A stretch of DNA of 64,000 nt from Cladocopium goreaui (Eukaryota > Sar > Dinophyceae > Suessiales > Symbiodiniaceae): positions 62,001-126,000 of the forward strand of contig CAMXCT020000376.1 of NCBI GenBank assembly GCA_947184155.2, in the 5' to 3' direction. The position numbers were made by a program, and so were the translations under genes. The notes beneath the pieces were generated by a model. The model made no database searches. It worked only from the letters and a program-made list of their open reading frames with translations, and was not told the origin of the DNA. Position 1 is the first letter of the stretch; every line of letters starts with the position of its first letter. Of this stretch, positions 1 to 64,000 are shown piece by piece.

Positions 1-1692
1 GCAGGATCCAGCCGGCTCGGAGCCGGCTCGAAAAAATGGGACGCAGAAACGCACCATATAATGATATCCCATAGGATCCATGTATGGTATATATGCTAAC
101 ATTTGGGGTATATTGATGGGATCCATGTTACCATATATGGCATACATGATCATACATGGATCCTATTGATATGGATATTATGAATGATATGAATTTAATA
201 TAATTTAATGGTATATTACATGATATGGATATGATATAATGGATATGGATCTTATTAGATGATATGGATATAATATATTAGATGATAATCATGATATGGA
301 TATTATGGATATAGCTATGATAACATATATATGACATGAATTTACATGACATGGATATTCTGGATTTAATTATATAACTATGACTATGATTAAAAAAAAA
401 AACTATGGATCTAGTGGAATATACTGGAATATCGCTGACCCCTTTCATTTGTCCCAGCTTGTTGATTGATCTCCCCTGCGCTTCTTCATATTTCCCGCTT
501 TTGTCAACGATTGCCATGAAGGGGTTGCTTGGATGTGCATCCTACCGAAATCGGCAATCACCGCCAAAAAAAACGTTAGATTAGTTCGATAAATGGCTTC
601 ACTTCGATTATGCACCATTTATTATTGACTGATGCAAAGCATCTACATCTGGAGGTTTCCTACAGTACGGATGCAACCAATGGTGATCTTTGGGATGCCA
701 AAACCAATGGCTGTTGGATGAGGTGAAGAGTAGTCTTGCTGCTTGGTGGGTTCTCTTCTTTTAGTTTTCAAGCATATAGAAATAATATGAAATAATAATA
801 ATTAGTACTCGCAACCCCCAATCAGTTTCAGCCACTTTTCAGGGAGGTGGCTTGATGAACAGCCAGCTATTCCCAGCTGTTTTTCGGTGTTCACCAGGAA
901 CTTGCAGGGGTTTTGACTCATGAGCGCCATCTTTAGTTGCTCATCTCATGAAATCACCAACAAACAACTCTGAAATCAACATGAAATCACCATGACATCA
1001 CTATGAAATCACCATCAACCATTAAATCACCATGAAATAGCCATTGAATCACCATTTTTTCACATCTTTCCCCGCCGCAAAGCGGCCAGGCAAAACCGAC
1101 TGTGCCAATTTGGCTCAGCTCTTCTCCTTCGCCAGTCCTGTGAAGTCGGGTGCTCCGCCGGCGACTGGGCGCGAGGAAGCGGGAACCATCCACCAATAGA
1201 GATTTTGTATGGGATTTGATGGGATAGAAGCACCATTGAATGGGATTTAATGGAATAGAATAATATTTTTTTATAGTGAATATATAATATTTATATGATA
1301 TATGATATATGATATATATATATATGTATATAATGAATTGTATGGATATCTACTTGTGTGGATGAATACTCAATTTCAACTCATGAAAGATATGAAAGGA
1401 ATGCGGATTTATCATGACTTATCCATTCGATTTCTATGTTTTCCCCATTTTTGTTTGGTCCAATCAATGAACATGAAGCATTGAATGTTCTGAACTGAGG
1501 GTTCATTTTTAGACATGATAGGGGAAGCAAACATCGGAATGGTGGTCCTATCATGAAAGTCCCTTTAAGTGGCATTGACATTTGGTTCGTGGCTCTCTTT
1601 TTCCGCGTTTCGCTGAACTATTTGGGATGAGAAACTCCAATGATGAGTGGTGAATTATAAGATGATGGGGATTCACCGAATGCAAAGCGGGT
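1..1692. other. AT-rich repeat-containing spacer
   Basis: No gene could be supported. The stretch is A+T rich with many degenerate copies of ATATGGATAT-like words at about 160-400, and ATGAAATCACC-type repeats at about 945-1055. A small GC-rich island at about 1070-1195 is open on the - strand and might be an exon, but no splice context or neighbour supports it. Confidence 0.5.
71..166. repeat. Fold-back element, family E-like
   Basis: A perfect 16-bp inverted repeat (ATAGGATCCATGTATG and its complement) bounds a ~96-bp element. The GGATCCATGTATGG core is shared with the four elements at 51.6, 55.6, 59.7 and 63.6 kb, so this is probably a divergent member of the same short fold-back (MITE-like) family. 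Confidence 0.6.
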
Positions 1693-1799
1693 TACCCTCT
1701 GGTTATGTCAAAATAGCTATTGAAAATGGCCATTTATAGTGGATTTTCCCATTAAAAATGGTGGATCTTTCCATAGTTATGTTAGTTTACCAGAGGGTA
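1693..1799. mobile_element. MITE family A, copy 1
   Basis: Fold-back element of 107 bp starting TACCCTCTGGTTATG and ending with the complement (TTTACCAGAGGGTA). The inside holds paired words such as AATGGCCATTTATAGTGG and TTTCCCATTAAAAATGG. At least a dozen copies occur in this window. No coding capacity. Confidence 0.85.
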
Positions 1800-2600
1800 A
1801 AGTTTTTTTTTGTTCGCACAAAATGAGATGTAATGGTGAATGCATATTATGAATTATTGTGATGCATAAGACTTTGAGGATGGATATGTTATACGCCCTT
1901 GGGCTTTAGTTCGCACACTTCTGCAGGATCCAGTGAGCCATGGCCTTGCATTGAGGTCACTTACTGATGCTTAGGGAATGGAAGAATATGATATATCATA
2001 ACGATTAACGGTGATCAACCATCATCCCATTCCCGCATTCCCTACTAAGTACCAGCAAGACTCTATTTTATGATATGTACACTATTCAAAAGGGATGAAG
2101 ACCACAAGTGTATGTTGATGGACTCCGTATCATATCCTGTTTCAGGAAAGAAAACATGAAGACAATCACCAGTGGCTTTCAGGTACAAGGTGAGACCCCA
2201 CCAGTTATGTTGCTTTATATATAAACCTAAACGCCTAAACCCAAAAAAATGAACTATGTAGAGACCTAAAGTATATTAATTACTAATTAAACATGATATA
2301 AACCAGTGAACTGAAACTCTTCAACTTTGTAGGTCATCATATCATGGTTTTATATGTTTTATCCCTCAACCGGCTCCATTTTCCCATGGTCCAAGGGCCT
2401 CACCGTGCGGATCATGGGAGTGGCGCTCCGTCGATCATGGGATCATGGGAGGATGGGATGGGGTCCCCATCCTCTGGCCATGGGGATGTGTTACCCGGCC
2501 TGGTAAACATAGAAAAAAGCTATTGAAAATGGTGATTTTCCAATTGAACATGGTGATTTAATGGGATTTTCATGGGAAATCATGGGATATTAATGGGATA

Positions 2601-2712
2601 TACCCTCTGGTTATGTCAAAAATGAAAAATGGCCCAGTCGAAATAGTGAGTTTTCCCATGAAAAGCATGGTGGATCTTTCCATAGTTATGTTAGTTCGTT
2701 TACCAGAGTGTA
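2601..2712. mobile_element. MITE family A, copy 2
   Basis: Same termini as copy 1, with one change in the right end (CCAGAGTGTA). It lies 14 bp left of copy 3, so two members sit almost head to tail. Confidence 0.8.
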
Positions 2713-2726
2713 AAAGCTGTGAATTT

Positions 2727-2841
2727 TACCCGGCCTGGTAAACTAACAGTTTGCGAACTGGTATAGATGGCCCATAGAAATAGATGGTTTACCTATTAAA
2801 CATGGTGATTTTCTATAGCTATGTTAAATTATCAGAGGGTA
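2727..2841. mobile_element. MITE family A, copy 3 (variant left end)
   Basis: The left end reads TACCCGGCCTGGTAAA instead of TACCCTCTGGTTA; the right end is the standard TTATCAGAGGGTA. The same CCGGCCTGG left-end variant recurs in copy 5, so it is a subfamily and not a sporadic mutation. Confidence 0.75.
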
Positions 2842-3258
2842 TTCTTGGGGAGAAAACATCCATTAGCTCGTAGGGTAGCTAGTTGTTTCGAGGGTTTTGG
2901 GCTCATAACACTCGTAAAGCAATGTGGTTTAGGACATATTGTCATCTTACCAGGTCTCAACAGAAATCGAATACTGTTTGATAATAGACACATTAAAGGA
3001 TGAAATCCAATCGCGGGTAGAAAAGGACCCAGTGTGTTGCTTAGCTTCACCATGCTTCACAAACTTGCGGCTTAGTTGAGTTATAAATGGATATAAATGG
3101 GAGAACGGATAACGGCATAAGCCACGAATCATGGACTTATGATGACTATGATTGAGGCAATCATCCAACTGCCTATCGGGTTTCTCCTTTCATGGCAGAC
3201 CTTGCACCTGGCCGTGGGCCACCCTATCCCCCTACATGACAAAACAACATAAATCTAC

Positions 3259-3363
3259 ATGAGGGGTTCCTAAAATAGGGGTACCCCAACAATGGATGGT
3301 TTATAAAGGAAAAACCTATCAAAATGGATGATTTAGGGGTACCACTATTTTAGGAAACCTCCA
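3259..3363. mobile_element. MITE family C, copy 1
   Basis: Fold-back element of ~105 bp. The left end is GGGGTTCCTAAAATAGGGG and the right end is the complement, ending AGGAAACCTCC. Inner words ATGGATGGTTTATAA and CAAAATGGATGATTTA are shared with the copies at 4.6 kb and (degraded) 41.2 kb. Confidence 0.75.
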
Positions 3364-3504
3364 CATCATGTATTGCGGGGTTCTACAGACGTGCATGGTT
3401 TTCGTATGCTCGGGTCGAAACGGCACCATCTTTTGGGCCGGTTGGTACCGCACTTTGGAGCCGGAGCCGTTTGAGGAGTCCTCCTGAATGTGCATCCCAC
3501 TCTG

Positions 3505-3608
3505 TACCCTCTGGTAATTTAACATAGCTATGGAAAATCACAATTTTTAATGGGAAAACTCACTATAAATGGCCATGTTCAATAGCTATGTTAGTTTACC
3601 AGAGGGTA
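3505..3608. mobile_element. MITE family A, copy 4
   Basis: TACCCTCTGGTAATTTAAC at the left and TTTACCAGAGGGTA at the right, with the usual inner blocks in inverted order relative to copy 1. Both orientations of the family therefore occur. Confidence 0.8.
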
Positions 3609-3835
3609 AGTGGATTATATGTCCCATGAATTACCACTAAATCCATTACATCTATATAAATTGTCTCATTTTTCTGTGAAATTCCCCATGAATCATCCCA
3701 TTGTTGCCACGGCCTTCCGTCCGTTGTGTTCCCAAGGTGAAGTCCTTTCTGCAGCTGCAAGAGCCTCGATGGACCTTAGACCCAGGTGGGTCTCTGGAGA
3801 TCTCTGTGGCTCTGTGGCTTGAAATTCATGGGAGT

Positions 3836-3922
3836 TTGGCTGTGGTTTAACTCGAATGAAACCACAAAATGGAATCCATTTCCAGACAATTTTTGTCCAT
3901 TATTCGAGTTAAACCACAGCCA
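3836..3922. repeat. Fold-back element, family G
   Basis: Perfect inverted repeat of about 20 bp (GGCTGTGGTTTAACTCGAAT and its complement) around an ~45-bp centre. No second copy was noticed in the window. It is MITE-like in size and shape. Confidence 0.65.
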
Positions 3923-4304
3923 CTTAAATGAAAATAGTTTGTTAGTCTATATTCAATCAGAAATGGAGAACTCGAATAATCTCGAATATAGTGTCAGAAA
4001 CACAATGAAGGTTCACAGAGATCGTTGACCAGTTTTTTTTTGTGATTCACCATTGGTTGGATATTGGTTCACAGAGGATCTTGAGATTTCAACAACATTG
4101 CGTAAAGAAGGGCTGCAGAGATATACTTAGTAGCCTCAGTGAAATGGCCATTTTGACGAGTGGAAATTGATGATAAACTTACAGCTGGGATGGGTGAAAA
4201 TGGGTTCCCTCTATTTTCAGACAATCCCATGGTTCACCCACCATTCATTTGGGAGCTGCACCCCGATTTCGTGGATTGTAAAGGTCTTAACGTGTTTCTT
4301 GGGT

Positions 4305-4423
4305 TACCCGGCCTGGTAAATTAACATAACGAACTGGAAAGATCCACCATGCTATGTAGCTGGGTAAATCCACTATTTCGACTGGGCCATTTTCAATAGC
4401 TATTTTGACATAACCAGAGGGTA
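4305..4423. mobile_element. MITE family A, copy 5 (variant left end)
   Basis: The left end is TACCCGGCCTGGTAAA as in copy 3; the right end is ATAACCAGAGGGTA. Inner GATCCACCATGC and CTGGGCCATTTTC blocks match the family. Confidence 0.75.
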
Positions 4424-4587
4424 CTTTTCCAGTCATCTCCCAACTGTTCCAAGTTGTCCAAGTTTGGAGGATTTATCGTGTGCATCGTACGAATGGTCAC
4501 ATGATATGTAGAGTCCATTCTGGTCCTATTCATTGCACTTGTTTGAACTTCGTGAACTTCGCATTGTAACGGAGTCTGAACTAATTT

Positions 4588-4694
4588 TAGGGGGGTTCCT
4601 AAAAATAGGGGTACCCCTAAATCATCCATTTTGATAGGTTTTTCCATTATAAACCATCCATTGTTGGGGTACCCCCATTTTTGGAAACCTCCAT
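4588..4694. mobile_element. MITE family C, copy 2
   Basis: Ends GGGGGGTTCCTAAAAATAGG and TTTGGAAACCTCC, with the same inner ATCCATTTTGATAGG word as copy 1 in opposite order. No coding capacity. Confidence 0.75.
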
Positions 4695-5147
4695 TTGTAG
4701 AAAGCTTGTGTCCCCAGGTTTCTTTTTCTTTCGGGGCTTTTTTCGTGCGAGGTTTCGACATCGTTCCATCCATTGATCATTGGATTGGTTTAAGGGAAAA
4801 TCTACATGAAAACCATGGCTTTTACCATCAAATGTAGGGGTTTCCTATAAATTTGATGGGAAGAAGCCTGGTTGAACCGGTTTCCTTGAATACAACAAAG
4901 CGATTCGTTTGATCATTGGATTGGCAAACGCTAAAAAACGTTGATGATGCTGTGCGAGTTGCTTCCGCCAGATCCTGTAGAGGGCGAGAAGTTCTACCAG
5001 GACCTTTTTTTTTTCGTTTGACCTGGCAGGTGTGTTTTGACGGGGAACATCAAATTAAATAACTAATGGGAAAAACAAACGTGGTTATAGCCATGTAAAA
5101 CTAATTCCCATGCTCATGGCAATATCCCATCATATTTCATCAATGAT
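4695..5147. other. Spacer, nothing recognised
   Basis: No open frame with exon-like context and no clear repeat were found between the family C element and the first family B element. Confidence 0.4.
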
Positions 5148-5257
5148 CTGGTTGGTGGTTTGGAACATGAATTTTATGACTTTCCATATGTTGGGAATGT
5201 CATCATCCCAACTGACTTTCGCATATTTTTCAGAGGGGTAGGTATACCACCAACCAG
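5148..5257. mobile_element. MITE family B, copy 1
   Basis: Fold-back element of ~110 bp starting CTGGTTGGTGGTTTGGAAC and ending TACCACCAACCAG. The middle carries GGGAATGTCATCATCCCAAC, itself a small inverted repeat. Spurious frames through it read WLVVWNM, a peptide that is therefore a repeat artefact. Confidence 0.85.
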
Positions 5258-5781
5258 AATGAAGAGATGTTAGGGGCCGAATCACGAAATGATGGTTTTT
5301 TTTCGGGGTCAGAATTTAAGCCCTAGCAAAGTGATGGCTATTGTACCAATCCATAGCCATCGACCACCAGCCTACTTGGCACTTGGGTGTACAGATTCAG
5401 CCAACATGTAAGTGAAATGTCACTCTCTTGATCCATGGAATTCGGAAAGTCTAAAAGCTTGTTGCACTAGTGTGCACTAGTGACTTCACTTCTGGCTCTG
5501 AGATTTCAAGCACCGAAAGGACGTGGACCAAGCACTTGACACGTTTTTTACATGTCCCGAAGCCTCGCTCTCACGAAAGGCCTTTCGCGAAGCAAGAGCA
5601 CAGAATTTGCCGCTACCTCAGAACCCCCAAAGCCCCAGTAGAACTGGTGGCTTATGATTTGGCGACATTCTGATGGTTCATCTGGCAGCATCCCATGCAC
5701 ATCCCGATGTGGGTTAATATGTGGCCAATGTGGTTCATTTGGCTTAGATCGATGCCAATCAACTCACAATTGCTATGATAT

Positions 5782-5887
5782 CTGGTTGGTGGTTTGGAAC
5801 ATGAATTTTAATTTTCCATATCTTGGGAATGTCATCATCCCAACTGACGAGCATCTTTTTCAAGATGGTTTTTTAACTACCAACCAG
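5782..5887. mobile_element. MITE family B, copy 2
   Basis: Same termini and inner block as copy 1. The right terminal repeat is ACTACCAACCAG. It lies in the same orientation as copy 1, about 530 bp further on. Confidence 0.85.
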
Positions 5888-6975
5888 GGTATGATGTCAC
5901 TGTCACAGCCGATCCCTTCCCATCCACAGAATCCGACAACGCCCCAAACTCACCAAGCAACGCTCGGTGGGTCATTCATCAGGACCTATTCAGACTGGGC
6001 TCCCAAATTCAGGTGGGAGCCCCGAAAAAGATCACTTGGTTTACAACATTTTATATCATTTTATGACTTTTATCCAGGATACGATATAAACCATAGTAAA
6101 TTACTGATTGGATGATTTATTGTTTACCTACAACCATAAACCCTAAACCATTGGTTTATCGTTGTTTACCCCCAAATTATCCAATATTGTTGGGGTCAGT
6201 AAACCAACTACTGGTGGTTTATTTGCTGGGTTTCGAACGAATCCGCATGGATCATAGTCGAAATTGGTGGCCTTAGACGTCACAAGAGAAATGCCACTTT
6301 CATCATATCCCCATTTATCTTATCATAATCACTCTGGGTAAATTTGATCACGACCTCACTGGTCTCCCGAACCCTGGAATCATAGTGAATAAGGGAAATC
6401 ATCCCCAAATGGGCCAACAATTCAGGTTAGTGAAATATTATAATTCACCTTATTTGATAGATTCAACGTTCATCATATCCCAATTCATCATGGGGTCTTC
6501 CAATGCAATGTTGTATCGCATATATTCTTTTTTTCACAGGATGCATCTTTGCTGCTATTTCCCATACTTTAGTGGCTAAACACTTGGAACCCTTCTAAGG
6601 GATGTCCCATTTTGGGTGGTAGCCTAGACCTGTGGGTTTCAGATGGTTCCAGTACATCGATTAAAGTGTTGTAAAGTGTTGTAAAGTGTAGTAAAGTAGT
6701 CCAATATTGAATGATCTGTTGTTACTTTGTTACTTTGAATGTTGGCAGCCCCATAAGTTGGTTTATCACCTCCTCTGTTGCCTCAGGTTCCCCTTGAGCA
6801 ATGACCTCGGGCCGTTGGTGCCTAGAGATGTTTTTGAGGCCTCCGTGGATGTCAAAGACGTCATGAAAGTGACTATATAGATTACACAATACATATAGAG
6901 GCTGCACCATATCAGCATACAAAGTAATGTGGTAAACCTACAAAACAAAACCATCCCCCAAATCACCATGTTTAT
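5888..6975. other. Spacer with simple direct repeats
   Basis: No gene supported. Contains short direct repeats of AAACCATAAACCC type at about 6105-6230 and GTTGTAAAGTGT at about 6665-6695. The last ~60 bp begin a longer duplication that recurs at 28.17 kb. Confidence 0.4.
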
Positions 6976-7084
6976 CTGGTTGGTGGTTTCAAACATTGTT
7001 TATTTTCCATCTCATATATGGGATATCATCCTTCCCATTGACGAACTCATATTTTTCAAGATGGGTAGGTATACCATCAACCAG
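6976..7084. mobile_element. MITE family B, copy 3
   Basis: CTGGTTGGTGGTTTCAAAC left end and ATACCATCAACCAG right end. Together with ~60 bp of left flank it is nearly identical to the copy at 28.2 kb, so this part was duplicated as a larger block. Confidence 0.8.
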
Positions 7085-7333
7085 TTATGGCTGGTAACTA
7101 TCATGCCCAAATGGTAGGCCATTGCGACCTCAGAGTTACGACTGTGCCTTGGCTGGCTCGGCTGTGGGAAGCCGAAGAGATCGAAGAGTGTGGAGCTCCG
7201 AGTTTTTTGAATCCTCTACATTTACATATGACAGAAGAATATGCCTATATGATCATATGATTATTATATTGACAATTATATTGACAATATATAATACAAT
7301 ACATAATAATACATATGTAATATTTATATACCA

Positions 7334-7480
7334 GATTCTTCAAAGTGACCTCTATTAGAGGCCACTTAGTATCAAAATTTCTAAAGGTCACATAAGAGAT
7401 ATAGATTACCTTATATAAGCTTAAGTGACCTCATTTGCCCTTTTGATATCAAAGACCCAAGTGACCTTTCTTGGGGTATC
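7334..7480. repeat. AAGTGACC-type fold-back region (family F)
   Basis: Contains four copies of the word AAGTGACC(T) or its complement, with TTTTGATATCAAA between them. The same words build a clean hairpin at 25.7 kb and a tandem array at 16.5 kb. Ends are not sharply defined here. Confidence 0.45.
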
Positions 7481-7997
7481 ATGGGGCATGATGATAGTGA
7501 TAGATGACAGCGCAGCACAGGCATCCCGCGCATCTGTCCAGGCAGCACCTGCAGGTTCGATTGATGAACATACCAGGCTGGTCAGGACCAGTTGTCATGG
7601 TTTACGTTTATTTTTAGGGTTAGACATGTTACACATATATTAAACACCAGGCAATCCCGACATAATATATATAAACATATGGGCCTTAATGCAGCCAAAA
7701 AAAAAAGCTATCCAGCAGTGAGTTTATTCACTGCCGCCATGGCTGATGACTCCACAGCTGCGACATGTGCCCTGAAAAATCTCTCGAAGGATTCACAGAT
7801 TCTTGGTTTACATCTGGGAACATGGGTCTAATGGATGGAGGTAGTGCCTTTAGTTTGCACTTCACAAGTAGCACCTAGATCGGCTAGACCACTTCTGGAT
7901 CTGATTGATTTTTTTGGTCTATACCCCTGATATCATATGGAATGCATGGAATAATTAGATTATCTTTGACTTCTAGCATATCCATCTGATCACTGAG

Positions 7998-8760
7998 GAG
8001 GCTCTACAAGGCCATGGAAAAACATATGCCATCGAAAGATTTCATCAGAGAGGAACAGGAGATGCTGCCTGGGGGTGACATCCGAATCAAGGGAAACGCT
8101 TGGCTTCGGAAGGCATGGTCAAAAACAAAGGCAAACAGGGTCCCAAGAGAAGCTGAGTTCCGTAGGTTGGTTGGTTTCCTGAGCACCAGGCATAACTTAT
8201 GCCCCTTGGCCCATTAAATGTCTTATGTGGTGAACGAATGAATCAAACGTGCGTCCACTATATTTAAATCAAATCGTCGTTGATTTTGTTCAACTTAGGC
8301 CCCATGAATGGGAAAGATCCCGAAGAATGGCATCGAGAACAAGTATCTTGGCTATTGTGAATTTTATAATTGAACATTCATTTGGTTCCCATCCCATGGT
8401 TATCTTTGAGGCTGCACGATGCCACTATGTGGTGCGACGGCACCAAAAGATGACTTATAGGGGCCAATCTTCAACTTCTGTTGTGTCCAAAACAACAACC
8501 CAGACTCTTGGCAGGTCTATACTTGGAAAACAATGTGCCATTTCATACCTGCAACTGCTGGCGATAACCAAGGAACCCTGATGAAATGGAAACCCAGCCT
8601 ATATTTGATATTCCTCTGTTGGACGCTTCATCCATGCAGCTTGTTTTCAAATCGATGGCATTAGCTGCAAGTATGTTAGACTTGATTCACAAAACAGTAC
8701 AACATTCCCCTGAGGTTGGCTAGTGGTGGTCGTCCTTGCAAGTTCGATGAAGATGAGGAT
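7998..8760 (+). CDS. Upstream exons of the acidic repeat protein (tentative)
   Basis: Three stretches look like exons. The first, about 7998-8165, reads KAMEKHMPSKDF, EEQEMLPGGDI and NAWLRKAWSKTKAN, with an AG before and GT after it. The second, about 8290-8330, reads NGKDPEEWHREQ, though a competing frame exists. The third, 8724-8760, reads GGRPCKFDEDED and ends exactly at a GT. The third exon joins in phase to the large exon beginning at 8856 and shares its acidic composition, so it very probably belongs to the same gene. The first two are assigned to it by position and strand only. The true start codon was not identified. Confidence 0.45.
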
Positions 8761-8855
8761 GTCCGTATTTTTCACCTATACGTAGGAAAAAAACATGTAA
8801 CACAATTAAAATTTGAAACCGTTTGTAACCCATTCCTGGTTGGCTTCCTGGACAG

Positions 8856-11333
8856 GACAAACAAGACAAAGATGAAGATGAATATGACGACAAACGAGGT
8901 CATAAGCGCCCGGCACCATCAGATGTGGAGGACCCCGAGGAAGGCACCAGTGACGATGATGACATGAGCGAATGTGGACTTGGGAGTGATGGAGAGAAAC
9001 CAGACTCCACACCTTGTTGCAGTGATGGAGAACCTGCCAACAATGATGAAGATGGTGGGAGAAATGATGAGACAAGTGGAGATGAATCTATGGATAAAGA
9101 ACCAAAATTCGATCAGGACGAAGTTGGCACAGAAGATGGAAGTGAAGGTAACAATGATGACTGTGCTGGTGAAGGAGATGAAGAAGGTGAAACTGAGAAG
9201 GGAAGTGAGGAGGTGAAAAGATGCAGAGAAGATGACTATGGAAAACACGCTGATGAGAAAAGCTGCAAGACAACCGATGATGACAGCAGTGACGGTGAGG
9301 AAAAAACATCACCCAAGGCCATCGTGATTCCAAGTGAGGATGAACTCTTTCCGGACAACCAGTTGGGCGACCCAACTCTCTATCCTCCGTCAGACTGTGA
9401 AGATGCAAAGAAACGAGGTCAAGATGATGAAGATGATGACAAAGCTTCGGACCATGACAAGGCGAAGGAAGCTGAAGAAGAGAAGAGTTCAGATGAGGAT
9501 GATGGAGAGAAGGATGAATGCGATGAAGCTTCAGGATCGGAGAAGGACAAAGAAGACAATGAGCAGGATGAAGATGAGGCTTCAGACGAGGATGAGGTAG
9601 AGCAGGATGAGAAGAAAGACCAGAGTTCAGATGAGGAGGCTGAGAAGAGTGCATGCCAGGCTTCAGACTCTGAGGAAGAAAAGGAAGATGGCAAGGAAGA
9701 TGATGACAAAGCTTCAGACCATGACAAGGCGAAGGAAGCTGAAGAAGAGAAGAGTTCAGATGAGGATGATGGAGAGAAGGATGAATGCGATGAAGCTTCA
9801 GGATCGGAGAAGGACAAAGAAGACAATGAGCAGGATGAAGATGAGGCTTCAGACGAGGATGAGGCAGAGGAGGGTGGCAAAAAAGACCAGAGTTCAGATG
9901 AGGAGGCTGAGAAGAGTGCATGCCAGGCTTCAGACTCTGAGGAAGAAAAGAAAGACGGCAAGGAAGATGATGACAAAGCTTCAGACCATGACAAGGCGAA
10001 GGAAGCTGAAGAAGAGAAGAGTTCAGATGAGGATGATGGAGAGAAGGATGAATGCGATGAAGCTTCAGGATCGGAGAAGGACAAAGAAGACAATGAGCAG
10101 GATGAAGATGAGGCTTCAGACGAGGATGAGGTAGAGCAGGATGAGAAGAAAGACCAGAGTTCAGATGAGGAGGCTGAGAAGAGTGCATGCCAGGCTTCAG
10201 ACTCTGAGGAAGAAAAGGAAGATGGCAAGGAAGATGATGACAAAGCTTCAGACCATGACAAGGCGAAGGAAGCTGAAGAAGAGAAGAGTTCAGATGAGGA
10301 TGATGGAGAGAAGGATGAATGCGATGAAGCTTCAGGATCGGAGAAGGACAAAGAAGACAATGAGCAGGATGAAGATGAGGCTTCAGACGAGGATGAGGCA
10401 GAGGAGGATGGCAAAAAAGACCAGAGTTCAGATGAGGAGGCTGAGAAGAGTGCATGCCAGGCTTCAGACTCTGAGGAAGAAAAGGAAGACGGCAAGGAAG
10501 ATGATGACAAAGCTTCAGACCATGACAAGGCGAAGGAAGCTGAAGAAGAGAAGAGTTCAGATGAGGATGATGGAGAGAAGGATGAATGCGATGAAGCTTC
10601 AGGATCGGAGGAGGACAAAGAAGATGATGAAGATAAAGATGAAGCTTCCAAAGATGATCAGGTGAGTGATGGTGTGAAGGAGATGGAGAAGGTTTCGACT
10701 GACAGTGCCAAGCTGTCTCGGCCAAGTGCCGCAGCAGTCGGATTCTCAACAGTGGGACTGACTGACAAGCAGGTCCTTGACAAAGCTGCAAAGTTCTACA
10801 AAAAAGGGAAGAAGCTAATGGAGAAGGATCTCAAAGATCTTGGTCTTCCAGGTGCAAAGGCACGTGATGACAAAGACAGTGTGGCCACTGATGATATCAG
10901 CATCAGCAGCGATGGTTCGACATCGACATCGTCAAGAAGTTCAACGTCTTCTTCTTCCAGTACCAGTTCAAGTAAAGACCAGAAAGGAAAGGAAAAAACT
11001 GAAAAGGACAGTGGGGATGGAAAATATAGAATTCGAACTGAGTTTCCAAAAAGAAATATTAGAAGATGGATGACTCCAGGACCAAGGTTTGATGTTCCAG
11101 GGAACCTTCCAAGCAAAGATGACATCACACAAGAAGGTCGAAAGTTCAAACAGACGCAGATTGACTGGATCAAACCGCAAGCAGATCTGTTAAAGGAGAC
11201 TGAAGAGAAGAATGCGAAGCTGGAATCGAAAGAAGGAGCAAAGAGTGAAGAACCGAAAGGAAAAGCCAACCATTTGGGTCTTCCTATCCCTGCCCACCGA
11301 CGTCGAACTAAGAGTTGGAGACACTTAACATGA
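8856..11333 (+). CDS. Highly acidic tandem-repeat protein (large 3' exon)
   Basis: A single open frame of ~825 codons follows an acceptor-like ...GGACAG; an internal GTG at 8925 is only an in-frame codon and not the start. The protein is dominated by D, E, S and K. Residue blocks include KASDHDKAKEAEEEKSSDED and KDECDEASGSEKDKED. About 4.6 tandem repeats of 89 residues (267 bp) run from about 9434 to 10640. After them come a Ser/Thr-rich linker (STSTSSRSSTSSSSST) and a non-repetitive basic tail with RTEFPKRNIRRWMTPGPRF and PIPAHRRRTKSWRHLT, ending at a TGA. Many SDEDE/SSDEE sites fit casein-kinase-2 phosphorylation. It has no signal peptide or membrane segment. By composition it resembles nucleolar or chromatin-associated acidic proteins, but no domain was recognised and the function is unknown. 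Confidence 0.85.
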   Translation, partial: DKQDKDEDEYDDKRGHKRPAPSDVEDPEEGTSDDDDMSECGLGSDGEKPDSTPCCSDGEPANNDEDGGRNDETSGDESMDKEPKFDQDEVGTEDGSEGNNDDCAGEGDEEGETEKGSEEVKRCREDDYGKHADEKSCKTTDDDSSDGEEKTSPKAIVIPSEDELFPDNQLGDPTLYPPSDCEDAKKRGQDDEDDDKASDHDKAKEAEEEKSSDEDDGEKDECDEASGSEKDKEDNEQDEDEASDEDEVEQDEKKDQSSDEEAEKSACQASDSEEEKEDGKEDDDKASDHDKAKEAEEEKSSDEDDGEKDECDEASGSEKDKEDNEQDEDEASDEDEAEEGGKKDQSSDEEAEKSACQASDSEEEKKDGKEDDDKASDHDKAKEAEEEKSSDEDDGEKDECDEASGSEKDKEDNEQDEDEASDEDEVEQDEKKDQSSDEEAEKSACQASDSEEEKEDGKEDDDKASDHDKAKEAEEEKSSDEDDGEKDECDEASGSEKDKEDNEQDEDEASDEDEAEEDGKKDQSSDEEAEKSACQASDSEEEKEDGKEDDDKASDHDKAKEAEEEKSSDEDDGEKDECDEASGSEEDKEDDEDKDEASKDDQVSDGVKEMEKVSTDSAKLSRPSAAAVGFSTVGLTDKQVLDKAAKFYKKGKKLMEKDLKDLGLPGAKARDDKDSVATDDISISSDGSTSTSSRSSTSSSSSTSSSKDQKGKEKTEKDSGDGKYRIRTEFPKRNIRRWMTPGPRFDVPGNLPSKDDITQEGRKFKQTQIDWIKPQADLLKETEEKNAKLESKEGAKSEEPKGKANHLGLPIPAHRRRTKSWRHLT
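9434..10640 (+). repeat. 267-bp coding tandem repeats with A-B dimer order
   Basis: Units begin near 9434, 9701, 9968, 10235 and 10502. Units 1 and 3 carry VEQDEKK; units 2 and 4 carry AEEGGKK or AEEDGKK at the same place. The fifth is truncated. The alternation gives a 534-bp higher-order period. The near-identity of units indicates recent unequal exchange or conversion. Confidence 0.9.
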
Positions 11334-11748
11334 ATTAACCTATTGATCACAAACCCAAACCTACCAACAAAAGAACTATATAAAATATATGGATCAAGGT
11401 AAATCGATCAGTGACCCTTTTACATGTTCAGTCTGTCCTTATGTATCATGGATAATATATGTTGCTCCGCGCTTTACCTGAGGAAGTCCTGTAAAGCCAC
11501 TGGTGAGTCCCAAGATGGTGGCTAAGCCAGATGCACCCACCGACAAGGCACATTGGTTTCGTAGTTTCGTAGTTTCGTCTTGGGGTTGGTCCTGGCCAGT
11601 GCAAAAATAGTTTGGCATACTTTCAAAGATTGGCTCAGTATTATCTAAAACCTTACATTGGGAGCCTATATAATCGATCCATTTCTCAAACATTTTAAAA
11701 CCATATATGTTAACATCGGTTCTGCATATTCGACATCTAAGGAGAGTT

Positions 11749-14700
11749 CACTGGTTGATGTGGTCCAGCACAAGGACTTTGTGCTATCGTCATTTCAGAT
11801 TGCAATTAACCGATGCCAACAGGCTGCCCTGGATGCAGCTTCTGAGCCAATTCCATGTCCAGAACATCAACTTGAACTTTTGAGAAAGAAGAAACCATCA
11901 GGTAAAGAACACAAGTCGACTCTTAGCTTGTATGGGATTCAACCAAACAGATACAGTAGGCTATGCTGGCTATGCATCTGACATAAAAAATCAAAGTAAT
12001 TCCAGCTCATGGTTTCAGTGATCAAAGTCAGACCTAGCTAGCTAAGGAAGTTCGAGATTGTTGAGATTCTCCAACATTCGCAGGACTGGAAGATAGAAAC
12101 CAGGAAGAGGTTGACGGGAAAATTGCGTGGAGCCTTGTACAAGGTGTTTCTGGCACCTGGGGGAAACACTAAGTATTACAGCCTTACCAAGGCATGTGAA
12201 AATGGATTTCCTATGGATGGCTATTTGGATGGTCGCAAAAAGCGATCCAAAAAGGGGAAGCCCTAGTGTCAAACATGAGGCATTTGCAGTGGTCTTTAAC
12301 ATGTTAAACAAACAAAGATGTGCTTCGGGCTTTCCCTCTCTGTTCAGGGGCTTTGCCAAAATCACTTTTACTTTGGGGTATACTTTGGGGTGCCCTAGCG
12401 ATGGTGTAGCATATGCTACGGCTGCTACGTACCGAACCGCTTGGGGAGAAATGAGATCGGCAGTCAATGCTTACATCTTTGGTTTTGCACTACATGAGAA
12501 GGAACATGTACTGCACTGAAATATGCCAAGGTATTTCCAACAGTGGTTAGTATACTTGATACTTGATAGCACATGATTACGCAGCTTCAGCTTCGCGTAG
12601 CACTTCAGCTTAGCGTCGCATTCCTTATGGAATATTCCATATCGTTCCAGTTGGGCCCGAAGTGGCTGGTTGAAACAAACCGCCAGTGAAGATCATAGAG
12701 CATGAGGGCTGCAAATTTGCTTTTGTGTTTGGCGTTCCTTTCTCAGCTGGATGCCCCTGAGCACCACAATGATTTTGTTTCCCAACTGCAGCTAATCTGT
12801 GGGATAGGGTTGGTGAACTTTGAAATTTGAAATTCTTACTCCCATGTTCCCTGGAACAATACTGCCTACCAAGGTTGAAGTATGCGCTGGATGTGGATCA
12901 CTGAGCAGAGCGATGCGAAACACCGGATATGAAGGGAAGGAATTTGACGCTACCTGGATTCTGCAGTTAGAAGTGAATGCATTGCTCCAATAATCCCTTA
13001 ATATGTGGTGCATCAACATGTTTGATCTATTTCTGAACGATTCTGGTCCAACTAAGATTTTGTATTCTGGAAATCACAATCTCATGCGCACCGTTGGCTT
13101 TCTGACCATACTGGCGGCTGCTACTGGTCTGCAGCTCTGGGTTTGTGCATGTTAGACTGTTAGTCCCATCCCATACTAAACACCTCCCATATACTCACCC
13201 TGAGATCAAATGTTTTCAAATATGATATATATTTAATATATAAGTACAATTTAGGAGAGAGCAGCCATTATGCACAGCCACCTTGTGACACCCTGTGGCA
13301 CCACCTTCAGCCCAGGTATGGAACACCCGTCCTGGTGGTGTACTTGTATTCGCTCCTCCTTGTGCGAGTTGGATATTCCTGTCACGGAGTGTGACGCGAC
13401 GCTCATGGAACTCGCCAGAGGGAGATGAAGGGAACCGGGGTGTCAAGTTGGCCAATATATTTGTACGCCGTATGCTGTATATGTTACTTGGCTTTTGAAC
13501 AACAGTGATACTTGTACAATGGATCAGTGTACTCTTCGCAAAAGATATATGTTCCTTGTTCTGAACCATGCTCACCAAGTCTATACTATGCAGCCAAGCG
13601 CAATGTGAAAATTTTGGTGGAGCAACCAGCCTCATCTGTGACCAGTCTGAATTAGAAATACGCAGTTGAAACATGCAGACTTCACATGGTTCACTAACTT
13701 AAGGTTCTTTGGCAGAAATCACATATCACATGGTTCGCTAACTTAAGGTTCTATGGCATTGGGAACCTGTGCGCAAATTCTTGGTCTGGTGTGGGGCCAG
13801 GTGTGCTCTGGAACAAGTTCACTGGTATTATAACATTTGCATATAAACCAATAATGCTTGTCCTCTTCTGGAGGCGGGTGGCGTTCCCAATGGGAGCCTA
13901 TGGGGCACCAACTTTGAAGATGACAGTGACACTTAGCATGCACACATATGGCATGTGCTCCAAAAGTGGTGATTTAACTTATTTTTGGTGGACCCCATAT
14001 TTGGACCTCAGGTTAGTGTCTACAGCCTACACCAACCTAAATAGTAAAAATGTACCCACACCGAAACTGCTCAGGGTCTGGTCTACATTGGACACCATCC
14101 ACTCCTTGTGGCGCCCGCTGGATGTGAAGAAGCTCAAGGAGATTCTGGCCAGGAGACTGGTGGTCATAAGGTCAAATGGGGATACATGGTCGCTGTATAG
14201 GATAGTAATGTCGATACATCACAGATCTCAATGTTCTATTCAACTAAAATGACATCCGATGAACCTCTGTAGCTTTGAGCATATGAGTTCACTTCAAAAT
14301 AAATAGATTTAAAGTAAAGTATGCTGGACAAACCAATTTTTCCAATGTACATTTGCACATGAGATCAAGTGTCAGACACCACATGATGCAATTCACTTTC
14401 TGGCATTCTCCAAACCCTAAAATCTCCCATTGAGTATGGCTATAGGCTATAGAAATTGGATGGGATAGTTTGCCGAAAGCACCAAGCTCCTTTTCTGACC
14501 AGTCACTTGCTTTCTGCCAGGACAGGTCAGCCACTTTTAGTGAAGAAGACGGTCTCGAAGAGGGGCCGAAAGGGGGTGACTGGTCAGAAGAGGAGTTTGC
14601 AGATGTCGGCCAGCTACCCCCTGTCATTCGGGCTGGCAGTAGCCAACCTGATTGCTCCGACTGGGGTTCCACACCAGCAGCCGGAGCTGGGTTCATGCAA

Positions 14701-14888
14701 GTTCAATCAAGTTCATATTAATTTAAAAAATATATCGATCTATTATCAAATTTTCTGCAATTGCAATTACCCACGCCACTCCTTGAGGAGATTGAGATTG
14801 GGGATGATGATCCGGATTTCTTCGACGATGGAGCCATAGATGATTTGATTAAGGGTCGCAAGTTTGCTGCATGGCGCCGTCTCTGATG
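11749..14888 (+). CDS. Multi-exon protein with PPCASW motif (methyltransferase-like, tentative)
   Basis: Exon-like blocks in order: 11749-11903 (HKDFVLSSFQIAINRCQQAA, then a GTAAAG donor); 12063-12266 (RGALYKVFLAPGG, KYYSLTKACENGFPMDGYLD, basic end KKRSKKGKP); 12732-12791 (AFLSQLDAPEHHNDFVSQLQ); ~13310-13478 (GGVLVFAPPCASW then IFLSRSVTRRSW); ~13870-13920 (AFPMGAYGAPTLK); ~14040-14170; 14523-14700 (acidic, FSEEDGLEEGPKGGDWSEEE); 14761-14888 (LLEEIEIGDDDPDFFDDG, ending AAWRRL and TGA). PPCASW at about 13355-13372 resembles motif IV (PC) of cytosine-C5 methyltransferases. The same motif pattern recurs in the gene at 42-56 kb, where an ELFSG motif precedes it. I recall similar proteins as multicopy in Symbiodiniaceae, but cannot check this. 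Exon joins are not fully phased, and the blocks before 12.3 kb could be a separate gene. Confidence 0.5.
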
Positions 14889-15549
14889 GCACATGTGAAG
14901 GACATAATGGCTGTTTAGGTTGCCAGGGTCCCCATGAAAGTTTTGATGTATGAAATATGTTTTACAATCTTGGTTTTAGATTAATCAATGGGGGTTTCTA
15001 TGGTGGTTATCCCGGTCCATCGTCATGATCAACCTATGGTTTGTTTGGATGAGAAATACAGATTTGTAGAGTAGTGGTTGCACTAATGATAATCTGATAA
15101 TCCCTATTGCCATTGGTTCACCTATTGTTTTCTTTGGAAATAATACATTCATATTATAACATTTATATGCTGCCACATGAATCATTCCACACAAAAAGTT
15201 TTTTTTGGGGGGGATGCAACGATCTCTTCCAATATCACCAGTATTGCATTTGAACATGGTTGATCGAAAATATATACACCCATCCATCACCACTCCATGT
15301 CCCATGCCAGGAGTTGGAATGGTGCCTTCTCCACAGGCTGCGCTATACCACTGTGGCAACCTGCAACAATGTTGAAAAGGTGCAACTTGCCCATGGGTCC
15401 AGGGTGTATGGCAGTTTGGGAAGGTATTGTGTGCTTTGTTTCACAGCTAGGTATGCAGAAATGTCTTTGAAAAGCTCATTCATTTTTGCTATCAAATGTG
15501 GCCCACAGCTGTTTTTGCTCTAAGCCATCAATATATCCAACTCATACAG

Positions 15550-15650
15550 GCATGGAAGACAACCGTGCCAAAACCAAAAAGGAAAGGCGACAGGCTTTGA
15601 AGGAGCAATGGCTTAACTATTTGCTTACGGTTGCAGAAGAGAAGATTTGC
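15550..15650 (+). CDS. Isolated exon, basic helical peptide
   Basis: Follows an ACAG acceptor and ends at a textbook GTGAGT donor. It reads EDNRAKTKKERRQALKEQ and WLNYLLTVAEEKIC, charged then hydrophobic. An ATG lies at 15552, so this could be the first coding exon of the lysine-rich protein or of the gene that follows. No domain recognised. Confidence 0.45.
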
Positions 15651-16508
15651 GTGAGTTGTTGGGCCACCCAGTTAAAAGAGTGGCTCCCAGAGAGCCATGT
15701 AGGATATTGGCAAGGTTTTTGTTTCTTACCAGAAGTAAATCCACACAGGTAAATCTCTAAGGCAAAGAACACCCCTCATGGTACACAATTTGGGTTTGAT
15801 AATTGGAATATAGAATTAAGTTATCTGATGTTAGAGGGGGTGCAAAGTATACTGGGAAGTCCAAGCGATATGATAAACCCCGATATAAAATCTCAGATAT
15901 GTTTGCTGTAGCTGGGTTGTTTTGTTTTTTTCCTGAAGGTTTAAACCATATTGGGGATCTCTAACAATTAATAGTCAGATCAATCTGTGTCTCAAAGTGA
16001 TCTATGAATCATAATTGCCCATGCTGGCCATGAAATGTCCATATATGGTCAAAGAAGTCGATCGACAATTTGGGATTTGATATACTGTACATTTGTTATA
16101 TCCCTTGTGTTATCCCAGGAAAGTAGTTTCGTAATGGAACAGTAGACCCCACCAAGGACTGACTATAACAATTTGTTGGCGGTCTCCGCAGATTGCCGCT
16201 GTGAGTTGGATGACATCCTGGAACCTGAGGCAAACTAATTAGATTTGAGGCCAGTAGGGATATCCACTGGTGTTTGATATTGGGAAAATTACCTGAACTC
16301 TGAAGCTGAATGTTTGGGGGAAAAACCTGCTGCTCCCACGCTGATTTGCCTAATCTCTCAGATGTAGGGTGCAGCTGGCACTTCTTGCCTGCATCGGGTG
16401 TCAACATGGTGTCGACATGGTAGGATGGGTGGTTTCATTTTCGATCGACTTTTTGATATTTTTTTGGATCGAGGGTGCGTGTCAAAGCGTGTCAGACCCG
16501 TGTCACTG
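15651..16508. other. Intron or spacer, nothing recognised
   Basis: No exon with clear context on the + strand. A 103-codon open frame on the - strand (16096-16407) has no splice context or supporting neighbour and was not called. Confidence 0.35.
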
Positions 16509-16512
16509 GCAG

Positions 16513-16627
16513 ATTTTTTTCACATATCAAAGGGTCACTTAGGAATATCAAAGGGTCACTTAGGAATATCAAAGGGTCACTTAGGAATATCAAAGGGTCA
16601 CTTAGCATATCAAAGGGTCACTTAGCC
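16513..16627. repeat. ~22-bp tandem repeat (AAGGGTCACTTAG)
   Basis: Five copies of a unit close to ATATCAAAGGGTCACTTAGG, three separated by GAAT and the last two shorter. The complement contains CCTAAGTGACCCTTTGATAT, which matches one arm of the hairpin at 25.7 kb. The array looks like an expanded fragment of that fold-back family. Confidence 0.8.
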
Positions 16628-16863
16628 CAGTAGCATATATCGAACCAGACCGTGTCAGTTGCGTGTCTCAGACGGCACGTTTTGGGGTGAAAAACCCGAC
16701 GTCTCAGCAGTTGGGCCTTCTCGCTGACTTTTGGGATAGAGGACTAGAGTTGAACAAAAACCATGTTTTTGGCCAATTCATTACTAGGTTCAATCCAAAC
16801 GAATATTGCTCACTTTGGTTTGGGGTTAAAACAAGCAATCATCCCTGTACAGGACCACCAGCC

Positions 16864-19182
16864 ATGGTGAAGAACACAGAAAGGGAAAAAGCAGGAAAAA
16901 CAAAGAAGACAAATGGTAAAGAACAGGTTCGGCAGAAGGTGCCCAAGGAAGATGAGATGAACGTTGATGAGACAAAGCCTGAGCAGATGAAAGGCAGAGC
17001 CACAATGAAGAAGGTTGAGGAAAAGGCATCGTCCTCATCTAAAGGAAGCAAGCCGAAGACCAATGAGAAGACAGCCAAGAAGAAGGAAGAGAAGGTTGGC
17101 AATGAGAAGGGACCATCTTCATCTGAAGATGGCAAAGCCAAGAAGGATGAGGAGAAAGGAAAGAAGACTTCTGACACGAAGAAGGACACGTCAAAGGCAG
17201 ATCAGAAGAAGGCAGCAACAGGATCAGGTGAGGATGTTGGAGATAAGAAGGTAGAGAAGCAAGAGGAACAAACGAAGAAGAAGCCAACATCCAAAGAAGG
17301 AGACACAGATCCGGCAAGCAGCAAGCCAGAGAAAAATGAGAAGAAAGACAAGAAGAAGGAACAGAAGGCTGGCAATGAGAAGGGACCATCTTCATCTGAA
17401 GATGGCAAAGCCAAGAAGGATGAGAAAGGAAAGAAGACTTCTGACACGAAGAAGGACACGTCAAAGGCAGATCAGAAGAAGGCAGCAACAGGATCAGGTG
17501 AGGATGTTGGAGATAAGAAGGTAGAGAAGCAAGAGGAACAAACGAAGAAGAAGCCAACATCCAAAGAAGGAGACAAAGATCCGGCAAGCAGCAAGCCAGA
17601 GAAAAATGAGAAAAAAGACAAGAAGAAGGAACAGAAGGCTGGCAATGAGAAGGGACCATCTTCATCTGAAGATGGCAACGCCAAGAAGGATGAGGAGAAA
17701 GGAAAGAAGACTTCTGACACGAAGAAGGACACGTCAAAGGCAGATCAGAAGAAGGCAGCAGCAGGATCAGGTGAGGATGTTGGAGATAAGAAGGTAGAGA
17801 AGCAAGAGGAACAAACGAAGAAGAAGCCAGCATCCAATGAAGGAGGCAAAGATCCGGCAAACAGCAAGCCAGAGAAAAATGAGAAGAAAGACAAGAAGAA
17901 GGAACAGAAGGCTGGCAATGAGAAGGGACCATCTTCATCTGAAGATGGCAAAGCCAAGAAGGATGAGGAGAACGGAAAGAAGACTTCTGACACGAAGAAG
18001 GACACGTCAAAGGCAGATCAGAAGAAGGCAGCAAAAGGATCAGGTGAGGATGTTGGAGATAAGAAGGTAGAGAAGCAAGAGGAACAAACGAAGAAGAAGC
18101 CAGCATCCAAAGAAGGAGACAAAGATCCGGCAAGCAGCAAGCCAGAGAAAAATGAGAAAAAAGACAAGAAGAAGGAACAGAAGGCTGGCAATGAGAAGGG
18201 ACCATCTTCATCTGAAGATGGCAAAGCCAAGAAGGATGAGGAGAAAGGAAAGAAGACTTCTGACACGAAGAAGGACACGTCAAAGGCAGATCAGAAGAAG
18301 GCAGCAAAAGAATCAGGTGAGGATGTTGGAGATAAGACGGTAGATAAGAAAGAGGAACAAACGAAGAAGAAGCCAGCATCCAATGAAGGAGACAAAGATC
18401 CGGCAAGCAGCAAGCCAGAGAAAAATGAGAAGAAAGACAAGAAGAAGGAACAGAAGGCTGGCAATGAGAAGGGACCATCTTCATCTGAAGATGGCAAAGC
18501 CAAGAAGGATGAGAAAGGAAAGAAGACTTCTGACACGAAGAAGGACACGTCAAAGGCAGATCAGAAGAAGGCAGCAACAGGATCAGGTGAGGATGTTGGA
18601 GATAAGAAGGTAGAGAAGCAAGAGGAACAAACGAAGAAGAAGCCAACATCCAAAGAAGGAGACAAAGATCCGGCAAGCAGCAAGCCAGAGAAAAATGAGA
18701 AAAAAGACAAGAAGAAGGAACAGAAGGCTGGCAATGAGAAGGGACCATCTTCATCTGAAGATGGCAACGCCAAGAAGGATGAGGAGAAAGGAAAGAAAAC
18801 TTCTGACACGAAGAAGGACACGTCAAAGGCAGATCAGAAGAAGGCAGCAGCAGGATCAGGTGAGGATGTTGGAGATCAGAAGAATAGCCGACAATCCCAA
18901 GAGGATGGCAAAGGTAAGACTGAGCAGCCAGACAGTCACAACATCACACCAGCCAAGGGCAAGGCTGATGTAAACACGGAGGAGTTGGATCGTTCTGACC
19001 CAAAACGGAAGGGCCTGAGCTCAGCTTCCACCACAGCTGGCTCCACCAGTCCTGAGGGAAAACGTGCTCGGCGTGATGGACAGCTGGCTGACAAACGTGG
19101 CCAACAGGGTCCAACTGGACATACCCCCGAAAAGAAGAAGTTGAAATTCTCCCTGTCTGATGCTGAGGCTGGGGTGGGTTAG
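16864..19182 (+). CDS. Lysine-rich tandem-repeat protein
   Basis: Start taken at ATG 16864 (MVKNTEREKAGKTKK), where the composition switches to K/E/S/T-rich. The frame is open upstream to 16663, but that part looks intronic and an ACAG acceptor lies just before the ATG. The product is ~772 residues, strongly charged with excess lysine, and has no signal or membrane segment. Seven tandem units of 90-91 residues begin GNEKGPSSSEDG and contain KKTSDTKKDTSKADQKK, GSGEDVGDKKVEKQEEQ and DPASSKPEKNEKKDKKK. The C-terminal tail is non-repetitive and basic, with DPKRKGLSSASTTAGS, PEGKRARRDG (NLS-like) and EKKKLKFSLSDAEAGVG before TAG. The alternating Ser/acidic and Lys modules recall nucleolar chaperones such as Nopp140 in style only. 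The function is unknown and the protein probably nuclear. Confidence 0.85.
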   Translation: MVKNTEREKAGKTKKTNGKEQVRQKVPKEDEMNVDETKPEQMKGRATMKKVEEKASSSSKGSKPKTNEKTAKKKEEKVGNEKGPSSSEDGKAKKDEEKGKKTSDTKKDTSKADQKKAATGSGEDVGDKKVEKQEEQTKKKPTSKEGDTDPASSKPEKNEKKDKKKEQKAGNEKGPSSSEDGKAKKDEKGKKTSDTKKDTSKADQKKAATGSGEDVGDKKVEKQEEQTKKKPTSKEGDKDPASSKPEKNEKKDKKKEQKAGNEKGPSSSEDGNAKKDEEKGKKTSDTKKDTSKADQKKAAAGSGEDVGDKKVEKQEEQTKKKPASNEGGKDPANSKPEKNEKKDKKKEQKAGNEKGPSSSEDGKAKKDEENGKKTSDTKKDTSKADQKKAAKGSGEDVGDKKVEKQEEQTKKKPASKEGDKDPASSKPEKNEKKDKKKEQKAGNEKGPSSSEDGKAKKDEEKGKKTSDTKKDTSKADQKKAAKESGEDVGDKTVDKKEEQTKKKPASNEGDKDPASSKPEKNEKKDKKKEQKAGNEKGPSSSEDGKAKKDEKGKKTSDTKKDTSKADQKKAATGSGEDVGDKKVEKQEEQTKKKPTSKEGDKDPASSKPEKNEKKDKKKEQKAGNEKGPSSSEDGNAKKDEEKGKKTSDTKKDTSKADQKKAAAGSGEDVGDQKNSRQSQEDGKGKTEQPDSHNITPAKGKADVNTEELDRSDPKRKGLSSASTTAGSTSPEGKRARRDGQLADKRGQQGPTGHTPEKKKLKFSLSDAEAGVG
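17095..18880 (+). repeat. 270/273-bp coding tandem repeats, seven units
   Basis: Units start at about 17098, 17371, 17641, 17914, 18187, 18460 and 18730. Units 2 and 6 are 270 bp, lacking one Glu codon in KKDEEKGKK. Units 2-3 and 6-7 share the same private variants (missing Glu, PTSKEGDKD, GNAKK). This implies duplication of a ~1.09 kb four-unit block. Confidence 0.85.
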
Positions 19183-19548
19183 TTGTTTGATCGGTATTGT
19201 ATTGCCTTAATTTATACAATACTGTCTATCTGATAAAAAAAAATAATGAAACTCAATTCTACAAAGACTTTGGGCTGGGGAATTTCCACTGCCCAGGATG
19301 ACAAGCCTCTTGAAAGGGTAAGGACGCTCCCGAGCTTTGACATGGTGGATATGCTTTCACCATCAACGACTGAAAGTACGTTGTCCCCATGCCCAAGTGG
19401 AAGCCAGGACAGGATTTGGTTTCATTATTTCCAATGCACCTTCGATATAGTAGCACCATCCTATATTATTCAGGTTTTATTTCCTAGATATTGATCAGCT
19501 GTTAAACATAGCGTCATTGCATATGTTGAATGGTTTTCTTCCCTCAAG

Positions 19549-21481
19549 GACACTCTCCGGGGGTCAACCAATACCCGGATGACAAAGCTTAGTGAAGATC
19601 AGAAAGAGCAGATTCGATCAATGGCTAGTCCACAGTGCATGGAGGCATCCGAACGCAAGAGGCAGTACAGTGCAATGGGTCGTGCTATCCATAAGTGCTG
19701 CAACCCTAGCCTATTGGCTAAATACCAACTGTGCTCGGACACTGAGAGGTGGGGGGTTCGTCAATACTTGAGTTTTTTTTTAGAAAAGAAACACTGGTCA
19801 TAAAAAAAATGATTACGATCGACCTTTGAATTACTCATCCATCCCTGCCTAGATGGACAATGCTGAAGCAGTGGCTCACCAATGATGGGAAGACTGACTC
19901 CATTAATGTGGAGGAAAAGTACACTCGGTGGACGGAGGAATTGCGCAGTGACAAGTACTCCACTGTTCCATGTCTGAATTCATGGCTATGGGTCATGGCA
20001 ATTACAAAACGTAAATGGAGAAACCAAAACAACATCCCAATTAATCAAACCAAATTTGGCCATAAAAGCTTCATGGGGTGATAGTATTAAAAGGTTGTTT
20101 TGTTTTTTTTTTCCACTATATGGTTGAGGTCACCCTTCTACAGCTGGAGAAGACTTACGGGTCGTCCCAAGAAGCCAAAGATTTCATTGCAGAGCTCATC
20201 AAAGGTCAGGGGGAACGATTTTAGGGGGTTTGAGATGATGCTACTCACATCTATGGTATGCATGCAATGCAAAATCAAATAATATTGCCTCGACATGTTT
20301 CCTACATATCCCAATACATCCTGCTGTGTTCCAAGCTGTGCAGGCCAGTCGGGCATTGCGCACCCTCAGGCGCCAAACTGCCCCAAAGCAAAAATGTACA
20401 AAGTATTACGGGAAATATCAGAAGAAATTTCCCAGGGACAGAAAGGGGAATCGATGATGTCCGTTGGTGGAAGGGTGAGAAACCCCCAGCTCAAAGCGAT
20501 GCTTGCTAAGCAGCTAGGGCAAAGTTTGGAAAGCTTAGAAGGAGCAAGTCTAGTGGACCTCAAGACTGGACGTATCACTTCTAAGAAGGGTAAGAAGGAA
20601 AAAACGCCAGTCCAATTGGCCTTGGACGAACTCAAGAAGGTGAATGCAAAGTTTCTTGCCAAAACATTGGTGCACAATATATAAGACGAGAACAATTATC
20701 TCCATATAATTTTTACCACATAGTTTATTTACACATAGTATGGCTTCCCATACCACCATATATGACCCCATATAATTATAGTAAGTATTTATAGGACCTT
20801 ACGTATGTTGGAGGATCATCCCATAGTCCCATTATAGGATCCCATAGCCTACTTTTTACATCCTTCAACATCCTGCATCCAAGGCTGAAAAAAATCATCA
20901 ACGAGCTGCCGAAGATGATGGATGAACTCAAGCAGTATCGGGTTCGTAACTCTGGTGAGCTGGCACTTGGTCTCAACATCCATCCAAATCAATTGTTACA
21001 CTTTTCAAAGCTATCTGTTGTTTATACGCCATATATGACATTCAAAAAAACATTTAGTTATCTAAGGTTGAAGCCTTGGATTCCCATGTCGACTATGCCG
21101 CTATGCTTTTCGACAAAAGTACCAAACGGATGGAAGATGTTCCATCTACAATCGAGGCTTCTGAGATACATGTTCCTCATATGCATATGGCATGAAGCTC
21201 TTTCCAATACATTAGACACCTATGTTGAATCATCTCCCTGAGTTTAACTTTCTGTTCACCCTGTGGTTGCTTAGGACTTCGTGGATGAGATGAAGAAAGC
21301 CATGGCCCCACTTGAGAGCGATGTAAGGGATGCCAAGCGCCGTGTCAGCAATGTCAAGGGTCCTGCTCGCAAGCGCAAGGGGACACCAGCAGCAACGCCT
21401 GCACCTGTGGCGTCGGATGATGGTGATGGCGTAGATGAGATTGAGTCACCCCCTGGTGATGATGGGTCTGGGGATGATTGA
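19549..21481 (+). CDS. Charged, coiled-coil-like multi-exon protein
   Basis: Exons: 19549-19748 (TKLSEDQKEQIRSMASPQ); 19853-19964 (WTMLKQWLTNDGKTDS, RWTEELRSDKYST); 20129-20204 (LLQLEKTYGSSQEAKDFIAE); 20344-20639 (KMYKVLREISEEISQG, GGRVRNPQLKAMLAKQLGQS); ~20884-20940 (LKKIINELPKMMDELKQ); ~21067-21160 (DSHVDYAAMLFDKSTKRMED); 21275-21481 (DFVDEMKKAMAPLESDVRD, ending in an acidic tail and TGA). The first four exons join in consistent phase across GT...AG introns, which strongly supports the model. The last three are placed by composition. An earlier exon near 19297-19318 (DDKPLER before GTAAGG) may belong. The protein is helical, charged and soluble. I recall this type as a multicopy, Symbiodiniaceae-specific protein, function unknown. 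The right-edge gene (58.7-64 kb) has a comparable exon style. Confidence 0.7.
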
Positions 21482-21638
21482 TTTATGTTACTTATCACTT
21501 CTTGCAAATGTGTTGTTCAAACAGCCCTGGACCCTGTCATTCAACATCGGCACATCATGATCTTATTTTAAATGGAATGTGAATTTGATCAATGGTTCGA
21601 ACAGCCGATGTGTCACATGTGAATGATTATCAATACCA

Positions 21639-21720
21639 GAGTTCAAAAACAGCTATGTAGCGCTATTAAGTTACTATTACCATATCGGTTCCAGTTTGGC
21701 CCAAGCTGTTTTTGAACTCA
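21639..21720. repeat. Fold-back element, family H
   Basis: Perfect 15-bp inverted repeat GAGTTCAAAAACAGC around a ~50-bp centre containing GGTTCCAGTTTGGCCCAAG. A relative of the centre (CGTTCCAGTTGGGCCCGAAG) occurs at about 12637-12656. It lies between two genes. Confidence 0.65.
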
Positions 21721-21839
21721 AGTGTTTAGAGTTTTGCTGTGAACAGCACGCACCAATTTCTGCGGTGAGGTGGTCGAGGTGAGTTGTTTACTCCCAATCG
21801 GCTGCCTTTTATTTTGGGGAACATGATCAAACCGATCGT

Positions 21840-24800
21840 GATTTATGGGGTTCATTCCTTCCACTTGAATGGAAAGTGGAGTTGAAACTCTCGGAAATGG
21901 TTGGCGTTAAGTCTACATGTGATGAAGAAAAAGTTCCATCATAATCTGATTGTTACTACTCCAGCTGCAGTAGGAATTCTTAAGGCTCTTTTGGTTTTTG
22001 CTTCTGACCTGTTCACTTATGTTTTATGTCCTTGCAGGGGGGTACACTCAAGGGGAATTGAGTGGACTGATAGCAACCACATCATGAAATATTATACTTG
22101 AGATATCATAAGTGATAACTACTCCAAAGCCATATCATCAAATATTATACTTGAGATATCATAAGTGATAACTATAGTACTCCAAAGCCATATCATGAAA
22201 TATTATACTTGAGATATCATAAGTGATAACTACTCCAAAGCAATGGGCTATGGAAAACATAAAGACTTTTGCTTTCATTTTCCTGCCCCACTGTCCTCCA
22301 CATTTTACCATTGCCTTCGCCGGGATGGATGTTGTGGAAGAGTTCCTTGAGCTTGGGCGCCAAGTCACCTGGCAGCAACATTGCAGAGTCTTGGAATCTT
22401 GGAACCCAGTACCATTCCATCTCAGGTGTGCCCCCCCAAAAAAAAACATGATCAGCCCAGGTTAGCGTAACAACTTTGATGAAGATGCTGCAGGTTATCC
22501 GCAAACGGTTTCCCAGAAGACTGTTACCGCATCTAGTTGGCAATATTAACTGTTGAACAGCACTGCATATGATGTTCATTCCATTAGTTGAGATCAGACT
22601 ACATAGATCTTAGGTCGAACATGCAGGACTTACTCCGGACGCAGACTGATTGCGGCCGTAATGGGCCACGCAATTTCTGGCAATGGGTCACCAAACAACC
22701 GTGGCGCAGAATGCTACCCCGACCCTTTGAGTGCCCTGGATGGTTATCACAAAATGATGACTGCCTATAATAGTTGATATCATAGTCCTTCACACTATCT
22801 GAGGGTGAACACGGTGCTGGAAGACCCTTCGTTGACGGACAAATACTACATGGGATCCTGGCATATTTACTTGCCATCAGAGGTGTTCTTTGGCCACACA
22901 TGTATTTCACTAACTGTTCGCTTTGGTTTCTTAAGGGTATGTGATTCGATCCAAGGTTTGCCAGCATTTACCACTATGACAAAAAGTTGTTTATGGAGCG
23001 CTTTCTTGGCCCACCTGGTGTTTCTTATCTCAACATATTTTGCAAAATGTATATACATCCTATCACCTTAACTCTCCCAAGGCGATTGAGGAGTTCTGGG
23101 AGCACCAGAAGAACACCGAGTTCTTCCGGAGCCATCCAATTCTTGGGGACCCTGCCACTTGGCAATGCCTTTCCTAGAACTGTGCATTGTTCAATGTTCC
23201 TTTCCTACATGTTTAACTTCTGATTCATAACATCAATCAATGAGGCTACGGACCTATCCAGATGTGTGCCTCTCATTTTTCACCAAGATGATGGAGAGGC
23301 TCATAGGAGAAGAAGTTTCATGGTAACTACATTTGGAAGTGCACTGGTTCACAAGTCGCCCTGGGATTCTCGGTTTTTGCTCTACTGCACAGACAACTCC
23401 AAAAGTTGTTCCAACACCTATGATACCCTTGACACCTGGGTTGCATGGAGTTTTACTGAGTTGGGTGCTGGCCGTTGGCTGCAACACTCTCCCTGGGGTG
23501 AGTACATGGGGAGACGAGAGGATAAAGCAGGAACGTTGATCGCTGATGGGTGGATCGGGGTGCTTGTCGCCCACAGAGGAGATGAAAAGGCACTGGCCAA
23601 AGCATTTCATGTGAAGAACACTTGGGTGAGTGAAGAGGTATGTTTTACCTGCAGGGCATCAAGGCTTTCCGATTCACGGTACTTATACACAGGGTTTGGA
23701 CAGAATGCCCCACACCGGGAAACAATTGTGGACCTTCACACGTTTGTTACTTCCAAAGTGGGACCCAATGCTTGGACCCGTGTGCCGGGCTTTCACCCAA
23801 GTATGATAGCATATGACTGGCTTCATGTTCTGGATCTTGCGCTGATCCCGGATGCTGCAGCATCAGTACCCAGACTGCATTTTTGTATAATACCATTGCC
23901 AGAATTAACTACCACCCAAACAATTTACACATGAACCATTGTAAGAGTTTGTGCAGTTGAACCTAGGCACTTATAGAACTTTGTGATGGTCAAGATGTGT
24001 GGCAAGGTGGGGTACTTTGGTTTCAGAATCACCTATGATGGCCGGGTGGTTGTATCTTTCTCATTGTTTTTCTTTTGTTGCAAGACCTGGGGCAAAACCT
24101 GAGCCAGGACCTGGCATTGATGATCGGCTACGTGCAGCCTATGTGGAGTTCAGCAATCTTTGCAAGCAGCACAAGATTCGCACCTGGGTCTAGATCCACT
24201 ATGTTGCACACTGTGCAGATTACAGTGGTGGGATGGGAGGTTGGGAGTCAGATCCATAAAACACCAAGGAAACCGGGGCCTGTTCTATTCATTGTCACTT
24301 GGTGGATCACAAGTGTTTCTTTTTCAAGTAGTGACAACCAGCCATGTTTCGATTGTTTCTTCCTAGTTAAGGAAGCACCTTGTTCGCAACAATCGTACAT
24401 ATCCCACCATCGCGCAGAAACACTTCAATGGGGCTGACTTGCACTCAGTACTCCTGATATCTTGCTGTGGTTACTTAAGATTAAGATGATATAACCATGT
24501 TGTTTTTTCCAATGTTCTGTTCTCAGGAAGCAGCTATCTTGGCAAAATGGTTGATGGGGGTCACAGTTGCACTGGCTCAACGGGATCCTGGCGATTTGCA
24601 CATGCAGCCATAGCCTTTGTTGCTGGAGTATGTTTACCACTAAGTTTGGCATTGCACATAGTGGGTGTTTGATCCATGTTCACTTTGTACCTGAGGTTGC
24701 GCGCAGCGGTGTTTATCAATGCCTGTGCAATGAGAGATGCTGTGAATCTACGCCAAGGGCCTTTGTTGACTTCATCGAACCTGCAGAAGTTGGAGACGAG

Positions 24801-25366
24801 CAACTATCTCTTCCACAGTGCGTTGAACTGACTCTTGGTTGGTGGGGTGAGCGCAGTGATGGGTCCATACACACAAAGTTTATGTTGCACAACATATTAC
24901 TGAACCCAAGGGCTAGCGCAAGAAGCGTTGGTACAGAATCGACTTCTGTGGAAAGTACGTCCAAAACTACATAAGTTACTGGAATGCAACTGGTGTGTGC
25001 ATGCATGTGTGTGCTGAAAGATTATGGGTCAAAACATACCTTGAGCTACCTTGAGTGTCAACTGAGACTAGACCACATAGCCATTGACTTGGCCCCCCGG
25101 ATGTCACCGTTGTGGGTGAGCTGCTACAGTGACGAGGACTTCGTGGCTAGTCTAATATTTCATGATGCCAGTTCAACTGCACATGTGCTTTACATTTCGT
25201 TTTTTGTGTGTGGGACCAGTTCAACATTTTGGTGCCAGAAACTGAGGTTGGCAAAGTCAAGTCTTTAGCTAGCCGGTCTCATCCGAGATTACTCGGACGA
25301 CAAGTCCTAGAGCGTTACTCTTCGTTTGTAGCTGTTCGATGGCTGAGGCAGCTTGAGGAAGGATAA
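21840..25366 (+). CDS. Multi-exon dinoflagellate protein with HQDDGEAHRRR motif
   Basis: Best exons: ~22807-22889 (TDKYYMGSWHIYLPSEV); ~22954-23017 (FASIYHYDKKLFMERFLGPP), which joins the previous one in phase; 23082-~23166 (AIEEFWEHQKNTEFFRSHPI); 23245-23865, a 207-codon exon (CVPLIFHQDDGEAHRRRSFM, PWDSRFLLYCTDNSKSC, DTWVAWSFTELGAGRW, KNTWVSEEVCFTCRASR, VPGFHPSMIAYDWLHVLDLA); 24085-~24181; 24372-24447; 24527-~24607; 24696-~24829; 25067-25142 and 25247-25366 (SHPRLLGRQVLERYSSF, RWLRQLEEG, TAA), the last two in phase. The start lies in the unclear 21.84-22.8 kb part. I remember this motif series from many Symbiodiniaceae gene models, a high-copy family of unknown biochemical role and possibly once mobile. 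No known enzymatic domain was recognised. The reading frame looks intact. Confidence 0.7.
22083..22250. repeat. ~57-bp tandem repeat, three copies
   Basis: Three near-identical copies containing TATTATACTTGAGATATCAT then AAGTGATAACTACTCCAAAG. The second carries a 4-bp insertion (TAGT). The array lies in the 5' part of the 21.8-25.4 kb gene, probably intronic. Confidence 0.85.
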
Positions 25367-25705
25367 CATAAAATTACCCACACTATATATCATAATATCA
25401 GGGCACTCAAAGTTTATGTTCACCATCCTTCCAGCTGACAGCTTGTGCCGGCCTTGCTGAGCAAGTTGGTGAAGAGCTCCAAGATGTGGTCGCAGAGCAA
25501 ATGATAGTGATGAGTGATGGGCGGGGAAGAACGACTTTTACATTGCTCTTATCATTACCTTAAGGGCCCCTGGTGATTTCATGATCCCCTTATGATCCCT
25601 TATCATGACCTTTAAGTTGTTCTTATGTGGGTGGACCTGGGCTGGTGATGTTATGATCCCCTTATAGGTGGATATATGACCCTTTAGTAGGTAAGTGACC
25701 CCTTC

Positions 25706-25806
25706 CAGCTTCTCCTAAGTGACCTTGATATTCATTTTGATAATGACTTTATGTAAGTGACCTCTATATATCAAAATGAACATCGAGGTCACTTTGAAGA
25801 AGCTGG
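25706..25806. repeat. Fold-back element, family F
   Basis: Long inverted repeat: CCAGCTTCT with CCTAAGTGACCT and ATATTCATTTTGATA on the left arm, and the complements on the right arm, ending GAAGAAGCTGG. Arms are ~40 bp. Related words appear at 7.3 kb and as the tandem array at 16.5 kb. Confidence 0.75.
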
Positions 25807-26965
25807 TATAATATGTATTTATGATTAATATATTATATATAGGTCCAAGGTATCCTCAATTCTCATCTTGCCACAAACATCTTCGCCACGGTCTCAGGCC
25901 CGGCGGGCAGGTGATGCATCACTTGATTCAGGCGGCGACCCGGCGACCCGGGTCGGCGATCTACGGTGATTCGTTTCTCTATTTAAGAGGTGTGAAACAC
26001 ATCAAACTATGGGAAACTGTGGAGTCTAATCATCAAAAGATGGTGGTGTCTATATATACTCTGGTTTATGTGGAGTATATATATATATAATTAGATAGTC
26101 TAGTCATTTTACCGGGTTTTTAACTATCACACAACATAAATGAATCAAACAAAAAGGGGGTAGAAGTACATATAATTACTACTGCTGAATGGTTGCGGAA
26201 TCCTACCAGTTAGTCCATTGGTGGGCAGCTGATCTCCTCATAATCCTGGTGCATGCTTTCGCAGCCATCCTCAGTAAAACTACCAAGAAAGGGACACTTA
26301 CGCTTGGTGGTGCACCCGTTCGATAGCTATGGTTGGTGAACATAACTGCAATAACTACTTGTATGGTTTTTGTGGGTGATATATATATATATATACATAT
26401 GTAACTATGGTTGGTTAATGGGGTTTATATAAACCAATTTACAACTGGGGGGTGGGGCACGACCTTGTATGGCTTAAAGAAAATACATCTGGCTCTATTC
26501 CAATCTGGCCAAAAATATGGCATCATCGCCGTATGGCTGAAATAAATCAACAAATCTCGCCCATCTTCCGATGATTCGACATCCACTGGTTTTCCTGGTT
26601 CGAATTTGCATCGGATCCAAGATCCGGATCTGGTGTGTTTTTTGAATATTATGATGTATACTAAAATGTATATTGAGTATCCATGAGGGTATCATACTAT
26701 CCAGTAGGAGAATCAGTTGTATACAACATATATATATATAACTGATAGTATACAATATATATATATGCGCCTGGAAAACAGTATACTGAGAGTAACAAAA
26801 AGTACAATATACAGTATAACTGGATTCTTGGAAACTTATCTAACCTGGGTCTGCAATCCTCGCTAGGCGACGACAGTCCTGGAGTCGCCGACGGGAAGCT
26901 GTGAGCTGCTGCTGCGGCTTCAATCGATTCATCAGGCCTGGCTCTCAGCCATGGATCACTATAGA

Positions 26966-27118
26966 TACCCTCTGGTAAACTAACATAACAATGGAAAATC
27001 ACCATTTTTCATAGGTAAACTATGGAAAATCACCATTTTTCATAGGTAAACTATGGAAAATCACCATTTTTAATGGGAAAACTCACTTTTTTTTGGCCAT
27101 GTTCAACTGTTAAATTAC
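26966..27118. mobile_element. MITE family A, copy 6 (internally reiterated)
   Basis: Left end TACCCTCTGGTAAACTAAC. The inner segment AACTATGGAAAATCACC followed by ATTTTTCATAGGT is repeated three times, and no standard right terminal repeat follows. A degenerate or rearranged member. Confidence 0.7.
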
Positions 27119-27523
27119 CTATGGATAACTATGGAATATATGGCCCATTTTTGGTTGATTTACCATATTCACCTGGAGTTTACTGGAGGCCATGATGATA
27201 ATCTATATTTAAAAAAAACTATACTCTCGAAGTGTAACTGGGGTAAACACAACGCAGTTATCACTTGGTGAAGTGATTATGGCTATGTCCAGGTACCATC
27301 CAGTGATCGACAAAAACACATCATCATTTGGAGCCATTTGGCGTGTTTGTGTTCACCCTATTTCAACAAGAACAACCCATAACAACCATATGTTCTGTCA
27401 ATGCTAGGATATCTGTTGATATCTGTCACTATTTTCTGTCTGATATCTAAAATCACCAGATATCCTCACTATATTTAGAACTTGGGGATCTCTGGGGATT
27501 TTCGTGAACTTTACCTGTGCCAG

Positions 27524-29369
27524 GATTCCTCCAGTTCTTTGCTGCTCAGTTGATGTTGGTGGGGGAGCTTCCCCAGTGGCAACGTTGGTTTCTAGCCAGG
27601 TGAGTTCTATGGTTTATAGATGGCGTGTATGAAGTATTTATACGTTTTTGGTAAATATAGCGTGATGTAGTTAATGGATTATGATAGTACCACCAAAAAA
27701 GATCGACGAGTAAATGAACACTATTTTAGAGGGAGTATACCGTTCTATCTTTTTTCAGTCAAACGTACAACTGGTGCGCACCACCTTCTAGGCAGCTATG
27801 TTGGTTTCTAACTATTATGGATGTGTCTGAAAATGGGGGATACTACAAAATTGCCATGATTCAATGGGGAAAATGATGACCAACCATGAAATTTTTGGGT
27901 ATCATGATTTCAGACATATATGTATATATATATTATATATAGCTGGAATTTATGATGGATATATCTGTAGGTAAGTGGGTTTAGAAAGAAATTGATATCT
28001 GGCGGGGCCCTTCCAGTCACCATTATGATCATCCAAGGTACATCGCGCAAGCCCTAAATAGATAGGTTTCCGTGGGAAACTCGTTGGAAACTGGAAATTC
28101 TGGGGAAAACATCAGAATGTCACTGGTTGGTAGTTTCAAACCATAGATCATTGTGGGGAAAGCATGCAAAGTAATGTGGTAAACCTACAAAACAAAACCA
28201 TCCCCCAAATCACCATGTTTATCTGGTTGGTGGTTTCAAACATGGCTTTTATTTTCCATGATATATGGGATGTTATCCTTCCCATTGACTAATATTTTTC
28301 AAGATGCTTAAAACCACCAACCAGATAAGTACCTTTGGTTATCCCCATTTCCCTCGATGATTGTCCCAGCGAATGGGAAGCCTGGGAAGGTTTCATGCCA
28401 GGGCTGGCTACCTTTGATCCAACAATGTTTATATAATACAAGCATATGATTGAAAGAAGCCATGATCAATGCTCAAAAGAACTGCTCACCATACTGTGGA
28501 TGGTTGCGAAATCCTGCACCACCAAAAGGATGGTTGAAACCCTATAAATAATGGGATGCTTACCACCGTTTTCAACTGGTGCAAGATTTCGCAACCATCC
28601 ACAGTGGCCTCTGGTAAACTAACATAACTATGGAAAATCACAATTTTTAATGGGAAAACCCACTATAAATGGCCATTTTCCATAGCAAACTGTTAGTTTA
28701 CCAGAGGCTATATCATATTATATAAATCCCATTAAACCACATTAAACCACCATAAAATCCCATTAAACCACATTAAACCACCATAAAATCCCATTAAACC
28801 ACATTAAACCACCATAAAATCCCATTAAACCACATTAAACCACCATAAAAATCCCATTAAATCCTATTAAATCCCATTAAATCCACCATAAAATCCCATA
28901 AAATCCCATTAAAATCCCATGAAACACCGTTGGATGAGAGACCTCCACTGGGGGACCCCTCTCCGCCTGAGGGGATACGCGGCGTCACGCTCGGCCCTGA
29001 CGCTGGGGGAACAACTTGTGGAGGCCCAGCAGAGTGGTATTAATTGATGATCAACTCATATATATATATATATAGGTATATGTATATCTATGTGTATATA
29101 TATATATATTTGTATTATATAAATATAATATCATATTATTGGTGCCGCCATTCTCGCCATTTTTTTCAGACCCAGATGTTGCCACATCAGCCTTTTTCAG
29201 CGCCGTGGATGCCGTCACAACGCGACCTCCGCGAGCTCCGCGAGCTCCTTGGGTCCGGCCATGGGACGAGTCCATCCATGGATTGATGATTGGGCGCCTT
29301 GGACCGGGCTGCGGCACTGGGTGTTTCACGGGTGTTTCACGGGTCAAAGGAGAAGCTTTATCAAGCCAG
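27524..29369 (+). CDS. Unknown gene, scattered exons
   Basis: Three exon-like blocks: 27524-27599 (IPPVLCCSVDVGGGASPVAT, ending at a GTGAGT donor); ~28941-29039 (RGYAASRSALTLGEQLVEAQ, donor GTATTA); 29170-29369 (DPDVATSAFFSAVDAVTTRP, then PRAPWVRPWDESIHGLMIG, ending CAG before GTCGG). Blocks 2 and 3 join in phase (AGT, G+AC); block 1 does not clearly join block 2. Local G+C is higher than in the surrounding spacer. No domain recognised, and neither a start nor a stop was located. A competing + frame in the third block ends in a stop, so frame choice rests on the phase match. Confidence 0.4.
28219..28325. mobile_element. MITE family B, copy 4
   Basis: CTGGTTGGTGGTTTCAAAC left end, AAACCACCAACCAG right end. 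It and ~55 bp of its left flank repeat the sequence at 6.92-7.08 kb almost exactly, in the same orientation. Confidence 0.8.
28494..28604. repeat. Fold-back element, family I
   Basis: Inverted repeat of ~27 bp: CTGTGGATGGTTGCGAAATC at the left and its complement, with one interruption, at the right. It abuts the next family A copy, whose left end begins within a few bases. Confidence 0.75.
28605..28710. mobile_element. MITE family A, copy 7
   Basis: GCCTCTGGTAAACTAAC left end and GTTAGTTTACCAGAGGC right end. The terminal TACC is changed to GGCC/GGCT symmetrically, as if the inverted repeat had been corrected against itself. Confidence 0.75.
28729..28925. repeat. ~31-bp tandem repeat (AAATCCCATTAAACC)
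   Basis: Four good copies of a unit containing CCCATTAAACCACATTAAAC and CACCATAAAAT, followed by shorter degenerate copies (CCCATTAAATC). It lies in the spacer before the second exon block of the 27.5-29.4 kb gene. Confidence 0.85.
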
Positions 29370-29950
29370 GTCGGTTGATCTAAGTTGGTTCATTTGGGTT
29401 AATTAACTATAGTAACTTATTAAAGCCATTGTAAACCCATTGTAAACCAATGAAGCCTATAGTGACTATAGTGTTATTTATTATCATAAACCCTTTGTAA
29501 ACCCCGCGATAAGTGTAATTTGACCTAAGGGTTTACAATGGGTAACTCTGGTTGGAGGTGCCAAAGCGGTATGTTCCCCAAGGGTGAGCCAAGGACCTAC
29601 TAAAGAGTTTCCCAACTGTATGATAGCAGTGATTAACACCAATTATACATATTTCTTTAATTTTGTATATATATATATATAATATACAATATCTATGTAC
29701 ATAAGAATAGAGTTAAATTATTTTCACACCTGCTGGAGGTTTGCCATGGCCGACGAAAAATCTCTTCAGATGCCCCACGTTGAACACTTAGGTGTTCAGG
29801 TGGTGCCCCTTGAGAAATGCTATAGAGGGAGGGCTCAATCTTTTCGGATCCGTTAAAACGGGCTGTTTCTATCGTAGGTCCGTTCATAGCCTGCTTTTGA
29901 GCCATACCCATATGATTGGAGTTTGGGACGATTGATGCCTATATTACATA
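29370..29950. other. Spacer, nothing recognised
   Basis: Short direct repeats of GTAAACC type at 29420-29540 and a TA microsatellite near 29665. No exon-like frame with splice context. Confidence 0.4.
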
Positions 29951-30059
29951 TACCCTCTGGTTATGACTAACATAGCCATGGGAAATGGCCCATTTATAGA
30001 TGGTTTACCTATTAATAGCATGGTGATTTTCCATGGCTATGTGAAATAACCAGAGGGTA
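29951..30059. mobile_element. MITE family A, copy 8
   Basis: TACCCTCTGGTTATGAC left end and AAATAACCAGAGGGTA right end, with the inner words ATGGTTTACCTATTAATAGC and TGGTGATTTTCCATGG. Confidence 0.85.
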
Positions 30060-30492
30060 CATATAGAGGACAGAATTAGGGTTGTAACCCACGTATGATC
30101 ACGTGCAGCCATTCACCCTTAACCGCCTCCCATCATCTTGGCTCCAGTGACTTTTATAGACGTCCACGGTAGCGCACGGCGAGGCAAATTTCCCGCGTCA
30201 AAAGAATGACCTGTTTAACTGTTTTTTTGGTGGCCGGTTTTGCGAGGGCTGAAATGGTTGAGGCTCATTGTTGTTCAACAAAAATAGCGGTGATGTTTAT
30301 GTTTCAGGGAAAAACGCTGGGAACCCGCATATTAGTGATGCTGTGTTTCCAAAGTTGTTGACTTTTTCACTGGACAAAAAGTATCCAAGGAATCATGATT
30401 AAATGGAATTGTGCGACTATCTCTTGTTCTGCAGTGGTGTTCCGAGGGATTTAAAGGGTTTCTCCAATCGCTAGTCTACTTTTTTGGAGAAC

Positions 30493-31093
30493 ATCCTGGT
30501 GACCCTATGGTGAAAACGATGGTAGAACCATAGGGAATGGTGCAAAAACCATATGGAAACCATAGGGAAAAGTTGAAAACAAAATAGGAAAAACATAGCA
30601 AAGCCTCTGAAAAATGATAGGAACACCATAGAAAAGCCATAAGAAAGCCATAGGACAACCTCGGGAAAACCTGAAGAAAACCCTATTGAGGAAACCATGT
30701 GGAGGAAACCATGTGGACAACCCTATTGTTTAGCCAGTGCACGACCTCAGGTGGATAACAAAAATGCCCCAACATCTGCAATGATGGGCTACGGTCCAAA
30801 AAAGGAGGCTGCCACATGAGGGGTCACCCCAGTTGCAGATCTTCGCAATTACGAACTAAGATAATTCAGCGAGGAGGGTCGGTTTTCCTATGTGGTTTCC
30901 TGAGGTTTTCCTCAGGTGTTCCCGAGGTTGTCCTATGGCTTTCTTATGGTTTTTCTATGGTGTTCCTATCATTTTTCAGAGGCTTTGCTATGTTTTTCCT
31001 ATTTTGTTTTCAACTTTTCCCTATGGTTTCCATATGGTTTTTGCACCATTCCCTATGGTTCTACCATCGTTTTCACCATAGGGTCACCAGGAT
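30493..31093. repeat. Large inverted repeat, ~200-bp arms
   Basis: Left arm 30493-30697 and right arm 30893-31093 are near-perfect inverted copies (ATCCTGGTGACCCTATGG and its complement at the outer ends), separated by ~195 bp. Differences are a few substitutions and a small indel near the inner end. Both arms produce spurious open frames rich in F, S and Y. The right arm ends 64 bp before the ATG of the plastid-targeted protein gene. Confidence 0.9.
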
Positions 31094-31156
31094 CACAATG
31101 AAAAACCATCGTTCCCCAGCATTTCCCCAGCATTTTTCCATGAGTTGGTCACCAGG

Positions 31157-33940
31157 ATGATGTCCAAGCGCATTTTGCCCGTGGCTTTGTTGGTGCTGGC
31201 CCTCCGTCAGCTCACGACCTTTGTGCCATCCCCAAGCAACGTGCCACGTGTGCAGCCGCAGATGCGACAGGCAGAGGTGCGGCTGGTTGGTCAACCCCAA
31301 CATGATGCTGAAGAACTTCGATTTATATCGATCTACCCTCTGGTAATTTAACAGTTTGCTATTGAAAATGGCCATAGAATGCCATAGAAATAGTGAGTTT
31401 TCCCATTAAAAATGGTGATTTTCCATAGTTATGTATAGTTATGTTAGTTTACCAGAGGGTATCATTATTGAATAGTTGGATTGTACATGATTGTACGCAT
31501 TTTTTTGGGGCGGAGGGTGATATACTATATAAGACTATATATAGATCTATATAGTATAGTTATGTATAGTTGTTCTTACTTATGACCCTTGATATGATTG
31601 ACAGAAATTGGGATTGCATCAACAAAGATGTGCTGCAACATGTCAAAGCTATGGATTTACCAAAGGTTTTCCCAATTGTTGTTCCAAGTCTTCTGTGTTT
31701 CCTCAGATTTTTAAGTTTTCACCATTTGTTCACCGGGTCTTCTTCGATCTTGCTCAGTTTTCCACGATCTTGCTCAGTTTTCCACGATCTTGCTCAGTTT
31801 TCCACCATTTTTCCAGCATGTTCTACTATTTTTCCCTTCCCACCATTTTCCTACCATTTTCCCCCAAGTTTTGCCCTGTTTTTGGCCTTGACCTCCCCCG
31901 CAGGTGGCCCTGGTCTCCACAGGCCTCGCGATGACCAACGCCCAAGCGGCGCTGGCCACGTGGGGCGAGGGCAGCGAACCGGGGCAGAACATCGACCCGG
32001 ACTCCACGGAGTACTACAACCGTCACTGGGTGACCATAGGAGAAGCCATTGGATTTATGAGGTCTACTATTGTATCATATATATCATTGAATTATAGTAT
32101 TGTACTATATATAAATATAAATATATGTATATATATATATTAATATTGTACTATATTGTAGATTACAGTATTGGCATTATTAATAGTGTATCATATATCA
32201 TTGTAGTAGACCATTGTATCTATGATATACTATATTGTATAATATTGTAATTACCATTGTACGATTGTATACTATATTACTATATTGTACTTTATCATTA
32301 TAAGTAATACGACAACCGTTACTGGCAGATTTCTGATGAATTGATGATGGTTAGTGGCGATGATTATTTTTAAGATAGTGATATATAAATATATATTATA
32401 TATATATATTGATAAACCGTCACTGGGTGATGCAATAGGAGGACCATAGGAGACACTGTCCCATTGGATTTATGATATATTTTATTGTACTATAATATGT
32501 TCATTGTACATATGTACCTCATTCTACTATGATATTCTTGTACCATGTTGTACTATAAGATTATAATTATAGTACTACAACCGTCACTGTGTGATGCCAG
32601 GGAGACACTGCCATGGCTGGTTCTGATAATCCCAAAGAGGGTATAGTTGGTGAAAGACTTATGATGAATGATGATGGTTATTGGGATGATTATAGTTAAG
32701 ATAGTTAAGATATAAAACTATTGATAAACCCAATGCAAAGTTGTCACCATCCCCGATCCACCAACCATGGCTGGTTATGATAAATAAACATTATCCCAGT
32801 GCAAACGGGGCCCGATTAACCATACTAACCTCTATCGGGGATGGTCATGATTGGGTTTACCACTTTTATTTTCTGATATATAATGGATTTATCATATGTT
32901 CTACTATTGTATCATTGTACTATCTATATCATTATCCAATATTATATAGTCATACTACAACCGTCACTGGCTGGAGACAAAGTCATGGGATGTTTTTGTT
33001 GTTGTTGTTGTTGCTGATTGATGGGACAATTATAAACATATCAAATAAGAACGGTAATTATAATGCGTATGTATATATTTTACAAACACCAACTAGCTAA
33101 TAGAATCATATGGTTTGATTTTGGCGTTCCCCGTTTGAAGAACCCCCCCGATGTTGCCATGGGGTATGGGAATCCTTGTAGGTGCCTAGGGTAATTTTCG
33201 GGAAGTCACCACGACTTGGAAATGCAGTTCCAGTTTTAAGTGGATATATAACTATAAGTGGATATATATCCCAACTTATGGGTTAACTTATATCCCAACT
33301 ATATTATGCCATAATAAGTTGGCATAACCTTGTAACTATGGCATTTTTTTCATCCCATAAGTTTTCTGGATAACCTATAACTATGGGGTTAATCTCCCAA
33401 CTTATGGGGATTATTTCACCATGGTTCCCTGAAGTTGAAAAAGTCAAGTTCCAAACCTTCACAAAAAAAAACTGGTTGGTGGTTTGGAACATGACTTTTA
33501 TGACTTTCCATTCAGTTGAGAATGTCATAACCCCAACTGACTTTCACTCCATCATTTTGCGGAGGGGTAGGCTCAACCACCAACCAGAAAAAAACCATGG
33601 CGAAATCCATGGGAATTTCCCAGGATGACCCGAGGTGAATGTTTCACATGAAAGGAAATTCAATTCTTCAGCCATTCTTAAGCCATAAATCCATCAAGCA
33701 CTATGCTATTAAGCCATTCTTAACCCATTATTAACCCATTATAAACCCAGAAATAATCATAGATCCATTAACCACTAGTAGCCTATTAACATCTATTAAC
33801 CATTGTTAACCCTTGCCTTCAATCCTTCCCGAGGCAAAGTCTTGAACGCCACAGCCATTTGCCTCACCTTCGCCGTGTTTTTGTTCGGTTTGGTCGTGAG
33901 CCAGGCCCGAAAACTCGTGGAGAACAAGTGGCTGAACTGA
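31157..33940 (+). CDS. Plastid-targeted small thylakoid membrane protein, three exons
   Basis: Exon 1 31157-31276, exon 2 31904-32021 and exon 3 33834-33940 join in phase (AG/GTGCGG...CGCAG; AACC/GTCACT...CGAG, forming an Arg codon). The 114-residue product begins MMSKRILPVALLVLAL, a signal-peptide core, followed by TTFVPSP, the Phe-led transit motif typical of plastid-targeted preproteins in red-lineage algae. Exon 2 supplies a second hydrophobic segment ending TNAQAALA, a likely lumenal cleavage site. The mature part would be ~56 residues: an acidic N-terminus (GEGSEPGQNIDPDSTEYYNR), then one membrane span (LNATAICLTFAVFLFGLVV) and a basic tail (QARKLVENKWLN, TGA). Size and shape fit a small photosystem or cytochrome-complex subunit, but the subunit was not identified. 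ATG 31160 is an alternative start. Confidence 0.75.
31334..31461. mobile_element. MITE family A, copy 9, in intron 1 of the plastid protein gene
   Basis: TACCCTCTGGTAATTTAAC left end and TTTACCAGAGGGTA right end. The element begins 57 bp after the exon 1 donor, so it sits wholly in the intron. Confidence 0.85.
31741..31805. repeat. 20-bp tandem repeat, three copies
   Basis: Three perfect or near-perfect copies of CGATCTTGCTCAGTTTTCCA. The array belongs to a long pyrimidine-rich stretch leading to the exon 2 acceptor of the plastid protein gene. Confidence 0.85.
32309..32975. repeat. Reiterated exon 2/donor junction copies in intron 2
   Basis: The exon 2 end plus donor (CTACAACCGTCACTGGGTGA at 32014) recurs in degenerate form at about 32309 (GACAACCGTTACTGG), 32409 (AAACCGTCACTGGGTGAT), 32574 (CTACAACCGTCACTGTGTGA) and 32952 (ACTACAACCGTCACTGG). 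Downstream words such as CCATAGGAGA and CCATTGGATTTATGA are repeated with them. Confidence 0.8.
33472..33587. mobile_element. MITE family B, copy 5, in intron 2 of the plastid protein gene
   Basis: CTGGTTGGTGGTTTGGAAC left end and CAACCACCAACCAG right end, with the inner GAATGTCATAACCCCAAC. It lies about 250 bp before the exon 3 acceptor. Confidence 0.85.
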
Positions 33941-34249
33941 GCGCCTCGACCAGGGATCAAAGAACATCACTTGACAGCACAAGGTATTGAAGGTCTTGAG
34001 TTGAGGTGTTTTATCTATGTAAACAAATGTGTATATATATATATATATATTATGTTTTTTTTCTCTTTTCGGATATTATATATATAGTTCTACCATTGCT
34101 TGAAGTCTTTGGTTGTGGCGTATGGGATATATTTTGGCATGGGAATATCTCCAAATATTTTTTTCGAGCAAACTTGGCGAAACAATACAGGTCCAAATCT
34201 GGTTGGTAGTTTTAACACGTTTCAAGTTTCAAAAATGTTGTCAATGGGA

Positions 34250-34381
34250 ATTTCAGGATCCTAAAATGGAGGTACGTTAGTACCATATAAGGCCATATTT
34301 TCTGGGGATATTCCCTGAAATTTAGGCCTGAAAAAATAGGCCTTATATATGGTAGGTACCTCCAATTTAGGTTCCTGAAAT
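34250..34381. repeat. Fold-back element, family J
   Basis: Outer arms ATTTCAGGATCCTAAAATGG and its near-complement ending TAGGTTCCTGAAAT, then GGAGGTAC and CATATAAGGCC in both arms. The total length is 132 bp. It may be a distant relative of family C, which has a similar CCTAAAAT core. Confidence 0.7.
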
Positions 34382-34725
34382 GACCATTGATAACATGTTG
34401 TCCTTTCATGAATCCGTGACTGATGATTTGCTGGCCTAGTCAGTGGTCCATCTGTTGCATCAGCTTTTAGCCTCGAACTTGTCTAACTCAACAATCATCC
34501 CACTCAATAAGGCATTAGCTAAATCAGACATGGAAATTTCTCATTTATTGTAATTTACTTTTTTATTTATTTATTTAACTTCAAAAATGAGATCGTTTGA
34601 ACGTTGGATACTTCAAAATCCAGTGGTTTATCATTGGTTTTCATTATTTAAATTCCTATTTTGGTTGGGTTTACTCCATTTTTTTTAACCCAAAGAGGTC
34701 GTTTCAACTACAGAAACTTGTCGCC

Positions 34726-37700
34726 GACCCAGGTCAACCGCGGACGTCCAGCTTTTTGATCAATGCGCACACCACGGTGAGATTACGATCGTGGTGTCAT
34801 AAACCAAAACAGCGCAGAGAGAATAAAACACATGCGAAAATATGCGCTCTTGGTCAGGAAGGGTTGGAAACAAAAAAGACGTACAGAAGCACCCTGCAAA
34901 ATGGAGTTGTTTGCTTTGAAGACTTCGGACTTTCTCATCATGTTTCTCCATGAAATTGCTATATCATGGGGCATCACGTTTTTTCAAAAAACTTTTGGAC
35001 AGACTGACTCGGATGGGGAATGCTACACGACCGGGACCTCAGGTTAGATCATCATTTTCCCAATGACACAGAATTATTCAAGTTTACCGTGTAACCCATT
35101 TTCATCCCACTTGTCGATCAATTAAGAGATAATGCACATCCTCAGTTTCATGAGTTGGCCTGAAGATGTTGAAGCACCTCATTCCACCGATTCTTCCTTT
35201 GGAGGTTGCTGTCTCACGGTCTCCAAGCATCAACAATTTTCGTTGGTCTTCTTACTCTGGAAAGCTTACAACCTAATTCTGGTTGGTGGTTTGGAACATT
35301 TTTATTTTTTTCCCATGAGTACTATAGTTATATCTACCATAAACCACAGAATTCAGCCACAAAAATAAGGCAACTGAACGCTATCTTGGGGGCCCCATCC
35401 TGTATGGTTTTCCGCGATCCCTGGTAGATCCATGGATCGGCCTGTGGTTGCCGAGGACGATGATGGCACGCCCAAAAAGCCCACCACGACAGAGCCATTG
35501 AGTTCCACAGCGGCAGCGGACATCGAACGGTTTTTTTTAAACCTCACAACCATATAAAGTGCAATATATATATATAACATTTATTTTATATATTACATAA
35601 TATATATATATTGATGATTTTGGGGTTTGTCTGTAAATTGCATATGCCCTAGATTGGCCGTTTTTTGAGGGAACATCTATTGGGTTTTCCGGCTCCATCC
35701 AGCTCCATTGGTTGGGCACAAGGTGGGCCCAGTGATGTTTGTCGGTTTAGGTGATTTAATGGGATTTAATAGTGGTTTAATAGTGGTTAATAGTGGTTCA
35801 TAGTGGTTTAATGGTGGTTTAATAGTGGTTTAATAGTTGTTTAATGGTAAAACCTAGTGACTATGTACTGTATTGTTATACTTATACCTACCATGAATCA
35901 TATTTAAGTTAGTTATAAGCCAACTTAGCTATCGCGCCCACTTTGTATTTGGAGTGGGTGGAATAGCCATGTTACAAGGGCACCCTCTGTGTCCGCTTCC
36001 ATCCCATTGCAAGCATAAGATGTATCTCTTGTGGCACCGTTTGGGTATGGATGAAATGGGTGGCCCCCCAACATCCAACATGGATGCTTCAGTGCTGAAA
36101 ACACATAGAAATTCAATCACACCCCCTACAACTCCCAAGAATTACCACCCAAAATAATAGATGGTTGATTTATGTCAATTTATTGGTTGACAAGATTATT
36201 AAGAAGCGCTGATCAATTAGTCTAAAAATATCTCAGGTCTTGGATTACCTCATTTTTTTTGGGTCTATTTCGGTTCCATTTTTATCCATCTTTCACAGGG
36301 TTGCTTCAACCCCGGTGAATCATGGCCTCTTTTGGGGTGCTATCTTTTTGGAAAAGGGCGCTGATTTCAGTCTTGATTTCACCTCCATCCAATCTCCCCA
36401 TAGTCCTGATTTTTGGATGGATCAATTTTTGGAACTAAAAATCAGAATTTTCCAATCTCCTCCCATTTTCCAGGAATCTTAATTTTTGGAAAATTCCTGA
36501 TTTTTAGCTCTGGACTTCACCAGATTTCCCCCATAATCTGTCCCCAGGCTACAGTTTGGCCGAGAAATTCGCCATCGTTGGGGTTCTGGAGACCATTACC
36601 ATTGGTTCCTTGCTGGTCTTCGTGAGCACCTTGATTGTCCCGGAATGCCGGCACCAGGGTGTGGACCTGGTCAAAATGGGATATTAATAGTGGTTAATAG
36701 TGGTTAATAGTGGTTAATAGTGATTAATAGTGGGATAATAGTGGGATACCATACAGTTCGCCATGGAAAACCACCATGCTATTAATAGGTAAACCATCTA
36801 TTTCTATGGGCCATCTATACCATGGCTATTGTTAGTCATAACCAGAGGGTAGATGAGACCTTACCAAACAGGACTGGAGAATCATCTTTGTGAATCATAG
36901 AAACTTATAGAAACATCTATATAATTAATATTCATTAGTATCTATCTATTTCATCGGATTTTCATCCAACATCTTTGTGACCGGTCACCGTTGACCGAGG
37001 ACGGAGCAAGTTTCTTCAGCGAAAGGATCTGACTCCGAGGCAAGTGAACGCCACCCTCTTCGGAGCCTTCTTGTGCGCCACCCGCATGGCAGTTCTGCCA
37101 TGGCAGTGCTGGTATGGAACACAAGAGAAATAATGATCATTTACCCTCTGGTTATTCAACATAGCCATGGGAAATGGACCATTATAGATGGTTTACCTAT
37201 TAAACATGTTAAATAACCAGATGGTACCTCTGGGAACCAAAGATGGCAATGGAAGATCGTTTATACATGGGGTATTTCCCAGCTTTCTATGTTTGATTCC
37301 AGGAGGGTACATAGATTGGATCCCACATTATTATCCCAAATGAGTAGTGGGCAGTGACTTCCGGAGCAGGGAACGGTTTGAAACAAGTTCATGACAGTTT
37401 GGCTACTACGCGTGTACCATAGCTGATTCCACTGGTACCTTTGACCTTTGACCCTCAATACGAAATGGTACATACCATTCCTGGGATGCATATCCAAGTA
37501 ACCATTGCGAGATTATATTTATCCGATTTCGGTCATGAACTATCACCACCAAACTAAGTTTGAGATAGTTTGGGCATGTTCTGAGATGTTTTCAATACAA
37601 ATTTCACCAACAAAATTGGGGGATCAATTCATCTCCAAAATCGACAAGTTTCGACGAGGTTGGCACCGGTGTTTATTCTCATCCAGAAAGCATACTACGA

Positions 37701-39801
37701 CACTCTCATTGAGTTCCGCGGGCGTCTCGGCAGTGGATGGGTTTCAGGGTGGATTGATGGGTGAATGATGCTGAAAAAATATAGTTTAGATATGTTTAGA
37801 TGTGATCAAACTTGGTTAGCCAATTTTGCTCAAAATCAGGTCAGGGGCCTTTTTATGGCATTATCCAGGCTTATCCAGATAAAACACCTTCACATCTGGA
37901 TAACCCTCCCAGTTGTTGTTGGTTTCCTGATATTTTTTCGCACCTAAAAGATGTCTCATAGCTGGATATAGTACTGGTGGATTGGTACTGTTTTCAGTAC
38001 ACCAAACAGTTTTGCTTCAAATGTGAAGCTCTGAATTGGGAATAATATGGAATAATATGGGATAATTATAAGATTTATAAGTTCTATGTGACAATCATAT
38101 CCAGCTCAAGATGGATTTTCTGCAGGGCATCCGTTGTGTTTGTACTCAGTTTTCGCCATGGCTGTTGATCACTTTTTCACAATGGATCTGAATCCAAGTG
38201 GCGCTGGAAGCGTTTTCCATCGAATTCCTAGGTCAACGACTTGGACGATCTGGGGCATAGGTATGTTTTTTTCCCATTGGTTGGTTGATGAAAAAAGAGG
38301 GGTTTGAGTTTGTTTACCGAAAAAACAACAGGTTTCCATGATGATAGATGGGATTAACCAGCTCCCGGCCCCGGTAAATTCTTACCAAAAGGACATCAAA
38401 TTGCTATGAAATAGATGAGATCCGAACAGGACTGGAGAATCATTTTTGTGAATCTTAACTTGGGACTTGGGGTGGATAATTTCCAAGCAGTAACCAGCAC
38501 CAGACACACCTTGGATCGAAAATTATGCTCGCTTTTCTAAGGTTGAAACCCGAGCAACACAGCATTGGGAGCTATTTGAACCTGTCCTTGCTGTCTCCCA
38601 CGAAGTTCCTTGGTTCCTGGGGGAGATACCTATCCGGATCCATCTGGTAATCTCACATAATCTCACATAGCCATGGAACATCTCCATTCTGAAGAGGTGA
38701 AACATGTACACATTGGGCCATGTTCCATAGCTGTGTTGGTTTAGTGGAAGTTAGCCGAGATTCAGATAATGATCATTGGCTACCAAGGTGGACAATCGGA
38801 TGGGGTGAACATGGCTCACATGAGAACGGCGGTTTCAGCAGGTTTAATTTGGCCACGGTTTTGAGCAAGCTTCACTTATTGAACAGCAATATTGTTCACG
38901 CTGATTGCGTGACTGGGACAAGGTCTCTGGTGCAAGAATAAGCGGGCCAGGTGCGGGACTTTGGTTCTGATTCAAAAAATATGGTTCCAATTTTGAAACC
39001 ACTTGTTTTTTCTTGGTGGTGACTTCCAGAATATATAGATGGTTTGAGAAGTACCGAAATCGCCAAACAAAGGGAGGTCTGCCGTTACTGGACTCGGTTT
39101 TGTCTTGTTGTTGTTATCTGGTTGGTGGTTTGGAACATGAATTTTAATTTTCCATGTATTGGGAATGTCATCATCCCAACTGACGAACTCATATTTTTCA
39201 GAGGGGTAGGTCAACCACCAACCAGTTGATATATGGGATAATCTTGTCCATTGACGAACTCCATCATTTTTCAAGATGGGTAGGTTGAAACCACCAAGCA
39301 GTTATTTTTTACCTATCAAAACAGGTTCTTTTCCACAGCGAACTCAGCTATTTTTCAAGATGGTAGGTCAACCACCAACCAGTTGATATTTGTTCCACTT
39401 CAACATCCTGGATGTCATCATTCTGGGTGTTTTCGCTATGAATGAGGCCATGGCAGCTCTAGTGGAACTAGAGCTGCCATGCAGGTATGTTTCTCACTAT
39501 ACATACATATAATATACACATTATATATAATATAATATGCATAATATTTATATATATATATACTATATAAATATATTATTGTATAATATACATCATATGA
39601 CATGCATTATATTTTATTTTATATACATACTATTATATATACATGCTGTGCCTGACAGAGTGTCTATTGATTTTGGGCATTCTCCATTTCTCATTTTATG
39701 TTTGGCCCAGGTTTCACTGGGACTATGAGCAACACACCAATCCTGACGCGAAAGTGAACCCAACGCTCCATGACTCGTGGAAATGGCACGATGATGAGTA
39801 G
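34726..39801 (+). CDS. Probable multi-pass membrane protein, fragmentary exon model
   Basis: Exon-like blocks: ~34735-34776 (STADVQLFDQCAHH); 35427-35529 (MDRPVVAEDDDGTPKKPTTT then EPLSSTAAADIE); 35655-35721 (FLREHLLGFPAPSSSIGWAQ); 36549-~36670 (YSLAEKFAIVGVLETITIGS then LLVFVSTLIVPECRHQGVDL), in phase with the previous block; ~37003-37130 (LTPRQVNATLFGAFLCATR); ~37672-37740 (FILIQKAYYDTLIEFRGRLG); ~39393-39483 (FNILDVIILGVFAMNEAMAA); 39711-39801 (FHWDYEQHTNPDAKVNPTLH, ending WKWHDDE and TAG), in phase with the previous block. At least three segments are hydrophobic enough to span a membrane. No family was recognised. Introns hold family A and B elements. The blocks could belong to more than one gene; the last two clearly belong together. 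Confidence 0.4.
35279..35320. mobile_element. MITE family B, partial copy (left end only)
   Basis: CTGGTTGGTGGTTTGGAAC is present, followed by T-rich sequence; no matching right end was found. Truncated copy. Confidence 0.6.
35755..35850. repeat. Short tandem repeat TAATAGTGGTT
   Basis: About eight copies of an 10-12 bp unit close to GTTTAATAGTGGTTTAATAG, directly after the 35.65 kb exon-like block. A related GTGGTTAATAGTGGTTAATA array occurs at 36686-36745. Confidence 0.8.
36686..36745. repeat. Short tandem repeat GTGGTTAATA
   Basis: Five to six copies of GTGGTTAATA or GTGGGATAATA, starting ~15 bp after the 36.55 kb exon and abutting a family A element. Confidence 0.8.
36746..36851. mobile_element. 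MITE family A, copy 10 (left end decayed)
   Basis: The right end AGTCATAACCAGAGGGTA is intact; the left end reads ATACCATACAGTTCGCC. The inner AATAGGTAAACCATCTATTT block identifies it. Confidence 0.7.
37142..37226. mobile_element. MITE family A, copy 11 (internally deleted)
   Basis: TACCCTCTGGTTATTCAAC left end and AAATAACCAGATGGTA right end, with only ~85 bp in total. The inner right half is shortened. Confidence 0.75.
39118..39225. mobile_element. MITE family B, copy 6
   Basis: Complete copy, CTGGTTGGTGGTTTGGAAC to CAACCACCAACCAG. Remnants of one or two more copies (right halves with TTTTCAAGATGGGTAGG) follow to 39383. The last remnant ends CAACCAG just before the FNILDVIILG exon. Confidence 0.85.
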
Positions 39802-41141
39802 CAGCCAAAAAGCTGGAGTTTTCACCCCAGTGTGAATTAGTTCCATGTCAAATCGGCCAGTGTTTGGGAAATCTCAGAAATCACGAGACTTGACCATCGC
39901 TTGGCACTGGGGGATTCTTTGGGGTTGCTCGAATTCCGGGGCGTTGCTGTCCGTTTGACAGCCACCGCCGGTCTGGGATGCATCGGGCCAAAGAGTCCGA
40001 TGAGCGAGAGGTGATAAATTTGACCAATTGAGCCATCAAAAATGGGTAAAACATGGGTAAAACACCAGAATTATATGGTGGAACTCGCAATTCTGAATGT
40101 GGTTGAGGTAATTTACCTCAATTACAAGAAGAATCACAGAATGGACTAACATAGCCATGGAAAATCACCATTTTTAATAGGTAAACCATCTATAAATGGG
40201 TCATCTATTCCATGGCTATGTTAAATTACCAGAGGGTACATTCACACAGTCCCCTTCCACTGGGTTTAGTATGGAGGTCCATGGGGGGGAAGCGGGAAAA
40301 CTATGTTGTATCATGTAGTTTTCCACTTTTCGTTGGTGGGGTTCAAACTTGAGGAAACCAAGCTTCCCTGTGTTTTTTGGGAATATACTAGTACTAAGTT
40401 ATTGAGTTTCTCTGCAGATAAGATTTCTCTTGTCCAATGATTGTGGATGGCATGAAGAAGTCAGTGTGGATGGTTCAGTTGCTTGGCGGCTGGATTCCCA
40501 TGGTCTTTCTTGTCATATTCCCATTGAAGTACCCGTTCTTGCAACTTGATTCTTGTAGAACATATCCTCGTACTGAGCTGCATCGTATTTAAGCCTAAAT
40601 TACACAATAGTCAGATGAATTCAGAGATTGATCCTGTAGCGTACATATGTTTTGCACCCAACAACCAAGCAGTTTGCCACCTCGCAGTCCAAGACATAGT
40701 TCAAGGGCACAACTAAATCAAATCTACTGTAGCATACAGCAACATTTATCGACCCATTTATTGGCCGATCTTTCTTCCTCAAATCCCCATTTTTGCTCCT
40801 TGTTTGTTTAGGGGTTAAAGCCTCCAATGCCATCTTGGGAGGGGCATGAATATCATTTACCACGACAAACCAAAAGAAACTAGGATTGCGAACATGGCTT
40901 TGGATCAAAGCAGCTTGAAATACTGGTGGCATTTTAGCTAGGATTATCCCATTCGATTACTGGTTATAGGATTATCCATGATTATCCCATCCTGTAAATA
41001 ATTAGAACATGGGATTTCTTCCATCCCAGCAGGTGGGAGATCAAGCCTACCGAGTTGAGGTCACGGATAGTCACGGATAGTCACGGGGTCAGGTGACAAC
41101 GGTACAACGGTGTTCGGAAGGTAACCGAAGATGTGACAACG
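39802..41141. other. Spacer with one unassigned - strand frame
   Basis: No + strand exon with good context. A 103-codon frame on the - strand (40621-40932) reads VRNPSFFWFVVVNDIHAPPK and LDCEVANCLVVGCK. It has gene-like composition but no start, splice or neighbour evidence, so it is recorded here only as a possible remnant. Confidence 0.35.
40144..40238. mobile_element. MITE family A, copy 12
   Basis: The left part starts at ACTAACATAGCCATGG with the outer TACCCTCTGG lost; the right end TTAAATTACCAGAGGGTA is intact. Confidence 0.7.
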
Positions 41142-41252
41142 GTTGGTGGTTTCCGAAGTCATGGGGGTACCCCAAAAACAGATGCTTTCTTTCATGGAAA
41201 ATCCATCCATGAATGGATGATAGTTGGGGGTGCCTTTATTTTAGGAAATATG
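41142..41252. mobile_element. MITE family C, copy 3 (degraded)
   Basis: Left part GGGGGTACCCCAAAAACAG, inner ATCCATCCATGAATGGATGA, right part GTGCCTTTATTTTAGGAAAT then GGAGG. Divergent but recognisable against the copies at 3.3 and 4.6 kb. Confidence 0.55.
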
Positions 41253-41950
41253 GAGGTAATAACTCTAATATTATATATATCCCTGACACTCCATGCCTTG
41301 AATATAGAAGAGGACATTGAAATGTACCCTTGAGAAGAGGACATTGGAATGTAGGTTTGAGAAGAGGACATTGGGTTTATCGGAATCTATCGGAATCTAT
41401 CGGAAGGGTTTATCGGATACCTGCAGCCCTGCAGCCTGTTTTCTTCAAGTGGCTCCCCCTGATGCGGCGTGCAAATGCCAAGCGTGCGCCACTTAGTATG
41501 ACTTGTGCCTTGGAGCCTTGAGTTCTGCTTAGTTATTTGGCTGCTGCTACAGGTTCATGGGGGCAATCTTCAACAGTGGCATCAACATCTTCAAGGGATA
41601 GAGGTGCTCCACCCTGGCCTTGCAGTGATGAAGTGCATGTTTGTGCTGCCTGATGTCGAGTTGTAACGTGGTTCCTTTCTTGGCAGTGCTTGGTTGCTGA
41701 TTGTTTTGCATTTTCATTGCAGCATTTTGCTCCGGGTGGCTGTACGGGTTTTGACAAGACCTTGGGTGCCACCGTCTGGTCCTTGTTTTCTTTTGAATGT
41801 TGATGAATAGTGTGTAAATGTTGACTGATAACGATGTTGATCCAGTAATCTAAGGCCATGGATGTGCAACATGCCATGATCCAGGACAAGCTGCTTTTTT
41901 TGAACACAATCTGCATGTAATGATTCAATATGATTCATTACTATTTGCAG

Positions 41951-44900
41951 GATGTCGTCGAAACCTTTGCTCTTCGTGGCAGCTTCCTGGCTGAGTTGAG
42001 GGATGATAGGCAGCACGCCTTCTTCAAAGGGTTGGATTCAGCTGATCCAGCCAGTGTCCAAGCTCTTGAGTCGAATCAAGAGTTTCTGATGGAGATGTGC
42101 GCGACCTTGGCCCCTGAACCAATGATTGCACCACATGGTGTGTGGAAGGCCAGGTGATGTATGCATGGTACCTGTTACAATCCTACTTATGTTCCTGTGT
42201 TCAGGCGGCGTTCAAACTGCTGGCCGATCGATATGGCATCTTCCCGCAGAAAACCCTGAAGAAGACGATCAAGGTGGGAGGAGTTTACTGCCTGCAGAGA
42301 ATATGTTGTATGAATTCTGTCCCTGTGTGTGGCAGGATTGGGCCGCTGTCCAAGCTGGACATGCACGTCAGATGACGATGCACGCCCTTGACTTGACCAA
42401 TAGGTCTCAGGGTTCGAGGTGCCACTTGGGTGTTGGGTGGGTTCACTTTCAATGTCAGTAAATATATTTATATAATTACATATATATATATATATTATAT
42501 CTTAAATGATGAATATCTAGAAGGCATGAATATTTCCTTTCCACCCAGGTGTGCCCAGATCATGATGCTCAAGCAATGCATCCGACGTGCTGTCCAAGAA
42601 GGCCTGGTTAGATATACTTATATTTCCAACATTCCCAGCATCCACGGCAAGCTTTTTTTTCCCTCCAAATTTAGACTTATGATCGTGGGGCTGTCTGATC
42701 CGCTGGTCCGCTGGTCCGCTGATCCGCTGGTCCGCTGGTCCGCTGATCCGCTGGTCCGCTGGTCCGCTGGTCCGCTGATCAGCTGATCCGCTGGTCCGCT
42801 GGTCCGCTGATCCGCTGGTCCGCTGGTCCGCTGATCCGCTGATCCGCTGGTCCGCTGGTCCGCTGATCCGCTGGTCCGCTGGTCCGCTGGTCCGCTGGTC
42901 CGCTGGTCCGCTGATCCGCTGATCCGCTGGTCCGCTGGTCCGCTGATCCGCTGATCCGCTGGTCCGCTGATCCGCTGATCCGCTGGTCCGCTGGTCCGCT
43001 GATCCGCTGATCAGCTGATCCGCTCCCCTGTGCTGTTCAGCTGACCCGCTGATCGAGACTTAACAGCGCACTGAGGCCGCTTGTCATCAAAACAATCCGC
43101 AGCTTCAACCACGTTTTCCCATTGCTATCGACCATGGCCCCTGAAATGGGAGATCCCAACCACAAGTCGTAAGTCGGTTCCCCCGTTGTCCTTGCGCAAG
43201 TCTCGCACCTTAGATAATATCAGGTTACAGGCTAGTAGTCAAGCCAAAAGCATGAAGCAGGAAGTATGCAGCACGAGCGATTGTGGGCGCCCTTCTTGGC
43301 CAACCCTTCCTGCAAGGCTTTCCGCCCAAGTCTTTTGCCACCAAGATGCACAAGAAGAAGGAGGGCTGGATGGCGAAGAAATGCCTAGACAAAGCAGGCA
43401 GGGAAGATGCATTGCATGGAAAATCTGAAAGGGCTGGGTCTCAACCTGTCTTGTGAAGATGGATGACAACAGAACAGGGGCCAGTTGTCAGCTGCAGGCA
43501 GCCGCTCTTTTAAACCCGACTTCTGTTGGCAGCTGGCACCATCCTACACGGGATCAATGCGCCCAAGCAGCTTGCCTCAGTCATCCACCCTGGCTCGCTT
43601 TGCACGGCGCTCTTCCTTCTTCTCAGCTGCTTTGTCCATAGCAGCAATCAACTCCCGCAGGCTTAGACGGCAAGCTCTCATGAGGTCGTTGTGGTACGCG
43701 TACGCGACCTTGCCTGCTGCAGTGTCGGGAATCATTTTCAAACACAAAATCTCTCCGTCAAGGCGGAGCAAGTCGGGAAATTGGGAAGCTGCAGCCCTCA
43801 TGACAGCAACCCATTTTTCTTTGGGAAGCGCTTTGCGTCCTTGCCCTCGTTCAGAGCGCATCTTGTCACAATCCTCTTTCCTAGTGATCTTCGGTTTGCC
43901 CGCAAGAAGGGTCTGCTTCAAAACAGTTCTATCGGTGAAATTCCGGCTATGCAAGCCGTCAGGCTGGACAGTGACACCATTGTCTCCAAACCCAAAATCA
44001 CTGGCTCGAACATCCTGCAGGGTCAAAGGTTTCACGGCTGCGCAAGGTTCTGGCTCCGGCAGTCCTGGATTGCCCACTGGTGCTGGCAGTTCTGGCACAT
44101 GTTCCTCCGGCGACTCCTCTGCAGCCTCGTCACCTTCTTCGTCATCGCCCACCTCTGGAATACCTGCGCCAGCTTGGGTCGAAGCAAAGTCTTCAGGCAC
44201 ATATAGGGGATGCGCAAGGCGCCCAAATCATCCGCACGGACGTCTTCCTGCGGCGGCGGTAGGTCTGGGCTGGCTGCTGCATCTCCAAGGGCAATGTGCT
44301 TCAGACGCTGCACCTGGTCTGCGACAATACGTCAGGCTGGATGGGGAACAAGGTGACGTTCAGAACACTCAAAATAACGCGGCCAAGGAGCCAATTGAAG
44401 CAAGGCGTACGCCCGCTGCAAGTGCCCGGGTGTAACCTGCAAAGCTCGCCCCTCCAGCGCTGCAGGGGAGTGGGCGCCGACAAAGATTTCGAAGACCAGG
44501 AGCAAAGCAGCTAAAACCCCTACTTGCCAAGGCGCCGCCCCGAAGCGCTTGGATGTCTCCAGTATCACGAACCACGTGGCTTTGGACATTCATTGCTCCC
44601 TGGTAAGACAGATGCCATGACTCAGCCTCCGAAGTCAAAGTCATAAACTTGGTGTGGCGCTGCGAAATAGGTGGCCACCCTAGCAACGCAATTTCTCAAA
44701 CGGCACACCTCCGGGATTGCAAAGTTTCGGTTCGCTACCCTCCACTCTGCTTCAAAGCCGTTTGGGGCTGCCTCTGATCGCCTGAAGCGGATGCGGGTCA
44801 GCTTGTCATCTAAGAGCCTGACAAAGGTAGCCGTCTTCCGACGGCACATACTCACCGGCAGCATTTTGGGTGAGTTGGGCCGCGGCTTCGTCTTCAAGCC

Positions 44901-47900
44901 TAGCTTCTGCCCATTCTTGGGCAGCTGCGTCTGGCGATGTTGCTTCTTTAGCAACCCCAATGAGGTCTGCAATCTCAGGAGTGAGGGGGACCCACCTGTA
45001 TGGCGAGACTCCTGCACGCGTCTCAACTCAGAAAATCCACAAAGACTGACAGGCTCAGAACTTGAATTCATGACAGTGTTTGTGCTTTACATGCCTTAAT
45101 ACCGAGAAGTGAGCGCTATATCCAGCATGTAACAGTGCAAGAATCGACCCCGTCCTTCCGGCAAGCAAAAGTCTGCGGGGATGTCCTCATGTGGTTGAAC
45201 AGGGCGGCCAGTGGAGATGAGGAACCTTTCCTTGGTGGAGGCTGCGTGGCTTCCAAGCTCGCCCCGCTCCATTGGGATGTAGAAGGCCGGGTGCATGTTG
45301 CAAGTGATGCCCAAGCTTATGGTTTTACCAGGGTTCTCACCGTAGCTCCCTGCCGTCTTGGTGGCACGAGCACTAGACCCAAATTGCAAGAGCTTGTTGA
45401 ACGCGCTCTGGTACGGGTTGACTTTGCTTTTTGATTTCTCTCTCGTTGTTGCATTTGAGTCGGACAACAGGCCAAGGCTCAGCAAGAAGTCGTAGGCTTC
45501 ATCAAAGTTGCCTAGCAAGCCGTACCAGCAACGCCCAGACCAATCTCCTGGCAGCTTGTCTGCGTTGCGGACTTGGTTCCAGTCAGCAGAGCAACGGTGA
45601 AACCATTCTTCCGGTGTGGCGCTGGCAACAGTCGCAGAAGCGATTCTTGGCTTCAAATACCTGCAGCAGCGGGGTCACTTGTGTCTTTTGGTTCCTGGCA
45701 AAGATTTAGAAACACGTGAAAATTTAACACAAGGTTAGCAAACTGTTCACGCATGGTCAGCGGGGGGCAATTGGACTTTGAAAAGCCCCGCCTCAGGACT
45801 TGAGCCGCTCCCTCCTCAAAGCTTTCCTGCTGCAGCTTGGACATCGCATTCTCCAAGATGACTGTGTCCAACTCTTGCCCCAAAGCCTCTGCGTGTCCAG
45901 TCATGGAAGACTTTCTGGTCTGGGCATAGTTGACATTGACCGCTACCAAAGTCAGAGGCGACGGTGCTGTGGCAAAGATGGCGACCCGCGCGCCATTCGC
46001 CAAAGCACACATCAAAGAAAGACAATGCAAAGCGTAAGGAAATTCAGGATGCGCAGCTCTGACAGAATAGCTTTGGCAAAACTGGTGGCCGGCTTCTCCA
46101 AGGACATACTTGGGGTCAAAACGTCTGTCCACCTCATCCCACATCAGCTTCATGGCGGGCACGTACTGCCCATCGTCAGGAGCCCCGGACATGGCTCCGC
46201 ACGAGAAGCTGCGAACTACCAAATTTGAACCGGGCTACCTAAAGCCGCACCACGATTCTAAAATCAACCTGATCTAGCAAAAGATGGTCACATGTTACAA
46301 GCACCACAGCCCGTTCGAAAAAAGAGCTACGTACCTATGGCGCTCCCAAACTTCAAACCCTAAGCGTCCGAACATTTTTGGCTTGCTACGCAACATCCTC
46401 AGCATCCAAAGAGCCAGCTACCTCCTCCGGCCTGTAGCCTCCCTGCAAAATGATTTCATTGTGGCTCCACGCCATGTCGAGCAAGAAGAACTGAAAACCG
46501 TATTCGTTCATGTGCTTGGTTTGGTGCTTGTATTTGCTGAGCCATGTGAAGGTGAACTCGCAAACTGAAGTCCTGACACCAGCGAGAAGAGCGGAGTTGG
46601 ACGGGAGCTCCGGGTCACATGTTTGCTTGCACCAAGCATCCGTGTGGCCTGCCATGTGGAACTTGTCGCAGACAAAGGTCATGTGAGGTGGCGACAACTG
46701 CGCCGCAGCTTGAGAGTGCGCTGCTCGACGCGCGCAATACTTGTGCAAGTGGCACGCATCATCGTGCACCACTGTCGTCAGGGTCGGCAGCAAAGCTTTG
46801 ACAGCAGCGACGCAGAAGTAGCGCTGGCTCAGAGACTCGCAGCCATAAATCTCTTGCATGTGCAAAATAAGGCCCTCGGACAAGCATACGCAAAGCATGC
46901 CCGCTGACTTGGCAAGTTGCCTCTGGGCAGTACTGCTTTCCTTGTGCGTTGAACATGCAACAGACGCTAAATCCGCTGGATCTGAACATTGCTCAAGCTC
47001 TGCCACGGGTTCAACCTGCGCCTGCAACAGCGGCGGTGCGGGAGAAGGCCCTGCAGTGTCTGAAGGTTGGGGTTCATGAGTACGCTTGCGAAGTTTCAGC
47101 TTCTCCGCCCCAACTTGCCGCAAGTACTTGCTCAAGACAGTGTCTGGCACGGCGGAATCCAAGACCCAAGCCTCCCTGCGAGGTTCGGTCGTTTCCTGGA
47201 GCAAAACCATCAGTTGCTGCCCATCATTGATAGACTTGTGTTGTAGAATCTCAACATCCTGCAAACGCGAGCACAGACCCAAGCACCGACGCTGAAGCCC
47301 TGGGGTTTTAATTCAAAAAAGTAGCCCACGGAAGGAGAAGGCAAACAAAACTGAAAATGTTTGAGGATTCGAGCCAAGACACTGTTCTAGCATTGGCTCT
47401 CCCACTCTTTTCTGACATTCGCATGCTTCAAAATGATCCTACTCTAGGTCCTGAAATCGATGCAAAACAAAAAAAAAGATGGTTTGACTGGCACGCCCTT
47501 GCTGATCCAGGTGTATGAGTTGTGATGCTCCGCAGGCATTTTGTTGCACAAGTGGGGTGTATGGTGTAAGTAAATTTTAGTAAACTTTCGATGGACTCAA
47601 TTCATTCAATTTGAAACCTATAAAAAGGGCTCTTTAACCTATCATTGCCTGTAGTTTGGGCTTTGCTGGCCATGGAAATTCCTCGGGTTGTGCCTTCGTT
47701 GCCCGTTTCGAAATCTGTCTCAGTATCGTTGGACGAAGGAATCGTTCTCACAGCAGCCATGTTTCTCACCTCATGAGGTTCTGGAATCGTTCTCATCGCA
47801 TTGGTTTCTGGAATCGTTCTCATCGCATTGGGGTTAGGAATCGTTCGCGTGACATTGATCGTTCTCAAGCGCATTGGTGTACGGGATCGTTCTCACCACA

Positions 47901-50900
47901 TTGGCTGTTGGAATCGTGCTCAGCATGTCAGTCGGTGTGTGTGAAACAATCTGAAACAACTGCTGCGAACTTTTCTTTCGCGAAAATCTGAAGGGTTGGG
48001 AAAAAAATGCGAATGGGGAAGGTAGCGACTTAAAGCATACCTTTCAGTGTTTCGCAACGTTCTCTCTGAAACCCTACCCTTCAAATTTTTGAGAAAAAAA
48101 AGCGCGCGACACAGAACCTGGACGTAGTGGGCCGGTAGGGTTCCACACAGGGTAGGGAAAGGTAGGCTGGATGTGCAGATAGACACGCATGCTGAGAATG
48201 ACGGGAAGATGTCCAAAAACTAACGCACTGGTCTTAGAAATCGTTCTCATGCCAAGAATCTTTCTCACCGCAGGCATCAGTCTCACCACATTAGAAAGTG
48301 GAATCCTTCTGAATATGCTGAAACGTTTTGAAACGGTTTTCAGACCTGTCTACAGGGCCACGATAGGTTCAAGAACTTTTGCAATGAAAAATGCCTGCCT
48401 GGAACTCTACGCATTTTCGGAATAGAGGCGTTGTTTTGTTTCTGTAAAGATGTAAAGGGAACTTGGAGAATTTTGCCCATTCAATGTTAGTGGAAGTTTT
48501 TTCCATCTTTCGATTCCTTGTCGTTGCTATTTAACCTATCATCTGCAACGGGAAGAAAACATGCATTTCCTTGAGTGATGTCCACTTTGCTATTCTCAGG
48601 CGTTGGTGGTCCCCCGCATCATTTTCTGAAGATTTTACATCTAAAACGGGCAAAAGTAGGGACGGCTATTGGGAATGGGGAAGCTAGAATTAGAACTGTG
48701 TGAGAACGATCTGCGCCAGGAGCTTCACAATGGTGCAAGCAAAAGCAATGCTTGAAAGCAGGCGTTTTTGTGCAGGTGTGGCGCAAAGTTCTGCGGAGGG
48801 TTGGAGAGTAAGAACATCCTGCCACCGCAGCGGCGCAGACTGCCCTCCGGTTCTTTGCATTGCCATCTAAAACAATAACATCGCACCGCATTTTGGCACG
48901 CTGAGCACCTTCCACGGCCTTCCGGCTGAATGCTGCTTGCAATGGACCCAAGAACCTGCACGCCGTGTCCTCCATGGGAGATTGAAAATCTACCACAGAC
49001 AAATCCAAGCCGGCTTCAAGCCCACGCGTCAGCAAGCGCCAGGTGAACCATCCCTGGCTGATCAGCAGCCGCAAGCGTGAAGTGGGGAGACGATGCAGCT
49101 GCGAATTGGTGGCAGCTTGCGCCGTCAGTACGTCGGCTTCACTCGTGAATGATGCGTGCTGACGCACCAAACGCGGGTGGAACTGGCGCAGCCAAGGGAT
49201 ACTAAAACCAAAGCTCGAGGATAGCATGAAACATTGCAAGAGTGGCAGCTCTCCCTGGAACACATGCTTGCCTTTGCGTACGCAGTAGTTGTACCAAAGA
49301 AGCACCCCAAACTCCGGGCATGAAGGCTTTCTACACCGCAGTGGAACATGCAGCTTTTCAACGACTCCACAAAGGTCTATCACTGCCGCAGGCGTGGCAG
49401 AACCTCTGCATTCAGCTAGCCGGGTTTTGCACGCAGAACAGCTCCGAGGCAAGGGGAGCAACTCTTGGGCACAAGTTTCTCTACCGTAGGCAGCAACTCT
49501 GGTCGAGAAGAGAGGTTGCAGCTCAGCTGCCAGATGCACAACCAAACCATCTGAAATCTGCGCAGCCGGGTCTGCATTTCGTATGGCTTCAGCAATCAGA
49601 GCTTGGCTAAACCCGTGCGCCATGAAAAGGAAGAGTCGCAGGCGGGAGAGAAGGTCTTGGGCTCTGCAGTTGCGTGGTTTGTTTCTGGTTGCTCTTCTCA
49701 GCCTTGCGGCGAAATGTATGGACTGTCTTAGTGTGATACGTTTGCGCATGGTCATGGTTCTCTCTCCTGTTTGAAAATAAAGGCACAGCAGGGGCACAAG
49801 CTGCGAACTCTTTCCGTGATCACTGGTCATGTCACGTGGTGCAAGTGTCAGAAATCAAGCTGCAAAACCACCACTGACACCACAAAACCCGGAGCAGGGG
49901 CGGCGGCCTTGTCAAAGCGGAAGGCATTCTACGTGTACAGAAGGTGCTTGCAGGAGACACCTTTTCCTGGCAGGCAAAGGTCACTGAGCAAGATTGCCTT
50001 TGTAGGTATAGACAGGTTGAAAAGTACGTTCTAGAACTTTGCTTTGATCCGCTGATCCGCTGGTGCGCTGATCCGCTGATCCACTGATCCGCTGGTCCGC
50101 TGATCCGCTGGTCCGCTGGTCCGCTGATCCGCTGATCCGCTGATCCGCTGGTCCGCTGATCCGCTGATCCGCTGGTCCGCTGATCCGCTGATCCGCTGAT
50201 CCGCTGATCCGCTGATCCGCTGGTCCGCTGGTCCGCTGATCCGCTGATCCGCTGATCCGCTGATCCGCTGGTCCGCTGATCCGCTGATCCGCTGATTCGC
50301 TGATCCGCTGATCCGCTGATCCGCTGGTCCGCTGGTCCGCTGGTCCGCTGATCCGCTGATCCGCTGATCCGCTGAGCCGCCGCTGGCCCAGACGATATGG
50401 CGATCATGAGTGCAAATTTAGTCAATACCTGCAATGCCCGCCCTCTTGACGTGCCCTGCAGCTTCTGACTTCGATGCACCTGGTGGACCGGAGATTGACG
50501 TGGGCGAGGTGATCAGAAAGAATCTTGAACGGACACGTTCTCAGGTCAGGAGGGCTCGAGTGCAGTGTGAGATTATATTAAAAAAACATATGATTAACAG
50601 TGTGAATCATGCCTGCACACAGGATCTTGCCACTGCAGAGATGGTGGTCAGCAGCGCATCAGAGATGGACCCAGTCAAGGACTCCAACCAGTGTTGTTTG
50701 AATTTGGAACTGTTAGGTTTTCTTTTGCTTGTTTCTTATTTGAATGTGAGGATGTCTCGCCGATGCATCTGGGGACTGCGTCTACATTTGGAGACAAGGC
50801 ACATGGGCAGCAGTGCACACTCCAGTCCAGTCCGGCAATGGTGAAACCTGTCACATGAGTGCATGTGGATTGAATTCTATTTAATTATTTGGAATATAAC

Positions 50901-53900
50901 AATGCCTATCCTTTAATTTTGTCTTATGTGAAAAAACACGATGGACCCTGCATGCAGGTGGATGTTTCTGAGCCGATGTTGACCCAAGAGAAACATGAAG
51001 GCCCTGGTTTTTGTGTTCTGTCTATCCAAACCCAAATTGAATGCCCTGGTGCTGCATCTGAACTAGGATCTACAGCCCCTGCAAAGAAGCTCAAGGAGGC
51101 TGGGTTCATTGAAATGGGGTTCTTTGGAATGATTTTGTTACACGCTATTGATTCTGCAGTGGGAAACATGGGCCTCTTTGCAATGTCATCTGCAGGATGA
51201 GATGCCAGTACCTCCAGTCGATGTTGAGAAGGCCAGTGATATATACGTACAGTTTATAGTAATAACATTACAAATTACTCAGCTGTGGATACAAAATGGT
51301 TTGTTTGTATCCTTGGCTGAGTAATTAGTCTATATTATTATATAATAATTATATAATAATAATATAATTACAGTACATATATATATATATATATATTTGA
51401 AACTATAGCCAAGTTGATCCAATCACCATCAAAAGAAAATGGGAAGGTACGTGCAGTGGCATCTGCGCACCGCCAAGCTGAGAAGGACCCTGCTATGAGT
51501 TTTTGCTGAACGTACATATAAAACTTGTTTGCATATATTAATTAATTGATTATTTATATTCCAGAGGATCCATGTATGGATTATTTACCTACATTAGGAT
51601 TATGTTAAATTACTTTAGGGGTCAATGTAGGTAAATATTCCATACATGGATCCTCTGGGTAAATATCAATAAATATATATATATATATGTGTTTCATTCC
51701 TATCAGGAGCAGCGCCCCTTGCTACCTGTGGGAGTGAAGCTGGATCAAAGCTTGGAGGAACAGGTGAAATCCATGGCTAGCAACATGCCAGTGGATGGAG
51801 ACCTGGTGGCTCTACAGGATAAGGCGCATATGTTTCTTCCTTTAGTAGCAAACCCGTTGCATAAGTAGTTCAGCACAAACAAACAAGTCACCCAGCTAAA
51901 GACTTGGACGGTGTCAAGGTTTGCAGATTATTTGTCTCTCATAAACATGTTTACGGGATGTTTATCATGAGCTGTCAGGTGTTGAAGAATTCCAGGAAAA
52001 GGGAACCTGATGAAAATGGAGATGGAGACGCTGAAGACAATCAGGAGCCCAAGCCCAAGAAGCCTCGTGCCAAGGCAAAGGTGAAGGCACAGGCCAAGGG
52101 AAAACCTGCGAAGGACAGCTGGATCGTCTTGGCACATCAATATATATATATATACATATTATATATATATATTATTTGTATATATTATATATTTATATAT
52201 ATATATATAATATCTTGATATACACAAATTATACGATTTACTAATTACTCAGCTGTGGATACAAAATTGCTTCTTTGCATCCTCGGCTGAGTAATTTGAT
52301 TTGCATTCTTGTAGTGTGAGTAGAAGTTATCACTCTTGCATTGCATCGATGTTTCATGCACATGATTTATCAGTGCGCTACATTAAAATAAATGTATATC
52401 CCTTGATTATTTTTGGGGTAGAGTATGTATTTATATGTCAGGAGACACCGCCTGAGACCAAAGCCACGACCAACAAGGACTGCCTGTATGTGTATACTTG
52501 GTTGCCTTTTTTCCCCTTTCCTTGAATCTCGTGAGATTGCAGGATTCTGCAGTGCCTGAGGCAAGACTGCACTCACTATTCAGCAGTGGCATCTGAGTGT
52601 GTTGCTCTACTGTAACATGTGGGCCAGGAACCAATGTCAGCTTCGAGCCATGCTGCAAAGGAGGACTGCATATATATATATGTATATATGGTGGATTTTT
52701 TGCACATCACTATAATGCATTAATGTGATTTTGATTTGGAGGAAGAACCACAGCCTGCTGTGGAGAGCTCAGAGGCCACAACTGCTTGGGAACATAGTCA
52801 TGATTACAAAGTATATATGCTCGCAGGCACCGAAGCGCAAGGGCAGACGCAATGGCAAGGCATGGCATCCAGTGGTGACCCGTTGTTTTGGGCTGCAATG
52901 TTCATCCATGATCAATTTTGCCACAGGCAGTGGAGTCTGCTGATGTTTCCACAACTGGCGAGGCATCGTTAGTGCTGCATCTTTCTGGAGATGAAACATG
53001 TGGAATACATGTTGTTTGTACCAGGAAGCTCCTGCAAAGCCCAATGCAGCTGGAAAAGATGGCAAGGTCAGGTTTGTGTGTTTCAGCATGTGATGCGTTG
53101 CTGTATTTTGCTTTTCTTTCAGGACAATGCAGCCTTGCTGGCACAGTTCCAGGAGAAGGCTCTAGTGTTTCACTCGTCATGTCGTTTGTTTCTTATTCTT
53201 AACTGGACTGTGGGAGGCACCCATGCTGAAGGAAGCGGGCATCAATGTGCCAGAGATGGATGCCAATGCCATGCGGAAGTCCTTCAGTGCGGTGGAACCC
53301 AATGGTGTCGGTTCGACTATGCAGATCCTGTCCTATGCTAAGTTGATATATGATGTGCATGATCTATACATGTTCTTGGCATTTTGGGATCAATGCTGCA
53401 CTCCAGTGTGTTTTGGTTGTCAAGGTGGCACGCTGACCAGATCTATGTCAACCGCTCTGTGGTGACTCCCGAGCTTGCCACGTTGGTCAAGCAGAATGCC
53501 AAGGGCGGAACGACTGTGAGTGTGAAGCGCCATGGTGGCTGGTCTAAGAGCTATCTTTTGGCCAAGCAATTGGCGGGGTGGGCAAGCAGCCCATAAAATC
53601 CAAAATGGATGTGGGGCCAAAGGTGCCACCGCGTTGGATTTCCAAGAGCGGTGCTGAATCTGGGGGGAAAGAATTTGATAGCTGCCAATGCATCCCTCAA
53701 GTTAGCAAATATGCGCATGATGATGTGCGGATGTGCAAAAATCTCATCATGCATGTGTTCAAGGATGTTCAGGGCGTCTCCATGTTCTGATGAAAATTTA
53801 TTTGATTTTGCAGCCATATAGCTATAGGGTTCAACCTGCTAGCAAGCTGTGTGCAATGCAGCAGGGTCAGCGCCGGGGGATTCGGCTGAGTCAAAGGGAG

Positions 53901-56029
53901 GTTTCGCTCTTGCTGGCTGTTGGCCTTCCAGCCCTAGTGACTTTTGGCTGCGCTATTTTGTGTGGCACTAAAACAATTTTGGTTGCATCAACGTGTCCCA
54001 TGCATGCATCAGGATCCACCTATGCGATTTTGTGGCCGAGACATGTGAGCTCCATGCGAGCCAGGCTTGGGATAGTTAAGTGGCTGCACAGCACTGTTGT
54101 GATTCCTTGGTGTCTTTAGTCATTATTGCTGAAGTGTACATGTTCACCATCCTGTTCAGGGCGGCATTCCCTATGAGCGTGTGCAATTCTCAGCTTGTAT
54201 GCTTTCTCACTGTTCAGTTGTTTATGAAGAGTGGTGGTGCAAGGATCTATTGCTCCTGGAGCTCTTCAGTGGATGCTCGCAACTGACCAGTGTTTACCGT
54301 CACAGCCTCAAACTGGAGTGCTTTAGAATCCAGTGAGAATGAACTCCATCATGATATGAAGTTCAAATCAATACATCCTGTTGAGGTCAACATGGTGCTC
54401 GGGCGTCGGTGTCCCAGAGCCACGTGATAGATCAGCGTCTCAGAGCCACTCATACTGAGTGATGTTCCCTATGCATTCACCTTAATCATCTTCATGATAC
54501 TTGCAGGCAATGGTATGACTGGGAATCCGGTCGGGGCTCAGACAACGATTTTCTGAGCAACCGTGGTTTTGCAACGGCGCTGCGGGATACATTGCGCTTG
54601 AGACGGGGGGGGCTCTTATTTGCAGGGCTCCCTTGTGGGTCGTGGCTTGGCTGGTATTTTATAATATACATATATGATGTATATATATATATATATACTT
54701 AGAAATTACTCAGCTGTGGATACAAAATAATTTGTTTGCATCCTTAGCTGAGTAATTAGTTTGATTCGCATTATTTATACGGTATATTATTATTTATATC
54801 TTGTGTGTGAGCATGTCATGCGATTCGTCTTCATTTTTTCTCACCAATATATGCATTCATGATTTGAGGTGGATTTGGATCTCAAGTGGAACCCATGGCC
54901 GCAACTGGTCCATTTTGGGGGACGATCGTTCCTTTGCTGCATCAATGCAACATGATTCAAATTTTGGTATTGCTTCCAACTATATATATTTATATCCCTG
55001 ACACCCCATGCCTTCAATTCTGCTGCCTAAGGCACGGGTTTCGTCGCAGGGGGCAATGTGGCAGCAACCCGATGGGCGATCCTTGCAGTGATTGGAATGA
55101 TACTGGGTGCCGACTATGCAGCCACTTGGATGCAATATGATGTGATTCTGCTACTGTCTTTGTATATCAAGATTGGATTGAGATTGGATTCAAGCTAACA
55201 ATTAATATATATACATATATACATATATATATATGAATCTGAGGTAGAACAACCATCTAGCTCCAAACTCATCTACTGGCCGTATGTGCAATGGCTGCTT
55301 CATCTTCGGCTGCCACACTTTAGACGCTTGAATCTTGAATGCAGTATTTCCAAAACTTCTGCATTGTGCATTTGTTGATTGCATATACTTGATATTTTAC
55401 TTATTGTGTTTGTTCTTGACCTGAGTTGGATGTCTACCTACAACCACTTCACTGCCAAACCCAGCTACCTCTTTGGATCACCGTGGGTGCCTCAGCTATC
55501 TTTGACTTATGGGGACACTATTCATCACTGACTAATAATATATATATATAATTATAATATACCCAGATGCTCCATGTATGGAATTGTTTACCTACATTTA
55601 CCCTAAAAAAATGACCTGTAAGTAAATATTCCATGCATGGAGCATCTGGGATATATAGATCTTATATAATAATAACATGTACATTATTGGATTGTGCCCT
55701 TAGGTGGTGGATCGAGAATGTGGAAGCCAGGAGGGTTCAGCCTACGGGTTCTGACCCATCCATGGTCAACCGCACCAATGTTGATGGCCGTGTGCAAGTG
55801 TCTGGTACTTATTTGGTTGTGCATTGGCGATTTTTGAAAAGATGTATTTACTGTGCACAGGCTGGATGACTTGGGGCATTCTAGGTAGAGCTTAATCCCC
55901 TGTACCCTCCTTGCAAGCAGGTCTGGTGGTCCGGGCCTCCGAGACTCAGCTCACTATCCACGGCCCTTTGCGGAGTTCATCTATTGGCAGCACATAAGTA
56001 GCCTTGCGCCGTGGCAAAGTGGAATCTGA
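41951..56029 (+). CDS. Long multi-exon protein with ELFSG and LPCGSW motifs; hosts the KDZ transposon
   Basis: 5' exons 41951-~42137 (FLAELRDDRQHAFFKG), 42205-42273 (AAFKLLADRYGIFPQK), 42336-42403 (GHARQMTMHALDLTN) and 42549-42606 (AQIMMLKQCIRRAVQEGL); the last two join in phase. The transposon interrupts the next intron. Exon 50422-50544 (DAPGGPEIDVGEVIRKNLER) follows in phase. A run of short P/K/E-rich exons (about 50.6-53.2 kb, e.g. EQRPLLPVGVKLDQSLEEQ, PKPKKPRAKAKVKAQAKGK) precedes MLKEAGINVPEMDANAMRKS at 53.2 kb and DQIYVNRSVVTPELATLVKQ at 53.44 kb. Then come LLLLELFSGCSQL (54.25 kb), GLLFAGLPCGSW joined in phase to IWISSGTHGRNW (54.6/54.87 kb), GNVAATRWAILAVIG (55.05 kb) and a last exon with HYPRPFAEFIYWQH, TGA at 56029. 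ELFSG and PC recall motifs I and IV of C5-cytosine methyltransferases; activity is unproven. The same PC motif style occurs in the 11.7-14.9 kb gene. Confidence 0.6.
42666..42674. repeat. Target-site duplication, left copy
   Basis: CAAATTTAG directly precedes the element's left end. The same nine bases follow the right end at 50413-50421. Whether the duplication is 8 bp (CAAATTTA, usual for KDZ elements) or 9 bp depends on the assignment of one G. The final AG is the apparent 3' splice site of the host intron, after a strong pyrimidine tract. Confidence 0.8.
42695..43022 (+). repeat. Left subterminal array, 41 units of CTGRTCCG
   Basis: Counted by eye: 41 consecutive 8-bp units, 23 with G and 18 with A at the fourth base. 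Two of the A units are CTGATCAG. No other substitutions. Decayed units (CTGACCCG, CTGATCGA) follow to ~43055. Confidence 0.9.
43577..46222 (-). CDS. Second gene of the transposon (DUF3987-like accessory protein, tentative)
   Basis: Five open segments on the - strand in order: 46222-45653 (YVPAMKLMWDEVDRRF, FPYALHCLSLMCALANGARV, SPLTLVAVNVNYAQTRKSSM, TGHAEALGQELD), 45656-45096 (EEWFHRCSADWNQVRNADKL, GNFDEAYDFLLSLGLLSD), 45071-44622 (LDDKLTRIRFRRSE, AEWRVANRNFAIPEV), 44589-44332 (PWQVGVLAALLLVFEIFVG, LQRAYALL) and 44200-43577 (acidic start, then EKWVAVMRAAASQFPDL and a very basic end ERRAKRARVDD). Breaks fall at GTATT-type donor-like sites, so small introns are likelier than decay. The first segment resembles DUF3987 (helicase/primase-associated ATPase-like proteins): a short hydrophobic stretch, then an RKSS loop in the Walker A position but without the full glycine pattern. 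It starts ~160 bp after the transposase stop. The role in transposition is unknown. Confidence 0.55.
46386..47282 (-). CDS. KDZ transposase, C-terminal part
   Basis: An open frame of 298 codons; a CAG just upstream of DVEILQH suggests it is an exon starting near residue 9. Residues ~10-56 (VEILQHKSINDGQQLMVLLQ ... EAWVLDSAVPDTVLSKYLRQ) look chromodomain-like. Residues 110-170 hold the CST-KE...AGMLCVCLSEGLILHMQEIY block. Residues 172-178 are VHDDACH, carrying the second catalytic Asp. A Cys/His-rich FHMAGHTDAWCKQTCDP follows at ~208-224. Residues 240-248 are VCEFTFTWL, with the catalytic Glu at 242, then YKHQTKHMN and FFLLDMAWSHNE. This D-E arrangement with DDACH and C-E-x-TF-WL matches what I recall of cysteine-cluster-associated KDZ transposases. 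The frame ends at TAG/TGA near 46386 without decay. Confidence 0.75.
   Translation of the reverse strand: MGLCSRLQDVEILQHKSINDGQQLMVLLQETTEPRREAWVLDSAVPDTVLSKYLRQVGAEKLKLRKRTHEPQPSDTAGPSPAPPLLQAQVEPVAELEQCSDPADLASVACSTHKESSTAQRQLAKSAGMLCVCLSEGLILHMQEIYGCESLSQRYFCVAAVKALLPTLTTVVHDDACHLHKYCARRAAHSQAAAQLSPPHMTFVCDKFHMAGHTDAWCKQTCDPELPSNSALLAGVRTSVCEFTFTWLSKYKHQTKHMNEYGFQFFLLDMAWSHNEIILQGGYRPEEVAGSLDAEDVA
47283..48618 (-). other. Segment between the two transposase parts, with ATCGTTCTCA repeats
   Basis: Probably intron(s). On the + strand at least six copies of ATCGTTCTCA occur (about 47741, 47786, 47813, 47851, 47886, 48237), spaced mostly ~25-40 bp in 47.74-47.90 kb, with degenerate copies to 48310. 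An inverted copy (TGAGAACGAT) lies in the N-terminal frame at ~48702. A missing connecting exon cannot be excluded. Confidence 0.5.
48619..49830 (-). CDS. KDZ transposase, N-terminal part
   Basis: An open frame of 403 codons. The real start may be M1 or M70 (MAHGFSQALIAEAI). A zinc-binding-like cluster: SCSACKTRL (Cys 131, 134), then LRCRKPSCPEFGVLLWYNYC (Cys 166, 171, 183). Residues 190-235 (FQGELPLLQCFMLSSSFGFS, then WLRQFHPRLVRQHASFTSEA) follow the cysteine cluster as in CxC-type KDZ proteins. Residues 318-332 are VIVLDGNAKNRRAVC, with Asp 322 (48865-48867) the likely first catalytic acid, then a Cys/His group (HTCTKTPAFKHCFCLHHC) to ~368. After that the frame runs on without similarity, as if into an intron. 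The C-terminal half lies 1.3 kb downstream on the same strand. Confidence 0.75.
   Translation of the reverse strand: MTSDHGKSSQLVPLLCLYFQTGERTMTMRKRITLRQSIHFAARLRRATRNKPRNCRAQDLLSRLRLFLFMAHGFSQALIAEAIRNADPAAQISDGLVVHLAAELQPLFSTRVAAYGRETCAQELLPLPRSCSACKTRLAECRGSATPAAVIDLCGVVEKLHVPLRCRKPSCPEFGVLLWYNYCVRKGKHVFQGELPLLQCFMLSSSFGFSIPWLRQFHPRLVRQHASFTSEADVLTAQAATNSQLHRLPTSRLRLLISQGWFTWRLLTRGLEAGLDLSVVDFQSPMEDTACRFLGPLQAAFSRKAVEGAQRAKMRCDVIVLDGNAKNRRAVCAAAVAGCSYSPTLRRTLRHTCTKTPAFKHCFCLHHCEAPGADRSHTVLILASPFPIAVPTFARFRCKIFRK
50044..50371 (+). repeat. Right subterminal array, 41 units of CTGRTCCG
   Basis: Counted by eye: 41 units from TTGATCCG to the last CTGATCCG, followed by CTGAGCCG. 29 units have A and 12 have G at the fourth base. 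Four units carry another change (TTGATCCG, CTGGTGCG, CTGATCCA, CTGATTCG). Same + strand orientation as the left array. Confidence 0.9.
50413..50421. repeat. Target-site duplication, right copy
   Basis: CAAATTTAG. Using its AG as the acceptor puts the next exon (SIPAMPALLTCPAAS, then DFDAPGGPEID) in phase with the exon ending at 42606. The downstream CTGCAG at 50462 would not be in phase. Confidence 0.75.
51273..51326. repeat. Short hairpin family D, copy 1
   Basis: A 54-bp hairpin: AATTACTCAGCTGTGGATAC and, inverted, GTATCCTTGGCTGAGTAATT. It lies in an intron of the 42-56 kb gene. Confidence 0.85.
51561..51659. mobile_element. MITE family E, copy 1
   Basis: CCAGAGGATCCATGTATGGA left arm and its near-complement CCATACATGGATCCTCTGG at the right, with ATTTACCTACATT in both arms. 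About 99 bp. Confidence 0.85.
52243..52296. repeat. Short hairpin family D, copy 2
   Basis: AATTACTCAGCTGTGGATAC left arm, GCATCCTCGGCTGAGTAATT right arm. Confidence 0.85.
54704..54757. repeat. Short hairpin family D, copy 3
   Basis: AATTACTCAGCTGTGGATAC left arm, GCATCCTTAGCTGAGTAATT right arm. It lies in the intron between the LPCGSW and IWISSG exons. Confidence 0.85.
55562..55650. mobile_element. MITE family E, copy 2 (variant)
   Basis: CCCAGATGCTCCATGTATGG and its complement at the right. GGATCC of the other copies is replaced by TGCTCC in both arms, a matched change on both sides. Confidence 0.8.
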
Positions 56030-56254
56030 GTTCAGCAGGTGGTGATCTATATAATTAAGGATTAAAAAAACTATATATATATATACGATACTTGAAGATT
56101 ATTATGACTCGGGCAAAGATATATATATATATATATATGATTATACAAAATCAAACAAGTTGCATTATAACATGATGTCTTATATATATATAGTTATAAT
56201 TCAATGCATAAAAAAAACGTACTTTACTTCCGAGTTATACCCACCATGACATTT

Positions 56255-56640
56255 ATAAGTTTTGTTACTGGCAAATCTTCTGGCATTGTTATCTGGCGTA
56301 TCTTCTGATATTCTATCTGGCACATGTTCTGGCATATCTCCTGGCACTCTATCTGGCATATCTCCTGGCACTCTATCTGGCATATCTTCTGGCATATCTT
56401 CTGGCATATTTTCTGACATTATATCTGGCAAATCGCCTGGCATTCTATTTGGCAAACATTATGGCACTTTATTTGGCATATCTTCTGGAACGTTATCTGG
56501 CATACCTGCTGGCATTCTATCTTGCTTTATATATATATATATATATATCTTCTCGCATTCGATCTGGCATTCCATCTGGCATATCTTCTGGCATTATATC
56601 TGGCATATCTTCTGGCATTCTATCTGGCATATCTTGAGGT
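56255..56640. repeat. 12/24-bp minisatellite (TCTGGCATATCT)
   Basis: Over twenty copies of TCTGGCATATCT / TCTGGCATTCTA, interrupted by a TA microsatellite at ~56527-56550. Because 12 is a multiple of 3 all frames stay open, giving spurious GISSGILSGI and MPEDMPD peptides. Confidence 0.9.
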
Positions 56641-56790
56641 CCAGCGGTGCTCACTGAGCTGGGCAGGTCCCTGGTTGAGGTCCAGTGGTGCTCACTGAGC
56701 TGGGCAGGTCCCTGGTTGAGGTCCAGTGGTGCTCACTGAGCTGGGCAGGTCCCAGGTTGAGGTCCAGCGATGTACACTGAGCTCGGACGT
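56636..56790. repeat. 41-bp tandem repeat, 3.5 copies
   Basis: Unit GAGGTCCAGTGGTGCTCACT, then GAGCTGGGCAGGTCCCTGGT and T. It directly follows the 12-bp minisatellite. The last copy is partial and diverged. Confidence 0.9.
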
Positions 56791-56821
56791 TGGCAAAGAG
56801 TTGGCGGAGAGCTGGGGGAAG

Positions 56822-56888
56822 AGCTTGGTGGAGGAGGACAAGGAGGAGGAGGAGAAGGAGGAGGAAGAGGAGGACGAGGACGAGAACA
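56822..56888. repeat. Polypurine GGA-rich tract
   Basis: About 65 bases of nearly pure purine (GGAGGAGGAGAAGGAGGAGG and similar). Mirror-like purine tracts can form triplex or quadruplex structures; here this is inference from composition only. Confidence 0.75.
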
Positions 56889-57320
56889 ATTGTGATAAAA
56901 TCTAACAACCCTCACCTGGCAGGTGGAGAATATATATATATATATTGTACAACATGATAAGGATAACAAATTTATTTCATGATAGAATGTTGATATGATT
57001 GCTATAATATATTATTATTAATAATTAATTTATTATTTTTTTTGTATCTGAGCCCAAGTAATAGACCCATTCAACAAAGAAATAAATTCAAACAATATGT
57101 TTTTTTGGGGAGTGTAATTACTTAGGCAGGATACAAAATGACATAAGATATATATATAGATATAGATATAGAGAGAGAGATAGATTATATATATAATTTA
57201 ATATATATATATATATATATATTATATTATATTATATATCAGTATAATTATATAATAATGCATATATACATAATAATTTATAATAATTATATATATATTA
57301 TATTTATATGAAAATAAGAG

Positions 57321-57377
57321 ATTACTCCGTCGTGGGTACAAAAATGTTATTGGTTTTGTACCCTTGACTGAGTAATT
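57321..57377. repeat. Short hairpin family D, copy 4
   Basis: ATTACTCCGTCGTGGGTACA left arm, GTACCCTTGACTGAGTAATT right arm. A subfamily with CGTCG instead of AGCTG. Confidence 0.8.
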
Positions 57378-57486
57378 AATTGTTTATTGAACTATAAATA
57401 ATCTATAATATATAATATATATATATATTATTTAATAATATATATAATATTAATATAGATATTATTTATAATTATTATCCTATGAG

Positions 57487-57579
57487 ATTACTCCGTCGTG
57501 GGTACAAATAATGGATATTATTTGTTTTGTACATGGGTATAATGAATGTTATTAGTTTTGTACCCTTGACTGAGTAATT
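57487..57579. repeat. Short hairpin family D, copy 5 (expanded)
   Basis: Same CGTCG subfamily as copy 4, with an extra ~35 bp in the loop that repeats GTTTTGTAC. The right arm is GTACCCTTGACTGAGTAATT. Confidence 0.75.
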
Positions 57580-57878
57580 GTAAATTATATATAAATATAT
57601 ATATATATATAGATAGATAGATATATATATATATGCATTTATTATCATTTATTATAATATTTATTTGTTTATTTATTGATTTATTTATTTATTTATTTAT
57701 TTATAAGACTAACCCTCCTATCAGCTACATCTCAACTAACACGTTAACTAAACCCCTTTAACTAAACCTATGCCTAACCCCTTACATCAGCTATGCGTGC
57801 ACTACCTGCCAAGCTAATCTCTGTCTCCAGCTCCTTGATCATGTAGTCTGAAGTCACAACAGCCAATCTTTTGGGGCT

Positions 57879-58453
57879 GTGGCTTGCCGGGGTGCTGTTT
57901 TGCCTTTTGGGCGGTATGGCGGAAACGTTGCACCACTGCCCACGAGTACCATGGGTCCCGTTCCTGTGCCTGTTGGGGAAGCTGATCCTGCCACTTGGCA
58001 GCTCCTCTGTGTTCTCTTCCTACCTTTGCGCCAACCAGCTGCGCTGACAGCTGGGCCTTATGCCGGGGCCTTGGAAGTGAGGCAGCACGACCAGCCGCTC
58101 TTCTGGCTCCGCGACACCGCTGGAGCTTCCATTCTGTGCTGCAATGCTCCTTGGACTGCTGCAGGCCACGAAAATTTCTCCGCCTGTGTAGTCGCCCAGA
58201 TCGATCCCTTCTGGCTGGGTGGCATCATCCCATCCGCTTGGAATCCCAGTGACTCTCACCCAGCTCTTAGACGTCTTGCAGCTGCTCGAAGCGAAGACAT
58301 CTGCTGGGATTGCCACGTGCACGGCTCCAGTCCCTCCGTGATGTCCTTTCGGCCAGTGTGGCTGTAGAGGCCTGAAGCTGGCAAAGCCAGATATCGCTCC
58401 CTCGGTGATGTCAGGCAGCCTTTCTCCTCTCCAATCTCCAACGGTGCCACCAC
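57879..58453. other. GC-rich coding-like island, strand unclear
   Basis: Open on both strands. The + strand has 162 codons from 57879 (WQLLCVLFLPLRQPAALTAG). The - strand has two frames, 58322-58020 (WVRVTGIPSGWDDATQPEGI, LGDYTGGEIFVACSSPRSIA) and 58453-58256. The - strand peptide looks more protein-like, which would make this a remnant or exon of an oppositely oriented gene. No family identified. Confidence 0.3.
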
Positions 58454-58712
58454 GTGATGCTGCTGAAAGATGCTGAAAGATTCCGGACTATGCTAACTAT
58501 TCTAACTATCCCCAGCTAACTAACTATCCCCAACCTATGCTATCTCCAACTATATTATATTATTATATGGATCACTATTATTAGAGAAAGAGTGTAATAT
58601 AGCGGGATTATATAATTTATATATATATAATATTTTTTTTTGTTACCCGCAGTTCACCTCTTTCCCAGTGTGTCCATGGAGCCACACCTGACCCTGATAT
58701 GGCCTCGCCAAG

Positions 58713-61700
58713 GAAACCCATGTTGGACCACTGGATGATCTGCCAGATGGACCAGTTCCTCCGGTGCCGTTTGATTGGCGACATGCCCAGCTGGAACCGC
58801 TTAGATGGATGCTACTAGATGCAGTGAGGGAAGGTAGGTTTCACCCACAACCAGGCCTACCTCTGTGATCTAGCAATTGGGAAAAAAAAACAACTCGTTT
58901 TGAATGCTGATGTTCTGGCTGTGATGTAGTTTCTGATTAGTGCAATGACAGATCTGATGGAATTGTCGGAAGAAACCTTCAAATTTATGATCATGATTGT
59001 CGGAAAAAAATATCAATTTTCTGATTGGAGCCGTTGAATGACCGTTACAGGACCGTTACGGGACCGTTACGGGGGTTCCGTTAATGTCCTCATTTTCCCT
59101 ACTAAATCTCCTACGGAATACTACTTCCGTTAAAATAGACCGTTACGGGACCGTTACGGGACCGTTACGGGACCGTCACGGGGATGTTGCAGAAATTCCT
59201 GCTGAGAATCTGACCCTGTTTTTGGGCAGCATTTGGGGCTCTTGGTTAGGCTTTAGGCATCTTTAGGATAGCTATGAGTGGTCCTTTGGATGGAAGCAGT
59301 GATCCCAAGGCGGAGGAGCCACCATGTTAGTGTTGAAATTCACACCAAACATGTACATATATATGATGTTGTTTCTTGATATTATTGATCCCTCAATACC
59401 CTCCAGAGCCATCTGCGAGGAGTTGGTCCAAACAGCGCTAAATGCAGCTGGGCTTCGTCGTGCCAAGTTTGCCGCTGCCAAAGCTGCAGGGGCCTTGCCT
59501 AAGCGAAAGAAGGATGCTGTCACCAAGGACATGTCTCATCATATATATATAGCCCATTACGTCATAAAAATAGGTAAAACATTTCTTTTAGCCAACTCAT
59601 GTTGAGACATCACTGAATTCGAACATATATGAATATATATATATATAATTATATAATAATATATGTGCATATATATATTATACATATAATTATATATATT
59701 ATATAATAATATATCTCTAAGGATCCATGTGTGGAATATTTACCTACATTGGGATTATTTTAAATTACTTTAGGGGTCGATGTAGGTAAACATTCCATAC
59801 ATGGATCCTCTGGGTATGGATACATGTTATTTCCTACACAATCCTGTCACCAGTATTAAACTTGAGTAGCCCCTAGAATTATGCTGGTTTTCCTGGATAA
59901 AGTTTTGAACCTGTGGGATAATATATTTAAATTACTCGGCCAAGGATACAAAACACACTTTTTTTGTATCCGCAGCTGAGTAATAGCAATATCATCATGC
60001 TGTGCAAGTCAAATTACTCGACCAAGGATACAAAAAAAACATAATCATTTTGTATCCACAGTTGAGTAATATTTACATGTCAATATATCACGATAATATC
60101 TATATATTAATATTTTATATTCCCCCTCAATGACAGACATCGTGCCAGGACCCGAACACCAAGATTACCCCTGATGCAAAAATTTCCAGATCTATGACAT
60201 CATCCTCAAGTACATCTATGGGGTCTGGGGGTGTGGCCAAAAGCCTTCTACCTGATTTGGATGCTGCAGGACTATGCAATGTTCAGCGGTTATGATGAAT
60301 TCAAACCTGATGATACTAGTATTTGATGATTTTGCTTTCTGGATTTCCAGGACCTCCTGAATCAGTCGAGCCCGAGGAGAAGGACAGTGCATATATATAT
60401 TTAATTTATTTATTGATTTATTTATTTATTTTATCATGATTGGCTATCCAACTTATGTCTTCTATCTGTGCAGGAAGTGATGGACACGAATGCTGTGCCT
60501 GAAGCTCGTGAGGCAAGGGCACACATATATATATATATTTGCATAATGCTTATCCTGTTGTTATAATGAATTTGTTTCAGTGCAGTTTTGTGGAACCTGG
60601 TGGATGCAGGTCATCTCACCTGATGAACAGGACTGATGCAAGCATGTGCATACCTGTTTTTGTTTCGGTTGTTCAAGTGTTGGACTTACATCAGGACACA
60701 TTGCCCATGGATGTGGCTGATGCTGCCTGCGAGGACAGTTGATTTGCTGTTGTTACATCAAATTGATATAATATATATATATATATATCGGTATCATGTC
60801 GTCAGGATGGGGCACCACATGATGGCCGAGCTGTGGTTGTGGTGGAGGACACTTGAAGCTGGCATTATTATTGATATAATCGATTACTTCCTGTCTTTGA
60901 TGCAACTGCAGGATGCTACTGCTGGACCTGCTGGATGCGATGAGGCAGCATGGTTCCCTATCAAATTTGTCACATTGGTCAGGGTGGTGTCTTGTTTTAT
61001 TGCATTTCCATTTTTTTGTGAACCTCCAAACTGATGTTGCCCACCAGGTGCCGGCAGCTGAAACTGCTGCACCGATGCCAGCTGCAATGGTGGCTGATGC
61101 ATCTACTCCAGCTGCACCGATGGCTGCACCGATGCCAGCTGCTGCGATGGTGGCTGATGCATCTACTCCAGCTGCTGCACCGATGCCAGATGCGATGGTG
61201 GCTGATGCATCTACTCCAGCTGCTGCACCGATGCCAGCTGCCACTGCAGACAAGGACTGTGATTTAGTTTTCCCGATGCAAGCAGTGGCATGAGTTGGGA
61301 TTGGGATTTTGCTCATGATGCTCATGGGATTTTCACATTGCAGCTTCATTCTTGGTGCATGAGCTTCACAACATTTCACACCTATGCAGTCAATCGCTGG
61401 CCCAAGCCACCATTGGACACGTTTGATTTTCATGAATGCTGAGAAGGATACTTCAAAGAATTGACAACAGTGAACATCACATGTAAAGATTATCAATTCG
61501 GAACTGATATTCAAATCACGAACAACCATCAAACAAAATACAACACTATTTCTTGCAGAACCCCCGCCACTGATTGCAATGGGACCGAAGGTGGTGCCAC
61601 CTCCAGCCAAGGCTGTTCTGGCCAAGGCTGTCCCGAGGATCGTCCGACCACCTAGGCCTGTGTTGCCAAAGGTGCATGCCCATGGTCGTGGTGGTGGTGG

Positions 61701-64000
61701 TCCTGGGCCATTGCAACCTGGTAGAGTCACTCCAGGATCATGGAAGGCAGCAGGACCCTTGCCTGTTGGCCGGGTTGTGGCGGGGGATCCAATCAGTTTT
61801 GAGGAAGTGGACAAAGCTCCACTAGCCCAGGAAATGGAGATTGAAAAAGAGAAGGAGAAAGAAAAGGAGAAGGAAATTGGGAAAGCCACATCGATGGAAA
61901 TGGAAACAGCCGTGGAGAAGGACATCATCATGGAGAAAGCCACATCGATGGAAATGGAACCAGCTGTGGAGAAGGACATCATCATGGAGAAAGCTACATC
62001 GATGGAAATGGAACCAGCTGTGGAGAAGGACAACATGGAGAAAGCCACATCGATGGAAATGGAATCAGCCGTGGAGAAGGACATGGAGACAGCCACATCG
62101 ATGGAAATGGAAACAGTTGTGGAGAAGGAACTGGAGACGGCCACGGAGAGTGAGGAGAACATTGACCAGGCGACGGGCCTCAGAGCGAAGTCAGCTGCTG
62201 CCCAGGCACCAGTCTCGCTGCGAAGATTTCAGCGTGGTGTCGGGGAATCGGATGCAGCTGGCTTCTTCATCCCGATCAACTACGGGATCAATTGGCAGGC
62301 GGTGAGGGAGTCTCGGTTAACCAGAGCTGGATCTGGGACGATGGATACACCGACTCCAAACCATGACGATCCATCACCGCTGGAGTCATCAGACTGGAGG
62401 CCAAGTGGATATGTGCCGACTCGGGCACCTCTGTCCGATACGTCGCCTGCGAAGTAGGAAAAAAGAGATGTGCTGATTGGCCCCATGTCAAGCTGATTGG
62501 AATTTGGATGTTGTTGTGACTTTGCAACTTGACACAGCCTTGCCTTGCATGTTGTGATGTCATTGAAATTAGTTTTGTTTCCATTGCGCTGAAAACCATG
62601 CTTTGCAGGACCAAGCCGATGCTGCTGAACCGCCATCTCCTGCGCTGCTGCAGTTTTGGTCGAAGTTCAAGGTGCCTGCAGCTGTGCCAGTGGCGACACC
62701 ACCAAGGGCCAGGAGCACTGATGCTGTTGGAGTTGACACAGTGGCTTCGACATTGCCGGATGTGGAGTCGTACCATCCGGACAACCAACTAGGATTGGTA
62801 TCGTCGCCAAGCCCGTCTCCTTCTCCTCTCATGGTGAGGTCCAGTGGCCCAGCACAGCAGAACCAGATCCTCCCTTGCATGGCCGAGCACCAGCAGAAGC
62901 AGCTCCTTCCTTACCTCCTTCGACTCCTGTCCGAGGCAGTGAGGTGAGTGGCACTCCCAGTGGTCCGGTTGCTCTAGCTTTGACAAGGGCGACCACAGTG
63001 GATCTTCTTTCTCCCAGTGCACCACCTGGTTCCGTAGCTTCGCAGAAACTGGAAGATGTGGATGCAGCAGTACAGAACTCAGTACTGGAACCACAATCAT
63101 TATGAAGGAAAACATCATTGTTCTGTTTTTTTTCTTTTAGGCAAGGCGTCGCCGTGCAGCGAAAGCCATGTTTCATCGCTCCATGCGCAGTTTCTAGTCT
63201 GCAGTCTGCAGCATTCAGCATTTTGTTTTGGTTTGGATATATCCTCAACTCCTCAACTGTTTGATCGCTGCTAAGGTCCCAATTGTCCCGAGGCAGTGAA
63301 GAAGAAGCTGAAGGAGGTGCAGGAGAGCAACTTGGTTTATGATGGTTTACACATACCGTTTTATATATATATATAATATATATATATATACACTGTCCTG
63401 AATATCAAGTTCCCTTTAAACAAACATGATTGTGTGACAACATCCCTGCATTGTGACCTAGGTGCCAAGGGAACCAACAGTTGGGAATGGGAGAAGCTCT
63501 ATGACCAGTTTACCGCATGCGGAGGGGATTGGTTGAAGTCTGAGTTGGTCTTGGAAGCAAAGGATTCCAAGGAGACTTCCAAGTTTGGCCGATGGAAGAC
63601 TATGTCCAAGTTGGTTACTCATCTCAAACCCAGAGGATCCATGTATGGAATATTTACCTACACCGACTCCTAAAGTAATTTAAAATAATCCCAATGTAGG
63701 TAAATATTCCATACATGGATCCTTAGGGAAATTTAAACAATTCAATTAATTAATTATGATGTGTACATGAGTATTATCACCCTTGATGTAAGGAACTTCT
63801 GGAGCGCTACAAAGACTCCGACTTGGTTGATGATCTCATCCAGCGCAAGACTGACCAGAAGATGTACCAAGCGGATGAAAATTTCCCGACCCGGGAGGTG
63901 GAACCTGTATGCATTTGTAGTTGTTGTCAACATTGGCATTTATATTCTTGTGACAAAACATTATCATGTTTAAACACACATTATCTCCATAAACATCCTG
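58713..64000 (+). CDS. Multi-exon repeat-containing gene, runs off the right edge
   Basis: Exons 58713-58833 (VGPLDDLPDGPVPPVPFDWR, QLEPLRWMLLDAVRE) and 59409-59527 (ICEELVQTALNAAGLRRAKF, ALPKRKKDAVTK) join in phase. Short acidic exons follow (60.35, 60.47, 60.7, 60.91 kb). Then come 61049-~61290 (repeats of AAPMPAAMVADASTP), ~61560-62457 (PKVVPPPAKAVLAKAVPRIV, six KATSMEMEPAVEKD-like repeats, ending SDTSPAK), ~62609-62830 (DQADAAEPPSPALLQFWSKF), ~62860-63105, 63142-63190 (ARRRRAAKAMFHRSMR), 63292-63333 (AVKKKLKEVQESNL), ~63461-63610 (WEWEKLYDQFTACGGDWLKS, SKFGRWKTMSKL) and ~63793-63907 (ELLERYKDSDLVDDLIQRKT, MYQADENFPTREVEP). The charged, helical end recalls the 19.5-21.5 kb protein in style. 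No catalytic domain recognised. TAG at 62455 may be bypassed by splicing. Confidence 0.55.
59042..59180. repeat. 11-bp repeat GGACCGTTACG, two clusters
   Basis: Three to four units at 59040-59075 and four at 59138-59180, with ~60 bp of unrelated sequence between. Both lie in the first intron of the right-hand gene. Confidence 0.85.
59717..59814. mobile_element. MITE family E, copy 3
   Basis: CTAAGGATCCATGTGTGGAA left arm; CATACATGGATCCTCTGGG right arm. Close to copy 1 throughout, including TTAAATTACTTTAGGGGTC in the centre. Confidence 0.85.
59930..59985. repeat. Short hairpin family D, copy 6
   Basis: AATTACTCGGCCAAGGATAC left arm, GTATCCGCAGCTGAGTAAT right arm. Inverted relative to copies 1-3. 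Confidence 0.85.
60012..60070. repeat. Short hairpin family D, copy 7
   Basis: AATTACTCGACCAAGGATAC left arm, GTATCCACAGTTGAGTAAT right arm. Only 26 bp from copy 6. Confidence 0.85.
61880..62150 (+). repeat. ~51-60 bp coding repeats (ATSMEMExxVEKD)
   Basis: Five to six units of CCACATCGATGGAAATGGAA followed by a variable CAGCTGTGGAGAAGGACAT segment. Lengths differ by multiples of three (presence or absence of ATCATC), keeping the frame. Part of the right-hand gene. Confidence 0.85.
63629..63728. mobile_element. MITE family E, copy 4
   Basis: CCCAGAGGATCCATGTATGG left arm, CCATACATGGATCCTTAGGG right arm. The centre is inverted relative to copies 1 and 3. It begins ~20 bp after the SKFGRWKTMSKL exon. 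Confidence 0.85.

What the first reader, a model, noticed from the sequence alone, without database searches (positions are those of the whole stretch)
42674..50412. Apparently complete KDZ-type transposon carrying a second gene, in a dinoflagellate intron
Seen: direct repeats CAAATTTA outside, 10/12 inverted ends inside, matched 8-bp-unit arrays, and two - strand genes with open frames. Known: KDZ elements make 8-bp duplications, and CxC-type KDZ transposases carry DGN, DDACH and CE motifs. Inferred: this is a young, possibly autonomous element with a two-gene layout (transposase plus a DUF3987-like protein). I do not recall that combination being described.
Basis: partly seen in the sequence, partly recalled or inferred. 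Interest (0 to 1): 0.88.

Follow-up and report, generated by a model that had tools for sequence, protein, structure and literature searches.

The report
Two-gene KDZ transposon in a dinoflagellate
This is a recently moved dinoflagellate transposon that carries, besides its KDZ transposase, a second gene for a protein distantly like bacterial DUF3987 ATPases, and the two genes are often found together in diverged relatives in the same genome, which suggests that the second protein helps the element move.

Summary
Window 42674-50412 is a complete transposon with an 8-bp target duplication (CAAATTTA) and 10/12 inverted ends. An unoccupied site exists in the same genome at C238, with a single CAAATTTA, 99.07% over 323 bp. 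Nine other copies are 98.4-99.5% identical over the main block. The transposase hits Pfam KDZ (38.8 bits, cut-off 26.6).

The second gene is real. It is under purifying selection (dN/dS about 0.09, dS near saturation). In 37 of 56 loci found genome-wide it lies within 10 kb of a KDZ match on the same strand; chance is about 0.0005 per locus. Co-occurrence reaches about 30-34% identity. Gene order varies.

The second gene is not a Pfam DUF3987 member. It is a remote, collinear profile relative (P 3.4e-4 to 1.5e-4; controls clearly lower).

The window copy itself is not autonomous: gene-2 blocks 3 and 4 are frameshifted, and a nested 1.3-kb element sits at a predicted splice site. Five of ten copies have all six coding blocks open.

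Best reading: a KDZ lineage with an ATPase/helicase-like partner. The partner's function is inferred, not shown.

The parts
42666..42673 (.). left copy of the 8-bp target duplication CAAATTTA
   Evidence: a single copy at the unoccupied site C238
42674..50412 (-). complete KDZ transposon, coding strand minus, 7739 bp including a nested element
42674..42685 (.). left terminal inverted repeat GACTTATGATCG; near-identical in family 2 (about 70% identical inside)
42695..43024 (.). left array of 8-bp units (GCTGATCC/GCTGGTCC), about 41 copies
43577..44200 (-). gene 2, exon-like block 4 (conserved C-terminal region); frameshifted in this copy
44390..45010 (-). gene 2, exon-like block 3; frameshifted in this copy (limits approximate)
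45096..45656 (-). gene 2, exon-like block 2 with the DE and RFL motifs; open (exon limits inferred)
45737..46192 (-). gene 2, exon-like block 1 from a conserved Met, with the Walker-A-like stretch (..RKSS); open; 3' limit inferred
46386..47282 (-). KDZ transposase, C-terminal half with DDACH and CE; open
   Evidence: Pfam PF18758 38.8 bits
47386..48694 (.). nested 1309-bp element TCTAG...TTAGA; sits just after the GT of the predicted transposase intron; absent in 9 of 9 other family-1 copies
47381..47385 (.). TSD ACTGT of the nested element, left
48695..48699 (.). TSD ACTGT of the nested element, right
48697..49830 (-). KDZ transposase, N-terminal half with a Cys-rich (CxC-like) stretch and DGN; open (3' limit inferred)
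50045..50380 (.). right array of 8-bp units, 42 copies, same direct orientation as the left array
50401..50412 (.). right terminal inverted repeat CGATCATGAGTG
50413..50420 (.). right copy of the 8-bp target duplication CAAATTTA

Best explanation
A young copy of a cut-and-paste KDZ transposon family of a dinoflagellate. The family encodes two proteins on one strand. One is a KDZ transposase (DGN / DDACH / CE). The other is a DUF3987-related P-loop-like protein that is found beside KDZ transposases over deep divergence. Shown: exact ends, 8-bp duplications, unoccupied sites, ten near-identical copies, a second gene under purifying selection and linked to KDZ genome-wide, and varying gene order among relatives. 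Inferred: the transposase binds the inverted ends and perhaps the 8-bp arrays, cuts and inserts. The second protein acts in cis or in trans as an ATPase or helicase that helps assemble, unwind or target the transposition complex, as dedicated ATPases do for IS21 (Mu and Tn7 recalled). This window copy has a broken gene 2 and a nested insert. It is now non-autonomous or dead.
For: Ends and TSDs. Unoccupied sites. Nine further copies 98.4-99.5% identical over the main block. KDZ. Co-occurrence: 37 of 56 gene-2 loci have KDZ within 10 kb on the same strand, 0 on the opposite strand among the other 19, chance about 0.0005 per locus. Purifying selection: gene 2 dN 0.163, dS 1.86 over 638 codons between families 1 and 2. 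DUF3987 relation: hhalign score 40.0 (P 3.4e-4, 326 columns) against 60 column shuffles with mean 15.2 and maximum 20.3, reversed profiles 14.5-16.0; five unrelated decoy sequences at most 20.9; 42.6, P 1.5e-4, 360 columns after adding a fragment of a dinoflagellate DUF3987 domain. DUF3987 domains are predicted helicases among primases of mobile elements (PMC5862659, two passages read).
Against: Gene 2 reached no curated cut-off: family-1 protein in Pfam and PHROGs, relatives in Pfam, NCBIfam and PHROGs. Sub-threshold matches of relatives to unrelated families were as good as or better than the DUF3987 one (DUF4494 E 0.019, against DUF3987 E 0.1). Against YfjI alone hhalign gives only 17.1, no better than decoys. 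The AlphaFold model was unusable (mean pLDDT 43), so the fold is not shown. 19 of 56 gene-2 loci had no KDZ detected and 16 of 53 KDZ loci no gene 2; a second, divergent gene-2 query lists nothing near those 16 either. So KDZ elements may exist without it. The window copy and L009 share indels in gene-2 block 4, so an element with a broken gene 2 seems to have moved, in trans at least. No transcript evidence.
Confidence: 0.72

Rival explanations
1. Gene 2 is an accessory passenger, kept for another reason (for example countering host silencing, as TET/JBP genes are thought to do in fungal KDZ elements), not part of the transposition reaction.
For: KDZ elements are known to carry accessory genes (PMC12730594 passages; PMC12477816 passages). 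16 of 53 KDZ loci lack a detectable gene 2. Gene order varies between relatives.
Against: Association down to about 30-34% identity and strong constraint on gene 2 fit a core component better than a recent capture. The DUF3987 relation points to DNA metabolism, not chromatin.
Confidence: 0.35
2. Gene 2 is a replication helicase: the element replicates or moves by a copying mode, as DUF3987 proteins of bacterial mobile elements are predicted to serve replication.
For: DUF3987 domains stand in the place of helicase domains in primase proteins of mobile elements (PMC5862659 passages).
Against: Ends, short duplications and clean unoccupied sites fit ordinary DDE insertion. No Pfam primase domain was found in gene 2.
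Confidence: 0.15
3. The P-loop-like protein is not related to DUF3987; the profile match is chance or convergence of short motifs.
For: Below every curated cut-off; unrelated families match relatives as well or better by Pfam E-value; AlphaFold model of no use; YfjI alone scores like decoys; the first profile of 5 members gave only P 0.0062.
Against: Collinear match over 326-360 columns with Walker A, DE and RFL-like positions in order; score twice the best of 60 shuffles. Block 1 of the distant relative L061 matched only one Pfam model, DUF3987, at the matching end (E 0.1).
Confidence: 0.2

Closest known systems
KDZ (Kyakuja-Dileera-Zisupton) DNA transposons, Pfam PF18758
   Different: Second gene is DUF3987-related, not TET/JBP. 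Two Kyakuja families of that paper make 7-bp TSDs without TIRs, unlike this one. Long direct 8-bp arrays inside both ends. Subgroup not determined here.
Bacterial YfjI / DUF3987 proteins of prophages, phages and plasmids
   Same: Collinear profile alignment over most of the domain, with Walker-A-like ..RKS/GKS, DE, and RFL-like positions.
   Different: Far below the Pfam cut-off; encoded beside a eukaryotic KDZ transposase; no primase part found by Pfam; an own conserved C-terminal region.
IS21 IstA/IstB, Mu A/B, Tn7 TnsB/TnsC
   Same: Two-gene plan of transposase plus ATPase-like partner; an analogy of plan only (IS21 abstract and passages, PMC11208146; Mu and Tn7 recalled).
   Different: No sequence comparison of gene 2 with IstB, MuB or TnsC was made; homology is not claimed.

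Membership tests
KDZ transposons | transposase matches PF18758 above its gathering score | tested here: met
   38.8 bits against 26.6, E 1.1e-9, window ORF 46386-47282; 36.6 bits for the joined exons
KDZ transposons | DGN, DDACH and CE motifs in order | tested here: met
KDZ transposons | 8-bp target duplication | tested here: met
   7 of 12 copies exact, 1 at 7/8, 1 cut off by a contig end, 3 without; single copy at two unoccupied sites
KDZ transposons | membership of the Kyakuja, Dileera or Zisupton branch | not tested
   no reference transposases of the three branches were at hand; 8-bp TSD and TIRs speak against the Kyakuja pattern of PMC12730594
KDZ transposons | N-terminal CxC zinc cluster | tested here: inconclusive
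   Cys-rich stretch seen in ORF 48619-49830, but no Pfam CxC model matched
DUF3987 (PF13148) / YfjI | profile match above the gathering score of 27 bits | tested here: not met
   no match for the window's gene-2 ORFs or the joined family-1 protein nor for relatives L056, L059, L060, save 12.2 bits for L061 block 1; PF13148 over the whole genome rings at 18 places, none a gene-2 locus
DUF3987 (PF13148) / YfjI | collinear domain with Walker-A-like and DE motifs | tested here: met
   hhalign P 3.4e-4 to 1.5e-4 over 326-360 columns, controls lower; KS and DE kept in 6 of 6 members aligned
DUF3987 (PF13148) / YfjI | P-loop NTPase fold | tested here: inconclusive
   AlphaFold2 mean pLDDT 43, pTM 0.26
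IstB/MuB/TnsC helper ATPases | sequence or fold relation | not tested
   no comparison made; analogy only

The most novel reading that the evidence does not exclude
A eukaryotic KDZ transposon lineage works as a two-component machine, transposase plus a dedicated DUF3987-related ATPase/helicase that controls assembly or target choice, a eukaryotic counterpart in plan to IstA/IstB, MuA/MuB and TnsB/TnsC. The direct 8-bp arrays at both ends would be its loading or docking sites.
Probability: 0.3. Interest if true: 0.85.

Novelty: new variant of a known kind. Interest (0 to 1): 0.64.

Why it matters
KDZ elements are little studied DNA transposons (recalled judgement). In the papers held, 'dinoflagellate' with 'Zisupton' gave 0 papers. 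Of 24 papers with at least two of KDZ, transposon and DUF3987, none of the 20 listed holds both KDZ and DUF3987; 4 were not listed. In a six-term search the only KDZ paper among the 15 of 1,988 listed is a coral photoacclimation and microbiome study (listing only). A constitutive ATPase-like partner would make it testable whether eukaryotic transposases can depend on a dedicated regulator as bacterial ones do. The family is young and multi-copy, with open copies and unoccupied sites in one assembly.

Tried and rejected
Direct family searches for gene 2 (Pfam, NCBIfam, PHROGs) gave nothing above a cut-off. The weak matches of relatives were DUF4494 (E 0.019), Codanin-1_C (0.11), SMODS (0.28) and DUF3987 (0.1) in Pfam, ribulokinase (0.2) in NCBIfam, and three PHROGs at 0.09-0.49. 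A PDB profile search gave one chain, a peptidase M16 domain (E 0.028). Scans for close relatives in viral and prokaryotic contigs found none (88 and 108 pattern hits, 0 confirmed). A first hhalign with 5 members gave P 0.0062; a profile of 4 members gave P 5.9e-4. AlphaFold2 on A2 failed in quality, so no fold search was run. Inverted arrays were considered and rejected: they are direct. Target-site preference was considered because the right flanks of L009 and L010 lie at the same point of a tandem host repeat; shared ancestry is as likely. Whether the C238 site is an allele or a paralogue could not be settled, because the flank search did not complete. The host gene and the intron claim were not tested. 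One search left out 16 of 104 gene-2 rows (E above 0.001) and 1 of 88 KDZ rows (E 0.4).
Full report
CHECK OF THE OBSERVATION. The element spans window 42674-50412 between two copies of CAAATTTA. Its inverted ends match at 10 of 12 positions. Arrays of an 8-bp unit lie at 42695-43024 and 50045-50380. In the 5 copies examined the units run in the same direct orientation at both ends, and none is inverted. The own genome (1.166 Gb, 6202 contigs; unnamed) holds nine further copies, 98.4-99.5% identical over the main block, with two pieces in L017 at 98.4 and 99.9%. It also holds a second family about 70% identical inside, with the same kind of ends (L018-L020). Host: 172 exact dinoflagellate spliced-leader sequences, 0 in the reversed control.

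MOBILITY. Of 13 copies (10 of family 1, 3 of family 2), 12 show both junctions; L017 reads N at its left. Seven have exact 8-bp duplications: window CAAATTTA, L010 GGAAGGTT, L013 CTGTGGCA, L014 ATGACTCC, L016 CTATGGTC, L018 AGAGCAGT, L020 AAAAAATT. L013 has lost most of its left inverted end. L015 has 7 of 8. L019 agrees over the three bases left before the contig end. L009 (altered left end), L011 and L012 have none, so rearranged or recombined copies exist. Joined flanks of 7 copies found full-length unoccupied sites for 6, at 85-99% identity; none was listed for L016, in a truncated list. The window site is matched at C238 by a single CAAATTTA in 323 bp at 99.07%. For L015 the site in C557 shows GTGGTGAA. 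Several of these sites lie in repeats, so 'unoccupied' there means a relative of the site.

GENE 1. ORF 46386-47282 matches PF18758 (KDZ) at 38.8 bits, cut-off 26.6. The DGN half lies on 48697-49830. The two halves are separated by a predicted intron (GT...AG, read from sequence, no transcript). In the window copy a 1309-bp element (47386-48694) sits directly after the GT of that intron, with its own ACTGT duplication. It is absent from 9 of 9 other family-1 copies. Of eight relatives of this insert that were fetched, six show matching 5-bp duplications, one of them in a simple repeat.

GENE 2. Four exon-like blocks follow on the same strand, from a Met conserved in family 2. Between families 1 and 2 (L018), dN is 0.163 and dS 1.86 over 638 codons; the ratio is 0.09. 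It is 0.11, 0.13 and 0.09 against L020, L057 and L051. dS is near saturation, so the ratios are rough; for L056 and L039 gene-2 dS was saturated, and pooled KDZ dS was saturated in all six comparisons. All six coding blocks are open in 5 of 10 family-1 copies (L010, L013, L014, L015, L016). The window copy has frameshifts in blocks 3 and 4. L009 shares the block-4 indels; L011 and L012 share a frameshift in the KDZ N-half; L012 has one more in each gene; L017 lacks part of the KDZ C-half (core parts of the blocks against L010). Shared lesions suggest that some broken elements moved in trans.

CO-OCCURRENCE. Gene-2 blocks 1-2 found 104 matches and the KDZ protein 88 (66 of 226 candidates scored); PF18758 gave 16 places, some the same. 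Clustered (88 of the 104 rows, E up to 0.001), 37 of 56 gene-2 loci have KDZ within 10 kb on the same strand; none of the other 19 has it on the opposite strand. Chance is about 0.0005 per locus. The loci are not independent: ten are family 1, and several contigs look like duplicates. In 28 of 37, gene 2 lies 3' of the KDZ pieces found. In 2 (C360, C1618) it lies between the two KDZ halves. In 7 (C1112, C1149, C2146, C2182, C5815, C5977, C608) it lies 5' of the only KDZ piece found. 19 gene-2 loci and 16 of 53 KDZ loci lacked the partner in these searches, which are capped. A second gene-2 query listed nothing near those 16.

WHAT GENE 2 IS. No curated cut-off was reached. Block 1 of the distant relative L061 matched DUF3987 at 12.2 bits, E 0.1; other relatives matched unrelated models weakly, the best DUF4494 at E 0.019. 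A profile of six members aligned collinearly with ten DUF3987 sequences: score 40.0, P 3.4e-4, 326 columns. Sixty column shuffles gave a mean of 15.2 and a maximum of 20.3; reversed profiles gave 14.5-16.0. Five decoy sequences reached at most 20.9, and YfjI alone only 17.1. Adding a fragment of a dinoflagellate DUF3987 domain gave 42.6, P 1.5e-4. K-S of the Walker-A-like stretch and D-E are kept in 6 of 6 members. This is remote relation, not Pfam membership. AlphaFold2 gave pLDDT 43, so the fold is open.

HOW IT MAY WORK. Shown: precise insertion with 8-bp duplication. Inferred: a KDZ transposase acts at the ends, and the second protein serves as an ATPase or helicase partner. DUF3987 domains are predicted helicases in mobile-element primases (PMC5862659, passages). 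IS21 relies on a dedicated AAA+ ATPase (PMC11208146, abstract and passages). The analogy is of plan, not of homology.

NOVELTY. KDZ elements with accessory genes are known: TET/JBP in fungi (PMC12730594, outline and passages) and giant elements in Ectocarpus (PMC12477816, passages). Zisupton and Kyakuja are reported in Chlamydomonas (PMC8226300, passages). No listed paper joins KDZ and DUF3987 (20 of 24 listed), and none holds Zisupton and dinoflagellate. Iyer et al. 2014 was not held, so its gene list was not checked. New variant of a known kind.

Noticed in passing
own genome, e.g. C508:9226-10362, C5923:250683-251819, C143:162801-163937: A separate multicopy family with bona fide DUF3987 domains (18 places, E 2e-21 to 1e-10) inside open frames of 797-3380 aa; none coincides with a KDZ or gene-2 locus found here.
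   Followed up: partly
window 47386-48694; L021-L026: A 1.3-kb element with TCTA...TAGA ends and 5-bp duplications, 94-99% identical elsewhere, landed exactly at a predicted 5' splice site.
   Followed up: partly
C360:212848-217782 and C1618:107962-113666: In these relatives gene 2 lies between the DGN half and the DDACH half of the transposase on the same strand: a nested gene or a split transposase.
   Followed up: no
own genome: C205, C394, C681, C1391, C3395, C5824, C5862, C6062:155968 and others: KDZ matches of equal score in frames of equal length (299 aa), probably one family, with no gene 2 detected nearby.
   Followed up: partly
window 42695-43024, 50045-50380; L073: Long 8-bp arrays in direct orientation at both ends, of varying length among copies; an array-only piece with a family-2-like right end exists at C3480.
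   Followed up: partly
C3591:514226-522833, C3041:33495-36930 and others: The L010 and L009 right flanks lie at the same point of a tandemly repeated host sequence with many unoccupied units.
   Followed up: no
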